A DNA stretch of 64,000 nt, taken from assembly GCA_017626055.1 (NCBI GenBank), contig JAGAJM010000014.1, positions 62,001 through 126,000 of the forward strand. The letters are read 5' to 3'. The stretch's first letter is position 1. Each line of letters starts with the position of its first letter. This DNA comes from a bacterium. Lineage in GTDB: Bacteria > Cyanobacteriota > Vampirovibrionia > Gastranaerophilales > Gastranaerophilaceae. The notes beneath the pieces are model-generated. The model made no database searches. It saw only the letters and a program-made list of their open reading frames with translations, and was not told the origin of the DNA. Of this stretch, positions 1-64,000 are shown one piece after another. A program made the position numbers and the translations under genes.

Positions 1-120
1 ACAATTAAAGGTAATGGTCAAATAACCTTTAATGCTAACGACAAATGGGCTATCAATGCAGTTAAAGTTAATAGAAACATCACAAGTGATAAAAACTCTA
101 ACGACGAAGATGACAATTAA
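1..120 (+). CDS. C-terminal end of an unknown protein (partial)
   Basis: Frame 1 is open from the first base to a TAA at 118-120, giving the last 39 residues of a protein that starts before the window. The tail is rich in Asn, Asp and Lys and ends in an acidic stretch (SNDEDDN). I do not recognise a family. The stop lies only 4 bases before the predicted 5' end of RNase P RNA, so the rnpB promoter probably sits inside this coding region. Confidence 0.5.
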   Translation, partial: TIKGNGQITFNANDKWAINAVKVNRNITSDKNSNDEDDN

Positions 121-124
121 TAAT

Positions 125-460
125 AAAGTAGTCGGATAATCGCGCCGCAAGGTGAGGAAAGTCCGTGCATCCCAGAACAGACCGCCGGAGAAACTCCGGA
201 CGATGCGAGTCGGTGGATAGTGCCACAGAAATGAAGACTGCCGATGGGCTTTATGCCACAGGCGATGGTGCAACGGTGAGTTAAGAGCTTCACCAGTGAT
301 ATCGAGAGGTATCAGCTAGGTAAACCCCGGTCGGATGCAAGATTGAATCGAAGGTTATAAAGGTTGTTCGCCAACTTCGGAAAAATCGCTAGAGATTAGG
401 AGCAATCCTAATACCAGATAGATGATTATCTAAAACAGAACACGGCTTACGGGCTGCTTT
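125..460 (+). ncRNA. rnpB: RNase P RNA (bacterial type A)
   Basis: This is the catalytic RNA of ribonuclease P, which removes 5' leaders from precursor tRNAs. The conserved 5' core GAGGAAAGUCCG is at 154-165 and the 3' partner ACAGAACACGGCUUAC is at 435-450; together they form P4. The outer ends AAAGUAGUC (125-133) and the GGCUGCUUU at 452-460 pair as helix P1, which sets the boundaries. The segment GGUAAACCCCGG near 320 fits the J11/12 region. The length of about 336 nt is normal. An intrinsic terminator follows directly. Confidence 0.95.
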
Positions 461-470
461 ATTAATTTAA

Positions 471-499
471 AAGACGAACTTTTACAGTTCGTCTTTTTT
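471..499 (+). terminator. Intrinsic terminator after rnpB
   Basis: Inverted repeat AAGACGAACT / AGTTCGTCTT with a short TTTAC loop, followed by a T run. It ends the RNase P transcript 32 bases before tmk. Confidence 0.85.
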
Positions 500-530
500 A
501 GGTTATAATAAAGCATAGAAAGAGGGATTT

Positions 531-1145
531 ATGAAAAAAGGTTTGTTTATAACATTCGAAGGTGCAGATGGTTGCGGAAAAACAACCCAACTTAACTTGC
601 TTAAAGACTATTTAGAAAACAATGGTTATGAAGTTGTTCTAACTCGTGAACCTGGAGGAAAAGGTTTAGGCGAAAAAGTTAGAGAAATTTTATTAAATTA
701 TGATGGGGAAGTTTCAAATCGTTGCGAATCATTTTTATTTTTAGCCGATAGAGCGCAAAATATAGATATTATTGTAAATCCTGCAATCGAACAAGGAAAA
801 ATCGTACTTTGTGATAGACACACAGATAGTTCAGTTGCCTATCAAGGTTACGGCAGAGGTTTAGACATAAATCAAATCAATACATTAAACAACCTTGCAA
901 CAAACAACAAAAAACCAGATTTAACTCTTGTTTTTGATGTAGATATCGAAACTTCAATGCAAAGAGTTGGCAATGAAAAAGATAGAATGGAAAGTGCTGG
1001 TAAAGACTTCTTCAACAGAGTTAGAAATGGATATTTAGAACTTGCAAAACAAGAACCTGAAAGAATTAAAGTAGTTGATTCTACAAAATCTATTCAAGAA
1101 GTTCAAAAAGATGTCCTAGAAATTATTAAAACTAAATTGAACTAA
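531..1145 (+). CDS. tmk: Thymidylate kinase
   Basis: Phosphorylates dTMP to dTDP with ATP in the cytosolic pathway to dTTP. The 204-residue protein has the usual length. The P-loop EGADGCGKTTQ is near residues 10-20, the DR(H/Y) motif with TREPGG substrate contacts is at about 36-41, and DRHTDSSVAYQG at about 96-107 is the TMP-binding segment. The SD AGAGGG lies just upstream of the ATG. It is followed 43 bases later by the nucleoside diphosphate kinase gene, so the two consecutive steps dTMP to dTDP to dTTP are encoded side by side. Confidence 0.95.
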   Translation: MKKGLFITFEGADGCGKTTQLNLLKDYLENNGYEVVLTREPGGKGLGEKVREILLNYDGEVSNRCESFLFLADRAQNIDIIVNPAIEQGKIVLCDRHTDSSVAYQGYGRGLDINQINTLNNLATNNKKPDLTLVFDVDIETSMQRVGNEKDRMESAGKDFFNRVRNGYLELAKQEPERIKVVDSTKSIQEVQKDVLEIIKTKLN

Positions 1146-1188
1146 CAAAAATAATAATGTTCAGACTTCTAATATATGAAGGTGAATT

Positions 1189-1617
1189 ATGTACATATCC
1201 CCAACAAATCAGAATTATAATCCAAATTTTCAAGCTTACGAAAAAACATTTGTAATTATTAAGCCAGATGCCGTTAAACGTAATCTTGAAATTGAAATTT
1301 TGAATAAAATTAAAAATTCTGGTTTAGAAATACTTGAAGAATGGAGCGGAGTTGCACCAAGGAAAATGGTTGAAGGTAATTATATCCAATATAAAGAAAA
1401 ACCTTTCTTCCAAGAATGGATAGATTTTATGATGTCAGGAAGATTAAGAGCAATTGTTTTAGGGGGAGATGACGCAATAGAGAAAGCTGGCACCATAAAA
1501 AAACAAGTACGTAGCGAATATGCGCCAAACGAAAAAAGACTTAATCTTATTCACTGCTCAGATGATGTCGAAGAAGCAAGAAAAGAAATTGCGAACTTTT
1601 TAGACACAAGAGCCTAG
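1189..1617 (+). CDS. ndk: Divergent nucleoside diphosphate kinase
   Basis: Predicted to transfer the gamma phosphate of ATP to nucleoside diphosphates through a phospho-histidine. The family start (FVIIKPDAVKRN) is clear near residue 21 and the catalytic histidine is retained in NLIHCSDD near the C-terminus, where most homologues have NxxHGSDS. The segment between the KPFF region and that histidine is roughly eight residues shorter than in typical NDK. There is also an N-terminal extension of about 19 residues rich in Asn/Pro/Gln ending in NPNFQA. SD GAAGGTG precedes the ATG. The 3' end overlaps the convergent gene by 4 bases. Family assignment is solid; full activity is inferred. Confidence 0.85.
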   Translation: MYISPTNQNYNPNFQAYEKTFVIIKPDAVKRNLEIEILNKIKNSGLEILEEWSGVAPRKMVEGNYIQYKEKPFFQEWIDFMMSGRLRAIVLGGDDAIEKAGTIKKQVRSEYAPNEKRLNLIHCSDDVEEARKEIANFLDTRA

Positions 1618-2819
1618 AAATCAGATACAAATTGCTGACTTGCAAATTTTGGTTCATAATCATTCAATTTAGAATATTCAATACCAGATTCTACAAAATC
1701 AACATTTGCACCATATTCATCACCCATACGCTTTTTAGCCCATCCTCGTTCTGCGTATAATGATTTCACATTATCAGAAAACATTTCACTGTTACTTTCT
1801 GCATAAGAAATCAATGTATTATATGAAGCTAAAGCAGTTACATAATCTTCCATTAAATAATACATATATGCTTGATCACACGAAATATAAAATTGGTTTT
1901 TAAAATCATTTTTCTTTAAAGATGCCATTAAATCAGTATATTCTTGAATAATTGTTTCGGGCATATTATTTTCGATCTTAAATATAGATTTCACCCAAAG
2001 CATCTGAGATTCTTGTAAGACAGACATTTTCTTTTTAGTTACATATTCATTAAACACATCAACAGCTTCTTGAGATGTACTCATTTTCTTTTGAAGATAT
2101 AATAAATTTGCAAATCTAACATAATCTTTTTTTGAAAATTTTCTACCAGACAATTCTAAAACAGTTTTATAATCTTTTAATGCACCTTCATAATCTTTTG
2201 TCATAAAACGTGCATATGCTCGCATATCGTATATGTTTTCATTTTTGGGATATAACGCAAAATAAATGTTTGCAGTAGATACCGCTTGTTTAAAATGATT
2301 ACGTTTTGAACTCAATTGAAATTTTAAGACCCCAGCCATAATAAACGACGGAATGAAAAAAATCGCAATCGCAATTATACAAGCTACCACTTTTGATATA
2401 AACAAAGAAACATACGAATCGTATTTTTCTTGCGAAATAGGTGGAGTAAATTCTGTTGCTTCATATTGACCAAAATGAGTCAACAAATACTCTCTATACA
2501 AATAAGAACAGAAAAGCCTTGCTAATGTAATCAAAGCAATCCACAATACTTCAAACATTAAAAGTGCAAGTAGTGAAAACTTCATATGGATGAAAATGAA
2601 ATATAAAATTACAGGAGTTAGAAAATAAACCCATTTTAATTTTTTATCTAAATCAAAACGATATTCTAATGCTTTACCAACATTAGCTTTTGGGATAGAA
2701 GTCTTGTACAAATTACCAGTTTCTGAAAACAAACAGTAATTTCTAAAAACGCAATTACCTTCTTTATCAACATAATATAATAACGGACTACTTATAACCT
2801 GTAATAATTTCTTTAACAT
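1614..2819 (-). CDS. Membrane protein with TPR-like C-terminal half
   Basis: No specific function recognised. The N-terminal half has hydrophobic segments near residues 65-80 and 80-110 and another near 145-170, consistent with an inner-membrane anchor. The C-terminal half is helical with TPR character (YALYPKNENIYDMRAYARFMTKDYEGALKDY-like spacing, and a later DYVTALASYNTLI unit), suggesting a protein-interaction platform. I start at the ATG at 2819; a TTG 12 bases upstream is possible but no good SD decides between them. It lies 32 bases downstream of the DUF429-like gene on the same strand and may be cotranscribed with it and map. Confidence 0.6.
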   Translation of the reverse strand: MLKKLLQVISSPLLYYVDKEGNCVFRNYCLFSETGNLYKTSIPKANVGKALEYRFDLDKKLKWVYFLTPVILYFIFIHMKFSLLALLMFEVLWIALITLARLFCSYLYREYLLTHFGQYEATEFTPPISQEKYDSYVSLFISKVVACIIAIAIFFIPSFIMAGVLKFQLSSKRNHFKQAVSTANIYFALYPKNENIYDMRAYARFMTKDYEGALKDYKTVLELSGRKFSKKDYVRFANLLYLQKKMSTSQEAVDVFNEYVTKKKMSVLQESQMLWVKSIFKIENNMPETIIQEYTDLMASLKKNDFKNQFYISCDQAYMYYLMEDYVTALASYNTLISYAESNSEMFSDNVKSLYAERGWAKKRMGDEYGANVDFVESGIEYSKLNDYEPKFASQQFVSDF

Positions 2820-2851
2820 AACACCCAACAATATATTTTATATCTACAAAA

Positions 2852-3514
2852 TTACTTACTTATCTCAACTTTTTTATCAAAATTGTAAACATCAGTTGAG
2901 ATATTGAGATTTTCTTTAATATCAATAACATCTAATCCTTTGAAATTATAAATAACATTCATTCTATCAGGATTATTTGCATATTCTTTTGCCATAATTG
3001 CACCTAAAATTGCTTCCAAATGGGACATTGGCATCATATTAACAGGCAATTCTTCAAAGCCCCACTCATATTTCAATGCCTCTTGTAAAAATTTACAATC
3101 AGCTGGCGATCTATCTTTATAACAAGAATTCAAATGTAAACTTTGTCTTGTCATATAAATATCAAATCTAAAAACTTGAATTCCTCGTTCAGTTAATTCT
3201 TTTAAATATTCTGAACCTCTTGTTGATTGACGTTGAGTCCAGTTATCTCGATTTGGCATATTTTTATTTGTTGAAACCAATTGATATGGCTTTGACAACA
3301 CTCTCCACTTACCATCTAACATTGTTCTATCAGATGGAACTGAAACACAAATTTTAGAATTTTTTAGTGATGAAAAATTTTCAAAAAAGAAAATCACATC
3401 ATTCATTTTATACAATTTATCTAAAAGAATAATCTTATTATTTTCATCAATAACAGCAACTCCAGAATCCATACTAGAACCAGCCGCCAAAGATAAACCT
3501 ACATAATAATTCAT
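2852..3514 (-). CDS. Possible DUF429-type RNase H-fold protein
   Basis: A 220-residue protein beginning with a short strand and Gly/Ala loop (YVGLSLAAG) followed by a second strand carrying GVAVID, the pattern of DUF429 and other RNase H-fold proteins. A later QRSTRGSEYLKEL and a DRSPADCKFLQEA segment with SHLEAILGAIMA resemble the conserved C-terminal helices of that group, where an acidic residue sits on the helix. This is a fold-level guess. SD AGGAG lies 7 bases before the ATG. It starts just after map on the same strand, so the two are likely one transcript. Confidence 0.5.
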   Translation of the reverse strand: MNYYVGLSLAAGSSMDSGVAVIDENNKIILLDKLYKMNDVIFFFENFSSLKNSKICVSVPSDRTMLDGKWRVLSKPYQLVSTNKNMPNRDNWTQRQSTRGSEYLKELTERGIQVFRFDIYMTRQSLHLNSCYKDRSPADCKFLQEALKYEWGFEELPVNMMPMSHLEAILGAIMAKEYANNPDRMNVIYNFKGLDVIDIKENLNISTDVYNFDKKVEISK

Positions 3515-3523
3515 TCAAATCTC

Positions 3524-4276
3524 CTACTTCATTAATTTTGTAGTAATTAATGGTCCGTCATCAGTTGCAATTACAGTGTGTTCAAAGTGAGCAGAAGGTT
3601 TACCATCTTTTGTACTTACAGTCCAATCATCTTCCTCAACAACAACATCATCACAACCAAGATTTAACATCGGTTCAATAGCAATTGCAATGTTGGGTCT
3701 AATAAGTGTATTATCACCAACACTATAATTGAATAAGAATGGATCTTCGTGCATTTCATGACCAACACCATGTCCACCATATTGGCGAACAATTCCGTAA
3801 CCCTCACGATTTGCAACCGATTCAATTGCTTTTGAGATATCATCCAAAACATTACCTGGACGCATTTTTTCAATACCAGCAAATAATGATTCTTCTGTAA
3901 CTTTTAATAATTTTTCAACATCTGGTGCAATTTTACCAACCGCATATGACCAAGCACTATCGCCTACCATACCACCATAAGTTGCACCGACATCAATTGC
4001 AATAATATCGCCTTCTTTTAAGATAACTTTTTCAGAAGGAATACCATGAACGACTTGTTCATTTATTGATGTGCAAATACAACCAGGAAATCCGTGATAA
4101 CCTAAAAATGTTGGAATAGCACGATTTTCTTTAATTACTTGCATTGCGATATTGTCTAATTCTTTTGTAGAAATTCCAGGCTCTACAACCTCTTTCATTT
4201 TTTGATGAACAAGAGCAACAATGTGTCCTGCATGGCACATTCGCTTAATTTCATCTCTTGATTTTTTATGAATCAT
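3524..4276 (-). CDS. map: Methionine aminopeptidase, type I
   Basis: Removes the initiator methionine from nascent proteins. The metal-binding residues are visible in DVGATYGGMVGDSAW (two Asp), GGHGVGHEMHEDPF (His) and the C-terminal EPML and EHT glutamates. Length 250 residues is normal for bacterial type Ia enzymes. I place the start at 4276, where AGGAG precedes the ATG by 6 bases; an upstream in-frame ATG at 4315 would add 13 residues with no family match. No secY, infA or adk neighbours are present, unlike the common ribosomal-operon arrangement. Confidence 0.95.
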   Translation of the reverse strand: MIHKKSRDEIKRMCHAGHIVALVHQKMKEVVEPGISTKELDNIAMQVIKENRAIPTFLGYHGFPGCICTSINEQVVHGIPSEKVILKEGDIIAIDVGATYGGMVGDSAWSYAVGKIAPDVEKLLKVTEESLFAGIEKMRPGNVLDDISKAIESVANREGYGIVRQYGGHGVGHEMHEDPFLFNYSVGDNTLIRPNIAIAIEPMLNLGCDDVVVEEDDWTVSTKDGKPSAHFEHTVIATDDGPLITTKLMK

Positions 4277-4420
4277 AATTCTCCTACCCTTAATCAAAAT
4301 ATTAGCACAAAACACCAGTCAAAATCAAATATTGAAACATTTTTTATTTTACATCTGACTTCTTTTGTACTAGAATATTCTCACAGATTAATAAATTAAT
4401 AAAATTAAGAGGGAAAATAA

Positions 4421-6901
4421 ATGCAAGTATCTTTAAATTGGTTAAACGAATTCGTTGATTTATCAAACGTGGAAACATCTCAAATTGCTCACGAACTTAC
4501 TATGAGTGGACTTGAAGTTGAAGGTTGGGAAGACGTTAAACCAATGTTTACCAATATAAAAACAGTTAAAATCGAAAAAATCGATAATCATCCAAACTCA
4601 GATAGATTACACTTAGTTACAGTAAACAATGGAACAGAATTAAGAACTGTTGTATGCGGAGCTCAAAATATTCAAGAAGGTCAAATCGTACCTTACGCAA
4701 GTGTTGGCTCTCAAGTTTTAGACAGAAAAACTGGTGAAATGTTTACTCTTACACCTGCGGTTATCCGTGGTGTTGAATCTCAAGGTATGTTATGTTCATC
4801 AGATGAACTTGGCGTTTCTGAACGTGGCTATCAAGAGGAAGATGGCATTTTAATCTTAAACAGAATTTTTCCTAATGTTGGCTTAGGCGAAGATGTAAAA
4901 GACGTTTTAGGCTTTGAAAAAGATACAGTAATCGAAGTTGCACCAACTGCAAACAGAGGTGATCAAATGTCAGTTATTGGTGTTGCTAGAGAACTTAGTG
5001 CATTATTCAACACCCCTCTTAAATTAAATAATGTTGAATACACAAAAGATTTAACAACTGATGAATTTAAAGTTGAAATTAAAGATAAAGATGTTTGTAA
5101 ATACTATTCAATCGCAGTTTTGAAAAACATCAAAATTAAACCATCTCCAGATTGGATGCAAAAAAGACTTATTGCATCAGGTGTTCGTGCAATCAACAAC
5201 GTAGTCGATATTACAAACTATGTAATGTTAGAATATGGTTGTCCTTTACACGCATTTGACTTTGACAAACTTGATGGTTACTTATGCGTAAGACGTGCAG
5301 TTGAAGGCGAAAAACTTGTAACTCTAGATGAAGTTGAAAGAACCTTAACAACTGATTCTGTACTTATTGCAACAGAAAAAGAAGGGGTTTGCTTAGGTGG
5401 TGTATTTGGCGGAGCTAACTCTGAAATCGACAACAATACAACTTCAATTGCGTTAGAAGCAGCATACTTCACACCTGCAACAAACAGAAAATCTTCACGT
5501 TCTGCAGGTTACAGAAGTGAAGCTTCTGCTAGATTTGAACGTGGTATTGATATTGAATCAGTAAAACCTGCTCTTATGAGAGCTATGCAATTGTTAGTTC
5601 AATATGCGGATGCTGAAGTTATTGGTTTGGTTGAAGATGGCGAAAATAAACTTGAACCTTTACACATCACACTTCGTTATAATCAAGTGAAAAGAATTTT
5701 AGGTTGTGAAATTTCAGCAGAAAGATGCAACAACATCTTAGAAAACTTAGGGTTTGAAAAACTAGGCGGAAACGATGCTGCTGCAAAATTTGCAGTACCA
5801 AGTTTTAGAGCATATGACGTAACAAGAGAAATTGATTTGATTGAAGAAATTGCAAGAATTAATGGTTACGACAAAATCGCTCCAACACTTCCAAACAAAT
5901 CTCAAACTCCTACAATTACACTTGCTGAAAGAGTAATCAAAAGAGTTCACGAATTGATGTTATCAGCTGGGTTAAATGAAATTCAAACAAGCTCACTTAT
6001 TGGTAAATCAATGCTTGACAGATACAGAATGGCTTTCGATGAAGAAAATGCAGTAAAAGTACAAAACCCTGCAAGTGAAGAATACTCAATGCTTCGTCAA
6101 ACATTAGCAGCAAGTGTTCTTAACTGCATGAAATATAACTTTGACAATGGTCAAAAAACATTCTGGGCATACGAAATCGGCAGAACTTACAAAAAAGTAG
6201 CTGAAGCTGACGAAAAATTCTCAGGCGTAAAAGAAACTCAAGTTCTTGAAGGTGTTTTAACAGGTGAAGTTCAAAACTCAAAATGGCAAGCACCTGCAAA
6301 AACTGATTTCTTCACAGTAAAAGGTATTGTTGAAAACTTGCTTGAAGATTTGGAAATCACAAGAAGAATTAAAATCGTTCCATTTGAAGAAACTGAATTA
6401 GTAAATACTCACAAAATATTCCACCCATACAGAACCGCTGTTATTATGCTTTTGGGTAAAAAATTAGAACCTATCGGATATTTTGGACAAATTCACCCAA
6501 CACTTCAGGAAAAATTAAAACTTAACCAAGATGCATTCTTGTTCAAAGTTGATTTGGACCAAGTTATTGGTGCAGTAAAAGAAACAACTCCAAGATTTAA
6601 ACACTTACCACAATATCCAGAAGTTAGACGTGATTTGGCATTTATTATCAATGATACAGTTTCAGCTGACGATATCCAAAAAGTTATTAAAAGTGGCGTG
6701 AAACAAAATATCTTTAAAGGTTCTGAAATCTTTGACGTTTACCAAGGTGAACACGTTGAAGAAGGATTCAAAAGTGTTGCTTTCAGAATTAAAATGCAAG
6801 ATGAAACTGCAACTTTAACTGATGAAATCATTGAACAACAAATGACATCTGTTAGAGAAAAACTTCAAAAAGCATACGCTCAAATTTCATTCAGGGAGTA
6901 A
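4421..6901 (+). CDS. pheT: Phenylalanine-tRNA ligase, beta subunit
   Basis: Large subunit of the alpha2-beta2 synthetase that charges tRNA-Phe; the beta chain carries editing and tRNA binding. The 826-residue protein is full length: an N-terminal EMAP/tRNA-binding domain (HPNSDRLHLVTVN near 58-70), the B3/4 editing domain, B5 (YDVTREIDLIEEIARINGYDKI near 465-485), a catalytic-like core and a C-terminal anticodon-binding FDX domain (RHLPQYPEVRRDLAF-type). SD GAGGG precedes the ATG. The alpha subunit gene pheS is not adjacent, although the two are often cotranscribed. Confidence 0.96.
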   Translation: MQVSLNWLNEFVDLSNVETSQIAHELTMSGLEVEGWEDVKPMFTNIKTVKIEKIDNHPNSDRLHLVTVNNGTELRTVVCGAQNIQEGQIVPYASVGSQVLDRKTGEMFTLTPAVIRGVESQGMLCSSDELGVSERGYQEEDGILILNRIFPNVGLGEDVKDVLGFEKDTVIEVAPTANRGDQMSVIGVARELSALFNTPLKLNNVEYTKDLTTDEFKVEIKDKDVCKYYSIAVLKNIKIKPSPDWMQKRLIASGVRAINNVVDITNYVMLEYGCPLHAFDFDKLDGYLCVRRAVEGEKLVTLDEVERTLTTDSVLIATEKEGVCLGGVFGGANSEIDNNTTSIALEAAYFTPATNRKSSRSAGYRSEASARFERGIDIESVKPALMRAMQLLVQYADAEVIGLVEDGENKLEPLHITLRYNQVKRILGCEISAERCNNILENLGFEKLGGNDAAAKFAVPSFRAYDVTREIDLIEEIARINGYDKIAPTLPNKSQTPTITLAERVIKRVHELMLSAGLNEIQTSSLIGKSMLDRYRMAFDEENAVKVQNPASEEYSMLRQTLAASVLNCMKYNFDNGQKTFWAYEIGRTYKKVAEADEKFSGVKETQVLEGVLTGEVQNSKWQAPAKTDFFTVKGIVENLLEDLEITRRIKIVPFEETELVNTHKIFHPYRTAVIMLLGKKLEPIGYFGQIHPTLQEKLKLNQDAFLFKVDLDQVIGAVKETTPRFKHLPQYPEVRRDLAFIINDTVSADDIQKVIKSGVKQNIFKGSEIFDVYQGEHVEEGFKSVAFRIKMQDETATLTDEIIEQQMTSVREKLQKAYAQISFRE

Positions 6902-6905
6902 TTCT

Positions 6906-7568
6906 ATGAAAAAAATATTGTTATTCTTCGTATTAACAGTTATGAGTTTTTTAATGTTAGGTTTCAATGTTGAAGCTTACTCAAAAGATATCATGCCTGT
7001 TCGCTCAGAGTTAAATCAAACACGCACAATTGGTTTATACCAAATTGGAGAAGATGTTCAAATATACAAAGAGCCAAACGAAGAATCACAAATTTTATAC
7101 AGAGTTCGTTGGAATAATAATGAATTTTTCCCAAGTGAAATTGGTGCTGAAAACTTTTTTGTTGTATTTCTGCCAAACAAGTCATTAGAGCTTGTTGCCG
7201 TTACTGATATGACAGAAGACTGGATTGAAATTGTTTATGATGAAACAAATGGCAAAACAGGTTGGATAAAAATGGACGACCCATACAAATTCATGACTTG
7301 GATGAATTTTTATAATACTTATGGCAAAAAATATGGTCTAACATTACTTGGTGGGGCTCCAAATTCTTGCAAAGATATCAAAGCTTCAACTGAAGATTTG
7401 GCAAGAACAATTTCAACAATAAATCATCCAACAAAAATAAAATTAAATGTAATAAGAGGAAACTGGGCATTAGTGAGCGTAATGGATATGGATAAAACTC
7501 CAAAAACTGGATACGTTAGATGGCGTTCAGATGATGGTGTTCGTTACTTCTTCCCTGCAATAAAATAA
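6906..7568 (+). CDS. Exported protein with SH3-like domains
   Basis: A 220-residue protein with a clear signal peptide (MKKILLFFVLTVMSFLMLGF, cleavage probably after VEA). The mature part contains a bacterial SH3-type segment (YKEPNEESQILYRV followed by DWIEIVYDETNGKTGWIKMDD), and a similar second segment near the C-terminus (GNWALVSVMDMDKTPKTGYVRWRS). Such domains usually bind peptidoglycan or mediate envelope contacts. It begins 5 bases after pheT with a GGGAG SD overlapping the pheT stop, so it is translationally linked to a housekeeping gene with no obvious functional tie. Confidence 0.7.
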   Translation: MKKILLFFVLTVMSFLMLGFNVEAYSKDIMPVRSELNQTRTIGLYQIGEDVQIYKEPNEESQILYRVRWNNNEFFPSEIGAENFFVVFLPNKSLELVAVTDMTEDWIEIVYDETNGKTGWIKMDDPYKFMTWMNFYNTYGKKYGLTLLGGAPNSCKDIKASTEDLARTISTINHPTKIKLNVIRGNWALVSVMDMDKTPKTGYVRWRSDDGVRYFFPAIK

Positions 7569-7672
7569 GTTTTAGATTATTTGGTTTCCCCCAACCTACA
7601 CACTGGCGGATTAAGATATATGTTCGGTAAAGAACCAATTAAAAATAATAAGGACTTATAAATGAAATAAAA

Positions 7673-7695
7673 AAGGTTAGATAAAATCTAACCTT
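7673..7695 (-). terminator. Intrinsic terminator of the 7730..10147 gene
   Basis: Arms AAGGTTAGAT and ATCTAACCTT with a 3-base loop. Read on the minus strand the hairpin is followed by TTTTTATTTC, a suitable U-rich tail, and it lies 35 bases after the stop codon of the minus-strand gene. Confidence 0.8.
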
Positions 7696-7729
7696 GGAAA
7701 TTTCATTAACCGAATTAACATATTACCCC

Positions 7730-10147
7730 TTAAGCTTGTATATTAGCGGTGAACTTTGTGAATGCACCACCATTATTTTTGAAAATTATATCCTTATTTG
7801 AATTAATCTCTGGAATGACTGTTGAAGTTGTTACCACTTGTTGACTTGGATTATCACCTTTGTTTCTTGGTGCAACTTCGTATGATTTAATTGAACGTTT
7901 ACCTGTTAAACGTTGCATAAATGTATAGTATTTTTTCTTAAATCCAGTAGAATTTTCTCGTTCAGTTTCAGCTGCAATCAATTCATCTCTTGTATGTTTT
8001 GCAAGTGGTTTACCAACAGATGATCTTGTAAGCATTTCACCTAACGTTGTATTAGTTATTGTAATCCAGCTCATACCAAGAAGTGATGCGTTGTATTGGT
8101 TTCTGAATGTTGAGTTGAACAAGTCAATCAATAATGTTTGATAGAACAATCTTGAACCTTCTTGTACAAATCTTTCTTTGAACTTAGTCTCAGCACCGTG
8201 TTTATCATTACCGTTCGATTTCAACATAACCATATTATAGTTATCTGTCATCAAGAACCAAATTGTTGCTGCTGTTGCTGCTGTTTTTGCTAAATTAGAC
8301 AATTCAGCATTTGATACACTTGATAATGAATCCACGTTAAATGCTTTTAATAAATTAACTTGAATATAATCTTTTAATTGAGCTTCTGTAATTTTACCTG
8401 ATGCTAATTTTTCTGCTTGTTTAGAAATTTTATCAAAACTTCTAGCTAAAGCATCAATATCTTTCGGGCCACCTTTTGGTTTTGCTTTTCTAAATACACT
8501 CATCAATTTTTCATCAATCATCCAATATGGAAGTGTAACTGTATTCCAAGCAAATTTGAATGGAGCAATTACAAAGTTCACTAAAGGTTTAATACCTTTA
8601 TCTTTCATACCCATATCGATATATTGTTTACCATCTGCAGATGTTTTTAATGCTGCTTTACCAACTTTTTCGTATTTATCCGCAAGTTCACTAAATCCAT
8701 TTTTACGTAATGCATCTACTACTGCATCAAATTTCTTAGTATCAACGTGATAAACTTCAGATGTTAATCTCTTATATAATTGAGTAAATGGTCTGTAAAT
8801 TACTTTATCTTCAAAAGTTTTAACTGCATTTTCTAAATTCAAATCTTTGATACCAAGTTTTGCAAATTTTTCTGCATCTTTTGCTTGAAGATTTTCAAAA
8901 TATTTTAATGCAGCTTTTTGAATTGCAGGAATATGTTTGAATCCTTTGATACCATAACCGATAGCTAAAACACTAGCTCCAGCTTTCATTAAAGTATCAA
9001 ATGATAATAAAGGTTTTTGTAATTTTTCTTTTTCTTTGTCTTTATCTGATTGAGGAGCACCTGTTGAAGAAATTTGTTTTGATTCAACAATAGGTTTGAT
9101 TTTTGCTTCTGGATTATGTAATCTTTCGTTTTCTGCTCTTGCTTCTTCTGGGGTTAATTTTTTGATATGTTTTCCATTTGATAAACGAGAAAACATTTCT
9201 GTTACTAACACTGTTGTACCTGTCATTAGTACAATACCGAATTTTGATTTATTAATGAATTTTTGGAACGCACCCATCGTGATTAAAGTTAAATAACCAC
9301 TTGTCAAAATTCTGCTTGTTTCTTGTTTAAATCTTGTTTTATGTTCTTTTTTAGCAGCTTCGTCATCATCATCCATCATTCTTGATAAGTTGTAAGCATC
9401 GTTTGCCAAGAAAATTGCAGGTGGTAAACCTGATACTAATCTGTTTAATGCTCTTTCGTGTTTTGTATCATAGTTACCAGATTTAGGGTCAAACATTTTT
9501 AATTCACTTTGGAAAATACTTGAACCCATTTTTTCATCAACTTTACTTGTAACTTCGGCAATTACATCTTCTGATAATTCAGAAACTTTTTTGCCTAATT
9601 CTTTTGCTTTAGATTCTAAAGCTGATTCAATTTTTACATCTCTGTATGTAATTAAACCTGTTAAAGAGTTTACTTTAGCATCAATTTTTGAACGTTGTCT
9701 AATGTTTCTGAAAAATGGTTTTGCTAAAACATCATCTGACCAACCTTTTAAGAAAGGAACTTTACCTAACATTTCAACAATACCATTTAAGATATCTCCA
9801 GGTAATATCTTGAATGGGTAAATTATACCATCCCAAGCTAAGTGAGGAATTGTTTTCTTAAAGATTGTAATTTTATCCCCGTCAACTTTTATTAGACTAC
9901 CTGTTCTATCAGCATGCTTAACCGTAATATCTTCCAAAAGATCTCTTCCCATACTACCAACATATTTGTCAGCGAATTTTAGAAACTCTTCTTTTGAATA
10001 AACTTTAGCTAACTGCTTATAACCTAAAGAAAGACCTTTAAAACTTAAATCTGAATGATTTACTTTTAAAGGTCTCTTAATATCTTGATTATTATTAATA
10101 TTTGAATAGAAATTTGAGGATAGAGGGGCCATGGTATTTGGGGACAT
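7730..10147 (-). CDS. Large membrane protein with two homologous halves
   Basis: Function unknown. I use the ATG at 10147 because a perfect AAGGAGG lies 5 bases before it; the ATG at 10204 has no SD. The 805-residue product opens with a disordered Asn-rich segment ending in DLSFKG (near residue 34). Two halves repeat each other: half 1 (about residues 70-345) has FLANDAYNL, TRFKQETSRIL, VTEMFSRLSNGK and EEARAENER; half 2 (about 520-755) has FLMTDNYNM, ERFVQEGSRLF, LGEMLTRSSVGK and DELIAAETER. Each half carries one or two hydrophobic segments and a proximal PFK-containing helix. A basic, polar tail follows. No enzymatic motif is visible; an envelope scaffold is a guess. Confidence 0.7.
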   Translation of the reverse strand: MSPNTMAPLSSNFYSNINNNQDIKRPLKVNHSDLSFKGLSLGYKQLAKVYSKEEFLKFADKYVGSMGRDLLEDITVKHADRTGSLIKVDGDKITIFKKTIPHLAWDGIIYPFKILPGDILNGIVEMLGKVPFLKGWSDDVLAKPFFRNIRQRSKIDAKVNSLTGLITYRDVKIESALESKAKELGKKVSELSEDVIAEVTSKVDEKMGSSIFQSELKMFDPKSGNYDTKHERALNRLVSGLPPAIFLANDAYNLSRMMDDDDEAAKKEHKTRFKQETSRILTSGYLTLITMGAFQKFINKSKFGIVLMTGTTVLVTEMFSRLSNGKHIKKLTPEEARAENERLHNPEAKIKPIVESKQISSTGAPQSDKDKEKEKLQKPLLSFDTLMKAGASVLAIGYGIKGFKHIPAIQKAALKYFENLQAKDAEKFAKLGIKDLNLENAVKTFEDKVIYRPFTQLYKRLTSEVYHVDTKKFDAVVDALRKNGFSELADKYEKVGKAALKTSADGKQYIDMGMKDKGIKPLVNFVIAPFKFAWNTVTLPYWMIDEKLMSVFRKAKPKGGPKDIDALARSFDKISKQAEKLASGKITEAQLKDYIQVNLLKAFNVDSLSSVSNAELSNLAKTAATAATIWFLMTDNYNMVMLKSNGNDKHGAETKFKERFVQEGSRLFYQTLLIDLFNSTFRNQYNASLLGMSWITITNTTLGEMLTRSSVGKPLAKHTRDELIAAETERENSTGFKKKYYTFMQRLTGKRSIKSYEVAPRNKGDNPSQQVVTTSTVIPEINSNKDIIFKNNGGAFTKFTANIQA

Positions 10148-10374
10148 GTACGCCTCCTTGTACTTATTCTCTATTCGAAATTTTGTTGCACTATTTACTA
10201 ACATTTTTCACACACCCGTTTTTGAGTATTTTCATTCATACTAAAACAAAAAGCAAGTAAATTTTGCTAAAATTTTACGTAATTTAACAATTGGTGATAA
10301 TACATATAAATAAACGATTTACTATTTTACAAGAGGGGAATTATAATGTATAATAAGGATTATAGAGAGGTTTT

Positions 10375-11673
10375 ATGTTGACTCGGGAAAATAAAACAGA
10401 TGTAATTATCGTTGGTGCAGGCCCTGCTGGAATTGCTTGTGGGATAACACTTGCACGCGCAGGGAAAGAAGTCGTAATAATTGAACGTGGATTATTTGCA
10501 GGAAGCAAAAATGTTTTTGGTGGAGCAATTTACACAAAACCAACTTTAGAAATTTTCCCAAATTTTGAAACAGAAGCACCTGTTGAAAGACGAAATATTG
10601 AACACAATTTTGCAATATTAGGAGAAGAAGATTCAACAACAATTACATACCGAAAAGACGATAATACAAGCTATTCTGTAATTCGTGGTAAGTTTGACCG
10701 CTGGGCAGCTGAAGAAGCAAGAAAAGCTGGAGCGTACATTGTTGAAGAAACAGTTGTTCGAGAACTTATCAAAGAAAACGACAAAATTGTTGGTGTTAAA
10801 ACAGAATTGGAAGAATTTTACGCTGATGTTGTAATATTAGCAGATGGTGTAAACTCACTTCTTGCAAAACAAATCGGACTAAGAAAAGATATCCAGACAA
10901 AAGATGTCGCACTTAGTGTTAAAGAAGTTATCAAACTAGATAAAGAAACTATTAACCAAAGATTTAGACTAAAAGATGACGAAGGCTCAATAGTTGAAAT
11001 TTTTGGTGGCCCTATGCTTGGCATGCTCGGTTTAGGTTTTATGTACACTAATAAAGACTCCGTTACGATTGGACTTGGAGTAACTTTAAACGAACTTGTT
11101 GACGAAGGTTTAAGACCTTACGATATTTTAGAAAAATTAAAACAACACCCAACAATTGCACCACTAATCGAAGGTGGAACTATTAAAGAATATTCTGCTC
11201 ACCTTATCCCAGAAGGTGGTTACAAAGCAATTCCTCAACTTTGCGACAACGGAGTTGTTATTGTTGGTGATGCAGCAATGCTTGTTAATAACTTACACTG
11301 GGAAGGTACTAACCTTGCAATGATTAGTGGCAAACTTGCGGCAGAAACTGTACTTGAAGCATTTGAGAAAAAAGATTTTTCAAAATCAACACTTTCTAAT
11401 TACGAAACAAAATTAAAAAAATCTTTTATTCTTAAAGATATGGAAACTTATAAAGATTTAATGGATGTAATGCATACTCGCAAAAAAGCATTTTTATCTT
11501 ATTACATGAAAAAAATAAACGCATTTTTTGAAATGTTTACATCTGTTGATGGCGTTCCTAAAAAAGAAAATTATCATAAATTTATTAAGAGCATTTTTAC
11601 AGATAGAAAAATTACAGAACTATTTAAAGATGCTTGGGCAATTATCAAATTATTATGGAGTATTTTGCTATGA
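10375..11673 (+). CDS. fixC: FixC-like flavoprotein:quinone oxidoreductase
   Basis: A 432-residue FAD protein of the FixC/ETF-QO and geranylgeranyl-reductase superfamily. The N-terminal dinucleotide motif is VGAGPAGIACGITLARAGKEV with the acidic end at IERG; VIVGDAAMLVNNLHWEGTNLAM near residue 295 is the second FAD motif with the GD pair. The protein lacks the C-terminal Fe-S domain of mitochondrial ETF-QO, which is supplied by the adjacent fixX. Role inferred: passing electrons from a flavoprotein to membrane quinone. No fixA/fixB lie in the window. SD GAGAGG precedes the ATG. The last residues (AIIKLLWSILL) are hydrophobic. Confidence 0.85.
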   Translation: MLTRENKTDVIIVGAGPAGIACGITLARAGKEVVIIERGLFAGSKNVFGGAIYTKPTLEIFPNFETEAPVERRNIEHNFAILGEEDSTTITYRKDDNTSYSVIRGKFDRWAAEEARKAGAYIVEETVVRELIKENDKIVGVKTELEEFYADVVILADGVNSLLAKQIGLRKDIQTKDVALSVKEVIKLDKETINQRFRLKDDEGSIVEIFGGPMLGMLGLGFMYTNKDSVTIGLGVTLNELVDEGLRPYDILEKLKQHPTIAPLIEGGTIKEYSAHLIPEGGYKAIPQLCDNGVVIVGDAAMLVNNLHWEGTNLAMISGKLAAETVLEAFEKKDFSKSTLSNYETKLKKSFILKDMETYKDLMDVMHTRKKAFLSYYMKKINAFFEMFTSVDGVPKKENYHKFIKSIFTDRKITELFKDAWAIIKLLWSILL

Positions 11674-11945
11674 GTTTAGATAAAAAATTATACACATTAA
11701 AATACTCACCTGATACAGAATCTCATTTGAGACCTGATAAAGAAAAATGCAAAACTTGCAAATCGAAAAACTGCACCTATATTTGTCCTGCACAAGTTTA
11801 CGAATGGGACGAAGAAAGACAGGAAGTTATCGTAAATTACGAAAACTGTCTTGAATGTGGAGCATGCAGAATTGCCTGCGAAAGACAATCAATCGACTGG
11901 AAATACCCAAAAGGTACAAAAGGGGTAACCTTCAAACAAGGTTAA
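11670..11945 (+). CDS. fixX: FixX-like ferredoxin
   Basis: A 91-residue ferredoxin-like partner of FixC. It contains CKTCKSKNCTYICP near the N-terminus and CLECGACRIACE near residue 67, the FixX cysteine pattern that binds one or two Fe-S clusters. The ATG overlaps the fixC stop (ATGA, 4 bases), indicating translational coupling. The N-terminal KLYTLKY and the DPDSHLR-type segment are typical of the family. Together with FixC it forms the split equivalent of ETF-quinone oxidoreductase. Confidence 0.88.
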   Translation: MSLDKKLYTLKYSPDTESHLRPDKEKCKTCKSKNCTYICPAQVYEWDEERQEVIVNYENCLECGACRIACERQSIDWKYPKGTKGVTFKQG

Positions 11946-11992
11946 GGACAAAAAACAACAATAAATATTATTAAATAAAAAGGAGACACAGT

Positions 11993-12358
11993 ATGAAAGA
12001 AGAATACTCAAATCAGTACAGACGTTGGTACGACAAAGACCCAGTTCTATCTGAAGCAGTAAAAACTTTGGAAGAAACTGATGACCAAACACAAATTCGC
12101 GTTGCGCTAAACTTAATCAAAATTATCATCGAACACAACATTGAAGACGAAAAATTTGAAGCAGTAGATGATATTATTTCCGCAGTAGGTTCAGGCTTAG
12201 ACGATAATCGTCGTGGTCGTTGGTATGATATCGACACAACACTAAGAACTGCAATGAACATGCTACAAAATTGTCCAGCAGATACACAAAAAGTTATCGC
12301 AAAAGAAATGGCACAAATGGTAGTTGCTCAAATCAAAAAAGACGAAGACGAAGAATAG
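11993..12358 (+). CDS. Small protein made of two tandem repeats
   Basis: A 121-residue acidic, soluble protein of unknown function. It consists of two copies of a unit of about 45 residues: RRWYDKDPVLSEAVKTLEET followed by TQIRVAL, and RGRWYDIDTTLRTAMNMLQN followed by TQKVIAK. Both start with RWYDxD and continue as two amphipathic helices. SD AGGAG lies 8 bases before the ATG. It follows fixX by 47 bases and precedes a terminator, so it is probably the third gene of the fixCX operon. No cysteine is present in the repeat core, so it is unlikely to bind Fe-S; an accessory or small-helical interaction protein is possible. Confidence 0.7.
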   Translation: MKEEYSNQYRRWYDKDPVLSEAVKTLEETDDQTQIRVALNLIKIIIEHNIEDEKFEAVDDIISAVGSGLDDNRRGRWYDIDTTLRTAMNMLQNCPADTQKVIAKEMAQMVVAQIKKDEDEE

Positions 12359-12392
12359 GGGTAAATCACCCACAATAAAAAATAAAACCATT

Positions 12393-12424
12393 AAAACCAT
12401 ACAGAAAAATCTGTATGGTTTTTA
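12393..12424 (+). terminator. Intrinsic terminator of the fixCX operon
   Basis: Arms AAAACCATACAG and CTGTATGGTTTT around an AAAAAT loop, followed by T residues, 35 bases after the last stop of the operon. Confidence 0.85.
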
Positions 12425-12482
12425 CATAATTTCCTTTAAATAAAGGATATCCTCATGATATGTTTTGGAGTATCATAAAAGT

Positions 12483-12806
12483 ATGGAAAACTATGACCAA
12501 ATCGAAGAAGATAAAGAGTTAAAAACTGTCGGATTAGAACTAATGTTTCTAACCCCAGAAAAGTGTTCCTCACCTGATGGGATTACAGCAGTTGAGTTAG
12601 CAAAATTGGTCGGGCTTCCAGCTGAAACAGTTAAGAAAAAATTAAACACCCTTAAAGAAAAAGAAATCGTAAAAGTTAAAGGGATTAATCCAAAATATTG
12701 GAAATTCAACGAATACAATTTCCAAAGGATGGATGAAAATGACGAAATTTTTAGACTCTTATGTAGTTTTGATGACGTCGATTTTGACAAATATTTTTCT
12801 TACTAA
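12483..12806 (+). CDS. Winged-helix DNA-binding-like protein
   Basis: A 107-residue soluble protein with a MarR/ArsR-like winged helix: ITAVELAKLVGLPAETVKKKLNTLKEKEIVKVKG at about residues 35-70, i.e. helix, turn, recognition helix, then wing. The N- and C-terminal tails are acidic (DNDEIFRLLCSFDDVDFDKYF). I choose the ATG at 12483 because TATCAT at 12471-12476 ends 6 bases before it, the leaderless spacing seen at several other genes here; the in-frame TTG at 12465 would lie upstream of that element. Likely a transcription regulator, target unknown. Confidence 0.65.
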   Translation: MENYDQIEEDKELKTVGLELMFLTPEKCSSPDGITAVELAKLVGLPAETVKKKLNTLKEKEIVKVKGINPKYWKFNEYNFQRMDENDEIFRLLCSFDDVDFDKYFSY

Positions 12807-12885
12807 ATACAAAAAATATACTATATAAAAATCCCCAAAGTTATGATACAATAAGAAAAACGCTAGTAGTGAAGGAGCAAACTTA

Positions 12886-14217
12886 ATGACATCAAGTACA
12901 AACCAATTTTTAAAACCCCTAACAACCCAAACTAATGAAAAGGGTAATCTTGAAATTGGCGGTTGTGATGTTGTTGAATTAGCTGAAAAATATTCAACTC
13001 CACTTTATGTTGTGGATGAAAAAACACTTCGCTCAATTTGCCAAGATTATAAAAAAGCATTTGCAAAATATCCAAAAACAAATATGATGTATGCTTCAAA
13101 AGCTCTTTGCACATCAGCAATCGCAACCATTTTAACCGATGAAGGTTTTGGATTTGATACAGTTTCTGGCGGTGAAATCTACACAGTTTACAAAGCTGGC
13201 GCTGATATGTCAAAAGTTCTGTTCAATGGCAACAACAAATCTTACGATGAATTAACACTAGCTCTAGAAGTTGGTGTTGGTAGAATTTCTGTTGACAATT
13301 TCTTTGAACTTGCCTTATTAAATGAAATCGCACAAAGCAAAGGAATTGTTGCAGATGCACTATTAAGAATTACTCCTGGAATAGAATGTCACACTCACGA
13401 ATACATTCAAACTGGACACTTAGATTCTAAATTCGGGTTCGACTTAACTCAAATTGATGAAGCAATCGAACTTATTCAGAACGAATATAAAAATATCAAA
13501 ATCCATGGGCTTCACGCTCACATTGGTTCTCAAATTTTTGAAACAAGTATCTTCCCTGATGAAATTGAGATTATGGCAAGAGAAATTTCAAGAATTAACG
13601 AGAAATTTAATTTAGGACTTCACGAAATCAATATTGGTGGTGGCTTAGGTGTAAAATATACCGAAGTAGATGTTCCACCATCAACTTATGAAATAGCAGA
13701 ATTAATTATCAATAAATTACACGAAGTTTCTGAAAAATATAACATTGAACCACCAACATTATTTATCGAACCAGGTAGAAGTATTATTTCAACATCTGGC
13801 GTAACACTTTACACAGTTGGAAGTTCGAAACAAGTTCCACACGGAACAAAATACGTTGCAATTGATGGGGGTATGGCTGATAACCCTCGCCCATCAATGT
13901 ATCAAGCTGAATACAGTGCTGAAGTTGCAAATAAAAAAGAAACAACTGATACTGAATTAGTTACTATCGCTGGAAGATTTTGTGAATCTGGGGATATTTT
14001 GATTAAAAATATTGAACTTCCAAAACTAGAAGAAGGCGATATTTTATGTGTTTATAACACTGGTGCTTACAACTATTCAATGGCATCAAATTACAATAGA
14101 GTACAAAGACCAGCAATGGTTCTTGTAAATAATTCACAGTCTGATATTATTATTAATAGAGAGACATTAGATGATTTGGTTTCGCACGATTTAATCCCTG
14201 ATAGGTTGAAAAAATGA
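12886..14217 (+). CDS. lysA: Diaminopimelate decarboxylase
   Basis: PLP enzyme converting meso-diaminopimelate to lysine and CO2, the last step of the DAP pathway. The 443-residue product carries the PLP lysine in MMYASKAL, HAHIGSQ, the phosphate-binding INIGGGLG, the substrate-binding EPGRSI, and the catalytic C-terminal GRFCESGDIL and YNTGAYNYSMASNYN. Length is slightly above the usual 420 because of a polar N-terminal lead of about 15 residues. SD GAAGGAG precedes the ATG. The stop overlaps the cdaA start by 4 bases, so the two are coupled. Confidence 0.95.
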   Translation: MTSSTNQFLKPLTTQTNEKGNLEIGGCDVVELAEKYSTPLYVVDEKTLRSICQDYKKAFAKYPKTNMMYASKALCTSAIATILTDEGFGFDTVSGGEIYTVYKAGADMSKVLFNGNNKSYDELTLALEVGVGRISVDNFFELALLNEIAQSKGIVADALLRITPGIECHTHEYIQTGHLDSKFGFDLTQIDEAIELIQNEYKNIKIHGLHAHIGSQIFETSIFPDEIEIMAREISRINEKFNLGLHEINIGGGLGVKYTEVDVPPSTYEIAELIINKLHEVSEKYNIEPPTLFIEPGRSIISTSGVTLYTVGSSKQVPHGTKYVAIDGGMADNPRPSMYQAEYSAEVANKKETTDTELVTIAGRFCESGDILIKNIELPKLEEGDILCVYNTGAYNYSMASNYNRVQRPAMVLVNNSQSDIIINRETLDDLVSHDLIPDRLKK

Positions 14218-15119
14218 TTGAAGATTTATTAATGTTATTTCAAAATTTCATTGGCAATTGGCACATTTACATCAAAGATACTTTTGGATGGAAAAATATC
14301 TTTGAAATTTTCATTATTGCAGCTGTATTGATAGTTTTTTACAAAAAATTTATCAAAAACACCAATTCTGAAAAATTTGTAAAAGGTGCAATTGTACTTG
14401 TTTTCTTATGGTTAGCAAGTGAAATTTTAGTAGCATTAGATTTAACAATTTTAGGGGTATTTATCCGCACAATTGTTAGCTTAATCGCATTAAGTTTAAT
14501 CGTTATTTTCCAACCAGAGTTGAGAAGATTCTTAGGTTATCTTGGTCAAATGGACTTTTTCAAAAGATGGTTTGAAAGCGATAAAGATAAAGAAACAAAC
14601 AAGGCAATTGACGTAATAAAAGAAATTATTGAAGCCGTAAAATATTTATCAAAATCTCATACTGGTGCTTTAATCGTTTTCCAAAATGATTTAAGCAACA
14701 CTTATCACGATGTTGGGACAAGATTAAATGCTGACGTTTCAACAGAATTGTTGTTAACTATATTCCATGAAAACACACCACTTCATGATGGGGCTGTTGT
14801 AATTAGTGGAAACAAAATTATTTCAGCTGGTGTATTATTACCATTAACAGATGACCCAAAACTTAGCTGGAAATATGGTACTCGCCACAGAGCTGCAATC
14901 GGGATGACAGAATCTAGCAACGCTGCTTGCTTAGTTGTATCAGAAGAAACTGGTGAGGTTTCTGTTACTTTAGATGGTTCACTAAAAAAATATGACGATA
15001 TTCCAACTTTGAAAAATGATTTAGAAAGTATTTTAGGATACAAAAATATTGAACAACCAGAAAAAAAATCCATCTTCAATTTGGAAAAGTTAATTACCAT
15101 CAATAAAGACAGGAAATAA
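14214..15119 (+). CDS. cdaA: Diadenylate cyclase CdaA
   Basis: Synthesises c-di-AMP from two ATP. The 301-residue protein has three N-terminal transmembrane helices (about residues 30-50, 60-77 and 80-100) followed by the QPELRRFLGYLG linker and a cytoplasmic DAC domain with both catalytic motifs, LHDGAVVI and TRHRAAIG. It is coupled to lysA by an ATGA overlap and followed 2 bases later by a YitT-type gene. The usual partners cdaR and glmM are absent. c-di-AMP commonly controls osmolyte/K+ balance and cell wall homeostasis; the link with lysine/DAP here may be only positional. Confidence 0.93.
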   Translation: MIEDLLMLFQNFIGNWHIYIKDTFGWKNIFEIFIIAAVLIVFYKKFIKNTNSEKFVKGAIVLVFLWLASEILVALDLTILGVFIRTIVSLIALSLIVIFQPELRRFLGYLGQMDFFKRWFESDKDKETNKAIDVIKEIIEAVKYLSKSHTGALIVFQNDLSNTYHDVGTRLNADVSTELLLTIFHENTPLHDGAVVISGNKIISAGVLLPLTDDPKLSWKYGTRHRAAIGMTESSNAACLVVSEETGEVSVTLDGSLKKYDDIPTLKNDLESILGYKNIEQPEKKSIFNLEKLITINKDRK

Positions 15120-15121
15120 AA

Positions 15122-15991
15122 ATGACACCACAACCAAAGAAAAAAAGAACAGTTTTTAAATTATTAAAAAGTTTATTTTTCATCACTATTGGGGCTTTTA
15201 TAACAGCGTTCGCACTTGAATCGTTCTTATTACCAAACGAAGTTATTGATGGTGGAATTATTGGTATTTCAATGATTATAAACCATTTAACTAAATGGAA
15301 TTTAGGTTTATTAATCATCATTTTGAACGCACCATTTATCATATTAGCACTAAAAAAAATGGGAAAAATGTTTGTGTTTTTAACTGCATATGCAAACATA
15401 ATTTTGGCAGTTGCGTTAAACATTTTCAACCATTATAAAGTTACAAATGACATCACTTTAGCAACTGTATTTGGTGGGATTGTACTTGGGATAGGTGTTG
15501 GACTTATATTGAAGAACGAAGCATCACTTGACGGAACAGAAATTCTATCACTACTTGTTTCTAAAAAATTCGGCTTTTCTGTCGGCGAATTTATCATGGG
15601 GATAAATGTTTTTATATATCTAGCAGCAGGAAAAGTTTTCAGCTGGGAAAGTGCAATGTATTCAATCCTAACTTACTTTATTGCATCAAAAGTTATTGAC
15701 GCTGTGATGGAAGGATTAAATAGTTCAAAATCTGTTCGAATTATCAGTGATGATGCAGGATTAATTGGTAACGCCTTAATTGAAAAATTAGACATTAGCG
15801 TTACATACCTAAAAGGTATTGGCGGATATTCTGGACAAGACAAAGATATTATTTATTGTGTAATTTCACGTTTAGAACTTCCAAAAATGATAGAAATCAC
15901 AAAAGAAATAGATTCACACGCATTCATTTCAGTTGTTGATGTTCACGAAACTTATGGCGGAAGATTTAGAAAAAGAATTGATAAAATTTAA
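15122..15991 (+). CDS. YitT family membrane protein
   Basis: A 289-residue protein of the YitT (DUF161 plus DUF2179) family. Five or so transmembrane helices occupy residues 20-200 (e.g. LFFITIGAFITAFALESFLLP and ATVFGGIVLGIGVGLILKN), followed by a cytoplasmic ferredoxin-like DUF2179 domain from about 205 (SKSVRIISDD, then IGGYSGQDKDIIYCVISRLELPKMIEITKEID and a final GGRF). Family members are possible transporters with a C-terminal sensor domain; substrate is not known. The start lies 2 bases after the cdaA stop, so the two are cotranscribed. Confidence 0.88.
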   Translation: MTPQPKKKRTVFKLLKSLFFITIGAFITAFALESFLLPNEVIDGGIIGISMIINHLTKWNLGLLIIILNAPFIILALKKMGKMFVFLTAYANIILAVALNIFNHYKVTNDITLATVFGGIVLGIGVGLILKNEASLDGTEILSLLVSKKFGFSVGEFIMGINVFIYLAAGKVFSWESAMYSILTYFIASKVIDAVMEGLNSSKSVRIISDDAGLIGNALIEKLDISVTYLKGIGGYSGQDKDIIYCVISRLELPKMIEITKEIDSHAFISVVDVHETYGGRFRKRIDKI

Positions 15992-16055
15992 TAACTAGAC
16001 AATTTTTGAAAAATATAATATACTAAATTATTGAAGAGAGAAAAAGGAAAATAAA

Positions 16056-16403
16056 ATGGCAAAACACAGTGATACAGTACCAATAGAGGTAACAATTTTA
16101 ACAGCAGACCACGATATTAAAGGGGTTGTTCACGTTTCTAAATATACAAATACAAACAGAGAGTTAACAGACCTTTTGAATGACAAAGAAAGAAGATTTT
16201 TGGCTGTTACTAATGCAGAAATTTATCCTCGTGTTGGTAACCAATCACCAAGAAGATATAATTTCTTAGAAATTCATATGGATTATGTTTTAATGGTTCA
16301 CCCAACATCTCAGGCGGTGTTTAAAGACTCTGGAAAAACTCAAGAAGACATAGCAAGATTTAGAGATTTAAGATTAAAATTGAACCAAACAAAACCATTC
16401 TAA
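16056..16403 (+). CDS. Small conserved-looking soluble protein
   Basis: A 115-residue beta-rich protein, unknown to me at function level. It reads as a small barrel-like domain: EVTILTADHDIKGVVHVS, then RELTDLLNDKERRFLAVTNAEIY and FLEIHMDYVLMVHP, with a basic helix at the end (FRDLRLKLNQ). No signal peptide or metal motif. SD AAGGAAAA precedes the ATG and a bidirectional terminator follows. It is the last gene of the lysA-cdaA-yitT direction but is separated by 64 bases with an own possible promoter. Confidence 0.65.
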   Translation: MAKHSDTVPIEVTILTADHDIKGVVHVSKYTNTNRELTDLLNDKERRFLAVTNAEIYPRVGNQSPRRYNFLEIHMDYVLMVHPTSQAVFKDSGKTQEDIARFRDLRLKLNQTKPF

Positions 16404-16417
16404 ATTTAAACTAATAA

Positions 16418-16451
16418 AAAAAAGGACTTTCAACATCGAAAGTCCTTTTTT
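16418..16451. terminator. Bidirectional terminator between 16056 gene and gyrB
   Basis: Arms AAAAAGGACTTTC and GAAAGTCCTTTTT around an AACATC loop, with A and T runs on both sides, placed between two convergent genes. Confidence 0.9.
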
Positions 16452-16470
16452 GTTGCTTATAATTATTCAA

Positions 16471-19026
<2,556 letters not shown>

Positions 19027-19093
19027 CTACTGAAATATAAGAATATAATAGCACAAAAGAACTTTTTATGCCAAATGAATTTACTTAAATTTA

Positions 19094-19175
19094 CAAGGGG
19101 TAAAGATTTTTAAACAAAATTCAACCAAAAATATTAAAATTACCCCTTGCCATATAAAAATGGCTATAATATTAT
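19094..19175 (+). promoter_or_regulatory. Promoter and paired operator of the hydrogenase operon
   Basis: TTGCCA (19147-19152), a 17-base spacer and TATTAT (19170-19175) form a sigma-70-type promoter 24 bases before the first hydrogenase-operon start. A perfect 10-base inverted repeat, CAAGGGGTAA at 19094-19103 and TTACCCCTTG at 19140-19149, brackets 36 AT-rich bases; its right arm overlaps the -35 hexamer. A second smaller inverted repeat, GCCAT/ATGGC, sits in the spacer. The arrangement suggests repression or activation by a dimeric regulator, identity unknown. Confidence 0.55.
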
Positions 19176-19199
19176 TATAGATGTAAAAGTGAGGAAGAT

Positions 19200-19439
19200 A
19201 TGAAACATAACATAAAAGTATGCATGGGAAGCTCTTGCTTTGCTAGAGGCAACCTTGAAAATTTGAATTTCTTAGAAAATTATATAAAAGAAAATAATTT
19301 AGACGCTGAAATTGAATTAGTTGGTGGTTTATGCCAAGAGAAATGTTCTTCAGGTCCAAATATTTACATAGATGACGTTTTATATAACGAAATCAACGAA
19401 GAAAAATTAAAAGAACTTTTATCAACAACTTTAGTGTAA
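19200..19439 (+). CDS. Thioredoxin-like [2Fe-2S] ferredoxin
   Basis: A 79-residue protein of the NuoE C-terminal/thioredoxin-like [2Fe-2S] family. Cluster ligands are Cys8 and Cys13 in VCMGSSCFARG and Cys46 and Cys50 in GGLCQEKCSSGP. It corresponds to the ferredoxin-only form of NuoE. As the first gene of a five-gene [FeFe]-hydrogenase operon, it probably shuttles electrons to the hydrogenase modules. SD GAGGAAG precedes the ATG, and the next gene begins 23 bases later. A second paralogue lies at 22376. Confidence 0.88.
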   Translation: MKHNIKVCMGSSCFARGNLENLNFLENYIKENNLDAEIELVGGLCQEKCSSGPNIYIDDVLYNEINEEKLKELLSTTLV

Positions 19440-19462
19440 AAAATAATTTAGGGGTTTAAAAA

Positions 19463-21184
19463 ATGAATAATCAACATCCGGTCTATACGCTGATAAATGA
19501 ATGTCATGACTGTTACAGATGTGTTCGTGATTGTCCAGTAAAAGCGATTAAAATTGAAAACAACCACGCTTCTGTAATCCCAGAAAAATGCATTTCTTGC
19601 GGAACTTGCGTAAAAGTTTGTCCCGCTAATGCAAAATGCGTTCGTGGTGATTTGGAAAAAGTTAAAAATCTTTTAATCGCACAAAAAGATGTTTACGTTT
19701 CACTTGCACCATCTTGGAGATCAGTTTTTGAAAACTCTGCACAAAAGATGATTGCCATTTTAAAAAGATTAGGTTTTAAAGACGTGTCAGAAACTGCAAT
19801 TGGAGCTCAAGAAGTTTCAATTCACGATGCTAAAGTTCTAAATGAAATGGAAAAAGGATTACTCATCTCAAGTGCTTGTCCAGTAATTGTTGATTACGTT
19901 AGATTATACAAGCCTGAATATGCAAAATACATTACACCAATAGGTTCACCTGCCAAAACTCATGCCAGAATGTTAAAAAATTTATATGGAAATGATATCG
20001 CAGTTGTATTTATTGGACCTTGTATCGGAAAGAAAAATGAAGCTGATGAAGATGATGGCTTAATTGATGTTTCATTAACTTTTGAAGAATTAAAAATGTG
20101 GATTGCAGACGAAATCGGAGATATTTCTGAAATCAAAAAAGAAAGTCATTTCGAATTTGTTCCATATAGTGCACACGAAGGAACTTTATACCCAATCAAT
20201 GGAGGTATGAACGAAACCATTAAAAAAATTGGCGTAAAACCTCAAGTTCAATTGATGGAAATTTGTACAATCCCAGCATTCGAAAGAGCATTAGAAAATC
20301 TTGACCCAGAAAAACTTATGGTTCCAGTTTTTGTTGAAGCTCTTGCTTGCGAATCTGGATGTATTACAGGACCTTGTATTGCTTCAAATAATGCAAGTAT
20401 CAGTTCAATTTCTGATGTTATGTACAAGGTAAAAGTAAGGGATGAAATTCCAAAAGAACCACAAACAGTTGTTGAATGTGATTATTCTCCAAAAGGTGTC
20501 GTTGAATCTAAATATTCTTTAGAAGAAATCCAAAAAACTTTGAAAAAAATTGGTAAACATACTGCTGAAGATGAACTTAACTGTGGTGGTTGTGGATATT
20601 CTTCTTGTCGAGAACTTGCAATTGCATTACTTGATGGTGTCGCAGAACCTTCAATGTGTATTTCATATATGAGAAAAATCGCAATGAGAAAGGCTGCAGC
20701 AATGCTTCGTTGTATGCCAGCTGCAATTGTTATGGTTGACCGTAATATGGAAATTATTGAAGCAAATGATAGCTTTATGAAAATGTTTACAGGCGAAATG
20801 TACGAAATTTTCAAAGCTCGTCCTGATGGTATGGCAGGAGCTGCAATTGATAGAATTGTAGAATTTTCAGATTTATTCAGAACAATTTTAAGAACTGGAA
20901 AAGAACTACATAAAGAACATTACAACGTAAACGACAGATTATATGATATCAACGTTTTCACAATTGAACCAAACGAAATTGTAGGTGCAATCATAACTGA
21001 CGTTACTCAAACTGAAACTAATAGAGAAAAAATTTCTGAAAAAGCAAAAGAAGTAATCTCCAAAAACATATCTATTGTTCAAGAAATTGCTTGCCTATTA
21101 GGTGAACACATGGTTGAAACAGAAACATTATTGAACTCAATCGCAAACGATTATATTGATAAAAATGAAGAGGATAAAAAATAA
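19463..21184 (+). CDS. Sensory-type [FeFe] hydrogenase with PAS domain
   Basis: A 573-residue modular protein. In order: two [4Fe-4S] ferredoxin motifs (CHDCYRCVRDCP, CISCGTCVKVCP) at residues 12-55; the [FeFe]-hydrogenase H-domain at about 60-335 with motif L1 SSACPVIVDY, L2 GPCIGKKNEA and L3 LACESGCITGPC; an extra [4Fe-4S] site of type CGGCGYSSC with a distant Cys near 375-400; and a PAS domain from about 415 (AAIVMVDRNMEIIEANDSF). In L1 the proton-relay cysteine of catalytic enzymes is Ala, typical of sensory group C hydrogenases (HydS). Its stop overlaps the phosphatase start by one base. Likely senses H2 or redox state and signals through the phosphatase. Confidence 0.9.
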   Translation: MNNQHPVYTLINECHDCYRCVRDCPVKAIKIENNHASVIPEKCISCGTCVKVCPANAKCVRGDLEKVKNLLIAQKDVYVSLAPSWRSVFENSAQKMIAILKRLGFKDVSETAIGAQEVSIHDAKVLNEMEKGLLISSACPVIVDYVRLYKPEYAKYITPIGSPAKTHARMLKNLYGNDIAVVFIGPCIGKKNEADEDDGLIDVSLTFEELKMWIADEIGDISEIKKESHFEFVPYSAHEGTLYPINGGMNETIKKIGVKPQVQLMEICTIPAFERALENLDPEKLMVPVFVEALACESGCITGPCIASNNASISSISDVMYKVKVRDEIPKEPQTVVECDYSPKGVVESKYSLEEIQKTLKKIGKHTAEDELNCGGCGYSSCRELAIALLDGVAEPSMCISYMRKIAMRKAAAMLRCMPAAIVMVDRNMEIIEANDSFMKMFTGEMYEIFKARPDGMAGAAIDRIVEFSDLFRTILRTGKELHKEHYNVNDRLYDINVFTIEPNEIVGAIITDVTQTETNREKISEKAKEVISKNISIVQEIACLLGEHMVETETLLNSIANDYIDKNEEDKK

Positions 21185-22347
21185 TGTTTATCGATATTGA
21201 TTGTCATCAAATAAAAAAATATAATCAAAACGCATTTGGTGATTATTTCACATCAAAAAGATATCCAGATGAAGGAAAACTTATTGCGGTTTTATCAGAT
21301 GGGTTAGGCAGTGGAATTAAAGCAAACATCCTATCATGCATGACAGCAACTATGCTTTTGAGATTTGTTGAAAAACAAGAAATCCCAATTAGAAAAGCTG
21401 CCGAAATCGTTATGAACTCACTTCCAGTTTGTAAGGTTAGAAAAATCAGCTATTCGACCTTTTCCATAATCGATGTTAATGATGAAGGCGTCGCAAGGAT
21501 TATTGAAGAAGGTAACCCTGAATTTTTATGGATTAAAAATGGCGAAGTTATGGACCCTCCATTTGAAACAATTCAATCAAAAACTTTCCAAAACAGATGT
21601 ATGAAAAGTTATAAAATTCATCTTGAATTAGGTGATAGATTAATCTTTTGCTCAGATGGTGTAACTCAATGTGGCTTAGGTAATGGAAGATTAAAACTTG
21701 GATTACGTCGAGATGGATTAATTGAATTAGTTCTTGCAAAACTTAAAGAAGAACCTGAGATTTCGAGTTCAGAATTATCAAAATATATTATTCGCCAAAC
21801 TCAAAATATTGAAACAAATAGATTACCAAAAGATGATATTTCAGCTTGCGTTTTATATTTTAGAGAACCTAGATCTTCATTGATTTTTACAGGTCCTCCA
21901 TTTAATCAAAAGAAAGATGCTGATTATGCAAAAATGTTTGCAGATTTCCCAGGTAAAAAAGCTATTTGTGGTGGAACAACCGCAAACCTAATTTCAAGAG
22001 AATTAAACAGACCAATCACAATGGATAAAGAAATTAGTATTGGGAAACTTCCAAGTTGTTCGTACATGGACGGAGTTGATTTGGTAACAGAAGGTATCTT
22101 AACTCTTACCGAAACTTTAGAATGTTTAGAAGCAGGCAAATTAGATGTTGACAACGCAGCTGGAAAGCTGATAAAATTCTTACTAGATAGTGATTGTATC
22201 AACTTCATGGTAGGTGCGAAGCTAAACCAAGCTCACTATAATCCTGCATTACCAGTAGAAATCGAGATTAGAAAAAACATTATAAGAAAGATGGCGACTG
22301 TATTACAGGATAAATACTTCAAAAAAGTAAATGTAGAATTTATGTAG
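21184..22347 (+). CDS. SpoIIE-type serine phosphatase of the hydrogenase operon
   Basis: A 387-residue PP2C/SpoIIE-like phosphatase. Metal-binding motifs are GDYFTSKR plus LSDGLGSGIKAN at residues 18-48 and CSDGVTQCG near 155, with DDISACVL near 218. The C-terminal 160 residues form an additional domain with GGTTANLISREL that is found in phosphatases linked to [FeFe] hydrogenases. No separate SD: the ATG shares its A with the upstream TAA, so translation is coupled to the sensory hydrogenase. The likely job is dephosphorylating a regulatory partner in response to the sensor; that partner is not in the window. Confidence 0.88.
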   Translation: MFIDIDCHQIKKYNQNAFGDYFTSKRYPDEGKLIAVLSDGLGSGIKANILSCMTATMLLRFVEKQEIPIRKAAEIVMNSLPVCKVRKISYSTFSIIDVNDEGVARIIEEGNPEFLWIKNGEVMDPPFETIQSKTFQNRCMKSYKIHLELGDRLIFCSDGVTQCGLGNGRLKLGLRRDGLIELVLAKLKEEPEISSSELSKYIIRQTQNIETNRLPKDDISACVLYFREPRSSLIFTGPPFNQKKDADYAKMFADFPGKKAICGGTTANLISRELNRPITMDKEISIGKLPSCSYMDGVDLVTEGILTLTETLECLEAGKLDVDNAAGKLIKFLLDSDCINFMVGAKLNQAHYNPALPVEIEIRKNIIRKMATVLQDKYFKKVNVEFM

Positions 22348-22375
22348 AGGCTGCATAAGCAGAGGAAGGTAAAAA

Positions 22376-22636
22376 ATGGAAAAAGTTAGTGTAAAAGTAT
22401 GTTTAGGTACAACTTGTTTTGTTATGGGTTCTGCAAACCTTCAAGAATTAATCGATATCGTACCTCAAAAATATGGTGATAAAGTAGATGTATCTGGCGT
22501 ACCTTGCTTAGGTTTATGTGCTACTGATTGGGAATTTTCAAAAGCACCATACGTAAAAGTTGATAATGATGTTATTAAAGAAGCAACTGTTGAAAAAGTT
22601 CTTGCAGCAGTTGACGCTAAGTTAGGCAAGAAATAA
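22376..22636 (+). CDS. Second thioredoxin-like [2Fe-2S] ferredoxin
   Basis: An 86-residue NuoE-type [2Fe-2S] ferredoxin. Ligands are Cys9 and Cys14 in VCLGTTCFVMG and the pair in GVPCLGLCATD. It differs from the paralogue at 19200 in having a longer C-terminal helix and fewer acidic residues. It sits directly before the catalytic-type hydrogenase (24 bases), so each hydrogenase in the operon has its own small ferredoxin. SD GAGGAAGG precedes the ATG. Confidence 0.87.
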   Translation: MEKVSVKVCLGTTCFVMGSANLQELIDIVPQKYGDKVDVSGVPCLGLCATDWEFSKAPYVKVDNDVIKEATVEKVLAAVDAKLGKK

Positions 22637-22659
22637 GAATAGAAAAGGATTAAGAAATA

Positions 22660-24129
22660 ATGGCTATTAATACCCCACCAAAACAAACTTCTCACTTAAA
22701 AAGAGAAATCTTGGTAAGATTAATCAAGGCTTATTTAAGTGATAATTTTGAAGAAGCTACAAGAATGATTCCTTATGATATGCGTCCAAAAGGAAGTGAA
22801 GTTCCTTACAGATGTTGTATCCATAAAGAACGTGCAATTTTAAGAGACAGAACAATCGCAGGATTGGGATTCTCAATTGAAAACGCTGATGACAGTGAAC
22901 TACTTTCAACATTAGCAAGAAAAGCTGAAGAAAGAACTGAAATCGAGAAAAACCCATTGACAGTATTACATACAGCATGTCAAGGTTGTGTTCCTTCAAG
23001 AATTTATGTAACAGATTTGTGCCAAGGTTGTGTTGCAAGACCTTGTCAATCTGCTTGTAAATTTGGAGCTATCAAAGTTGAAAATGGTAAATCAGTTATC
23101 GACCCAGAAAAATGTAAAAACTGTGGAATGTGTGCTCAAGTTTGCCCATACCAAGCTATCGCAAAAATCATTGTTCCTTGCGAAAACGCTTGTCCTGTTG
23201 GAGCTATTGCAAAAGATGAAAATGGCTTAGCTCAAATCGACTTTGACAAATGTATTTCTTGTGGAAAATGTGTAAGCGCATGTCCATTCGGCGCAGTTCA
23301 CAAAAAAAGCCAACTTATTGATATCTTAAAAGCCATAAAAAATAATGAAAAATTAGTTGCAATGGTTGCCCCAGCAATCTTTGGACAATTACCTTGCTCA
23401 CCAAAACAACTTAAAGATGCAATCCTATCATTAGGATTTTCTGATGTAATCGAAGTTGCTGAAGGTGCAGATATTACAACTAAAAATGAAGCTGCTGAAT
23501 TCAAAGAAAGAATGGAAGAAGGTCAAAAATTTATGACAACTTCTTGTTGTGCAGGTTACAATGAGCTTGTTGAAAAACACGTTCCAGAATTGAAACCTTT
23601 CCGTTCTGAAACAAAAACTCCAGCATACTATACAGCTGAAATTGTTAAAAAAGAAAATCCAAATGCTAAAACAGTATTCTTCAGCCCATGTATTGCAAAA
23701 AGACGTGAAGCAACTCAAAATCCAAACATCGATTTTGTTTTAAATTATGATGAATTAGGTGCATGGTTTGTTGCATTAAACGTTCAAGTTACAAACTTTG
23801 AAGGTAGTGATTTCCGCAAAGAATGTTCTGCACAAGCTAGAAACTTTGCTGTAACAGGTGGAGTTGCTGGAGCAGTTAATTCACTTCTTGAAGATGATGA
23901 AAAAGCAAAACCTTACATCGTTGATGGTTTAAATAAACAATCAATTCGTGATTTGAAAAAATTTGCTAAAAACGGCGTATGCGAACTTGGTAATTTAATC
24001 GAAGTTATGGCATGCCCTGGAGGTTGCTTAGGTGGTTCTAACACAATTAATGCTTATAAACCAGCATTAAAACAACTTACTGCATACGTTGAAGAAAGCC
24101 CTGAAATCAAAGACGTGGTAAAAGAATAG
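22660..24129 (+). CDS. [FeFe] hydrogenase, catalytic type
   Basis: A 489-residue hydrogenase that would reduce protons with ferredoxin electrons. The N-terminal ~190 residues carry multiple Fe-S motifs (CQGCVPSRI, CQGCVARPCQSAC, CKNCGMCAQVCP, CENACP, CISCGKCVSACP). The H-domain has L1 TTSCCAGYNE, L2 SPCIAKRREA and L3 VMACPGGCLGGSN, so all four H-cluster cysteines plus the proton-relay Cys of L1 are present; AGY replaces the more usual PGW/PAW after the cysteines. The maturases HydE, HydF and HydG are not in the window. A terminator follows. Confidence 0.92.
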   Translation: MAINTPPKQTSHLKREILVRLIKAYLSDNFEEATRMIPYDMRPKGSEVPYRCCIHKERAILRDRTIAGLGFSIENADDSELLSTLARKAEERTEIEKNPLTVLHTACQGCVPSRIYVTDLCQGCVARPCQSACKFGAIKVENGKSVIDPEKCKNCGMCAQVCPYQAIAKIIVPCENACPVGAIAKDENGLAQIDFDKCISCGKCVSACPFGAVHKKSQLIDILKAIKNNEKLVAMVAPAIFGQLPCSPKQLKDAILSLGFSDVIEVAEGADITTKNEAAEFKERMEEGQKFMTTSCCAGYNELVEKHVPELKPFRSETKTPAYYTAEIVKKENPNAKTVFFSPCIAKRREATQNPNIDFVLNYDELGAWFVALNVQVTNFEGSDFRKECSAQARNFAVTGGVAGAVNSLLEDDEKAKPYIVDGLNKQSIRDLKKFAKNGVCELGNLIEVMACPGGCLGGSNTINAYKPALKQLTAYVEESPEIKDVVKE

Positions 24130-24150
24130 GCTACTTCTAAAAAATATACA

Positions 24151-24181
24151 AAAAGAAAGACCAAAAAGGTCTTTCTTTTTT
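24151..24181 (+). terminator. Terminator of the hydrogenase operon
   Basis: Arms AAAGAAAGACC and GGTCTTTCTTT with an AAAAA loop, followed by T residues, 22 bases after the last hydrogenase stop. Confidence 0.88.
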
Positions 24182-24315
24182 TGCCTTGAAATCCTAAAAG
24201 TCTTGATGTACAATTAGCATGTATTGAAAAATTAGATGTTTTTGAGGATAGAAATATAAATATGCACATTACTGAAAATAAACAAACTTACATAAACTTA
24301 GAAAAGAGTGAGATT

Positions 24316-24975
24316 ATGAAAAAAGAACTTATATTTTTAGGACCACCAGCTTGTGGAAAAGGAACACAGACAACTAAATTAGCCCAACATTTAGGTTTCC
24401 CTCACGTTGATACTGGTTCTTTATTAAGAGCAGAAATTGCAAGTGGTTCAGAAGATGGACTTGTTGCAAAATCATTTATCGACAAAGGCAACCTAGTTCC
24501 TGTAAAACTTGTAGGTTCTATCATCAAAAATAGATTAGCTCAAAATGATTGTACAGAAGGTTACATCTTAGATGGTTATCCAAGAAGTTTGGAACAAGCT
24601 GAAATGCTTGATGTAATCAACTCTGAAATCAACGGCGAAACTAAAGTTGATTTCAAAGCAATTTATTTTGATCTTAACCAAGATGTTTTAGTTTCAAGAA
24701 TCGTTAATCGCCGTTCTTGTCCAATTTGTGGAGAAATCTATAACTTAAAATTCAAACCAACAAAAGTTGAAGGCAAATGCGACAAATGCGGTGGCGATTT
24801 AATTAGAAGAAAAGATGATACAGAAGAAATCGCAAAAGCTAGATTTGAAACATATTTTGCTCAAACTGCACCATTGATTGATTACTATAAAGAACGTGGA
24901 GTCTTATATACACTAGATGCAGAAGGATCAATTGATGAGGTTTGGGAAAAACTTTTAGAAATTATAAATGACTAA
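24316..24975 (+). CDS. adk: Adenylate kinase
   Basis: Interconverts ATP+AMP and 2 ADP. The 219-residue product starts at 24316 with MKKELIFLGPPACGKGTQ, the P-loop; an in-frame ATG at 24262 would add 18 non-family residues. DGYPRSLEQAE is the AMP-site motif and the LID contains a zinc ribbon (CPIC ... CDKCGG), as in many Gram-positive and anaerobic species. GAGTGAG is a weak SD. Not in a ribosomal-protein operon here. A strong terminator follows. Confidence 0.95.
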   Translation: MKKELIFLGPPACGKGTQTTKLAQHLGFPHVDTGSLLRAEIASGSEDGLVAKSFIDKGNLVPVKLVGSIIKNRLAQNDCTEGYILDGYPRSLEQAEMLDVINSEINGETKVDFKAIYFDLNQDVLVSRIVNRRSCPICGEIYNLKFKPTKVEGKCDKCGGDLIRRKDDTEEIAKARFETYFAQTAPLIDYYKERGVLYTLDAEGSIDEVWEKLLEIIND

Positions 24976-24980
24976 TAAAA

Positions 24981-25014
24981 AAAAAGACCTCAGAAATTTC
25001 TGAGGTCTTTTTTT
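24981..25014. terminator. Bidirectional terminator after adk
   Basis: Arms AAAGACCTCAGAAA and TTTCTGAGGTCTTT meet with almost no loop, flanked by A and T runs, between convergent adk and the 25013 gene. Confidence 0.88.
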
Positions 25015-25246
25015 ATTTATTTTTTACTTTACTAAAATGCGACATTAATTTCCCAAAACCATTTCTCATTTTTACAAATGCATTTGATTTTTTTGTTATT
25101 TTTGGGATATCGACAATTGTTTCATTTTGAATTGGTTTTACTCTTGGAACTTTCACCCCTGGAGGCGGATCAACATGATACATACCTTTCAATGCTGATT
25201 CAATTGTAGAAACAGGTAAATCCGAAATACCAAAGATTTTTCCCAT
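25013..25246 (-). CDS. Small basic protein of unknown function
   Basis: A 77-residue protein with no recognised family. A strong SD (GGAGGGCG) lies 5 bases before the ATG, which is the main reason to believe it. The middle is Pro/Val rich (HVDPPPGVKVPRVKP) and the C-terminus is a basic helix (FVKMRNGFGKLMSHFSKVKNK). No signal peptide. It diverges from the FliI-type ATPase gene 116 bases away and converges with adk. Confidence 0.6.
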   Translation of the reverse strand: MGKIFGISDLPVSTIESALKGMYHVDPPPGVKVPRVKPIQNETIVDIPKITKKSNAFVKMRNGFGKLMSHFSKVKNK

Positions 25247-25327
25247 ATAACGCCCTCCATAAACACTATAAACTTTGTCCTATAATAATACCGAAATTTT
25301 AAATTCAAGTCAATTATACTTAATAAA

Positions 25328-25355
25328 TTGATATCTCAAAAAAGATTGCTATAAT
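25328..25355 (+). promoter_or_regulatory. Promoter of the FliI-type ATPase gene, leaderless spacing
   Basis: TTGATA (25328-25333), a 16-base spacer and TATAAT (25350-25355); only 7 bases separate the -10 from the ATG at 25363, and no SD is present. Transcription should begin at or next to the A of the start codon. Confidence 0.7.
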
Positions 25356-25362
25356 AAACATT

Positions 25363-26709
25363 ATGGTAGATATCGATAAAAGCCGTATAGAAGAGATTAA
25401 ACAAAACGTCAAAGAACGTCTTAACGAAACTGAACTTTATAATTTCAAAGGTTCAGTATCAAAACTTTTGGGTTTAACTGTTGAAGTTAAACTACCAGGG
25501 TTAAAAATCGGTGATTTATGCTATATCGAAAACTTTGCAGGAGAACAAAAACCTGCAGAAGTTGCAGCTTTCAAAGGTGAAGTCGCACAATTATCTCTAC
25601 TTCTTGATGGTAATGGTATTGGACAAGGAAGTTTGGTAACAACAACAAGACGTCCAATTACAATTCCAGTTGGGGATTTTTTACTTGGGCGTTTAATCGA
25701 CCCACTAGGAAACCCAATTGATGGTAAACCATTGGATACAACAGGTGCCCTTTGGAAAGAAATCGAAGGACCGCCACCTGGACCATTTGAAAGACCAATT
25801 ATTACAGAGCAATTCTCAACAGGAGTACGTGCCATTGATGGTTGCATGACAATGGGTTGCGGACAACGTTTAGGTTTGTTTGCGGGTTCTGGGGTTGGTA
25901 AGTCAACATTACTTGGTATGATTGCAAGAAATTCAGATGCTGATGTTAACGTTGTTGCACTAATCGGAGAACGTGGTCGTGAGGTTAAAGAATTCGTTGA
26001 AGATTCTTTGGGCGAAGAAGGTATGGCAAAATCAGTTTTGGTTTGTTCAACAGGCGACCAGCCACCTCTAATTCGTCAAAAAGCATTACTAACCGCAACC
26101 GCAGTTTGCGAATATTTTAGAGATCAAGGAAAAAAAGTTTTCTTGATGACAGATACTGTAACTCGTTGTGCTATGGCAGGTCGTGAAGTTGGTCTGTCTT
26201 TAGGTGAACCCCCAACAATGAAAGGTTATCCACCATCAATTTTCTCATGGTTACAAAAGGTTTTAGAACGTGCAGGCAATAGCCCTAGAGGTTCAATTAC
26301 CGCATTATACACAGTTCTTATGGAAGGGGACGACATTTCAGACCCAATCGTTGACATCGTGCGTGGTATTGTTGACGGGCACATTTTCTTATCAAGAAAA
26401 GTTGCCGAATCAAACCATTACCCAGCAATCGATGTTCTTGGTAGTATTTCCCGCTTGATGAGTGCTATTGCTTCCCCTGAACACAAACAAGCTGCAGCTA
26501 AAATGAGAACCATTATGTCAATGTATCGTGAAAACAAAGACTTAATCGATGTTGGGATGTATCAACCAGGGTCTAACCCTAAACTTGATACTGCAATTGA
26601 AATGATGCCAAAGGTTAACGCATTCTTACAACAAAGAACCTCTGATAGCGTAACAATGGAAGGTACAATCTCTCAACTTGTTGAAATGATGGAAGGCGTA
26701 GATATTTAA
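25363..26709 (+). CDS. FliI/YscN-type secretion ATPase (stand-alone)
   Basis: A 448-residue hexameric ATPase of the type III export family. Walker A is FAGSGVGKSTLLGM near residue 175, the FliI signature GERGREVKEFVEDSLG follows at about 206, and GYPPSIFSWLQKVLERAG near 290 separates it from F1-ATPase beta and Rho. The N-terminal beta-barrel and C-terminal helical domain are full length. In known systems it unfolds and feeds substrates to a flagellar or injectisome export gate, with FliH-type stators. No flagellar or injectisome gene is adjacent, so either the rest lies elsewhere or it has another role. Confidence 0.88.
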   Translation: MVDIDKSRIEEIKQNVKERLNETELYNFKGSVSKLLGLTVEVKLPGLKIGDLCYIENFAGEQKPAEVAAFKGEVAQLSLLLDGNGIGQGSLVTTTRRPITIPVGDFLLGRLIDPLGNPIDGKPLDTTGALWKEIEGPPPGPFERPIITEQFSTGVRAIDGCMTMGCGQRLGLFAGSGVGKSTLLGMIARNSDADVNVVALIGERGREVKEFVEDSLGEEGMAKSVLVCSTGDQPPLIRQKALLTATAVCEYFRDQGKKVFLMTDTVTRCAMAGREVGLSLGEPPTMKGYPPSIFSWLQKVLERAGNSPRGSITALYTVLMEGDDISDPIVDIVRGIVDGHIFLSRKVAESNHYPAIDVLGSISRLMSAIASPEHKQAAAKMRTIMSMYRENKDLIDVGMYQPGSNPKLDTAIEMMPKVNAFLQQRTSDSVTMEGTISQLVEMMEGVDI

Positions 26710-26724
26710 TAACATCAAACTACC

Positions 26725-27042
26725 TTACTTAGCTAATCTATCTGCAACAATTTCTAAAATATTACCCAGCCTTTGCCAAATAATATTAACAGTTTCTTTA
26801 TTATATTCTATCTGCTCCCTATAATCATTAGGTAAGTTAGGACTTACATTTTTATCATGGTATAAAACAATATCCAAACCCTGTTTTAAAAAATTAAATT
26901 GGCAATAAATTGAACCTAACTTCATAATAGAATCCTTCATTGCTTCAAAGACTGCATCCTCAACATCTCTACCCGTAAAGTTTTTATTATAATATCGTAC
27001 AAATGCTTCATCAACCTCTTTTTCAAGTTCTTCTAATTTCAT
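26725..27042 (-). CDS. Small helical protein of unknown function
   Basis: A 105-residue, mostly helical, acidic protein (MKLEELEKEVDEAF at the start, RLGNILEIVADRLAK at the end). No recognised domain. I use the ATG at 27042 because AAGGGGC lies 7 bases upstream; an ATG at 27060 has no SD. It is divergent from the XRE regulator gene with 85 bases between, which could be shared regulation, but neither product resembles a known toxin. Confidence 0.5.
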   Translation of the reverse strand: MKLEELEKEVDEAFVRYYNKNFTGRDVEDAVFEAMKDSIMKLGSIYCQFNFLKQGLDIVLYHDKNVSPNLPNDYREQIEYNKETVNIIWQRLGNILEIVADRLAK

Positions 27043-27127
27043 TTCTAGCCCCTTTGTCATACTTTAGTAAGATATAATCTTATTATATTAAGTTGATAGA
27101 AATAAGTCAATATCATATTATAATAAT

Positions 27128-27364
27128 ATGAAAAATGATTTCGGTAAGATAAGTAGCAAGATTAGTCAAAAAATAAAACTTGAGAGAAATAAAAAAGGTT
27201 TTTCTCAAGAAGAACTGGCGTCTCGTGCAAATATAAATAAAAACACTATATGGAAAATTGAAACAGGACAGGTATCTCCAAACATTTGCACATTAGAAAA
27301 AATAGCTCACGCATTAGAAATTGAATTTACAACATTAATGGATGTATCTAAAGTAGATTTATAA
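27128..27364 (+). CDS. XRE-family helix-turn-helix regulator
   Basis: A 78-residue DNA-binding protein consisting of a single Cro/CI-type HTH: KIKLERNKKGFSQEELASRANINKNTIWKIETGQVSPNICTLEKIAHALEIEF, with the recognition helix near INKNTIWKIE. No extra effector domain. TATAAT at 27119-27124 lies just 3 bases from the ATG, so the true transcription start is unclear. It is followed by a strong terminator and forms a single-gene unit. Confidence 0.85.
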   Translation: MKNDFGKISSKISQKIKLERNKKGFSQEELASRANINKNTIWKIETGQVSPNICTLEKIAHALEIEFTTLMDVSKVDL

Positions 27365-27374
27365 ATAAAAAAAA

Positions 27375-27412
27375 TAAAAGCGGGTTGAAATAGTTGTTTC
27401 AACCCGCTTTTA
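27375..27412. terminator. Bidirectional terminator between XRE gene and metG
   Basis: Sixteen-base arms TAAAAGCGGGTTGAAA and TTTCAACCCGCTTTTA with a TAGTTG loop, between convergent genes. Confidence 0.92.
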
Positions 27413-27432
27413 TTATATTTATATATTTACCC

Positions 27433-29010
27433 CTATACCTTAGCTTTGGATTTGTCAGCCAATTCGCTATCAACTCTTAAAAATACTGGGAAGATATCTT
27501 CTTTAGAAATCAATTTACCAGCTTTGATGTTTTCAATAGTAATATCATCTAATTTTGTTGATAAATCATATGATAATTGTTTTGCCATATCTGCTGCAAT
27601 ATTTGGACAGTATGGATAAATCAAAGAAGCTACAACGCACATAACTTCTAAAACAGTTGCCAATACTTGACCACATTCTGTCATTTTTTCTTCTTTAGCT
27701 AATGTCCAAGGAGCATTGTCTGTTACAAATTTATTTGTAGCATCAACAAGAGAAATAATTTCTTGTGCAGCTTCTTGAATTTCAAAATGAGTGAAGTGAT
27801 TTTCTACAATCTTAACTGTTCCTAAAGCTGTTCTTAATAGACTTTCAGCTTCTTTTGAACGACCAGTTAAAAATTCTTCTTTAACTTCACCATCAAAATA
27901 TTTAACAAGCATTGATAAACTTCTGTTCAATAAGTTACCCATACTATTTGCTAAATGAGCATTAACTTTTTCTTTAAAATCTTGATCAGAATAATTACCA
28001 TCACGTCCACAAGGCGCAGATGTTGCCATATAATATCTGAACGCATCTGGATATTGAAGTTCAAAGTTTTCCAAAACTGATGTTGGAGAAACAACGTTAC
28101 CCAAAGATTTTGACATTTTTGTTTCATCAATTGTAATCCAACCATGAGCAAAAATATGTTTTGGTAATGGCAATTCTAACGCCATTAAAATTGCAATCCA
28201 ATAAATACTGTGGAATTTCAAAATATCTTTACCAATAACATGAACATCTACTGGCCATAATTTTTTGAACTGTTCTGATGGATTTTCTGTGTCATATCCA
28301 ATCGCTGTAATGTAATTTGATAGAGCGTCGATCCAAACATAAATTGATTGTTCTGGATCATCTAAAACATCAATCCCCCAACCAACATTAGCTTTATTAC
28401 GAGATACTGAAATATCTTGAATATCTTCTAATTGGTTGATAACTTCATTTGCCCTAAAACTTGGAACAATAAATTCTGGGTTATCTTTGATGTGTTTAAT
28501 AATCGCATCTTTATATGAAGATAATTTGAAGAAATAGTTTTCTTCTTTAACAACTTCAGGTTTTTTCAAGTGATCTGGACAAAGTCCATCTTCTGTTAAA
28601 TCTTTTGGATTCAAGAAACATTCGCAACCTGAACAATACCAACCTTCATATTCGTGTTTATAAATATCACCTTTTTCAACAAGTTTTTTGAAGATTTTTT
28701 GAACAATTTTCTCGTGATCCTCGTCAGTAGTTCTGATGAATCTATTATAATCAACGCCCAAAACTTTCCAAGCATCTTTGAATTTTTGAGCATTTTCATC
28801 GCACAATTCTTTAGGAGACTTACCTTGAGCAGCAGCAGTTTTTTGAATTTTAATACCATGTTCATCAGTACCAGTCAAAAAGAACATATTGTCAGTTCTT
28901 TGAGAATAATGTCTTGCAATAATATCTGTAAGAATTTTCTCATAAGCGTGCCCAATATGAGGAGCACCATTAACATAATCAATTGCCGTTGTTAAATAAT
29001 ATTTATCCAT
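27433..29010 (-). CDS. metG: Methionine-tRNA ligase
   Basis: Charges initiator and elongator tRNA-Met. The 525-residue class I synthetase has APHIGHAYEK (HIGH box) at residues 15-24, a zinc knuckle with CSGCECF and CPDH near 125-150, and DETKMSKSLGN (KMSKS) near 290. It lacks the C-terminal EMAP dimerisation domain found in longer enzymes. SD GAGG precedes the ATG. It stands alone. Confidence 0.96.
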   Translation of the reverse strand: MDKYYLTTAIDYVNGAPHIGHAYEKILTDIIARHYSQRTDNMFFLTGTDEHGIKIQKTAAAQGKSPKELCDENAQKFKDAWKVLGVDYNRFIRTTDEDHEKIVQKIFKKLVEKGDIYKHEYEGWYCSGCECFLNPKDLTEDGLCPDHLKKPEVVKEENYFFKLSSYKDAIIKHIKDNPEFIVPSFRANEVINQLEDIQDISVSRNKANVGWGIDVLDDPEQSIYVWIDALSNYITAIGYDTENPSEQFKKLWPVDVHVIGKDILKFHSIYWIAILMALELPLPKHIFAHGWITIDETKMSKSLGNVVSPTSVLENFELQYPDAFRYYMATSAPCGRDGNYSDQDFKEKVNAHLANSMGNLLNRSLSMLVKYFDGEVKEEFLTGRSKEAESLLRTALGTVKIVENHFTHFEIQEAAQEIISLVDATNKFVTDNAPWTLAKEEKMTECGQVLATVLEVMCVVASLIYPYCPNIAADMAKQLSYDLSTKLDDITIENIKAGKLISKEDIFPVFLRVDSELADKSKAKV

Positions 29011-29137
29011 CTGTTTCTATCCTCATAAATTTTAATATTTTATATTAAAATCCTACCATAAAAACACGATATTTACTGTTTTTCAATTTACAAAAGACAC
29101 AAAAAATGATATACTCACAAATACCATAGGAGCTTTT

Positions 29138-29611
29138 ATGAAAAAATTTATTTTAATTTTATTAGGAATTATATTAACAACAACAGTAGCTTTTGCAGCA
29201 AAAGATAATTACAAGAATCTCCCTGCTGGGATATACACTTGCCCAGAAGAGGGAATTCCTTGTACCATACACAAACAAAAAGATGGCAAATTTGTATTTG
29301 GCGAAAATTGTAAGGAAAAAATCACTGACTCGTTCTCAAAATATGCTCCAATGATTAAACGTAAACAATGCCAATATGTTCCAGACCCAAATCAATATTA
29401 TTCATGCGAATTTGCAGATGCAACTTGTAGCGTTTTGATAACCCCAAGTTCAGCAAGAGTTGGTTGTACAAGAAAAGATAAGGATAAGGATAAGAAAATA
29501 TCAAGAGTTCAACGACTTGCTTTTGACCAAAAAGTTCTACAATTCGCAAAGGAAGGTAAGTGTAGAAATTTGTATCCTGAACCCCCAGCTGAAGAACCAA
29601 AAAAAGATTAA
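29138..29611 (+). CDS. Exported cysteine-rich small protein
   Basis: A 157-residue protein with a signal peptide (MKKFILILLGIILTTTVAFA, cleavage after AFA). The mature part has about eight cysteines spread as TCPEEGIPCTIH, ENCKEK, QCQYV, SCEF, TCSV, GCTR and KCRN, suggesting disulfides in the periplasm. A short KDKDKDK run comes from three copies of a GATAAG hexamer. The C-terminus is Pro/Glu/Lys rich. SD AGGAGC precedes the ATG. No family recognised. Confidence 0.65.
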   Translation: MKKFILILLGIILTTTVAFAAKDNYKNLPAGIYTCPEEGIPCTIHKQKDGKFVFGENCKEKITDSFSKYAPMIKRKQCQYVPDPNQYYSCEFADATCSVLITPSSARVGCTRKDKDKDKKISRVQRLAFDQKVLQFAKEGKCRNLYPEPPAEEPKKD

Positions 29612-29688
29612 AAAATCGCAAAATCTAGGCAATTTTTATAGAAAAAAATACTTTATATACATGTAGGTAAATATAAAGGAATATTTTT

Positions 29689-30114
29689 ATGTCTTTAGAT
29701 TGGATTTCAGCGCTTGATATGTGCGCCGCAAATGGTATTTTAAATTATGATGCCCCCGCAGATATTCTTGGACAAGACCCAAGATATGTTGGTCATCCAG
29801 ATTTTAATAGACTTCCTATGGTACCTACACTTTTGCCAGAAGGAACAAAACTTCCAGACGCACCAAAAACTGATGAGTTCATGCCACAAAACAACAACTT
29901 GATTGAAAATCCAAAGTGGAAGAAATGGTTATTCGGAATTGGTGCAACAGTAGCTATTGGAGGGTCTATTCTTGCAACATTAATCAGCAAAGGAAAAATT
30001 AAAATCCCGACTTGCGTAAAAAACTTTGGTACAACTGTTTGGAACGCTATAAAAGCTCCTTTTAAATGGATTGGTTCTCTATTCAAAAAAGCTCCAACTC
30101 CACCAACCCCATAA
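29689..30114 (+). CDS. Small protein with one membrane helix
   Basis: A 141-residue protein of unknown function. The N-terminal 90 residues are soluble with SLDWISALDMCAANGILNYDAPADILG and a Pro-rich linker; a single transmembrane helix follows (WLFGIGATVAIGGSILATLI near residues 80-99) and then a basic amphipathic helix rich in Trp/Phe (WNAIKAPFKWIGSLFKK). The tail helix could lie on a membrane surface. SD AAGGAAT precedes the ATG. Confidence 0.6.
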   Translation: MSLDWISALDMCAANGILNYDAPADILGQDPRYVGHPDFNRLPMVPTLLPEGTKLPDAPKTDEFMPQNNNLIENPKWKKWLFGIGATVAIGGSILATLISKGKIKIPTCVKNFGTTVWNAIKAPFKWIGSLFKKAPTPPTP

Positions 30115-30167
30115 TATATTCGATTAACTTATAGACTTATGTCATTAAAAAAGCTATAATTTTTTTA

Positions 30168-31121
30168 ATGACAATTTTAGAAGTTAAAAATTTAAACCTT
30201 GGATTTCAGTCTGAAGATACCTTTAGACAAGCGCTTTTTGATGTTTCTTTTTCTTTAGAAAAAGGCAAAATGCTTTCTGTCGTAGGAGAATCTGGATGCG
30301 GAAAATCAATGAGTGCAATGAGTATTTTAAACCTCATCCCAAAAACTGCCCGCATAACTTCTGGGAAAGTACTTTTTAATGGTGAAAACCTTTTAAAAAA
30401 ATCTCAAAAAGAAATGCAGCACTTTAGAGGTTCAAAAATCGCACTTATTCCACAAGACCCAATGACTTCACTAAATCCTCTTTATACAGTAGGAGACCAA
30501 CTTTTAGAAATTCTAAAATTTCATCAAAATATTCAAGGTGAAGAAGCTGAGAAAAAAGCAATTGAGGCATTTGAAGCGGTACAAATACCAAGTGCCAAAT
30601 CAAGATTAAAAAATTATCCACACGAGTTTTCTGGTGGAATGAAACAACGTGCGATTATTGCAATGGCACTTGCTTGTAATGCTGAAGTTCTAATTGCAGA
30701 TGAACCAACAACTGCACTTGATGTAACTATTCAATCTCAAATTATGAACTTGCTAAATGATATTAAAACAAATAATGGAACATCAATTTTGTTAATTACA
30801 CACGATTTAGCTCTAGTAAGCGAAAATACAGACGATATTGCCGTTATGTATGCAGGAAGAATTGTTGAACAGGCACCAAGTAGAGAATTTTTCTCAAATC
30901 CAAATCATCCATATTCAAAAGCATTATTAAAATCACTTCCGTCAAATCGTGGTGAAAAATTAGAAACTATCCAAGGTCAACCACCAACATTATCTCAGAT
31001 TATAGATGGTTGCAAATTTAATCCACGTTGCGAATTTTGTATGGATATTTGCGCACAACAACTTCCCGAATTGAAAAATATTTCCAAAACTCACAAATCT
31101 GCTTGTTTTTTAAATTCCTAG
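30168..31121 (+). CDS. OppD/DppD-type peptide ABC transporter ATPase
   Basis: A 317-residue ATPase with Walker A GESGCGKSMS, Q-loop PQDPMTSLNP, signature FSGGMKQRAIIAMAL and Walker B LIADEPTTALD. The C-terminal oligopeptide-transporter extension (HPYSKALLKSLP, then a Cys pattern CKFNPRCEFCMDICAQQLPELK) puts it in the peptide/nickel OppD group. The typical partners (binding protein, two permeases, OppF) are absent, so it stands alone. TATAAT at 30155-30160 is 7 bases from the ATG and there is no SD: leaderless mRNA is expected. Its end overlaps the convergent mntP by 4 bases. Confidence 0.88.
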   Translation: MTILEVKNLNLGFQSEDTFRQALFDVSFSLEKGKMLSVVGESGCGKSMSAMSILNLIPKTARITSGKVLFNGENLLKKSQKEMQHFRGSKIALIPQDPMTSLNPLYTVGDQLLEILKFHQNIQGEEAEKKAIEAFEAVQIPSAKSRLKNYPHEFSGGMKQRAIIAMALACNAEVLIADEPTTALDVTIQSQIMNLLNDIKTNNGTSILLITHDLALVSENTDDIAVMYAGRIVEQAPSREFFSNPNHPYSKALLKSLPSNRGEKLETIQGQPPTLSQIIDGCKFNPRCEFCMDICAQQLPELKNISKTHKSACFLNS

Positions 31122-31657
31122 AACAAGGACTTGATTGCCAGAATAATTAAAATTACCCCACCCGCAATTTCTAAATATTTTGATGGGATATCTTTGAATA
31201 ATTTTCCACTCCAAAAACCAACCAATGACATTACAAAAGATGCAATCCCAATAATTATTCCAGAAACTAATAATGAAGTTGCAGTTAACCTAATAGACGC
31301 TCCCGAAACCAATGCGTCAATACTTGTTGCAACTCCTAACCCTAACAAACATTTAATATCAATACACTGAAATTCGTCTTTTTTCGGCTGAAAAGATTCC
31401 AAAATAAACTTCAAACCCAAAACCAAAAAGATTGCAAAAACTATCCATTTACTAAACGGCACAATCAAATTATACAAATAATCTGTTCCTACATATCCAA
31501 TTATTGGCATACAACCTTGAAATACACCCATAATCAAAGCAAGAAGAAGTGAATATTTCACTCTTTGAACATTAAAAATCAAACCTTGTGAAAATGAAAC
31601 AACAAGGCAATCAATACCTAAAGCTATTGCAAGTAAAATAATATCAATTAAACTCAA
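31118..31657 (-). CDS. mntP: Manganese efflux pump MntP
   Basis: A 179-residue inner-membrane protein with six helices in two internal repeats. The MntP motif appears as ALGIDCLVVSFSQG near residues 12-25 and GVATSIDALVSGASI near 108-122; each supplies an Asp that lines the metal path in the family. Exports Mn2+ in other bacteria. It starts at a TTG (31655-31657) with GAGG 6 bases upstream, inside the end of the DUF4127 gene (14-base overlap), so it is cotranslated with that gene. No yybP-ykoY riboswitch could lie directly upstream because of the overlap. Confidence 0.88.
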   Translation of the reverse strand: MSLIDIILLAIALGIDCLVVSFSQGLIFNVQRVKYSLLLALIMGVFQGCMPIIGYVGTDYLYNLIVPFSKWIVFAIFLVLGLKFILESFQPKKDEFQCIDIKCLLGLGVATSIDALVSGASIRLTATSLLVSGIIIGIASFVMSLVGFWSGKLFKDIPSKYLEIAGGVILIILAIKSLF

Positions 31658-32984
31658 CTTCTACCTCAAACAATCTTTCCCATGGGTAAATGTATTTCAC
31701 ATTTATCTTTGTATTCAAAACTTCTTCAACAACTTTTTCAAATTCTTTCATGCCTGTTGTTAATTTATCAATACTAGGCTCAGACAAAGTTTGACGAACA
31801 TTTGCCTGATAAGCCCAATCATCTAAAAATCTTGTAACTTGTAATCTTTTAAACGCATCTTGATTAAACTTTTTAGCAAAATATCTAACCTTAGCCCCAC
31901 AAATCAAACTACCCAAACTATTGGCTGACGTATTCCACGCAGAATAGCCATAGAAATTTTCATCCAAACTATTTTTAAATAATTCACCCACAAAATTGTT
32001 ATCTGCTCCATTTGCAAATCTTACATCAGCAATCATATAAGGTACATTGGGAACTATAAATTTACCCCCAAAACTTTCGGTATTAATCCCCATCACAATT
32101 TCGCCTTGGTGATCTATAAAATTATTCACGTAAAGCAGAATATCAGCTTCATTTTCAGAAACTAATTTACCACCCACCAATTCTATTTGACCTTGAACAG
32201 ATTTTTCAATAGAAACATCTTCATAGTTTGAAATTAAATCTTTTGAATTTGGTTCTAAAAATATTGGACAGATTTTAATTTCACCCAAAATTGCTCTCGA
32301 TAACAAACTCAAAGGAATTTCATCGGCTCCAGTTTTTGTAAACCCACCTAAATCTTCTAAAAATTTTGCTTCTTGAACATTAAAACCATATTCAGCACAG
32401 TCATCTTTTGAAAAGATTAAAGTATCAAACAAACCTTCTTTTTGCCATTCTAAATAAATTTTATTTATCTCAAAATTTCTTTTTCTTGTTGCAATGTAAT
32501 CATCCAAAATTTCAGATGGAATAATATTTGTTATACAACTTTCACAACCTAATTTATGAGTCTGAAACGAATAATCAAAAATCTTTTTACCCCATTTTGA
32601 CCAATATTCTTTTTCTTCCTGATTATAATTATTATTAGAAATTCTCATAATACTTGAAAATGCATAAATCCTACATTCTTTTTCAACTAGAATTTCTTTT
32701 AAATTTTCAATGCGAGATTTAATTTCATCAAAAGTTTCTGGGCATCTTCTTGATGGAATTAAACCACCATACGCTAAGGTATCTAATGATAAAACAAGAG
32801 CATCTAGCTTTGGCAAACCTCTCAACCAATCAAACAAACCTTGAATATTTGCAATATTTTCTAAATCACCTAAAAGACTTCTTTCAGGCAAAAAGAACTC
32901 TATCCCATCATCAATTTGAGAAATCAATTTAGGAAGCGTATAACAAACAGGTCTATTATCTATTGGCACAAATGCAATTTTCAT
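31644..32984 (-). CDS. DUF4127 family protein
   Basis: A 446-residue cytosolic protein matching the DUF4127 pattern from the first residues: IAFVPIDNRPVCYTLP, DALVLSLDTLAYGGLIPSR near residues 75-93, then MRISNNNYNQEE and, in the C-terminal half, VNNFIDHQGE with WNTSANSLGS. Function is not established for the family; the fold is thought to resemble alkaline-phosphatase-like or sugar-modifying proteins, which I cannot test. It overlaps mntP. It diverges from the ubiE gene with 50 bases between. Confidence 0.8.
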   Translation of the reverse strand: MKIAFVPIDNRPVCYTLPKLISQIDDGIEFFLPERSLLGDLENIANIQGLFDWLRGLPKLDALVLSLDTLAYGGLIPSRRCPETFDEIKSRIENLKEILVEKECRIYAFSSIMRISNNNYNQEEKEYWSKWGKKIFDYSFQTHKLGCESCITNIIPSEILDDYIATRKRNFEINKIYLEWQKEGLFDTLIFSKDDCAEYGFNVQEAKFLEDLGGFTKTGADEIPLSLLSRAILGEIKICPIFLEPNSKDLISNYEDVSIEKSVQGQIELVGGKLVSENEADILLYVNNFIDHQGEIVMGINTESFGGKFIVPNVPYMIADVRFANGADNNFVGELFKNSLDENFYGYSAWNTSANSLGSLICGAKVRYFAKKFNQDAFKRLQVTRFLDDWAYQANVRQTLSEPSIDKLTTGMKEFEKVVEEVLNTKINVKYIYPWERLFEVEVEFN

Positions 32985-33034
32985 AATAATATAATTGTAT
33001 GCTAAAATAGAATTTAGGCAACGGAGTTAACATT

Positions 33035-33748
33035 ATGACATGCGACAAAAATCCAGAAAAAATTAAATCTATGTTTGAAGAAATTGCTGTTTACTATGAT
33101 AAAGTAAATAACCTAATATCATTTGGCACACATTATTTAATTAAGTATTTATGTGTAAAAGAATTAGATATCAAACCACGTTCAATGGTCGTTGATTTAT
33201 GTTGCGGAACAGGTGACTTTACAAAGTTGATAAATAAAATTTATCCTCGAGCAAAAGTTATAGGACTAGATTTTTCACCAGAAATGTTAAAACTTGCAAA
33301 AGAAAAAAATCCTAAAGGAGTATTTTTACAAGCAGACTGTACAAATATTCCGTTTTCAGAAAAAGAATTTCAATATGCAACAATTGGTTTTGGACTACGC
33401 AATATTGAAGATAGACAAAAAGCTCTTTCTGAAATTTATAGAATTTTAGAAAATGATGGATATTTCCTACACTTAGATTTTGGCAATCACAACAAATTGA
33501 GTAATATTTTTGATTTATTTGTTAATCTACTTTGCAAAATCTGTAAAAATGGCTCTGAACATTACCAATATCTCTTAAAATCAAAAGAAGAATTTCCAAA
33601 TCCTAATGAACTTATCACAGAATTTGAACAACAAGGTTTTAAATTCATAAAAAGAAAAGACTTTTTATTCGGAACAGTTTCAGCACAGATTATGCAAAAA
33701 AAGCCTAAAGAACTCGGTATTGATGCCCACCTTTTAAAACATCTGTAA
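33035..33748 (+). CDS. ubiE: UbiE/MenG-type quinone C-methyltransferase
   Basis: SAM-dependent methyltransferase of 237 residues that methylates demethylmenaquinone (or the ubiquinone precursor). FEEIAVYYDKVNNLISFG is the UbiE N-terminal signature; VVDLCCGTGDFTKLI is SAM motif I; the second family signature is ATIGFGLRNIEDRQKAL. Because fixCX points to quinone-linked electron transfer, menaquinone is the likelier substrate. SD CGGAG precedes the ATG. The 3' end overlaps the convergent dehydrogenase by 44 bases. Confidence 0.9.
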   Translation: MTCDKNPEKIKSMFEEIAVYYDKVNNLISFGTHYLIKYLCVKELDIKPRSMVVDLCCGTGDFTKLINKIYPRAKVIGLDFSPEMLKLAKEKNPKGVFLQADCTNIPFSEKEFQYATIGFGLRNIEDRQKALSEIYRILENDGYFLHLDFGNHNKLSNIFDLFVNLLCKICKNGSEHYQYLLKSKEEFPNPNELITEFEQQGFKFIKRKDFLFGTVSAQIMQKKPKELGIDAHLLKHL

Positions 33749-34718
33749 TACCTTCAAAAGTCGATTCTAAGATATAATAAATAGCTTCCTCAGTATCATA
33801 TGCCATATGAGGAGTTAGAATGACATTTGGCAATTTTGATAATTCTTTAACCGCTTGAGATGTTTCAAAACACATTAAAGAAGTCCTATCTATGCCATTA
33901 TTTTGGGAACTTTCACAAGCAACAACATCTAGTGCAATACCTTTAAATTTTCCTTGTTTTGCAAATTCTAACAACGCTTTTGTATCAACAACTTCTCCCC
34001 TTGAAACATTTATTAAATAAGAATTTTCTTTCATCATTTCTAATTGTTCATAAGAAATCATATGATAATTTTCGTTAGTAAAAGGTAAATGAAGAGTCAA
34101 AATATCCGATTGCTTTAATACTTCTTCCATATCTAAATATTTAACATCAAACGCAGCAATCAATTCTTTTTTCTGCACAGGATCACACGCTACTATATCC
34201 ATTCCAAACGAATGAGCATATCGACAAACCGCAGAACCAATAGCCCCCGTTCCAATAACCCCAAGCGTTAATTTATTCAAATCTCGCCCACATAAATTCT
34301 CAAACATATGAGAATCATGTTTTTCAGAAATCAACAACGTAGGATATAAATTCCTTACCAACATCAACATCATCGCTAATGTAAATTGGGCAACAGAAGT
34401 ACAACCATAAGATTCAACATTTATCAAAGCAATATGTTTAGCTGCGCAACTATCTAGACAAATATGATCATATCCAGTTGAACGGGTTGAAATAATCCTA
34501 AGATTTTTAAATTTTGAGATTATATTTTCATTTACACTAGAATTTATGAAAACACTAATAATCATTGTTTCTTCTAAATCTTCTTGAGTTAATTTTTCAA
34601 CAAAATTTTCATCCAGACTTTCTTTAAAAAATCTAATATCAAAATTCTCAAAATTATGTTCTTTAAAAAACTTTTCTTCTGACTGTCTATAATCAAAAAA
34701 TAAAACTCTACACGCCAT
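33705..34718 (-). CDS. D-2-hydroxyacid dehydrogenase (D-lactate type)
   Basis: NAD-dependent dehydrogenase of 337 residues, probably reducing pyruvate to D-lactate. The nucleotide motif is GVIGTGAIGSAVCRYA, with the catalytic Arg in INVSRGEVVD, the Glu in DVVACESS and the His in LTPHMAYDTEEA. I start at 34718 where AAAGGAG precedes the ATG by 5 bases; the open frame extends to 34874 but that lead is AT-rich and unlike the family. Fits a fermentative metabolism that re-oxidises NADH. Confidence 0.88.
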   Translation of the reverse strand: MACRVLFFDYRQSEEKFFKEHNFENFDIRFFKESLDENFVEKLTQEDLEETMIISVFINSSVNENIISKFKNLRIISTRSTGYDHICLDSCAAKHIALINVESYGCTSVAQFTLAMMLMLVRNLYPTLLISEKHDSHMFENLCGRDLNKLTLGVIGTGAIGSAVCRYAHSFGMDIVACDPVQKKELIAAFDVKYLDMEEVLKQSDILTLHLPFTNENYHMISYEQLEMMKENSYLINVSRGEVVDTKALLEFAKQGKFKGIALDVVACESSQNNGIDRTSLMCFETSQAVKELSKLPNVILTPHMAYDTEEAIYYILESTFEGITDVLKGGHQYRVL

Positions 34719-34863
34719 AAATACTCCTTTTTTAAACATTATTTGTATAAGCAAATATTTTATTCTATTGGAAAAAAGTCCAAGATTTAATAAGAAAAAA
34801 TCCTCCAACTTTCCAATGATAAATTTTAAAAAAACTCTTAATCTAAAATAGAAAGGAGCTAAT

Positions 34864-35346
34864 ATGAGACACAATTTAATCGTTCGAGAACCTGAATTAT
34901 ATTTTGACAGTATTCACCAAGAATTAGATAATTTTTTACGAGATACATTTATTTCACATACTTTTGGACATCCTCTTAATATGATAAAAAACACTATTCT
35001 TCGTCCTGCGATTGAAGTTATTCAAAACAAAGATAACTATAAAGTTAAAGTTCAACTTCCTGGGATAAAAAAAGACAACATAGATGTTGAAATCGATAAT
35101 GATTTTATGACAATTTGCGCAGAAACCCACGAAGAAAAAGAAGAAGAAAAACAAGACGAAAATAACAAACGCTACCATACATCAGAATTTCGTTACGGCA
35201 AATATCAAAGAACAATTTCATTCGATCAACCAATTAAATCTGATGAAGCTCAAGCAGAATACAAAGACGGAATTTTAACAATCACAATTCCAAAACAAAA
35301 TATCGAAACCAAAGAACCAAAAAAATTAGAAATAAAAGAAAAATAA
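34864..35346 (+). CDS. Small heat-shock protein Hsp20
   Basis: A 160-residue alpha-crystallin chaperone. The N-terminal arm is short and acidic; the crystallin domain runs from about 45 to 145 (IEVIQNKDNYKVKVQLPGIKKDNIDVEI, then GILTITIPK near the end) and the C-terminal tail contains the IXI-like assembly motif region. An acidic linker EEKEEEKQDENNKR interrupts the L5/6 loop. SD AAAGGAG precedes the ATG. The following 518 bases are noncoding and contain a structured RNA candidate. Confidence 0.93.
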   Translation: MRHNLIVREPELYFDSIHQELDNFLRDTFISHTFGHPLNMIKNTILRPAIEVIQNKDNYKVKVQLPGIKKDNIDVEIDNDFMTICAETHEEKEEEKQDENNKRYHTSEFRYGKYQRTISFDQPIKSDEAQAEYKDGILTITIPKQNIETKEPKKLEIKEK

Positions 35347-35363
35347 TAAATTTGTATTCCAAT

Positions 35364-35517
35364 GTTCGAATTATACCCGGAGATTTTGGGGCATGCAAAA
35401 AAGCGAACGAAATACAGACGGCTATGAATCATACAGCATGAAATGATTCTTCTCTCAACCAAGGGAAATAGCCGATAACAAAGGACAGATTTCGCATTTG
35501 AAACCTGTCCTTTTTTT
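35364..35517 (+). ncRNA. Candidate structured RNA downstream of hsp20
   Basis: The segment folds into consecutive helices: GUUCG (35364-35368) with CGAAC (35404-35408); GGCUAU (35420-35425) with AUAGCC (35468-35473), enclosing GAAUCAU (35426-35432) paired to AUGAUUC (35443-35449); and a terminator hairpin AAAGGACAG (35480-35488) with CUGUCCUUU (35505-35513) followed by U residues. No open reading frame with an SD covers it. It could be a separate small RNA or the structured 3' UTR of hsp20; no clear promoter is visible at its 5' side. It matches no RNA family I can name. Confidence 0.45.
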
Positions 35518-35529
35518 CATAATTACTTA

Positions 35530-35738
35530 GTCGGGCATGCCCGATTTGAAGAATTTGTGAAATATTTTACAATTCTTAATAAGCAACAAAACCATGGAAA
35601 ACCATGTCATACCATGGGTTTACATGGTTTAAGAATTCCAAAAGCATGTCATGACATGGTTTTAGCCGTTTTTAAAACCTGAAAGGCTGAATACGGCACT
35701 ATTAGAGGGTTACGTTACAAAACTTCATAAGAACATGT
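35530..35738. repeat. Palindrome cluster with CATG motifs at 10-base phase
   Basis: Nine CATG tetramers occur here, plus two just upstream. Four start at 35593, 35603, 35613 and 35623, exactly 10 bases apart, in the context (A)ACCATG or ACATGG. Three more start at 35645, 35650 and 35655, inside the perfect 14-base palindrome CATGTCATGACATG. Other perfect palindromes are TCGGGCATGCCCGA (35531-35544) and GAACATGTTC (35732-35741). AAACCATGT and ACATGGTTT also pair as 9-base arms. It lies directly upstream of the promoter at 35746 and has no coding potential. Confidence 0.7.
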
Positions 35739-35745
35739 TCTCATC

Positions 35746-35773
35746 TTGAAAAAAAATACTTATTTCCTATAAT
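35746..35773 (+). promoter_or_regulatory. Promoter of the Cys-rich protein-hpf transcript
   Basis: TTGAAA (35746-35751), a 16-base spacer and a perfect TATAAT (35768-35773). Transcription from about 35780 would give a leader of about 100 bases before the next start codon, long enough to hold a folded RNA. Confidence 0.7.
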
Positions 35774-35879
35774 GAAAATATGAAGTCGGAAGTCATTGAT
35801 ATAAACGGCTTTGGGGAGATTGGTCGGTATATATTTAGGATATCGATTGGATAGTAAAATTTAAGTGGAGATTTATACA

Positions 35880-36101
35880 TTGTTTAGAAGTAGGGATATG
35901 GGAAGAGCAGTTGCGGTTAGAAGATGGACTACGACTGCATTAGAGTGCTATAAGAGAGGATGTAATTGCGAAGGATGTTTTTATAGAGATTTCTTCAGCG
36001 GTTCTTCTCAAAAATGTCAAATGAAAGCATCAGTTTTGGAATTAGTTAGAGTTATTGGAACTCCTGATGTTGAATTACCACAATTTTTAGCAGATGAATA
36101 A
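35880..36101 (+). CDS. Small Cys-rich protein upstream of hpf
   Basis: About 73 residues with the pattern WTTTALECYKRGCNCEGCFY followed by a fifth Cys in QKCQMKASVLELVRVIGTP. The cysteines look like a zinc or Fe-S site followed by an amphipathic helix. I place the start at the TTG at 35880, 9 bases after GGAG; GTG at 35865 or ATG at 35898 (MGRAVAVRRW) are alternatives and the conserved-looking part begins at the latter. Function unknown. It precedes hpf by 73 bases and is probably partly cotranscribed with it. Confidence 0.6.
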   Translation: MFRSRDMGRAVAVRRWTTTALECYKRGCNCEGCFYRDFFSGSSQKCQMKASVLELVRVIGTPDVELPQFLADE

Positions 36102-36133
36102 TAGGTTTGCCCTTTAAAAATTATTCAAAATGT

Positions 36134-36159
36134 GTTATACTAAGAAAGTATTAGTATAG
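36134..36159 (+). promoter_or_regulatory. Extended -10 promoter and operator of hpf
   Basis: TG at 36134-36135 followed after one base by TATACT (36137-36142) forms an extended -10 element. The same bases begin a perfect inverted repeat TATACTAA / TTAGTATA (36137-36144 and 36152-36159) around a 7-base spacer, so the -10 and start site lie inside a dyad. GGAGG follows for hpf. Confidence 0.6.
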
Positions 36160-36174
36160 AAATTGGAGGTAAAA

Positions 36175-36555
36175 ATGCACATACACGTAAACGGCAGAAA
36201 CATTGAAATTACAGATGCAATCAAAGCATACGTAAAAGAAAAAATCGGTAAAGTTGCAACTCACTATGATCAAATTCAAGGTATTGATGTAGTGTTATCT
36301 GTAATCAAAAACCCAGCTGCAGAAGGCAAACACATCGCAGAAGTTTCATGCAAAACAAATGCAGGTGTAATCCGTTGTGAAGAAGCTGCAGAATCAATGT
36401 ATGCAAGCATCGATTTGTTAGCTGACAAGTTAGCTAGACAAATTACAAAACTAAAAGACAAAAACATTTCTTCAGACAAAGCATCAATCCGTACAGGTAT
36501 TGTTGAAGAAGTAGCTGAAGAAGTTGAAGAAGATGTAAAAGCTATTGAAGAATAA
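36175..36555 (+). CDS. hpf: Ribosome hibernation promoting factor, short form
   Basis: A 126-residue HPF/RaiA-type protein that binds the 30S subunit in stationary phase. The fold is visible as MHIHVNGRNIEITDAIKAYVKEKIGKV, DVVLSV near residue 43 and HIAEVSCKTNAGVIRCEEAAESMYASIDLLADKLARQITK. The usual C-terminal dimerisation domain of long HPF is missing; instead there is an acidic tail (EEVAEEVEEDVKAIEE). Start chosen at 36175, after GGAGG with 4-5 bases of spacing; an in-frame TTG 12 bases earlier is part of the SD region. Confidence 0.92.
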   Translation: MHIHVNGRNIEITDAIKAYVKEKIGKVATHYDQIQGIDVVLSVIKNPAAEGKHIAEVSCKTNAGVIRCEEAAESMYASIDLLADKLARQITKLKDKNISSDKASIRTGIVEEVAEEVEEDVKAIEE

Positions 36556-36583
36556 TTAAAAGTTTTTATATTAAATCGATTTA

Positions 36584-36615
36584 GACCGCTGTATTTATGC
36601 AGCGGTTATTTTTTG
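36584..36615 (+). terminator. Terminator of hpf
   Basis: Arms ACCGCTG and CAGCGGT with a TATTTATG-type loop, followed by ATTTTTT. Confidence 0.8.
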
Positions 36616-36628
36616 AATAATTGCATTA

Positions 36629-36658
36629 AAAAAAGTGGCTCTTTTAGAACCACTTTTT
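36629..36658 (-). terminator. Terminator of the HEAT-repeat gene
   Basis: Arms AAAAAGTGG and CCACTTTTT around a loop with a small inner stem; read on the minus strand it ends in U residues, 30 bases after the minus-strand stop. Confidence 0.8.
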
Positions 36659-36687
36659 CGTTTATATAATAAACAACCATTAGCTAA

Positions 36688-37545
36688 TTAAAATGTACCT
36701 GCAGGTTTTTTCTGAGGAGTTGCACCTGGAATTGATTGCCAGTTTGCAGCCATGATTTTTTTGAATGATTTTAGAGCTGTATCTTCTAGTTCACCTAGTT
36801 CTTCAGCTTCCATAATCAATTCTCTTAGCGGCATCAAAGCTCTTTGGTCTCTAAGAACACCTAAAGCAGCCGCAGCACCTGCTCTAACTAATTCGTTTTC
36901 TGAACGATTTCTCATAACATCAATCAAAGCTGGAACCGCTTTTGTATCGTTCAATTTACCTAATGAAGTTACCGCATAAATTCTTACGTTAACCCATTCG
37001 TCATACAACATGTTAATAATTTTATCAACAGCTTTTTTGTTTCCGATTTCGCCTAATGCTCTTGTAGCATCACATCTAACGTTAACTTTTTCATGATCTA
37101 AAGATTCGATTAAAGCATCTGTTGCAACATCACCAATTTCAATTAAAGCATCTGTTGCAGTGATACAAACTTGTGGGTTTTCATCGTTTAAAGATTCAAC
37201 AAGTGGTTCAACTACGATAGCGCCACCTAAACGACCCAACGCACGAGCTGCACGAACTCTAACGTCAACGTTGCGATCTTCACGTAAAGATTCAATCAAG
37301 TGGATTGTTGCAGCAGAATCACCTAATTCACCTAAAGCTCTAGCTGCATATAATCTTACAGAACCGTTTTTATCATTTTTTAGAACATCAATCAATGGTT
37401 CAACTGCTTTTGAGTCACCCATTTCGCCTAAAATACGAGCCGCATTATATCTAACTTTTTCAGAATTACTTGTTCTTAAGTCAGTTAATAATTCGTCAAA
37501 CGATTTTTTCACTTGTTTTTTCTTACTGTTCACACTAATTGTCAT
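36688..37545 (-). CDS. HEAT-repeat protein (PBS-lyase-like repeats)
   Basis: A 285-residue alpha-solenoid with about seven repeats of 31 residues: VRYNAARILGEMGDSKAVEPLIDVLK, then VRLYAARALGELGDSAATIHLIESL and VRVRAARALGRLGGAIVVEPLVESL, continuing to VRAGAAAALGVLRDQRALMPL. These match the PBS lyase HEAT-like repeats common in cyanobacteria. It has no signal peptide; a basic N-terminus (SKKKQVKKS) precedes the repeats. Protein-protein scaffold, partner unknown. SD GGAGGAAAA precedes the ATG, and it stands alone. Confidence 0.9.
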   Translation of the reverse strand: MTISVNSKKKQVKKSFDELLTDLRTSNSEKVRYNAARILGEMGDSKAVEPLIDVLKNDKNGSVRLYAARALGELGDSAATIHLIESLREDRNVDVRVRAARALGRLGGAIVVEPLVESLNDENPQVCITATDALIEIGDVATDALIESLDHEKVNVRCDATRALGEIGNKKAVDKIINMLYDEWVNVRIYAVTSLGKLNDTKAVPALIDVMRNRSENELVRAGAAAALGVLRDQRALMPLRELIMEAEELGELEDTALKSFKKIMAANWQSIPGATPQKKPAGTF

Positions 37546-37879
37546 TATTTTCCTCCGACACTATTACAATAATTTTCACACCTACTCTTTTATAAAGTTT
37601 TCTTTTCGAAAATTATTGCTTAATTATCTTCTATATATTAATTTTTGTTTACAATTCATAAAGTACTTAAATTTATTCCTACTACTATGTCAATTTGGTC
37701 AGATAGTTGATTAAGGGTAATTCCGACACTTATTTATTCTGTACTACTATTATAACACATTATTTTAATTAATTCGACAATTTTATAAATAATTAGAAAA
37801 ATTTTTATAATTGTTTAATTAATAATATTTCTAATTTAGGAATAATTAAAAAAAGATTGTAACATTTCTTAAATATTTA
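37546..37879. other. AT-rich intergenic region upstream of the HEAT gene
   Basis: 334 bases between the HEAT gene start and the end of the histidine kinase gene, both on the minus strand. It contains the SD of the HEAT gene and minus-strand promoter-like hexamers: TTGACA at 37693-37688 and TATAAT at 37754-37749. The rest is a long A/T stretch with no SD-led reading frame, RNA gene or strong hairpin that I can see. Confidence 0.5.
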
Positions 37880-39538
37880 CTACTCACAATTGATAGTAAT
37901 AATAAACTCTGTACCAACCCCAAGTTCACTGTTTACTTTGATTTTACCATTATGCTTATCTATAATTTTTTGACTAATTGCGAGCCCTAAACCTGTTCCA
38001 ACTCCTACATTTTTCGTAGTGTAACCCGCCGTAAATATTTTATTCAAATTTTCTGGAGAGATTCCTCGCCCAGTATCTCTGATTTTTACAGTCAAAATAT
38101 TTGAATCATATTCTGTGGTAATTGTAATTTTCCCTTCATTTTCAATAGCTTGACAAGCATTAACTAAAATATTTGTAAATACTTGGTTAAGCATATTTGG
38201 ATAACATTTAATAGGCGGGATTTCACCATAATTTTTTACAACTTCAATTTTATTTTTTGTTTCATGACGAATTAAATCAAGAGTCAGATCGAGTTCTTTG
38301 TTGATATTCGCTTCTTGTAACTCAGATTCATCAAGACGTACAAACTTTTTCAACGAAACAACAATATTACTTATTCTTTGAATAGCTTCACTATCAATAG
38401 CATTGATTTCATTGAACATTTCTTTCAAGTCTTCTTGTTCTATTTTTGAAATCAGTTTTGAAATTATAGAATTATTAGATTTTATAGAGGCAACTGGAGT
38501 ATTGATTTCATGCGCCACCCCAGCTACTAACTGACCTAACGACGCCATTTTTTCCGAATGAATAAGTTGTAATTGAGTTTCCTTAAGCTCTTCCAACGCC
38601 TTTTTTAATTCCCTAACGTTTTTTGCGTTCTTTTGATAAAGTTCAGCTCTTAGAATTGCGTTACCTAATTGAGAAGAAATTGCCTCTAAGATTTCCAATT
38701 CCTCATTTAACTCTCTTTTTTGATAACTCAACAAGACCAAGACCCCAATCATCTTTTGCAAATGAAAAACTGGAACAACAATTCTCAAAACAGATTGCTT
38801 AAATGGTTCTGCGCCAACATATTCCATCAGAGAATAACTAATAGATGTCCTATTTGCTCTTAATTGTTTCATAACAAGCGCATCAAATGAAATCTTTTTA
38901 CCCTTTAATGTTGAATTTTCACCGAAAGTTTCTTCTATACAGAACTCAGCCTCTTGCATAGAAGCATAATAAGCTCTAAAACATCCAAACATTATCGCCA
39001 ATTCTTTCAAAGCAGAATTTAAAATCACAGAAATATCCATCGATTCTCTTATAATATTTGAAACTTTGTTAATCAATGCAATCCTAATCGCTTGAGATTG
39101 AGCTTTTTGACGAATTTTTTGTAACTCATCATTTTCTTCTTCTAACTTTGAAAGTTTATGCTGAAAAACTTCACGCTCTTTTTGTTTATCCTGCAATAAA
39201 ACTTCTGAGGTTACATCAACCAAAAATATAATTGTGTAAGCCCCTCGCTTTATCGCAGTTAAATCATAATACACAAACTGATTTTGGCTGTTCAAATAAG
39301 TAACTCTAGCGAAGAAATTTTCCGTTGAAACAATTGCCTGAAATATAGGTGAATATAAATCTACATTTTCACTATCCATAGGGCACATATCAAAACTCAT
39401 TTTATGAGCAAATTTTCTAATATCTCCAAAATGTTGAAAAACACGACAAAAAATATTGTTCCTAAAAACAACATTCTCATAATCCCTAACAATAATTACT
39501 GGATCCCTATACTGATTGAAAAAATCAAATTTCTTCAT
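37880..39538 (-). CDS. Soluble sensor histidine kinase with PAS-like and GAF domains
   Basis: A 552-residue kinase without transmembrane segments. Residues 1-115 form a PAS-like fold, about 118-150 a coiled coil (QKEREVFQHKLSKLEEENDEL), about 155-300 a GAF domain, about 325-395 the HisKA dimer with the phospho-acceptor His in MASLGQLVAGVAHEINTPV, and about 430-552 the ATPase with N box NILVNACQAI, DTGRGIS and GTGLGLA. No response regulator gene is adjacent. TATAAT at 39550-39545 ends 6 bases before the ATG and there is no SD, so a leaderless mRNA is expected. Confidence 0.92.
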   Translation of the reverse strand: MKKFDFFNQYRDPVIIVRDYENVVFRNNIFCRVFQHFGDIRKFAHKMSFDMCPMDSENVDLYSPIFQAIVSTENFFARVTYLNSQNQFVYYDLTAIKRGAYTIIFLVDVTSEVLLQDKQKEREVFQHKLSKLEEENDELQKIRQKAQSQAIRIALINKVSNIIRESMDISVILNSALKELAIMFGCFRAYYASMQEAEFCIEETFGENSTLKGKKISFDALVMKQLRANRTSISYSLMEYVGAEPFKQSVLRIVVPVFHLQKMIGVLVLLSYQKRELNEELEILEAISSQLGNAILRAELYQKNAKNVRELKKALEELKETQLQLIHSEKMASLGQLVAGVAHEINTPVASIKSNNSIISKLISKIEQEDLKEMFNEINAIDSEAIQRISNIVVSLKKFVRLDESELQEANINKELDLTLDLIRHETKNKIEVVKNYGEIPPIKCYPNMLNQVFTNILVNACQAIENEGKITITTEYDSNILTVKIRDTGRGISPENLNKIFTAGYTTKNVGVGTGLGLAISQKIIDKHNGKIKVNSELGVGTEFIITINCE

Positions 39539-39589
39539 ACAAAAATTATATTCTAATTCAAGATGTTGGGCAAGTTGTAATTGTTGAGT

Positions 39590-39793
39590 TTAACCCAACC
39601 AACACACTAATTTTTTTCCCTTGAACGCTATCTCATAATACAAATCATCAGCTAACCTTTTTACAAATTTGACTAAAGGTCGCAAGTAAGCTACACCTTC
39701 CTCGTTATTGTTTTGACAATAAAAATCCAAAACCACAGATAAATCAAACAAATCAGAAGCCAAATTAGTCAACTTTTTATCATATTTTTCCAT
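39590..39793 (-). CDS. Small protein of unknown function upstream of the kinase
   Basis: A 67-residue helical protein (YDKKLTNLASDLFDLSVVLDFY ... VKFVKRLADDLYYEI) with no family match. I use the ATG at 39793 because TATAAT (minus strand, 39805-39800) ends 6 bases before it; an ATG at 39838 would add a hydrophobic lead and has neither SD nor promoter spacing. It may be cotranscribed with the histidine kinase, 51 bases downstream, although that gene has its own promoter. Confidence 0.5.
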   Translation of the reverse strand: MEKYDKKLTNLASDLFDLSVVLDFYCQNNNEEGVAYLRPLVKFVKRLADDLYYEIAFKGKKLVCWLG

Positions 39794-39927
39794 AACAAAA
39801 TTATAATTAACAAAATAAATTATTAACAGGAATGACATTCCAGTTTTAAAAAAAGAAAAACAATAGAAACATGGCTAGTTTATAAAATATCAATGATGTT
39901 ATATCCTTAATAACAAAGGAAGTATTT

Positions 39928-40263
39928 ATGACAAAAAAGAAAACAATCTTGGTAGATCTTGATGGAGTTTTGAATCAATATAATGGTATTTTTGACGAAA
40001 ACATTATCCCAGAAATCAAAAATGGTGCAGTAGATTTTGTTAAAAATTTATCAACAAACTTTGATATAAAAATTTTTACGACAAGAAACAAAATATTAAC
40101 TACAAAATGGCTTATAAAAAATAATCTTAGCCAGTATATTTCTGATATCACAGATATCAAAGAACCAGCATATTTATACATTGACGACAGATGTATTTGT
40201 TTTAATGGCAATTTTGATGATACAACTAATAAAATTCAAAACTTTAAACCATGGTACAAATAG
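39928..40263 (+). CDS. Small HAD-like phosphatase
   Basis: A 111-residue minimal HAD-superfamily protein. Motif I is TILVDLDGVLNQ (nucleophile Asp plus DG), motif II-like Thr is in KIFTTRN, and the acidic motif is YIDDRCICFNG near residue 85. No cap domain. Comparable stand-alone small HADs act on nucleotides or polynucleotide ends; the substrate is unknown here. SD AAGGAAG precedes the ATG. It lies just before deoB on the same strand. Confidence 0.78.
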   Translation: MTKKKTILVDLDGVLNQYNGIFDENIIPEIKNGAVDFVKNLSTNFDIKIFTTRNKILTTKWLIKNNLSQYISDITDIKEPAYLYIDDRCICFNGNFDDTTNKIQNFKPWYK

Positions 40264-40302
40264 CCCCTTTTGTGTTAATATCAAATAAAGGGGGAAATGA
40301 GT

Positions 40303-41478
40303 ATGACAAGAGCAATTATTATGGTAATTGATTCTATGGGAATTGGGGCAATGCCTGATTGCCGTGAATTTAATGATGTACCAGAATGTAATACACTAAA
40401 ACATGTTTGCGAATTCAACAAAGGTTTAAATGTTCCTAATCTAGAAAAAATGGGATTAGGGAATATACAAGATTTTGATGGAATTAAAAAAGTTGAAAAG
40501 CCAATCGCAACTTATGCGACATTAGTTGAAAAATCTAAAGGAAAAGATACCACAACTGGACACTGGGAAATTGCTGGTATTGTATTAGACAGAGCATTTT
40601 CAACTTTCCCAAATGGTTTCCCTCAAGAATTGATTGATAAATTCATCAAAGAAACAAATTGTGGCGGAATTTTAGCAAACTGCCCAGCAAGTGGGACTGC
40701 AATTATCGAAAAATTAAACGATGAGCACCACGCAACAAAATTCCCAATCATTTACACGTCAGCAGACAGTGTATTCCAAATTGCAGTCGATACAGACTTA
40801 ATCCCACTTGAAACATTATACAAATGGTGTGAAATTGCAAGAAAAATCCTAACAGAAGATGACTACTATGTATCAAGAGTAATCGCTCGCCCATACAAAG
40901 TTATTGATGGTAAACCAACAAGAATTTCAAAAGATAGACGTGATTATTCAATCGAACCTATTGCACCAACTTTATTAAACGAAGTTAAAGAAGATGGTGG
41001 GAAAGTTATCGGTATCGGTAAAATTGAAGATATTTTCTCAAAATCAGGCATCACACATGCTATCCACACTGGTTCAAATAAAGAAGGTTTAGAATTAACA
41101 CTAAAAGCAATTAAAGAAGAATTACCACTTGAAGAAATTGCATATGAAAAAGGGTTAGAATATTCAGATAAGGAAATAATTTTCACAAACCTTGTTGATA
41201 CAGATATGTTATTTGGACACAGAAACGATCCAGCAGGTTACGGAAAAGCTATCGAAGAAATTGACACATATTTAACACCTATTTTAGAGGCTCTAAAAGA
41301 AGATGATATGTTAATTATTACAGCAGACCATGGTTGTGATCCATGTGTTGATGGTACTGACCATACAAGAGAAAAAGTACCTTGCATAATCTACTCAAAA
41401 TCATTACCTTCAAATGGGTATTTAGGTGAAGTTAATGGTTTCGATATAATTTCTTCATACATCAGAGAGTGGATTTAA
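40303..41478 (+). CDS. deoB: Phosphopentomutase
   Basis: Interconverts ribose (deoxyribose) 1- and 5-phosphates in nucleoside salvage. The 391-residue alkaline-phosphatase-fold enzyme has metal ligands in VIDSMGIGAMPD, the catalytic Thr in KDTTTGHWE, and the C-terminal NLVDTDMLFGHRNDPAGY and ITADHGCDPC. I start at 40303 (MTRAII), 8 bases after GGGGG; the ATG at 40297 would be only 2 bases from it. Confidence 0.95.
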   Translation: MTRAIIMVIDSMGIGAMPDCREFNDVPECNTLKHVCEFNKGLNVPNLEKMGLGNIQDFDGIKKVEKPIATYATLVEKSKGKDTTTGHWEIAGIVLDRAFSTFPNGFPQELIDKFIKETNCGGILANCPASGTAIIEKLNDEHHATKFPIIYTSADSVFQIAVDTDLIPLETLYKWCEIARKILTEDDYYVSRVIARPYKVIDGKPTRISKDRRDYSIEPIAPTLLNEVKEDGGKVIGIGKIEDIFSKSGITHAIHTGSNKEGLELTLKAIKEELPLEEIAYEKGLEYSDKEIIFTNLVDTDMLFGHRNDPAGYGKAIEEIDTYLTPILEALKEDDMLIITADHGCDPCVDGTDHTREKVPCIIYSKSLPSNGYLGEVNGFDIISSYIREWI

Positions 41479-41512
41479 AAATCTCATACTAGATATTTTA
41501 TATAGTTTGTTA

Positions 41513-41540
41513 TATAATTTCATTGTGAAAGAAATTTCAC
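41513..41540 (+). promoter_or_regulatory. Promoter and inverted repeat upstream of the ferredoxin gene
   Basis: TATAAT at 41513-41518 suits transcription from about 41525. An inverted repeat GTGAAA (41525-41530) / TTTCAC (41535-41540) with a 4-base spacer begins at that position, either an operator or a 5' hairpin. A clean -35 is not obvious. Confidence 0.5.
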
Positions 41541-41568
41541 GTAAATGTAAAATAAGGAGAACGTAAAA

Positions 41569-41745
41569 ATGACAGTTAAAGTTAATGACAGTTGCATCGG
41601 ATGCGGCGCTTGCGAATCTATTTGTGATGCAGTATTTTCAATCGAAGACAAAGCAGTAGTTAATGAAGCAGCAGTTGCTGATAACATTGACGCAGTTAAA
41701 GAAGCTGCTGATGCTTGCCCAGTTGCAGCAATCGAAGTTGAATAA
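41569..41745 (+). CDS. Single-cluster [4Fe-4S] ferredoxin
   Basis: A 58-residue ferredoxin. CIGCGACESIC at residues 9-19 with CPVAAIEVE near 50 gives ligands Cys9, Cys12, Cys15 and Cys50; Cys19 remains, as in single-cluster clostridial/thermotogal ferredoxins where it can form a disulfide. The middle is acidic, suitable for redox partners such as the [FeFe] hydrogenase. SD AAGGAGA precedes the ATG. A terminator follows, so it is monocistronic. Confidence 0.92.
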   Translation: MTVKVNDSCIGCGACESICDAVFSIEDKAVVNEAAVADNIDAVKEAADACPVAAIEVE

Positions 41746-41765
41746 TTAACAATTATTTAAAATAA

Positions 41766-41804
41766 AATAACCGACTAGGAAACATCTTAGTCGGTTATTT
41801 TTTG
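41766..41804. terminator. Bidirectional terminator after the ferredoxin gene
   Basis: Arms AATAACCGACTA and TAGTCGGTTATT around GGAAACATCT, followed by T residues, between convergent genes. Confidence 0.88.
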
Positions 41805-41816
41805 TGTAATTCTTAA

Positions 41817-42197
41817 TTAAAATGAGCAAGTAATAACTAAATCTGAACCAGTATTTCTTGCTTCTTCAATAGCAAAATCTTGGTCTAATCTTTCAATACC
41901 ATCAGAAGTTGCAACTCCAATAATTTTACAAGTCAAACTATCTGATGATGAAGATTTTTTACTCAACTCATCAACTCTTTTATTTAAAAATTCAAACTGT
42001 TGTTCCAAATACTCAACAGATGCATTATCTTGAGTTGCAGATGCTTTTTGTTTGTAATCAGTAGATAAAACCTTTTTTTCAGGTTGAGCTTTACTTGTTG
42101 CAACATCTTTTGTATTTGAATAGATTGCAGCAATTACAAATAAGAACATACAAACAATTATAACTGTTAATACCTTAAATTTATTCATACTTTCCAT
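41817..42197 (-). CDS. Membrane-anchored coiled-coil protein
   Basis: A 126-residue protein with one N-terminal transmembrane anchor (VLTVIIVCMFLFVIAAIYS, residues 9-27), a Ser/Lys/Gln-rich linker, a coiled coil (EYLEQQFEFLNKRVDELSKK), and a short C-terminal domain with two cysteines (LTCKIIGV and VITCSF). No family recognised. SD GGGAGAG precedes the ATG. It converges with the ferredoxin gene. Confidence 0.6.
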   Translation of the reverse strand: MESMNKFKVLTVIIVCMFLFVIAAIYSNTKDVATSKAQPEKKVLSTDYKQKASATQDNASVEYLEQQFEFLNKRVDELSKKSSSSDSLTCKIIGVATSDGIERLDQDFAIEEARNTGSDLVITCSF

Positions 42198-42273
42198 AAA
42201 ACTCTCCCTATTTAAATCTAAGTATCATCATTTTAGCATAAATTTAGCCCTGTGCAAATATATTACAAACAAA

Positions 42274-42302
42274 AAAGGTGGATTAATAAACCCACCTTTT
42301 CT
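42274..42302 (-). terminator. Terminator of pckA
   Basis: Arms AAAAGGTGG and CCACCTTTT around an ATTAATAAAC loop; read on the minus strand, the hairpin is followed by U residues, 21 bases after the pckA stop. Confidence 0.85.
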
Positions 42303-42322
42303 ATTTTATAACTAAGTTATAA

Positions 42323-43984
42323 CTAAACTGAAGCTAAAGAAGTAGCTTGGCAAACAACAGCTTCTAATGCTTCTAAAGCATCAGCAGGAAGTTTATCAAT
42401 ACCAGCTTTTTCAGTTTCTCTAGATTTAACGAAGTTAACTCTATCGTTCATACGAGCAACAAATTGAGAAGCATATTCTTTGTTAGAGAATGATGCGTCA
42501 AAACCTTCGATATCCATGATTTCGATATCTGAGAAGTTTTCCCATTTGTGGAAGTTAGCAGAACCTTCAACGATAGCTTCGATAATACCTAATGTATGTT
42601 TAGGTTGAACTTTAGTACCCATGAATTCACCAGTATTCAAGATGTAACAATCAACGCCATCAGCGATTAATTGTTTGAATCTTGTATAGTCAACTGATAA
42701 TGGGTAAACTCTGAATGGGTTAGCATATGGTTCAACAACTAATGCGTTAGGGTCAACACCTGCAGCAAGTCTTTCAGCTGAAGAACGTTTTGTAGCTAAA
42801 GTAGCACCCATAGCTGAACCTAATGAAGCGCCTGACAATTTCAATACAGGAGGAATTGTAGGGTCTTTCATTAACCAGAAAATAGCGTTGATAGGTTCGT
42901 TGATTCTGTCAACTCTGTTTGGTGACCATAATTTTGATTTAACTGCACGGCCGTTACCATTTCTGATATCTTCTGTAACTGAAACAACTTTACCGTCAGC
43001 TAAAGCAATAGCACCGGCATTTTGTTGAGTTAAGATATATTTGTTATCTTCACAACCGATTGGGTAGTCAGCTGTTTTATCAAAGTAAGCTGGTTCAAGA
43101 GCGATTGTGTATTTGTCTTCAACGTTAATGATGAAAGCATCATCGTGAAGAACTGTAATATCATATTTTCCGCCGTGTTTAGCGTGAGTAATTGTTGATT
43201 TACCAGAACCTGATAGACCAAATACTGCAACTTGGAAAGATTTTCCGCCGTCTAAGTTGTAACGTTTCATACCGCCGTGGCAAGAAGCGTAACCATTACG
43301 AGCAGCAGCACCCCAAGCTAGAGTCAATGTACCTTTTTTGTGTTCACCAAAATATCTCATACCCAAGATACAAGCACAGTTGTGTTCTGGGTCAAAGAAT
43401 GTTAGACCATATGGGAAGTCTGGGTGAGTCCAATCTGGATCAGAGAATACATAGATATCACCTTCTGGTAATTCTCTTGATTCAGAGTACATTGCAGCAT
43501 ATGCTTCGTTAATGTATTGGAAGTTTAACATCCAAGAATACATAACGTTTTCGAATCCTTCTGGAATCATTAAGTGAGCTTTAATCATAAAGTCGTTGTC
43601 TAAACCAACAACAGCTTCAGTTTTATACATCAATTTATCACGTGTACCATAGATAGCTTCACGGATAATTGGTAATAAATAACCTAAATCGCAACTTGGT
43701 TCGCCAACGATTTTTCTAGCAGCTGCACAACGACCAACTACTGTACCATCGTTGAATAACAATTGGTTAGCACCTTGAGGTAAACCTAATTTTTCAGGTT
43801 GGAATACTGGCATGCCAGTTAATTCAATAGTACCTGAAGATGATTTAGCTAACTTGTATGCTTCTGATACAGATTTAACTTCTTCAACATTGTTGCCAAA
43901 GAAAGGAGCTGTAATAGTAGCACGAGCAGCTGACATCACTTGTTTCAATTCTTCTGAAGTTGTAAAGAATTCTTTTGTTGTCAT
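42323..43984 (-). CDS. pckA: Phosphoenolpyruvate carboxykinase (ATP-type family)
   Basis: A 553-residue PEPCK-family enzyme interconverting oxaloacetate and PEP with ATP/ADP. The kinase-1 motif is AVFGLSGSGKSTITH near residue 257, followed by the metal-binding LHDDAFIINVE near 280 and the preceding GGMKRYN. Canonical GDDEH is replaced by HDDAF and several flanking motifs differ, so it is a divergent branch. In a fermenter it may run toward oxaloacetate and ATP. SD AAAGGAGA precedes the ATG. Codon use looks highly optimised compared with neighbours, suggesting strong expression. Confidence 0.85.
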   Translation of the reverse strand: MTTKEFFTTSEELKQVMSAARATITAPFFGNNVEEVKSVSEAYKLAKSSSGTIELTGMPVFQPEKLGLPQGANQLLFNDGTVVGRCAAARKIVGEPSCDLGYLLPIIREAIYGTRDKLMYKTEAVVGLDNDFMIKAHLMIPEGFENVMYSWMLNFQYINEAYAAMYSESRELPEGDIYVFSDPDWTHPDFPYGLTFFDPEHNCACILGMRYFGEHKKGTLTLAWGAAARNGYASCHGGMKRYNLDGGKSFQVAVFGLSGSGKSTITHAKHGGKYDITVLHDDAFIINVEDKYTIALEPAYFDKTADYPIGCEDNKYILTQQNAGAIALADGKVVSVTEDIRNGNGRAVKSKLWSPNRVDRINEPINAIFWLMKDPTIPPVLKLSGASLGSAMGATLATKRSSAERLAAGVDPNALVVEPYANPFRVYPLSVDYTRFKQLIADGVDCYILNTGEFMGTKVQPKHTLGIIEAIVEGSANFHKWENFSDIEIMDIEGFDASFSNKEYASQFVARMNDRVNFVKSRETEKAGIDKLPADALEALEAVVCQATSLASV

Positions 43985-44020
43985 AATTTTCTCCTTTTTC
44001 TACTAAAAAGTTATATAAAG

Positions 44021-44033
44021 TGTAAAATTTACA
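44021..44033 (-). promoter_or_regulatory. Possible operator upstream of pckA
   Basis: Perfect odd-centred inverted repeat TGTAAA-A-TTTACA, 36 bases upstream of the pckA start codon. Such spacing suits repressor binding near the transcription start. Only one copy is seen. Confidence 0.35.
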
Positions 44034-44176
44034 TTTAACCTATATACAGTCAGTGTACTACAAAGAAAAAAACTAGACAAGTAGTTAAAAACATTTTCAT
44101 ACATATATAGCAGGCTAATATAAGTTTCACTAACTGGGTATATTTTCAAAAAATTTTTCGATAGAAAATAAATTTT

Positions 44177-44503
44177 ATGCCCAAAATAATTCTTTTATTC
44201 ATTATTTTTTTGTATCTTCAAAACATTTGTTTTGCACATATCCCCTGCCAAGAAATAAATCTTTTTCAACCTGCAATAGTAAATAATGTACTCAACCTAA
44301 GTGAAGAACAAATTAAACTTAAATCCTATAATTACAAAGCGTTTAAAAAATGTCTTACAAACGATCAACGTATAAAACTCAATATGATAAGAAAACTGGA
44401 AAAAGAGAATTGTAAAAAATCGAAAAAACAACCAAACTATTACAAGTCAAATCCGCAAATGAATTATTTTGGCGACCCAAAAACTTATTCAAAAATAAAG
44501 TAA
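44177..44503 (+). CDS. Small exported basic protein
   Basis: A 108-residue protein with a signal peptide (ILLFIIFLYLQNICFAHI, cleavage probably after CFA). The mature part contains the segment LNLSEEQIKLKSYNYKAFKKCLTNDQRIKLNMIRKLE, which resembles periplasmic CpxP/Spy-type helical hairpins (LSEEQ then DQR), followed by a Lys/Tyr/Asn-rich tail. That similarity is short. No SD; an AT-rich promoter region precedes it. Confidence 0.55.
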   Translation: MPKIILLFIIFLYLQNICFAHIPCQEINLFQPAIVNNVLNLSEEQIKLKSYNYKAFKKCLTNDQRIKLNMIRKLEKENCKKSKKQPNYYKSNPQMNYFGDPKTYSKIK

Positions 44504-44544
44504 ACATACGATGATTTTTCACAAATAATTATTATAATTATGGT

Positions 44545-45189
44545 ATGAGAAAGTGTAATCTTTTTTATTGCATAATCATTCTATCAATACTGGTATTAAC
44601 CAGTACCACTTGTTATGCAAAAGAAAGGCCTGAAAGTTTTTCAGGACAAGGTTACGTTGGCACACTACCAGATTTAACTAGAGGTTTTGAGCCTAAAGAA
44701 GAGCCAAAACACACACCCGAAATGATTCCGTCAAAGAGTTTTAATTCAGAAAACGAAATAAAACCTACCCCAAGAGATAACCCTACATTTGTAAATATAA
44801 TTCTAAAAAGCGAAAAAACTTCTCAATACATAAATGATATTAATGAGTTTATTCCAATGCTTGAAAGTATATACGATATGATTGAAAACAATAGCAATGT
44901 CCAAGTTTTCAATGCAAAAGTTTATTACTTCAATAAAAGTGCAGAATATTTAAGGGAAAAATATGGCAAAAAACCAGAAAGCCAATTTGTTTCATTCAAG
45001 CGCCTAATGGAATTGAGCACTCATGCAAAATCAATCGCTCTTTTACGTGCAGAAGCAGAAAAATACAACCCATATCTTGCATATGGAAGTGAAGGATATA
45101 TTTATAATCCAAACAATATTACCGAACAACTTGGTTATTTAAAAACAGAAATTGAGCAAACCATTTTTATTCTAAAAGAATCAAATTAA
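44545..45189 (+). CDS. Exported protein of unknown function
   Basis: A 214-residue protein with a signal peptide (CIIILSILVLTSTTCYA). Residues 25-75 are Pro/Glu/Lys rich and disordered; from about 85 to 205 it is helical (YINDINEFIPMLESIYDMIENN, FKRLMELSTHAKSIALLRAEAEKY). TATAAT at 44533-44538 ends 6 bases before the ATG and no SD is present (leaderless type). It sits between the CpxP-like gene and the LptF/G-type permease, all on the plus strand, so a shared envelope role is possible. Confidence 0.6.
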   Translation: MRKCNLFYCIIILSILVLTSTTCYAKERPESFSGQGYVGTLPDLTRGFEPKEEPKHTPEMIPSKSFNSENEIKPTPRDNPTFVNIILKSEKTSQYINDINEFIPMLESIYDMIENNSNVQVFNAKVYYFNKSAEYLREKYGKKPESQFVSFKRLMELSTHAKSIALLRAEAEKYNPYLAYGSEGYIYNPNNITEQLGYLKTEIEQTIFILKESN

Positions 45190-45193
45190 TTAT

Positions 45194-45222
45194 TTGATTA
45201 AAACTTTTTTTTAGATTAAAAT
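45194..45222 (+). promoter_or_regulatory. Promoter of the LptF/G-type gene, leaderless spacing
   Basis: TTGATT (45194-45199), a 17-base spacer and TAAAAT (45217-45222), then exactly 6 bases to the ATG at 45229. No SD. This is the clearest leaderless promoter in the window. Confidence 0.72.
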
Positions 45223-45228
45223 CGAATT

Positions 45229-46365
45229 ATGCTTAAAACGTTTATTGAGAATATAAAAGAGAAATATAATAACACAAAAATTTTAGATAAATATATCTTA
45301 AAACAAGTAGTTCAATTATTTATAATGGGTGTATTTATCTTTACTACAATTATTTTTGCATCAGATACTTTTATCACTCTAATTAAACAAATTGCAAAAT
45401 TTGGTATTCCGTTTAAAGTTGCATTTATCATAATTCTTTTGAACTTACCTGCGGTTATTGTTATGACAATCCCAATGGGTGTACTACTTTCAACAGTAAT
45501 GACATTAAACAGACTTAGCTTATCTTCAGAAATTACTGTAATGAGAGCTTGCGGAATTGGTTTAAACAGAATTGCAAAACCTATCTTTATTTTTGCAATT
45601 GTAATGGCATTATCAAGTTTTTTCATTAACGAAACACTTGTCCCTATCATGAACGCAAAATCAAAAGACCTTGCTCTTTGGGCTCTTGGTCAAAAAAATA
45701 TTCCAGATGGTAAAAAGAATTTTGTATTCAAAGAAATCTCTGACAACGGACACCTAAAAAGATTATTCTACGTTGGCTCTTGTGAAAAAAGAACACTACA
45801 CAACGTAACAGTTCTTGATAATTCAAAAGATGGTACAATCCAAGTTTTACAAGCCAGAGAAGGTAAAACTTCTCCAAAAGGTTGGGAATTTGAAAAAGGT
45901 GCGACTTATACAATGGCAAACGATGGTGAAGTATTAAATACAACTCTATTCGACACTTCACTTGTACAATTTGGAGTAGATTTATCAAAAGAAAAAAATA
46001 AAAATATTGAAAAAGAAATGAATTTTATAGGACTTTTAAAACATCTTACAAAGTCTGATATTGATAGTAAAAATCGTCGAGTTTATACAATCGCTTTATT
46101 TGACAAAATCGCACTACCAATCACAACTTTGGTATTTGTGTTGTTAGGTGTACCACTTGCAATTACACCTCCAAGAGTAAGATATAATAGAGGATTTTTA
46201 TTTAGCGTTTTAATTATTTTCGCATATTACCTAATAAGAGCATTATCTCTTTCTTTTGGAGAAGCTGGCTCACTTACACCATTTATCGCAGCTTGGTTGC
46301 CAAATATCATCCTTACAGTATGGGGTACATGGTTATACTATAAAAAAGTTTATACAATTTGCTAA
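45229..46365 (+). CDS. LptF/LptG family lipopolysaccharide export permease
   Basis: A 378-residue YjgP/YjgQ (LptF/LptG) permease of the ABC machine that pulls LPS from the inner membrane. DKYILKQVVQLFIMGVFIFTTII begins the family pattern; transmembrane helices cluster at about 20-125 and 280-375, separated by a periplasmic beta-jellyroll (about 135-265). NLPAVIVMTIPMGVLLSTVM and NRLSLSSEITVMRACG are typical. A single family gene is present here; cyanobacterial-type systems often use one. It implies an outer membrane with LPS or a related glycolipid. Confidence 0.9.
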   Translation: MLKTFIENIKEKYNNTKILDKYILKQVVQLFIMGVFIFTTIIFASDTFITLIKQIAKFGIPFKVAFIIILLNLPAVIVMTIPMGVLLSTVMTLNRLSLSSEITVMRACGIGLNRIAKPIFIFAIVMALSSFFINETLVPIMNAKSKDLALWALGQKNIPDGKKNFVFKEISDNGHLKRLFYVGSCEKRTLHNVTVLDNSKDGTIQVLQAREGKTSPKGWEFEKGATYTMANDGEVLNTTLFDTSLVQFGVDLSKEKNKNIEKEMNFIGLLKHLTKSDIDSKNRRVYTIALFDKIALPITTLVFVLLGVPLAITPPRVRYNRGFLFSVLIIFAYYLIRALSLSFGEAGSLTPFIAAWLPNIILTVWGTWLYYKKVYTIC

Positions 46366-46418
46366 AAATCATACTTTTAATGGTAAAAAAATATATTTTC
46401 ATGTTTTAAAATGGAAGT

Positions 46419-47114
46419 ATGGATGGTAGAAATAAAAATGAAATAATTGGGAATATATTCAGTCAGAAATATAATTTTTCTGCTGTAAATCCGTTTAGTG
46501 GAGATTTCAACCCTGTAAATGCTCCACAATCAGATACTGTCCAAAATACTACCAATCCTATTAAACGTCTTAATGGTTATGATTCTACTATCCTAAACAA
46601 AACCAAATTTGACGAAGCCGAAACTGAAGACTTAAGCATTGAATACAGAATAAAAGAAAAAGAGTCTATTATTAAAGATCTAGATTCAAAAATTAAAGTT
46701 GCAGATAACTATGGAACTCAAAACGAAGCACTTGGACTAAAAGCAAAACGTCAAAGGGTTATGGAAGAATTAAGCACTTTGAGAAAACAACAAATGTATG
46801 GTGGACGAGTTTTGGGCGAGAAAAAACAACTTTCACATAAATCTTTCAAAGAAAAAATGCCTGTAATTTATAAAATACAAGACTTTGTTTCTCGTCATAT
46901 TTTAGCTAGAGTTTCTAAAAAAATAAATTCAGTCGTAACGTTATCAGATTCACTAGAACAACTTTCAGAAATCAGCAAAAGCGTTGATGAACTAATTGAC
47001 ATCAATGTTCCTTATGGTGAAAAAGTACAGAATTATGAAAAATTAACTGAATATTTAAATCAAGCAAACGTAATTCATTCAAAAATTTCTAAAACATTAG
47101 GAAAAACAGTTTAA
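46419..47114 (+). CDS. Soluble coiled-coil protein with disordered N-terminus
   Basis: A 231-residue protein of unknown function. The first 60 residues are Asn/Pro/Ser rich (KYNFSAVNPFSGDFNPVNAP), followed by a coiled coil (EYRIKEKESIIKDLDSKIK ... KAKRQRVMEELSTLRKQQM) and a C-terminal helical part. No membrane segment. TAAAAT at 46407-46412 ends 6 bases before the ATG. The 3' end overlaps the convergent HExxH gene by 18 bases. The NF-x-A style N-terminus resembles that of other proteins in this window. Confidence 0.6.
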   Translation: MDGRNKNEIIGNIFSQKYNFSAVNPFSGDFNPVNAPQSDTVQNTTNPIKRLNGYDSTILNKTKFDEAETEDLSIEYRIKEKESIIKDLDSKIKVADNYGTQNEALGLKAKRQRVMEELSTLRKQQMYGGRVLGEKKQLSHKSFKEKMPVIYKIQDFVSRHILARVSKKINSVVTLSDSLEQLSEISKSVDELIDINVPYGEKVQNYEKLTEYLNQANVIHSKISKTLGKTV

Positions 47115-48002
47115 TTTCCCTTCTGCAATTTTATCCCTAACTTTGTTTGCCAAATACATTCCACCACCTACAAATAATGGGTATAAAATATATCCAATGG
47201 CTGAATTTAGATTGGTTTTTGTAATTTTTGGCATATGAGCTTTTGGCACAAATTCTTTTGCCAATTTTTGACCATTTATATTTGCCAAACATTCTTCCAG
47301 AGTTGACGGCAATAAATATGCACCCAAAATTAATCCACTATTTTTCTTAACAGATTGAACAAATTTTTCTCTGTTGCTGGCATGCTCTAAATCTTCTTTC
47401 GATTTAGGATTTGTTAAAAGAGCAGTTAGCATTACAGTTGAGAAAAGTATATTTTTAAAACGTTTATTACGCCACAAACTACTCATCGACTGAGCTAAAT
47501 ACTTGTTTGAATAATCAATAGCATGACCAAATTCGTGAAATAAATAAGTAGGTTTTTTCTCCATGTTAACAACAACTGCACCTTTTTTAACCCAATAAAA
47601 AGCATTTGTGCCCTCTAAAACTTGATTGTGACTTATTAAATTATCTTTCATCACGATTCTCTTCATATACTTGTTGTACAATCTTGAGATAAAATTCTTT
47701 GATGAAGCTATTTTATTGTCATAATGTTGCTCAAGAGATTTTAGACTATTCTCAAGGATTTCTACTTGTTCAGGATTTGATGCATCTAAAATTGAATACC
47801 CTTTTGATTTAAACTTACTTTCAAACAAATCCTGCCCAGCTTGTTTATACACAGCAACTTGTTCTGCGTTTAACGGGGTATCTAAAAATCTTGTAATAGT
47901 CGCGCGCCTGATTTTATTACAAACTATTGGTGTTAACTTATAAACACCATAACCACTTAAAAGACCCGCAGCAGCATTAATAGTATTGTTTTTCTTTTCC
48001 AT
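47097..48002 (-). CDS. Membrane protein with HExxH metallopeptidase motif
   Basis: A 301-residue protein. The zinc motif is LFHEFGHAIDYSN near residue 160, and a possible third ligand is in TLEECLANI about 80 residues later, a gluzincin-like arrangement. Hydrophobic segments flank the motif (FSTVMLTALLTN near 195 and GYILYPLFVGGGMYLANKV near the C-terminus), so it is probably membrane bound. The start is at 48002, 6 bases after AGGG; a start at 48050 would lie in a non-matching lead. Substrate unknown. It may instead be a structural protein with a degenerate site. Confidence 0.65.
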   Translation of the reverse strand: MEKKNNTINAAAGLLSGYGVYKLTPIVCNKIRRATITRFLDTPLNAEQVAVYKQAGQDLFESKFKSKGYSILDASNPEQVEILENSLKSLEQHYDNKIASSKNFISRLYNKYMKRIVMKDNLISHNQVLEGTNAFYWVKKGAVVVNMEKKPTYLFHEFGHAIDYSNKYLAQSMSSLWRNKRFKNILFSTVMLTALLTNPKSKEDLEHASNREKFVQSVKKNSGLILGAYLLPSTLEECLANINGQKLAKEFVPKAHMPKITKTNLNSAIGYILYPLFVGGGMYLANKVRDKIAEGKLNCFS

Positions 48003-48066
48003 ATGAATCCCTACAAGTGTATTAAAAACCAAACATAAAAATTTTTCCACTAATATTTAATTTTAC

Positions 48067-48095
48067 TTGATTGTAGGCTATGTTTGTCATAAAAT
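48067..48095 (+). promoter_or_regulatory. gatA promoter
   Basis: TTGATT (48067-48072), a 17-base spacer and TAAAAT (48090-48095), 31 bases before the gatA ATG, which has its own SD AAGGAG. It contrasts with the leaderless promoters by having a normal leader. Confidence 0.65.
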
Positions 48096-48126
48096 TTTTA
48101 CAGAGGATTAGCTTTAAGGAGATATT

Positions 48127-49590
48127 ATGAACGAGCTATTGAAAAAGTCCGCAACTGAGCAAAGCAAAGCTCTTAAAAATAAAGAAGTTTCAGCTTTAGA
48201 ATTAACTCAAGCGGCATTTGAAAGAATAAATTCACTTGAGGGCAAATTAGGTGCTTTCAATTCATTAACACAAGATACTGCTATTGAAACAGCTAAAAAA
48301 GTTGACGAAAAAATCGCAAAAGGCGAAGAATTACCTCTTTTAGCAGGTATCCCTCTTGCGTTAAAAGATAATATGAACTTGATTGGTTCTAGAACAACTG
48401 CATCAAGTAAAATCTTGGAAAACTTTGTTTCTCCATACAACGCAACAGTTACAGAAAAATTATTAAATAACTTAGTTCCAATCGTTGGTAAAGCAAACTT
48501 AGATGAATTTGCAATGGGTTCATCAAATGAAAACTCAGCATTCAACAAAGTTCACAACCCTTGGGATTTGAATAAAGTTCCTGGTGGCTCATCAGGCGGT
48601 TCTGCAGCAGCAGTTGCAGCTTGTGAATCAACTCTTGCACTAGGTTCTGATACTGGCGGTTCAATCCGTCTTCCTGCAAGTTTTTGCGGTATTGTTGGTA
48701 TGAAACCTACTTATGGTAGAGTTTCACGTTATGGTTTAATTGCATTCGCTTCATCTTTAGACCAAATCGGACCATTCGCAAGAACTGTTGAAGATGCTGC
48801 AAACCTACTTGAAGTAATCTCAGGCTATGATGCTAAAGATTCAACTTCATTAAATTTACCAGTTGAACATTACGCTCAAAACTTGGGTGATGATATTAGA
48901 GGTAAAAAAGTCGGTGTTATTAAAGAACTTATGTCAGAAGGCTTAGCTCCAGAAGTACAACAAGCTCTTCAAAACGCTATTGAAACTTACAAAAAATTAG
49001 GTTGCGAAATCGTTGAAATTTCATTAGACAAATTGAAATACTCTATCGGAATTTACTACATTTTAGCAACTGCTGAATGTTCATCAAACTTAGCTAGATT
49101 TGATGGTGTTAAATATGGTTATAGAACATCAAATCCAGAAAACTTGATGGAAATGTACACAAAATCAAGAGCTGAAGGCTTTGGGCCAGAAGTTAAACGT
49201 CGTATAATGCTTGGAACATATGCATTATCTTCAGGTTATTATGATGCATACTACAAAAAAGCTCAACAATTAAGAGCGTTAGTAACTGAAGAATTTGTTG
49301 AAGCATTCAAAAAAGTTGACGTATTGATTTCACCAACTTGCCCTAACACAGCATTTGAAATGGGTGCAAAATCATCTGATCCACTTGCAATGTACTTAAC
49401 AGACATCGCAACAATCAGTTGTAACTTGGCAGGTTTACCAGGTATTAGTGTTCCTGCTGGTTTTGATAACTCTGGTATGCCAATCGGCTTACAAATTCTT
49501 GCACCACAACTTCAAGAAACTAAATTGCTTAACTTTGCATATAAATTTGAACAAGCAAACGATTTTTATAAAAAGTTGGCAAATATATAA
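48127..49590 (+). CDS. gatA: Aspartyl/glutamyl-tRNA amidotransferase subunit A
   Basis: Amidase subunit that releases ammonia from glutamine for the conversion of mischarged Glu-tRNA-Gln (or Asp-tRNA-Asn). The 487-residue protein has the amidase-signature catalytic triad: Lys in ALKDNM, cis-Ser in PGGSSGGSAAAVAA and the nucleophile Ser in GSDTGGSIRLPASFCG. Its presence implies the organism lacks GlnRS or AsnRS. gatB and gatC are not adjacent. SD AAGGAG precedes the ATG, and a strong terminator follows. Confidence 0.96.
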   Translation: MNELLKKSATEQSKALKNKEVSALELTQAAFERINSLEGKLGAFNSLTQDTAIETAKKVDEKIAKGEELPLLAGIPLALKDNMNLIGSRTTASSKILENFVSPYNATVTEKLLNNLVPIVGKANLDEFAMGSSNENSAFNKVHNPWDLNKVPGGSSGGSAAAVAACESTLALGSDTGGSIRLPASFCGIVGMKPTYGRVSRYGLIAFASSLDQIGPFARTVEDAANLLEVISGYDAKDSTSLNLPVEHYAQNLGDDIRGKKVGVIKELMSEGLAPEVQQALQNAIETYKKLGCEIVEISLDKLKYSIGIYYILATAECSSNLARFDGVKYGYRTSNPENLMEMYTKSRAEGFGPEVKRRIMLGTYALSSGYYDAYYKKAQQLRALVTEEFVEAFKKVDVLISPTCPNTAFEMGAKSSDPLAMYLTDIATISCNLAGLPGISVPAGFDNSGMPIGLQILAPQLQETKLLNFAYKFEQANDFYKKLANI

Positions 49591-49605
49591 TAAACTATTA
49601 AATAG

Positions 49606-49639
49606 AAAGCGACCGCTTAATCAAAGCGGTCGCTTTTTT
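49606..49639 (+). terminator. Terminator of gatA
   Basis: Arms AAGCGACCGCTT and AAGCGGTCGCTT around AATCA, followed by T residues. Confidence 0.92.
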
Positions 49640-49657
49640 AAACCTCAAAATATTTCC

Positions 49658-49795
49658 TTATAAAAAACTTTCCAATTCTATTTGATAATTAGCTTGCAAA
49701 TCATCAATAAAATTTGATGCAAAAGCCTTGTTCAACGATATCACAAGTAAATTTATAAATAACAAAATACCTAATATTAGCAAAATCTTTTTCAT
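49658..49795 (-). CDS. 45-residue exported peptide
   Basis: A short minus-strand gene with GGGAGAG 4 bases before the ATG. The first 26 residues are a good signal peptide (MKKILLILGILLF ... LNKAFA) and the mature peptide would be about 19 residues, acidic and amphipathic (starting SNFIDDLQ). It lies alone between gatA and the Mini-RNase III gene, diverging from the latter. The SD and signal peptide together argue for a real gene; no family can be named. Confidence 0.5.
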   Translation of the reverse strand: MKKILLILGILLFINLLVISLNKAFASNFIDDLQANYQIELESFL

Positions 49796-49885
49796 AATCT
49801 CTCCCGATGGTTTTACCATAATAAATCGAATTCAACAATTTTAAATCCTCTTTTTAGTCGAAAGATTTTGTAGTAAAATCAAAAT

Positions 49886-50251
49886 ATGGAAGAAATGAAT
49901 TTAAGAAATTATGCATATTTAGGTGATGCAGTTTGGGAATTATACATTCGAGAAAAAACTGTAAAAGCCACTAACAACGCTAAAAAACTTCACCAAATTA
50001 CAACCAACTTGGTAAAAACATCTTGCCAATGTGAACTTTTGCATTTTCTAGAACCAAATTTAACAGAAGAAGAATTGGAACTAACCCGCAGAGCAAGAAA
50101 CTTACCAATCCCTGTTGGCAGACGCAACATGCAAACCGAATATCGTCAAGCAACAGCATTTGAAGCTCTTATTGGTTGGTGGCACGAAAACAAGAAAGAA
50201 AGATTAAACGAAATCTTGAATATCTTAGAACCTGAATTGAAATTTGACTAA
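49886..50251 (+). CDS. mrnC: Mini-ribonuclease III
   Basis: A 121-residue RNase III catalytic domain without a dsRNA-binding domain. AYLGDAVWELYIRE at the N-terminus holds the first catalytic Asp and Glu-type ligands, RRNMQTEYRQATAFEALIGWWHE near residues 88-110 is the second signature. In Bacillus it matures 23S rRNA, and similar enzymes are common in cyanobacteria. TAAAAT at 49874-49879 ends 6 bases before the ATG with no SD (leaderless type). Confidence 0.92.
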   Translation: MEEMNLRNYAYLGDAVWELYIREKTVKATNNAKKLHQITTNLVKTSCQCELLHFLEPNLTEEELELTRRARNLPIPVGRRNMQTEYRQATAFEALIGWWHENKKERLNEILNILEPELKFD

Positions 50252-50252
50252 T

Positions 50253-50283
50253 AAAAAAGACCTCCGTTACAGAGGTCTTTTTT
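50253..50283 (+). terminator. Terminator of mrnC
   Basis: Arms AAAGACCTC and GAGGTCTTT around CGTTACA, followed by T residues. Confidence 0.88.
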
Positions 50284-50320
50284 ACATCTCGAGTTTAATT
50301 AATTATTGCCTTAATTTATA

Positions 50321-51256
50321 TTAGTAATCTTTTTTGTCCATTGCTTCTACATACATTGCTCTTAATCTTTTATCTTCAACAGCTTCAACTGAGAAATCAA
50401 CATAATGGTCATCAGTTGAGTATTGACCGATTAAATTTCTCAATAGAATAGAATTTGCACCTAAGTAACCTTTTGCAACCTTACCAGTTTCAACAAATTC
50501 TGAAGAGCCTTTTCTTTTTGCAACGTTTAACGTATCTCCATTTGTAGTAACAAATGCTCTAGATTTAAGTTTGCAATCTAGAATTGAACCAGCTTTTTCA
50601 TCAAATTCATTTTCGTATTCTTCAACGAATAAGCCTTTTGGTGAGTTAAGAGTTACACCATCTTTTGTTGTGATTGTGAAATTCGCAGATGGAACTCTTA
50701 AAACTCTTTTACCATAACTCTCGTGGTTACCTTTATAATCTTGAATTTCTGTATCATAAACTAAGATTTTTTTAGAAGATTCCAAAACGTTGATATCACC
50801 GATTTCTCTAGTACCATATTCCCATTCACGAGTACCTTCATAGTGAATGATATTTCTTCGAGCTAGAGAATCACGCCAAATAGGGTCAACACCTGGAATA
50901 TCCCAGTTATCGAAATTGTTATTTAAAGTATCTAATGGCATTGGACGTTCCCAAGCATACCACCATTTAATAATAGTATCAGCTGGGTGATGACAATGAG
51001 TTGTATCAACATAACCCTCGCCACCCCATGCTTTAGCATCAGCATAAACAAATTCTTCACAACTAGTTAGCAATGGAGTTGTTGCAACAGGTGCCAAAAA
51101 CATTGATGCGATAGCGAAATCTCTAGCAATTTTTAATGCTTTATTATCTTCTTTTTTACCTACAAATGTCACATCTGACATATTTGCAGTTTTGTTTTCA
51201 AAATTAACTTTATTTGGGGTTGAAATATTATAATTTCTTATTGAATTTACTTGCAT
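50321..51256 (-). CDS. Lipoprotein-like protein with an N-terminal extension
   Basis: A 311-residue protein of unknown function. The first ~40 residues are polar and Asn-rich and end in DVTFVGKK; a basic stretch (ALKIARD) and a hydrophobic segment (FAIASMFLAPVATTPL) follow, ending in LLTSC near residue 65, which looks like a lipobox. The mature-like part is beta-rich with HCHHPADTIIKWWYAWERP and a repeated VxxSPKGLFVEEY style. SD AGGAGG precedes the ATG. A lipoprotein signal that is not at the N-terminus is odd; either the start is correct and the tag is removed, or the Cys has another role. Confidence 0.65.
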   Translation of the reverse strand: MQVNSIRNYNISTPNKVNFENKTANMSDVTFVGKKEDNKALKIARDFAIASMFLAPVATTPLLTSCEEFVYADAKAWGGEGYVDTTHCHHPADTIIKWWYAWERPMPLDTLNNNFDNWDIPGVDPIWRDSLARRNIIHYEGTREWEYGTREIGDINVLESSKKILVYDTEIQDYKGNHESYGKRVLRVPSANFTITTKDGVTLNSPKGLFVEEYENEFDEKAGSILDCKLKSRAFVTTNGDTLNVAKRKGSSEFVETGKVAKGYLGANSILLRNLIGQYSTDDHYVDFSVEAVEDKRLRAMYVEAMDKKDY

Positions 51257-51335
51257 GATTGCCTCCTGATTATAATCATATCATTATAAAACCGAACATA
51301 AATTAACTTGCTAGTATATTTAAAATTTATTTACA

Positions 51336-51373
51336 AAAAAAGACCCTTGTTAAATAAACAAAGGTCTTTTTTC
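51336..51373 (-). terminator. Terminator of recA
   Basis: Arms AAAAAGACCCTTGTT and AACAAAGGTCTTTTT with a small bulge around TAAATA; read on the minus strand the U-rich tail follows, 20 bases after the recA stop. Confidence 0.8.
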
Positions 51374-51392
51374 ATAAATTTTTTTAATTGCT

Positions 51393-52412
51393 TTATGCTT
51401 GAGCTAATTTTTCACGAACAAGTTTTTCAACTTCTGCTAAAACTTCTGGATTTTGTTCTAAGAATTCTTTAGCCTTTTCTCTACCCTGACCAAGTTTTTC
51501 ATCGTTATAACTAAACCAAGCACCAGCTTTTTTAACTATATCAAGATTTACTGCAACATCTAAAATATTACCAACTTTTGAAATACCTTGACCAAAGATA
51601 ATATCAAATTCTGCAGTTCTAAATGGAGGAGCAACTTTGTTTTTCAAAACTCTAACTCTTACGTGGTTACCGATTTCACCTTCATCACCTTTAAGAGTTT
51701 CTGTACGTTTAATCTCCATACGAACAGATGCATAATATTTCAAAGCATTACCACCAGTTGTAGTTTCTGGGTTACCATACATAACACCTATTTTCATTCT
51801 TAATTGGTTGATAAAAATAACAGTTGTATTTGTTTTACCAATAATACCTGTTAGTTTTCTCAAGGCTTTAGACATCAAACGAGCTTGTAGCCCCATTTGT
51901 TGATCTTCCATAGAGCCTTCGATTTCAGCTTTTGGAACAAGAGCCGCAACAGAGTCCACAACAACAATATCAACTGCGCCAGAACGAACAAGTTCTTCGG
52001 TAATATCTAGAGCTTGTTCCCCAGTATCAGGTTGAGAAATTAACAAATCATCAACTTGAACACCAAGATTTCTTGCATATTCAGGATCTAAAGCATGCTC
52101 AGCATCAACGAATGCCGCAATGCCACCTTTTTTCTGACATTCAGCAACAATGTGTTGCGCCAAAGTTGTTTTACCAGAAGATTCTGGACCATAGATTTCA
52201 ATAATACGGCCACGTGGAATACCACCAATACCTAGCGCAACATCCAATGATAATGCACCAGTAGGGATAGCATCAACATTAACGGTAGTTTTATCACCCA
52301 ACTTCATAATTGAGCCTTTACCAAAATCTTTTTCAATTTTTTCAATAGCTAATTTAAGTGCTTTGCTTCTTTCTTCACTAATATTTGTAGCCGGTGATTC
52401 TTTCACTGCCAT
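51393..52412 (-). CDS. recA: Recombinase A
   Basis: DNA-strand exchange and SOS co-protease. The 339-residue protein has Walker [12 protein letters not shown], Walker [37 protein letters not shown] (L2) and the acidic C-terminal region. SD AGAGGAT precedes the ATG. The MerR-like coiled-coil gene lies 55 bases upstream on the same strand. No LexA box was identified by eye. Confidence 0.97.
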
Positions 52413-52437
52413 GATTATCCTCTTTCTTTATTACAAA

Positions 52438-52468
52438 AAAACAAAGGGCTTAACGCCCTGTTGTTTTT
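52438..52468 (-). terminator. Terminator of the MerR-like gene
   Basis: Arms ACAAAGGGC and GCCCTGTTGT around TTAAC between the MerR-like gene and recA; on the minus strand it precedes T residues. Confidence 0.65.
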
Positions 52469-52995
52469 TATTCCCAAACGTAAACTTCTTTTTTCTTATA
52501 AAATCCTAAAGCAACTGGTTTGTAACTATTTAATTCGTTTTTCAATTGATAAACTTCTTTGTTTAAATCAACAATTTTTTGTTTCAAAGTTTCATTATCA
52601 GTTTTGCAACGAATCAATTCAACAACCACATCATCCATGCCTTCAAGTTTCTCATCGATAACTTTAGCGATTTTGTTGCTTAGTTTTACTTCTAAATCTT
52701 GTAAAGTAGTTAAAATACTTCTAACTGCTGCACTATTATTCTGAACACTTGAAGCGCCTGCCATAGCTGGTACTCTAGCAGCGATAGGGTTAGAAACCAC
52801 ACCCTTAACTTGTGCTTGAACTTTTCTCAAATTTTTCACCTCATCATAAGAAAAATATGTATGACCTTTGGCATTTTTTCTAGGTCTAATTGCAGCCTTT
52901 TTACAAAGATCAACAATCTCTTTGTTATCAGCTTTCAAAATAGATCTAACCTCTTGAGGTGTCAAAGTTCTCTCATTTAATCTGTCTTTTATCAT
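52468..52995 (-). CDS. MerR-like HTH protein with C-terminal coiled coil
   Basis: A 175-residue protein. Residues 8-60 form a MerR-like HTH (LTPQEVRSILKADNKEIVDLCKKAAIRPRKNAKGHTYFSYDEVKNL) with the characteristic RxxxGxxYFSYDEV wing. An Ala/Val-rich linker follows, then a coiled coil (EVKLSNKIAKVIDEKLEGMDDVV ... LIRCKTDNETLKQKIVDLNKEVYQLKNEL). This architecture recalls cyanobacterial and Clostridial chromosome-associated or filament-forming MerR-type proteins, but no named family is certain. SD AAGGGA precedes the ATG. Confidence 0.75.
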   Translation of the reverse strand: MIKDRLNERTLTPQEVRSILKADNKEIVDLCKKAAIRPRKNAKGHTYFSYDEVKNLRKVQAQVKGVVSNPIAARVPAMAGASSVQNNSAAVRSILTTLQDLEVKLSNKIAKVIDEKLEGMDDVVVELIRCKTDNETLKQKIVDLNKEVYQLKNELNSYKPVALGFYKKKEVYVWE

Positions 52996-53147
52996 TCTTA
53001 TCTATCCCTTAAAAACATTCCCATCATCATTCTATTACATTCATATAAAACTAGCAAACAAAAATTATGAAACTTAAAGAAATGTAAAGTGTAATTTTGT
53101 AAAGATTTACCAGTGAAATTTTTACCAACATACGTTATAATATTATT

Positions 53148-53546
53148 ATGAAAAGGATTTTATTACTAAGCCTGTTTTTATTTGCTGGAAACCTTGTAAA
53201 TGCGCAAGTTTCAGATGATTTAATCAACCCAGACAATTACGTAATTCTTGAAAGAAAACGTCCAGAACAAGTTACGCCAGAAAAAACAGAAACACCAAAA
53301 CCTAAGAGTTCTATCAAAATTCATTCTGGGTTAAAAATAAACAAAGAAAAAGACAAACCTTGCGATAGTTGCTATTATTATTACGAACATACATTCAAAG
53401 CAGGTAAATATAGAAAAAATACATATTACGACAGAAAAGCAATGACAAAAGAAGAAAAAGCCGAAAAAATGGAAAAAGTTATGAAACGTGGCGGTCTTTT
53501 TAAAATCAAAGGACTAAAGAATAGAGGGAAAAAAATCTGCAAATAA
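53148..53546 (+). CDS. Exported Lys-rich protein with CxxC motif
   Basis: A 132-residue protein with a signal peptide (RILLLSLFLFAGNLVNA). The mature part is Lys/Glu/Pro rich, then PCDSCYYYYEHTFKAGKYRK, with the CxxC and a tyrosine run, and a basic C-terminal end (KIKGLKNRGKKICK). TATAAT at 53136-53141 ends 6 bases before the ATG and there is no SD. It precedes a related Lys-rich exported gene; both carry a R-K-x-x-E motif followed by ET-x-K-x-K and a GLKI core. Confidence 0.62.
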   Translation: MKRILLLSLFLFAGNLVNAQVSDDLINPDNYVILERKRPEQVTPEKTETPKPKSSIKIHSGLKINKEKDKPCDSCYYYYEHTFKAGKYRKNTYYDRKAMTKEEKAEKMEKVMKRGGLFKIKGLKNRGKKICK

Positions 53547-53586
53547 TCACTAGCAATTTTTATCAACAAAAGTTGTTATTATATAT

Positions 53587-54078
53587 ATGGGGAAACATTT
53601 GAAAAATTTAGTCATCATATTGTCTATAATCTTGATAGGGTGTACTGCATTTGCGACACCTGAACCAACAGCTGAAGTCATCCAAAACGATGATACAGTT
53701 GTCGTTACAAGGAAAAAGAAAGAAGAGGTAAAAGAACCTCAAAAAGATGAAACGACTAAGGTTAAAACCAAACAAGAAAAAGAAGAAAAACCCAAAAAAG
53801 AGAAAACTAAAAAGAAAACAAAACCACAATATTTAGGGTTAAAGATATACGAAAAACCAAAAACTAAGACAGAAACTAAAAAAGTCGAAAAAAAACGATG
53901 TATTGATGATCCTGAATCAATTTGCAATGCAAGAAGATTAAAACCAGCAAAACCATTTGAAAAAATTAAAGCACCTAGATATTCCAGAACGTATGACAAT
54001 AAATATAGAAAATCTAGACTCCCAATACTTCCACCAGGGAAACCTGCAGAAGCAATTCCAATAATAAATTGTTACTAA
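53587..54078 (+). CDS. Exported Lys/Glu-rich protein
   Basis: A 163-residue protein with an export signal (LVIILSIILIGCTAFA); the IGC could also be a lipobox. The middle is extremely Lys/Glu/Thr rich (KEEVKEPQKDETTKVKTKQE), followed by GLKIYEKP and a Cys-containing segment (KKRCIDDPESICNARRL), ending with basic Pro-rich sequence. It resembles the preceding gene in layout. Start uncertain: ATG 53587 or a TTG 12 bases later. Confidence 0.6.
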   Translation: MGKHLKNLVIILSIILIGCTAFATPEPTAEVIQNDDTVVVTRKKKEEVKEPQKDETTKVKTKQEKEEKPKKEKTKKKTKPQYLGLKIYEKPKTKTETKKVEKKRCIDDPESICNARRLKPAKPFEKIKAPRYSRTYDNKYRKSRLPILPPGKPAEAIPIINCY

Positions 54079-54111
54079 AAAAAGAGAACCCTCAAAGGAT
54101 TCTCTTTTTTA
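54077..54111. terminator. Bidirectional terminator before rpmB
   Basis: Arms AAAAGAGAACCC and GGATTCTCTTTT (one mismatch) around TCAAA, with A and T runs on both sides. Confidence 0.85.
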
Positions 54112-54133
54112 ATCTTTATTGGATGAAAAGCTA

Positions 54134-54322
54134 CTACGCTTTTTGAACTTTACCTGCTTTTAAACAAGATGTACAAACTTTAATTCTTTTTGTAGCACCA
54201 TTTACAACAGCTTTAACTGTTTGTAAGTTAGGTTCTTGAGTGTGTACGATTTGTTTGTGAGAGAAAGTCAATTTAGCTGCTTTAATTGGAGCTTTTCCAC
54301 AAATTTCACAATGTTTTGCCAT
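54134..54322 (-). CDS. rpmB: 50S ribosomal protein L28
   Basis: A 62-residue bL28 starting at 54322 with MAKHCEICGKAPIKA. CEIC and CTSC supply the zinc-binding cysteines of the C+ form. AAGGA lies 9 bases before the ATG. The frame is open to 54394 but that lead is not part of L28. Stand-alone gene. Confidence 0.95.
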   Translation of the reverse strand: MAKHCEICGKAPIKAAKLTFSHKQIVHTQEPNLQTVKAVVNGATKRIKVCTSCLKAGKVQKA

Positions 54323-54434
54323 GATTTTATTTCCTTTTCTAGCTAGTTTTTTACTCAGATACCTAAATTTTACCCCAAAAATACATTTTTGCAAGCTACA
54401 TGTTAAAAATAATTACGAAGAAAGAACTTCAACG

Positions 54435-55070
54435 CTATTTTTCCCAATTTATATTTTCCTTCAATTCCTTTGCAGGATAACCCCCAATTAAAATATTTTC
54501 TTTTAGAAAGTTTTTAGTAACAAGACTTCCATATGCGACAACTGAATTATCTGCGATTGAAGTATCTTTCAGCATAACAACATTTCTAGCCAGCCAAACA
54601 TGGTTACCAATTTTAATCCCCCGTTTTGAAGCATTAAGTTGCTCATTTGTATTTATGTCATAAATACGATGATTGTCACCTAACATAAATTTTATATTTT
54701 GCCCAAACATACAATCATTTCCAATAGAAAATTCCAAATTAGATTCAGCGGCAAAATCAACTTTCACAAGTCCAGATGAGAAAAAATTCTTACCAATTGT
54801 AATTTTATTATTATCTTTTATATGAATTATCTGCAAAGAAAGAACATCCAATCCTGTATCTATTTTAATATAGTTATTATCCCCAGCAACTCTAATTTTG
54901 CATCTTAATTCACCAAATCGTCTTCTAAAACAAAAAGGTTCCCAGATTTCAATCGTAGAATTTTTACCCTTAAATCGTACGTTTAAACCCCTAATATGAC
55001 TAACTTCACAAACTTGACCATCTTTCTTATGAATAAGAATTTTATTCCCATTTTTATTCCCAAAAATCAT
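54435..55070 (-). CDS. Hexapeptide-repeat acyltransferase
   Basis: A 211-residue left-handed beta-helix transferase of the CatB/NodL/WbbJ type. Isoleucine-rich hexapeptide turns appear from residue 70 (NNYIKIDTGL ... IIHIKDNNKITIGKN), DNHRIYDINT near 133 is the catalytic-His loop, and IGNHVWLARNVVMLKDTSIADNSVVAYGS with GGYPAKELKENINW is the C-terminal signature. Probably O-acetylates or acylates a surface polysaccharide or sugar nucleotide, acceptor unknown. A GGTGGA SD precedes the ATG. Confidence 0.85.
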   Translation of the reverse strand: MIFGNKNGNKILIHKKDGQVCEVSHIRGLNVRFKGKNSTIEIWEPFCFRRRFGELRCKIRVAGDNNYIKIDTGLDVLSLQIIHIKDNNKITIGKNFFSSGLVKVDFAAESNLEFSIGNDCMFGQNIKFMLGDNHRIYDINTNEQLNASKRGIKIGNHVWLARNVVMLKDTSIADNSVVAYGSLVTKNFLKENILIGGYPAKELKENINWEK

Positions 55071-55195
55071 CTAATATCCACCCAAACTTTTTACAAACTA
55101 AGCACTTTAACACTAAACATTATACAATAAATTTGAATAAACTACTTATTATTAAAATAAAGACATAATATCAAAGTTTATGCTATAATTGACCT

Positions 55196-56470
55196 ATGGA
55201 AAAGAAAATTAAAATCGGACTTATTGGGTTGGGTACAGTCGGTAGTGGCGTATTCAAAACCCTACAAAATTTTGAAAATGTAGAAATTACAAAAATTGCA
55301 GTACGCAACAAAAACAAAAAGAGAAACATTGAAAACTTAGATGAGAGCATTGTTACAGACAATCCTTATGAAGTTGTTAATGACCCAAAAATTCAAATTG
55401 TTGCGGAATTAGTTGGGGGTGTAGAGCCAGCTTTTGATTTGATTAAAACTGCAATCAAAAATGGTAAACACATCGTTACCGCAAACAAAGAACTTCTTGC
55501 AAAACATGGAGAAGAACTGTTTAACTTTGCAGAAGCAAACAACAAAGTTGTTTTATATGAAGCAGCAATTGCTGGTGGTATTCCTCTAATTATGCCTATT
55601 AAAACAATTCTGGCTGGTAACAAAATCAACAAAATTAAAGCAATTTTAAATGGCACAACAAACTACATCCTTACAAAAATGGATGTTCAAGGTGCATCAT
55701 ATGAAGATGTTCTAAAAGAATCTCAAGAATTAGGTTATGCTGAAGCTGACCCAACGGGAGATGTTGAAGGATTTGATGCCGCATACAAAATCACAACTCT
55801 TGCGACAATTGCATTTGGCAAAAGAATTAAAATTGATAAAGTATATCGTGAAGGTATTACAAAGATTAGCCCTGACGATATGAAAGCTGCGAACGAAATG
55901 GGTTATAAAATCAAACTCATCGCATCTGCTGAGCTAAACAAAGATGGCAGAGCTGACGTTAGAGTTCATCCAATGCTAGTTCCAAAATCAAAAACTCTAG
56001 CGCACATCGATTACGTAACGAACGCAGTAAGTTTAACTGGGCATCCAGTTGGGGACGTAACTTTATCTGGTCCTGGAGCTGGAGAATTCCCAACTGCAAG
56101 TTCTGTTGTCGGCGATATCTTAGCAATAGCAGCTGAATTAGGCAAAACTGATTATATCCTACCTATGATGAGATGCCACCACGACGAAAACGCAGTTATG
56201 ATGGATATTTCAGAAACAGAAAACAAATATTATCTATCAATTACTGCACAAAATAGCAAAGGAGTAATCGGTAGAATTGGTAAGGCTTGCGAAGAAAATA
56301 ATATTAGTTTGGCAAGTATCGTTCAAAAGGAAGTTGCAGAAGGCACTGCGGCTAGAATTACTGTTATTACCGAACTTTCAAAAGAAAAAGATATGCAAAA
56401 CGTTATTTCAATATTTAATAACGACCCTGCAATCACAAAGGTAAACAGCTTGATTCGAGTACAGATATAA
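55196..56470 (+). CDS. hom: Homoserine dehydrogenase
   Basis: Reduces aspartate semialdehyde to homoserine. The 424-residue protein has the NAD(P) motif [14 protein letters not shown], the substrate-binding [12 protein letters not shown] and [11 protein letters not shown], the catalytic [10 protein letters not shown] with [14 protein letters not shown], and a C-terminal ACT domain ([18 protein letters not shown]) for feedback by threonine. TATAAT at 55184-55189, in an extended TGC context, ends 6 bases before the ATG and there is no SD: a leaderless type. It forms an operon with thrC 11 bases downstream. Confidence 0.95.
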
Positions 56471-56481
56471 AAGAGGTTATT

Positions 56482-57534
56482 ATGTATTATCAAGGATTAA
56501 TTAACAAATACAGAGAATATTTACCAGTAACAGATTCAACTCCAGTAGTTACACTTAACGAAGGTAATACTCCACTAATCAAAGCTGATAATTTAGCTAA
56601 AAAAATCGGAGTGGATGCTGAAATTTATTTGAAATTTGAAGGTTGTAACCCAACAGGAAGTTTCAAAGATCGTGGTATGACAATGGCAGTTACAAAAGCA
56701 AAAGAAGCAGGCTCAGGTGCAATTATTTGTGCCTCAACAGGTAACACTTCAGCTTCAGCTGCTGCCTATGGTGCCAAAGCTGGACTAAAGACTTACGTTT
56801 TAATTCCAGATGGATACATCGCACTAGGTAAACTTTCTCAAGCAATGATGTATGGTGCAGAAATCATCGCAATCCAAGGTAACTTTGATAAAGCACTTGA
56901 AATGGTTCGTGAAATTTCTGAAAAACACCCGATTACATTAGTTAACTCAGTTAACCCATACAGAATTGAAGGACAAAAAACAGGTGCATTTGAAATTATC
57001 GAAGCTCTAGGTCAAGCTCCAGACTATCACTTCATTCCAGTAGGAAATGCAGGTAACATTACTGCTTACTGGAAAGGTTACAAAGAATGGTTCAACTTGG
57101 GTAAAGTTAAAAACTTACCAAAAATGATGGGGTTTGAAGCAGAGGGTGCTGCAGCTATTGTTAAGGGTGAAAGAATTATGTACCCAGAAACTCTTGCAAC
57201 TGCAATCCGTATCGGAAACCCTGCAAGCTGGAAATACGCAGAAGCAGCACGTGATGAAAGTAATGGTATGATTAATTTTGTAACTGATGATGAAATCGTT
57301 GCAGCATATAAACTTATCGCATCAACTGAAGGCGTTCTTGCAGAACCAGCATCAGCAGCTTCAGTTGCAGGCTTAATCAAAGTTAAGGACCAAGTTAAAG
57401 CAGGCTCAAAAATCGTTTGTATTTTAACTGGAAATGGCTTGAAAGATCCTGATAATGCTATTAAATATGGTAACGCCGATGTTAAGAAAACATCATCTGA
57501 ATTAAATGATATTCTAACAGCAATGAATATATAA
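56482..57534 (+). CDS. thrC: Threonine synthase
   Basis: PLP enzyme converting O-phosphohomoserine to threonine. The 350-residue short form has the PLP lysine in [11 protein letters not shown], the phosphate loop [12 protein letters not shown], and the [11 protein letters not shown]-terminal motif. SD AGAGG precedes the ATG. It follows hom directly; no thrB is present here. The sequence just after its stop carries the outer hairpin of the DUF559 cassette, which may act as its terminator. Confidence 0.95.
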
Positions 57535-57558
57535 GAATAAAATATTTTGATAATAATC

Positions 57559-58058
57559 ATGGTTGGGATTTCTCCCAACCATTATTATTTTATTCACCCT
57601 CTCCAAGGGAGAGGGGAGGGTGAGGGGTTAACTAAAAAACTTTTCAAGTTCTTCAAATACTCCCTCAATATTGTTATCAATATCATTGTTCCAAAATCTT
57701 ATAACTTTATATCCTTTTTGCTCTAAATATTTTGTTCTTTCACTATCACAAATAATATTATTTTCTTCGTTATGCTGACCACCATCAAGTTCAATGACAA
57801 TATGTTTCTCCTTACACACAAAATCTACAATGTAGTTTCCTATTGGAAACTGTCGTTTGAATTTCAAACCTTTAAATTGGTAATTCCTTAGTAAACTCCA
57901 CATTTTTTGTTCTTGTGAAGTTTGATTTTGTCTTAATACTCTTGCTAATAAATTTTTTTCATTCATAACCACAGTTTAACACAAATCAAACCCTCTCCCT
58001 ACCCCTCTCCCTTGGAGAGGGAATACAAACAGTAATGGTTGGGATTTCTCCCAACCAT
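57559..58058 (-). mobile_element. DUF559 cassette bounded by long imperfect inverted repeats
   Basis: A 500-base unit carrying one gene. Both ends begin with the hairpin ATGGTTGGGA / TCCCAACCAT (loop TTTC; 57559-57582 and 58035-58058). Inside each lies a related AT stretch ending in TATTC, then a GC-rich block: left 57595-57627 and right 57991-58023, whose reverse complement shares CCTCTCCAAGGGAGAGGGG with the left. Together they make terminal inverted repeats of about 70 bases. GC content is clearly higher than the surroundings. No transposase is encoded. Confidence 0.6.
57628..57966 (-). CDS. DUF559 endonuclease-like protein
   Basis: A 112-residue protein of the DUF559 (VSR/restriction-endonuclease-like) family: KMWSLLRNYQFKGLKFKRQFPIGNYIVDFVC contains the catalytic Asp of the nuclease core, followed by IVIELDGGQHNEE (Glu-x-Asp) and KVIRFWNNDI. 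Start at 57966 (ATG); a GTG at 57972 is possible. No SD. The gene is enclosed by the inverted-repeat cassette. Possible DNA-nicking role; not tested. Confidence 0.85.
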   Translation of the reverse strand: MNEKNLLARVLRQNQTSQEQKMWSLLRNYQFKGLKFKRQFPIGNYIVDFVCKEKHIVIELDGGQHNEENNIICDSERTKYLEQKGYKVIRFWNNDIDNNIEGVFEELEKFFS

Positions 58059-58089
58059 TACTGTATTTTATAATATTTTATTAGTTAAA

Positions 58090-58512
58090 TTACTCTTCAT
58101 TTGCAACAACAATTGTTTTTTGAGCATTAATGCGACCTGCATTGTATAAAGTTGTTGCAAGAATACCAAAGCCAGCAGCTACAGCTGTTGCAACTAATGC
58201 TGCTGCACCTTTATTACGTTTTGCATTTTCTAAAATAACTTCTAACTTACGGCCTGGACGAGTTTCATATCTTTTGAAAATTTCGCCAAGTTTACCTTTA
58301 AAGATTTTTTCACCCATTGGTTCAAAAATTCTTCTTAAAGTTTTACCTATTTTAAATCTTTCAGGATCAGCCATAGCCTTTAAACCACCATATGCTAAAC
58401 CTGCAGTTGTACCCAATCCAACAGTTGCCACTGTTGCATTTGCTAAATGTCTTTTAGCTTTTCCTCTTTGAGGAACTGTATAAACGTTGTAACCGTTGAT
58501 TGCTTCTACCAT
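58090..58512 (-). CDS. Small protein with two membrane segments
   Basis: A 140-residue protein with a short Gly/Ala-rich hydrophobic segment (ATVATVGLGTTAGLAYGGL, about residues 26-44) and a second one near the C-terminus (AALVATAVAAGFGILATTLYN). Between them lies a basic region (RFKIGKTLRRIFEPMGEKIFKGKLGEIFKRYETRPGRKLEVI). Start at 58512 after AAAGG; 58548 would lack an SD. Function unknown; it resembles the small membrane proteins with basic linkers elsewhere in the window. Confidence 0.55.
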   Translation of the reverse strand: MVEAINGYNVYTVPQRGKAKRHLANATVATVGLGTTAGLAYGGLKAMADPERFKIGKTLRRIFEPMGEKIFKGKLGEIFKRYETRPGRKLEVILENAKRNKGAAALVATAVAAGFGILATTLYNAGRINAQKTIVVANEE

Positions 58513-58607
58513 AAATTCTACCTTTCTAAAAAAGTTATACCTATGCATGCATTAAAACGCAAAATTTTATAATTTGCTACTTCTTAACAAAATACTTTAC
58601 AAATGTT

Positions 58608-58637
58608 AAAAGACCCCTATTACTAGGGGTCTTTTAA
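58608..58637 (-). terminator. Terminator of rpoC2
   Basis: Arms AAAAGACCCCTA and TAGGGGTCTTTT around TTAC, 23 bases after the rpoC2 stop on the minus strand; a short U-rich tail follows. Confidence 0.85.
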
Positions 58638-58659
58638 AGTTTTATCGAAGTTTAGAAAA

Positions 58660-61600
58660 CTATTCTTCGTCATCCAAATTGAAATCAGGAGCACCGAACA
58701 TACCTTCGATTTCTTCTAGAATTGCAGAAGGTTTTCTAGCTTGATTTCTTTGAGCAACTGCACGTTTTCTTTCTTCTCTATCACGTTCTTCATCAGCATT
58801 GATTAAGTGATGGAAACCAGTACCAGCTGGAATTAGACGACCGATAATAACGTTTTCTTTCAAACCTCTTAACAAGTCTTTTTTACCATCAACTGCTGCT
58901 TCAGTTAAGATTCTTGTTGTTTCTTGGAATGAAGCTGCTGAAATGAAACTTTCTGTATTCAATGAAGCTTTTGTAATACCCAACAACATGTATTCACAAG
59001 TTGCAGGAGCTTTTCCAGCTTCTTCAGCAAGTTTGTTTTCTTTTTCGTAAGTTTGCATTTCAATCAACTCACCTGGTAATAGGTTAGTATCACCAGCATC
59101 AACAACTTTAACTTTCTTAGTCATTTGACGAACGATGATTTCGATGTGTTTATCAGCAATTTCAACACCTTGTGAACGATATACACGTTGTACTTCGTCA
59201 ACTAAGTATTGTTGAGCAGCTTCAGGACCACATAATCTCATAACGTCGTGTGGGTTCATAGGACCAGAAGTTAGAGCTTGACCTTTTGTAATTTTTTGTC
59301 CGTTTGAAACGATTACATTAGAGTCAATAGCATATTTGATTTCAACAGATGAACCATCAGCATCAACCAAGAACAATCTTGGAAGACCATCGTCATCAAT
59401 TTCAATCTTAGCTGTACCATCGTATTCTGCTAAAATAGCACAATCTTTTGGTTTTCTACCTTCTAGCAACTCTTCTACTTTCGGAAGACCTTGAACGATA
59501 TCACCTGTCTTTTCTCTTTCAAATACTAATGTTGCAAGTAAGTCGCCTCTAAGAACTAACGCACCTGAGTCGATTTGTAACATTGTACCTGGGCTGATTA
59601 AGTAAGGACGACCATTTCTGATTGAAATAGAACCTTTGTTAACCGCAGTAACAATACCTGAAACAGGAGCTGTTTCACCGCTTTCAGCCAACACTTTATC
59701 AGCTTTAACAAATTCGCCTTTCTTAACAACTGCTTTACCTTTTACAGAAACAGATGTTTCAGAAGATTCTGAAATTAATAGAAGTCTTCTTGCATCTTCT
59801 TCTTCTGATTTAATTGAAGCAACTGCATCGTGCATTGCTAAAACTTGAGTTTTTGCAACTGGAGTTTTTGGATCGATAGTTTCACCATCTTTAACCAATA
59901 ATTCAGTTTGTAATGAAGAAGTCTTAGAAGAACCTTCCATTTCACGACGAACGATTAAGTTTTCTAATACAACGATTCTCAATGAACCTTGTCCATCAAG
60001 TTCTACCATACCTTTAAGGTGAGATAAGTAACCTTGCATTTGAAGAACTAAACTTGTTCTTGTGATTGTAGCACCATCAACGTTTCTTACTCTAGCACCA
60101 TCTTTGTATTGAAGTTGAGTTACAGGGATGATATCGATTAATTCATCAGTTGTGTTGAATTTAATAGAAACATCTTTTTGGTTAACTTCTAATACTTGAA
60201 CTGGTCTTACCAAGATTTGTATTGGTTGATTAGCAATAGAATCATCATCTAGAGATAATGTAGAATCTAATTCTTCATCTAAATCATCTAGAGATAAATC
60301 ATCAACTGAAGAATCCATAATTGTAACAATTGAAGTTTCTTTAGCTTTGATGCCATCAGCAATTACTGTACCTTTCTTAATAACTTCACCTTCGTCAACT
60401 TTCAATTCTGAAATGCTTGACAATGAGTGAACTTCACCAGGTCTAATAGTGATTTCGTGAATTACATCGTTATATTCTTTGAATTCAACTACACCATCAA
60501 TGTGGCAGTAAACGTCTTTAACAACTTCTGTACCAGCAGTAACTGTTGTTCCGTTTTCAACCATTTTTAATGTAGCATCTTTATTGATTTGGTGAATTTC
60601 TTCAGGAATGAATACAACTTTACCAGGTTTAGTAATAATTTGATTTTCATCAACTTCAACGTCAACGTATCTAATTTCACCTGAAGAAGTTACAGCACAA
60701 TCATCATCGATAAGCTCGGCAATAATCATACCATTTTCAACTGTTGTATCAACTGGAGCTTTAACGATGTATTTTTCACCAGTTTTATCAACTGTCCAAA
60801 GTTGTTCTTTTTTAGTTTGTTCGAATGAAGCATTTTCTGGTTGTAAAGACGCGATAACAATTGTTAATTCTTTACCAGAAACAATTTTCTTAATCTTTTT
60901 ACCATCAAATTTAGCTTCTTCAATAACTAAATCTTCACCAACTCTAACTTCACCACCATGTTCAGAAATTGTCAATGTTTCAGCAAGTTTTTCACCTTCA
61001 GAAACTTTTTGACCATCTTTAACAAGAACTTTAGAACCACCAGGTAAAGTATAAACGTCACCGCCTAATACCCAAATAATACCTTGTTTGTTAGTTGTTC
61101 TAGAAACGTTACCTTGTCTATCTTTCTTTTCATCAGCTTTGAAGTCTTCAAATACAACTTCACCAGAGATATCAGTTGTAATATCTTTAGTAGCTTTTTC
61201 TGTTAAACGAGAGCTATCACCTTGAGAAGATGGAGCGTGTTCAGCCAATTTGAATCCTTTTGGAACTTCCATACCATCTGTAACAAACAATGTTGCACCA
61301 GCTGGGATGTGGTATTTAACTGATCTTTTTTCGCCTTTAACTTCGATATCAGCTTCATACATAGAAACTTGAACGATATCCCCGTGACGAGTTCTCAATT
61401 CTCTAGCTTTAATTTTAGAAACAACTGTACCAGCTTCTCTAGCTAAAATTTCTTTCTTAGCTTCTTTAACGCCAACCGCACCACCTGTGTGGAAGGTTCT
61501 CATTGTAAGCTGAGTACCAGGTTCACCAATTGATTGAGCGGCGATAATACCGATAGCTTCACCAACATCAACTAATTTTTGAGTTGTTAAAGCCCAACCA

Positions 61601-62517
61601 TAACATTTTTGGCAAACACCATATTCTAAACCACAAGTTAAACCTGAACGAACTTTTAATTCAGTTAGGTCTAGACCTGAAATTTTCTTAATGTCATCTC
61701 TATCCATTGTTGTACCATTAGCAACTAATACGTTACCTTCAGCATCAACAATGTCTTGCGCTACTGTTCTACCTAACAATCTGTCAATTAGAGGAACGAT
61801 AACAACATCACCATCCATAATTGGTTGCATATTAATGTATTTTTCAGTACCACAATCTTCAGCTCTAATAATTACATCTTGAGCAACGTCAACCAAACGT
61901 CTAGTTAAGTAAACAGAGTCAGCTGTTTTCAACGCTGTATCTACAAGACCTTTACGAGCACCATATGAAGAAATGATGTATTCTGTTACTGAAAGACCTT
62001 CTTTGAAGTTAGATTTGATAGGTAAGTCGATGATCTGACCTTGTGCGTCTGCCATCAAACCACGCATACCAACTAACTGAGATACTTGTGATAAGTTACC
62101 ACGAGCACCTGAGAAAGCCATCATGTAAACTGGGTTTAATTTATCAAAGTTAGAAACTACTTGTTCTGTTAACTTAGCAGTTGTTTCAGACCAAGTGTCG
62201 ATAACTTTTGTATATCTTTCTACCTCAGTGATTTCACCTTTAAGGTATCTATTTGTAGATTTTTCAATCTCTTTTTCTGCTGATTCCAACAAATCTTTTT
62301 TAACTGATGGAACTGATAAGTCAGCAATAGAAATTGTTGTACCAGAAACAGTAGCGTATTTATAACCTAAATCTTTCAAAGCGTTAGCTAAAGCTGCAGC
62401 TTTTGCGCCACCGTATTCCAAATACATTTGACCTAACAGTTTCCCCAACGATTTTTTGTTCATTGGTTCGTTGATGAAATCAGGTGTTTTTTTAGTATTT
62501 GTATATGTTCTTTCCAT
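58660..62517 (-). CDS. rpoC2: RNA polymerase beta' subunit, C-terminal part (RpoC2)
   Basis: A 1285-residue protein equal to the C-terminal half of beta'. It starts where cyanobacterial RpoC2 starts, contains the region preceding the bridge helix ([19 protein letters not shown]), the bridge helix itself ([28 protein letters not shown]), the zinc cysteines ([18 protein letters not shown]), and the trigger loop ([19 protein letters not shown]). After the trigger loop's first arm there is an insertion of about 650 residues (roughly 345-1005) made of repeated sandwich-barrel motifs, the SI3 insertion of cyanobacteria, before [21 protein letters not shown]. In the bridge helix a normally invariant Gly is Val (TADSV instead of TADSG). 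An AAGGA lies about 10 bases before the ATG. Confidence 0.97.
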
Positions 62518-62561
62518 TCTAATTTTCCTTCAATTAGTTAATTTTTACACTGATTTTACAC

Positions 62562-64000
62562 TTACACAAGTGCTTTTCTAACTTCTTCGTTGAAGATAAT
62601 TCTACCAACAGTTGTTTCTAATCTGTTACCTTTTTCATCTCTTACAACGATCTTGTCGTGAAGTTTGATTACGCCAACTTCAAGAGCTGAAATAGCATCT
62701 TGGAAGTTATAGAAGTAACCTTTAACTTCTTGTTGATCATCTTTGATAATTGTTAGATAGTGCATACCTAATACCATATCTTGAGATGGAGTAACGATTG
62801 GTTTACCATTAGCAGGAGCTAATAAGTTGTTAGTAGCCAACATCAACATTCTAGCTTCAGCTTGAGCTTCGATTGAAAGTGGTACGTGAACAGCCATTTG
62901 GTCACCATCGAAGTCAGCGTTGAACGCTGTACAAGCAAGTGGGTGAAGTTGGATTGCACGACCTTCTACCAATTTTGGTTCGAATGCTTGGATACCTAAT
63001 CTGTGAAGGGTTGGAGCACGGTTTAACATAACTGGGTGTCCGTCAATTACCTCTTCTAAGATATCCCAAACGATGTGTTCAGATCTTTCAATTTTCTTCT
63101 TAGCTGATTTGATGTTTTGAACATATCCTCTTTCGATAAGTTTGTTAACAACAAACGGCTTGAACAATTCGATTGCCATTTCTTTTGGCAAACCACATTG
63201 GTTCAATTGAAGAGTTGGACCTACAACGATTACTGAACGACCAGAGTAGTCAACACGTTTACCTAACAAGTTTTGACGGAAACGACCTTGTTTACCTTCA
63301 ATAATGTTAGATAGAGATTTTAACGCTCTATTATTAGGACCAACAACTGTACGTCCACGACGTCCGTTATCAATCAATGCGTCAACTGCTTCTTGTAACA
63401 TTCTTTTTTCGTTTCTAACGATGATTTCTGGAGCACCCATTTCCAACAATCTTTGTAAACGATTGTTTCTGTTGATAACACGTCTGTACAAGTCGTTTAA
63501 GTCAGATGTTGCAAATCTACCACCATCTAATTGAACCATTGGTCTTAAATCTGGTGGAGTTACAGGAAGTACATCCATAATCATCCATGTAGGATTTGTA
63601 TCTGAAGAAATTAAGCTATCTAATAATCTCAATCTCTTAATTAATTTTGATTTCTTTTGAACTGAAGTTACGTTACCAGCTAATTCTGTTCTGATTTCTT
63701 CAGCTAAAGCGTTAATATCAACTTCAGCTAAAAGTTCTTTAATAGCTTCAGCACCGATACCAACTCTTAAAGTTGATTCTTCATTTTCAGCCATATAATC
63801 TTCGTATTCTTCTTCAGTTAATAATTGTAATTTTTTGAAATCACTATCACCGCCATCGATTACAACATAGCTGTTGAAATAGATAACTTGTTCAAGATCT
63901 TTCAAAGTCATATCTAAAAGTAAGCCTAAGTATGATGGGATACCTTTCAAGAACCAGATATGAGAAACTGGAGCTGCAAGTTTGATGTGACCCATTCTGT
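62562..64000 (-). CDS. rpoC1: RNA polymerase gamma subunit (RpoC1), 5' end outside the window
   Basis: The C-terminal ~479 residues of the N-terminal half of beta'. The catalytic loop [12 protein letters not shown] is present near the end, along with [17 protein letters not shown] and [15 protein letters not shown]. It stops just after VGRIIFNEE, the same split site as in cyanobacteria, and is followed 44 bases later by rpoC2. The frame continues past 64000 (the first complete codon is Arg, before MGHIKLAAP), so the methionine at 63995 is internal. rpoB is presumably upstream. Confidence 0.96.

Follow-up and report, generated by a model that had tools for sequence, protein, structure and literature searches.

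Several described systems come close to the locus that we analyze here. Tandem palindromic operators for cooperative dimers have several dyads set whole helical turns apart in front of a single promoter. CRP sites measure 22 bp in an 8-6-8 layout, operators of the CRP/FNR family have cores TGTGA-N6-TCACA or TTGAT-N4-ATCAA, and plasmid iterons are phased repeats on one face of the helix. WhiB-like (Wbl) Fe-S regulators are small proteins with the cysteine pattern C-Xn-C-X2-C-X5-C. In cyanobacteria, the OmpR-family response regulator RpaB has HLR1 as its site, with a consensus of two (G/T)TTACA(T/A)(T/A) direct repeats and 2 nt between them. Published examples of HLR1 in Synechocystis include TAACAAAACTTTATAA and TTACAATAGTTAACAT (PMC6331805, Table 1).

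Little is known about gene control in the Gastranaerophilales (Candidatus Melainabacteria), the non-photosynthetic gut relatives of cyanobacteria. The stretch of 64,000 nucleotides analyzed here, which we refer to as the window, comes from a genome of this order of 1.87 Mb in 28 contigs, 96% complete. It includes an array of CATG motifs in a region whose annotated neighbours are hsp20, a cysteine-rich ORF, hpf, and a HEAT-repeat gene. The array is real, non-random, and conserved, and in 36 genomes it takes the form of two 24-bp dyads, AAAASCATG-N6-CATGSTTTT. We read it as a probable operator platform serving the cysteine-rich gene's promoter, where a dimeric regulator would bind the dyads cooperatively or with looping, perhaps next to an RpaB-like protein at two flanking boxes; we put the probability of this reading at roughly 0.7.

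The locus resembles the tandem palindromic operators in its multiple dyads, set whole turns apart ahead of a single promoter. It differs in its motif, which our literature searches did not find as a described operator; searches on these motifs returned nothing relevant. The motif is new as far as those searches reach, and ordinary in kind. Most of the families sampled in the order retain the regulatory module, which has a precise geometry and lies beside hpf, and the array is a ready bait for finding its regulator.

The CATG array and its geometry

A first-pass annotation of the window had listed CATG starts at 35593, 35603, 35613, 35623, 35645, 35650, and 35655, as part of eleven in 35392-35737. 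On recount these are exact, and the palindromes that it named (CATGTCATGACATG, TCGGGCATGCCCGA, and GAACATGTTC) are all found in the region. Its claim that the motifs cluster beyond chance also holds up: seven CATGs in 66 bp have a Poisson P of 2.6e-11 at the window rate and 6.6e-9 at the shuffle rate. In 2000 dinucleotide shuffles of the intergenic region, the mean number of CATGs is 1.95 and the maximum 8, never 11, and no shuffle places more than 4 within 66 bp. The window as a whole is poor in CATG, with 102 found versus 229 expected from shuffles.

A depleted word that is repeated and phased at one place could point to restriction-modification or methylation (an orphan CATG methylase), or to an iteron-like replication or partition site. 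But GATC, CGCG, GGCC, and CCGG are depleted more than CATG, which in 37 related loci does not rank among the six palindromes with the strongest depletion; we rejected restriction-modification on this ground. As for iterons, the phased repeats on one helix face are similar, but here they are inverted dyads upstream of a promoter, always the same one, on a chromosomal-type contig, and the neighbours that were annotated include no replication (rep) or partition gene. We thus reject membership in the plasmid iterons for want of a rep gene beside the repeats, and find this whole group of explanations highly improbable.

We aligned the intergenic region from 36 same-genus genomes (features in Table 1). 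The first-pass annotation had proposed an exact 10-base phasing and an alignment of relatives as the check. In the 36 genomes both the spacings and the dyads are conserved; the outer sites at 35593 and 35623 are conserved only in part, and what holds steady is the pair of dyads, spaced 42-43 bp apart. All four core CATGs of the dyads are identical in 36/36 genomes. Mean information is 1.51 bits for dyad 1 and 1.39 for dyad 2, versus 0.42 and 0.53 for the spacers that follow each. The dyad centres are 42 bp apart in 24 genomes and 43 bp apart in the other 12.

The same rigidity extends to the rest of the region, where most distances are constant within 1 bp although the spacer sequences diverge. 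Dyad 2 lies 69-70 bp from box 2 in the 36 genomes, and box 2 lies exactly 20 bp from the promoter-proximal site in 36/36; this last site reads CATG in 34 of them, and its distance to the -35 is constant in all 36. Box 1 is 36-38 bp from dyad 1 in 35/36, the contig of the remaining genome beginning inside that stretch. Relative to a conserved sigma70-type promoter (-35, 1.97 bits; -10, 1.55 bits; 36 genomes), the array spans about -45 to -190, and the annotated distance of about 90 bases to that promoter is correct, the promoter starting ~88 bp past the array.

Table 1. Features of the array, its promoter, and the genes downstream (window positions; dyads are candidate operators, and distances with a minus sign are from the inferred transcription start)
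Feature	Position	Strand	Description
Box 1, TTTACAATTCTTAATA	35566..35581	+	HLR1/RpaB-like direct-repeat box upstream of array; mean 1.62 bits, 36 genomes
Outer left CATG of four-site run	35593..35596	.	In AAAACCATG; partly conserved in genus
Operator dyad 1 (candidate)	35598..35621	.	AAAACCATG-TCATAC-CATGGGTTT; centre 35609.5, ~-170
Outer right CATG of four-site run	35623..35626	.	Partly conserved in genus
Operator dyad 2 (candidate)	35640..35663	.	AAAAGCATG-TCATGA-CATGGTTTT; centre 35651.5, ~-128
Box 2, GTTACAAAACTTCATA	35714..35729	+	HLR1-like box; centre ~-58; 1.64 bits
Promoter-proximal CATG	35732..35741	.	Within GAACATGTTC; 84 bp from dyad 2 centre
Promoter TTGAAA-16-TATAAT	35746..35773	+	11/12 consensus match
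Two leader RNA stem-loops	35782..35847	+	Flanking GGGGAGAT; covariation
73-aa Cys-rich ORF	35880..36101	+	TTG start, SD GGAG; directly downstream of array's promoter
hpf promoter-like site	-10 ending 36141		-10 TATACT; separate from array's promoter
hpf (ribosome hibernation promoting factor)	36175..36555	+	PF02482, TIGR00741

Beyond the genus, we examined 320 bp upstream of the cysteine-rich gene in 80 loci of the order (213 bp in one shorter locus). We observe 5-12 CATGs per 320 bp in 79 loci and 6 in the 213 bp of the shorter one, with a background elsewhere in the same loci of 0.2-1.1 per 320 bp. The commonest distance between successive CATGs is 10 bp, and the four-CATG units of other genera have spacings 10-10-10, 10-11-8, or the mirror 8-11-10. 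By family, the cluster is clear in f1 and f4-f7, marginal in f3, and absent in f2. The array has persisted over a long span of evolution in front of a single promoter. In one f6 locus (L284, genome G040), the halves of the first CATG unit are 41 bp (~four turns) further apart. The sequence between them has a GCTGTA/TACAGC inverted repeat of its own. This wider unit, like the scarcity of CATGs in f2 and f3, speaks against the operator reading.

Probable target gene and its protein family

The first-pass annotation described the array as lying upstream of the hpf operon, with that operon as its possible target. We find that the array tracks the cysteine-rich gene, not hpf. A same-strand hpf is downstream in 78/80 loci, following ~280 bp later in most. 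In families f2-f7 and several f1 genera, hpf was not found in the ~500-600 bp downstream, and most of these have the CATG cluster; the search for hpf in the distant families relied on sequence similarity alone and could have overlooked a diverged copy. In another locus (L107), hpf is inverted and 1.9 kb away, and there is no CATG cluster at its start. Because the array stays with the ORF where hpf is not nearby, and because hpf has a promoter-like site of its own, we assign the array to the cysteine-rich gene and reject hpf as its target.

Orthologs of the cysteine-rich protein occur in 131 of 292 genomes of the phylum, every match falling within the order, and most genomes have paralogs. The paralogs have no CATG cluster upstream. 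In 38 sequences, paralogs included, W14, A18, C21, Y22, C28, C31, C44, M46, L53, G58, and P60 are invariant; the cysteine spacing is C-x6-C-x2-C-x12-C, and the N-terminus is basic. The family as a whole is very highly conserved and order-specific, with TTG or GTG as the start codon in most loci. The protein has no match in Pfam (up to E = 10), NCBIfam, or PDB, and Foldseek found nothing significantly similar in structure to its AlphaFold model (pLDDT 78). No phage or plasmid relative was found in the search, and an origin from either was rejected on that account.

Like the WhiB-like regulators, the protein is small with four invariant cysteines, but it differs in cysteine spacing, in having no Pfam WhiB match up to that same E-value, and in not being found in Actinobacteria. 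We do not count it as a member. Could it still be the regulator, as a special case of the operator reading in which an order-specific metal- or Fe-S-binding protein binds CATG at its own promoter? The array and the gene share their order-only distribution and remain linked in lineages with hpf elsewhere, the invariant cysteines and basic N-terminus would suit such a role, and the genome has few other good sites, in keeping with a locus that regulates itself. On the other hand, none of the searches above (Pfam, NCBIfam, PDB, and Foldseek on the pLDDT 78 model) detects an HTH or other DNA-binding fold, and any operator would be expected to be tightly linked to its gene. We consider autoregulation unlikely. 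It is quite doubtful that the protein represents a new class of autoregulators, small DNA-binding proteins dependent on a metal or an Fe-S cluster that act through the CATG platform, with the leader RNA as a second layer of control, the whole working as a stress or redox switch complete in itself and, in many members, coupled to the adjoining hpf.

DNA element and leader RNA

The region folds better than its shuffles (z = -3.0) and the arms of the array are complementary, as one would expect of a folded RNA such as an attenuator, a 3' UTR, or an sRNA; the first-pass annotation had raised the possibility of one transcribed from hsp20. But the arms do not covary. Their covariation score is 0.046 versus 0.049 when shuffled, with 292/500 shuffles at least as high. 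The S base adjoining the core CATG varies between C and G independently in the two halves, and Watson-Crick pairs number 29 versus 29.7 expected for dyad 1, and 12 versus 13.7 for dyad 2. Because the changes in the paired arms lack compensation, we conclude that the arms are not paired as RNA. The outer CATG pair in other genera is complementary in 23/37 cases versus 15.8 expected, a count that ignores kinship.

We can trust that the test is able to detect structure here, because the leader RNA of the cysteine-rich gene covaries clearly. The leader scores 0.425 versus 0.244 when shuffled, 0/500 shuffles score as high, slid structures score far lower, and its stem-loops have compensatory changes in 7/14 pairs. 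Moreover, a terminator-like hairpin (35477-35516) separates hsp20 from the array, only some of the loci have hsp20 upstream, and the array lies upstream of its own promoter. An RNA coming from hsp20 does not agree with these observations, and we regard a folded RNA of any kind as extremely improbable. It is the conservation, the fixed spacing, and the lack of RNA-type covariation that lead us to the DNA operator reading. The first-pass proposal of a regulator-binding DNA array with helical phasing is borne out to that extent, and fails in proposing the hpf operon as the target.

The leader of the cysteine-rich gene is a candidate regulatory RNA, judging from its covariation. Neither the upstream region nor the leader has an Rfam match at the gathering score. 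Downstream of hsp20, at 35350-35520, there is a partly conserved CCGAnTT..CCC..GAG-ATTTTGGGGCATGCA..GCGG element that ends in the terminator-like hairpin, a possible small RNA with no Rfam match. Elsewhere in the window, positions 124-465 encode a bacterial RNase P RNA of class A (RF00010).

Operator model and candidate regulators

Our observations cover the sites, their conservation, the near-fixed spacings, the lack of RNA-type covariation, and the link to the cysteine-rich gene; protein binding, its cooperativity, and the sign of regulation are what we infer, as follows. A putative dimer would contact each half-site on successive major grooves, one helical turn apart. The two dyads 42 bp (four turns) apart, the extra half-sites, and the promoter-proximal CATG, another 84 bp (eight turns) along, would all present the same face of the helix. 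As whole-turn spacings would set them on one face, the bound proteins could act cooperatively or form a loop. An OmpR-type (RpaB-like) partner may sit at the two HLR1-like boxes, and the assembly could then either repress through a loop or activate.

The first-pass annotation also suggested looking for other CATG arrays in the genome, which yields few candidates. CATG-N6-CATG has 9 matches in the whole 1.87-Mb genome, 4 of them at this locus, versus 4 for a reversed-pattern control; four further matches fall inside ORFs. As the genome has few other matching dyad sites, no regulon corroborates the operator. We rejected a dyad regulon: the site at coaD in the window's genome does not occur in relatives, and the other CATG-N6-CATG matches are within ORFs. 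That coaD site (L162) consists of AAACCCATGTCTGATCATGGTTTT adjoining a TTTACAAACCTTAACA box upstream of the gene; its HLR1-like boxes, as distinct from the dyad, are often conserved in relatives. A related dyad, CATG-N7-CATG, lies upstream of yggS; it is found within GGCTGAAACCATGTCnnTGACATGATTT between YggS-like and transporter-like genes in three genomes of the genus (L026 at ~1500, L055 at ~525, and L056 at ~490).

Which regulator might bind the dyads? Another special case of the operator reading is a CRP/FNR-family protein at AAACCATG-N6-CATGGTTT, and the 8-6-8 layout over 22 bp, the N6 centre, and the AAA/TTT ends do match CRP-type sites. But the core here is CCATG-N6-CATGG, with half-site CCATG, and not TGTGA or TTGAT. 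Nor is there a clear member of the family in the window's genome (G000), which has one PF13545 match at 25.9 bits versus a curated cut-off of 27; most genomes of the genus have only weak matches. With neither the core nor, in a 96% complete genome, a family gene above the cut-off, we rejected a CRP/FNR operator and hold such a regulator to be very unlikely. Two dyads near HTH_Crp matches in another genome (G013) are inside ORFs of an apparent replication-type protein, and we dismissed them as a coding coincidence.

The flanking boxes resemble a known site, HLR1. Boxes 1 and 2 rank among the most conserved stretches of the region in the 36 genomes; box 1 is present in most loci order-wide, and the counterpart of box 2 in other genera is GTTACAAATGTTAACAAT, which fits most of the defined positions of the HLR1 consensus. 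Against that consensus, repeat 1 is a full match, and repeat 2 matches at 5/8 positions in this genome and up to 7/8 in other genera. Both boxes resemble the direct-repeat pattern, and box 2 is placed upstream of the core promoter, as at RpaB-activated genes. TTACAAAACTTCATAA has 2 differences from the Synechocystis site TAACAAAACTTTATAA (PMC6331805). The differences are that the host here is a non-photosynthetic gut bacterium, and that HLR1 leaves the CATG dyads unexplained. With these boxes one could test whether, in this phylum, the RpaB system of cyanobacteria is older than photosynthesis.

HLR1-like boxes are also found near other genes of the genome, but they are only about twice as frequent as a control pattern (27 versus 15) when one mismatch is allowed. 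A palindrome, GGCATGCC, at 35532-35545, ~20-30 bp upstream of box 1, also occurs in many relatives, where its position varies, and could be a further site.
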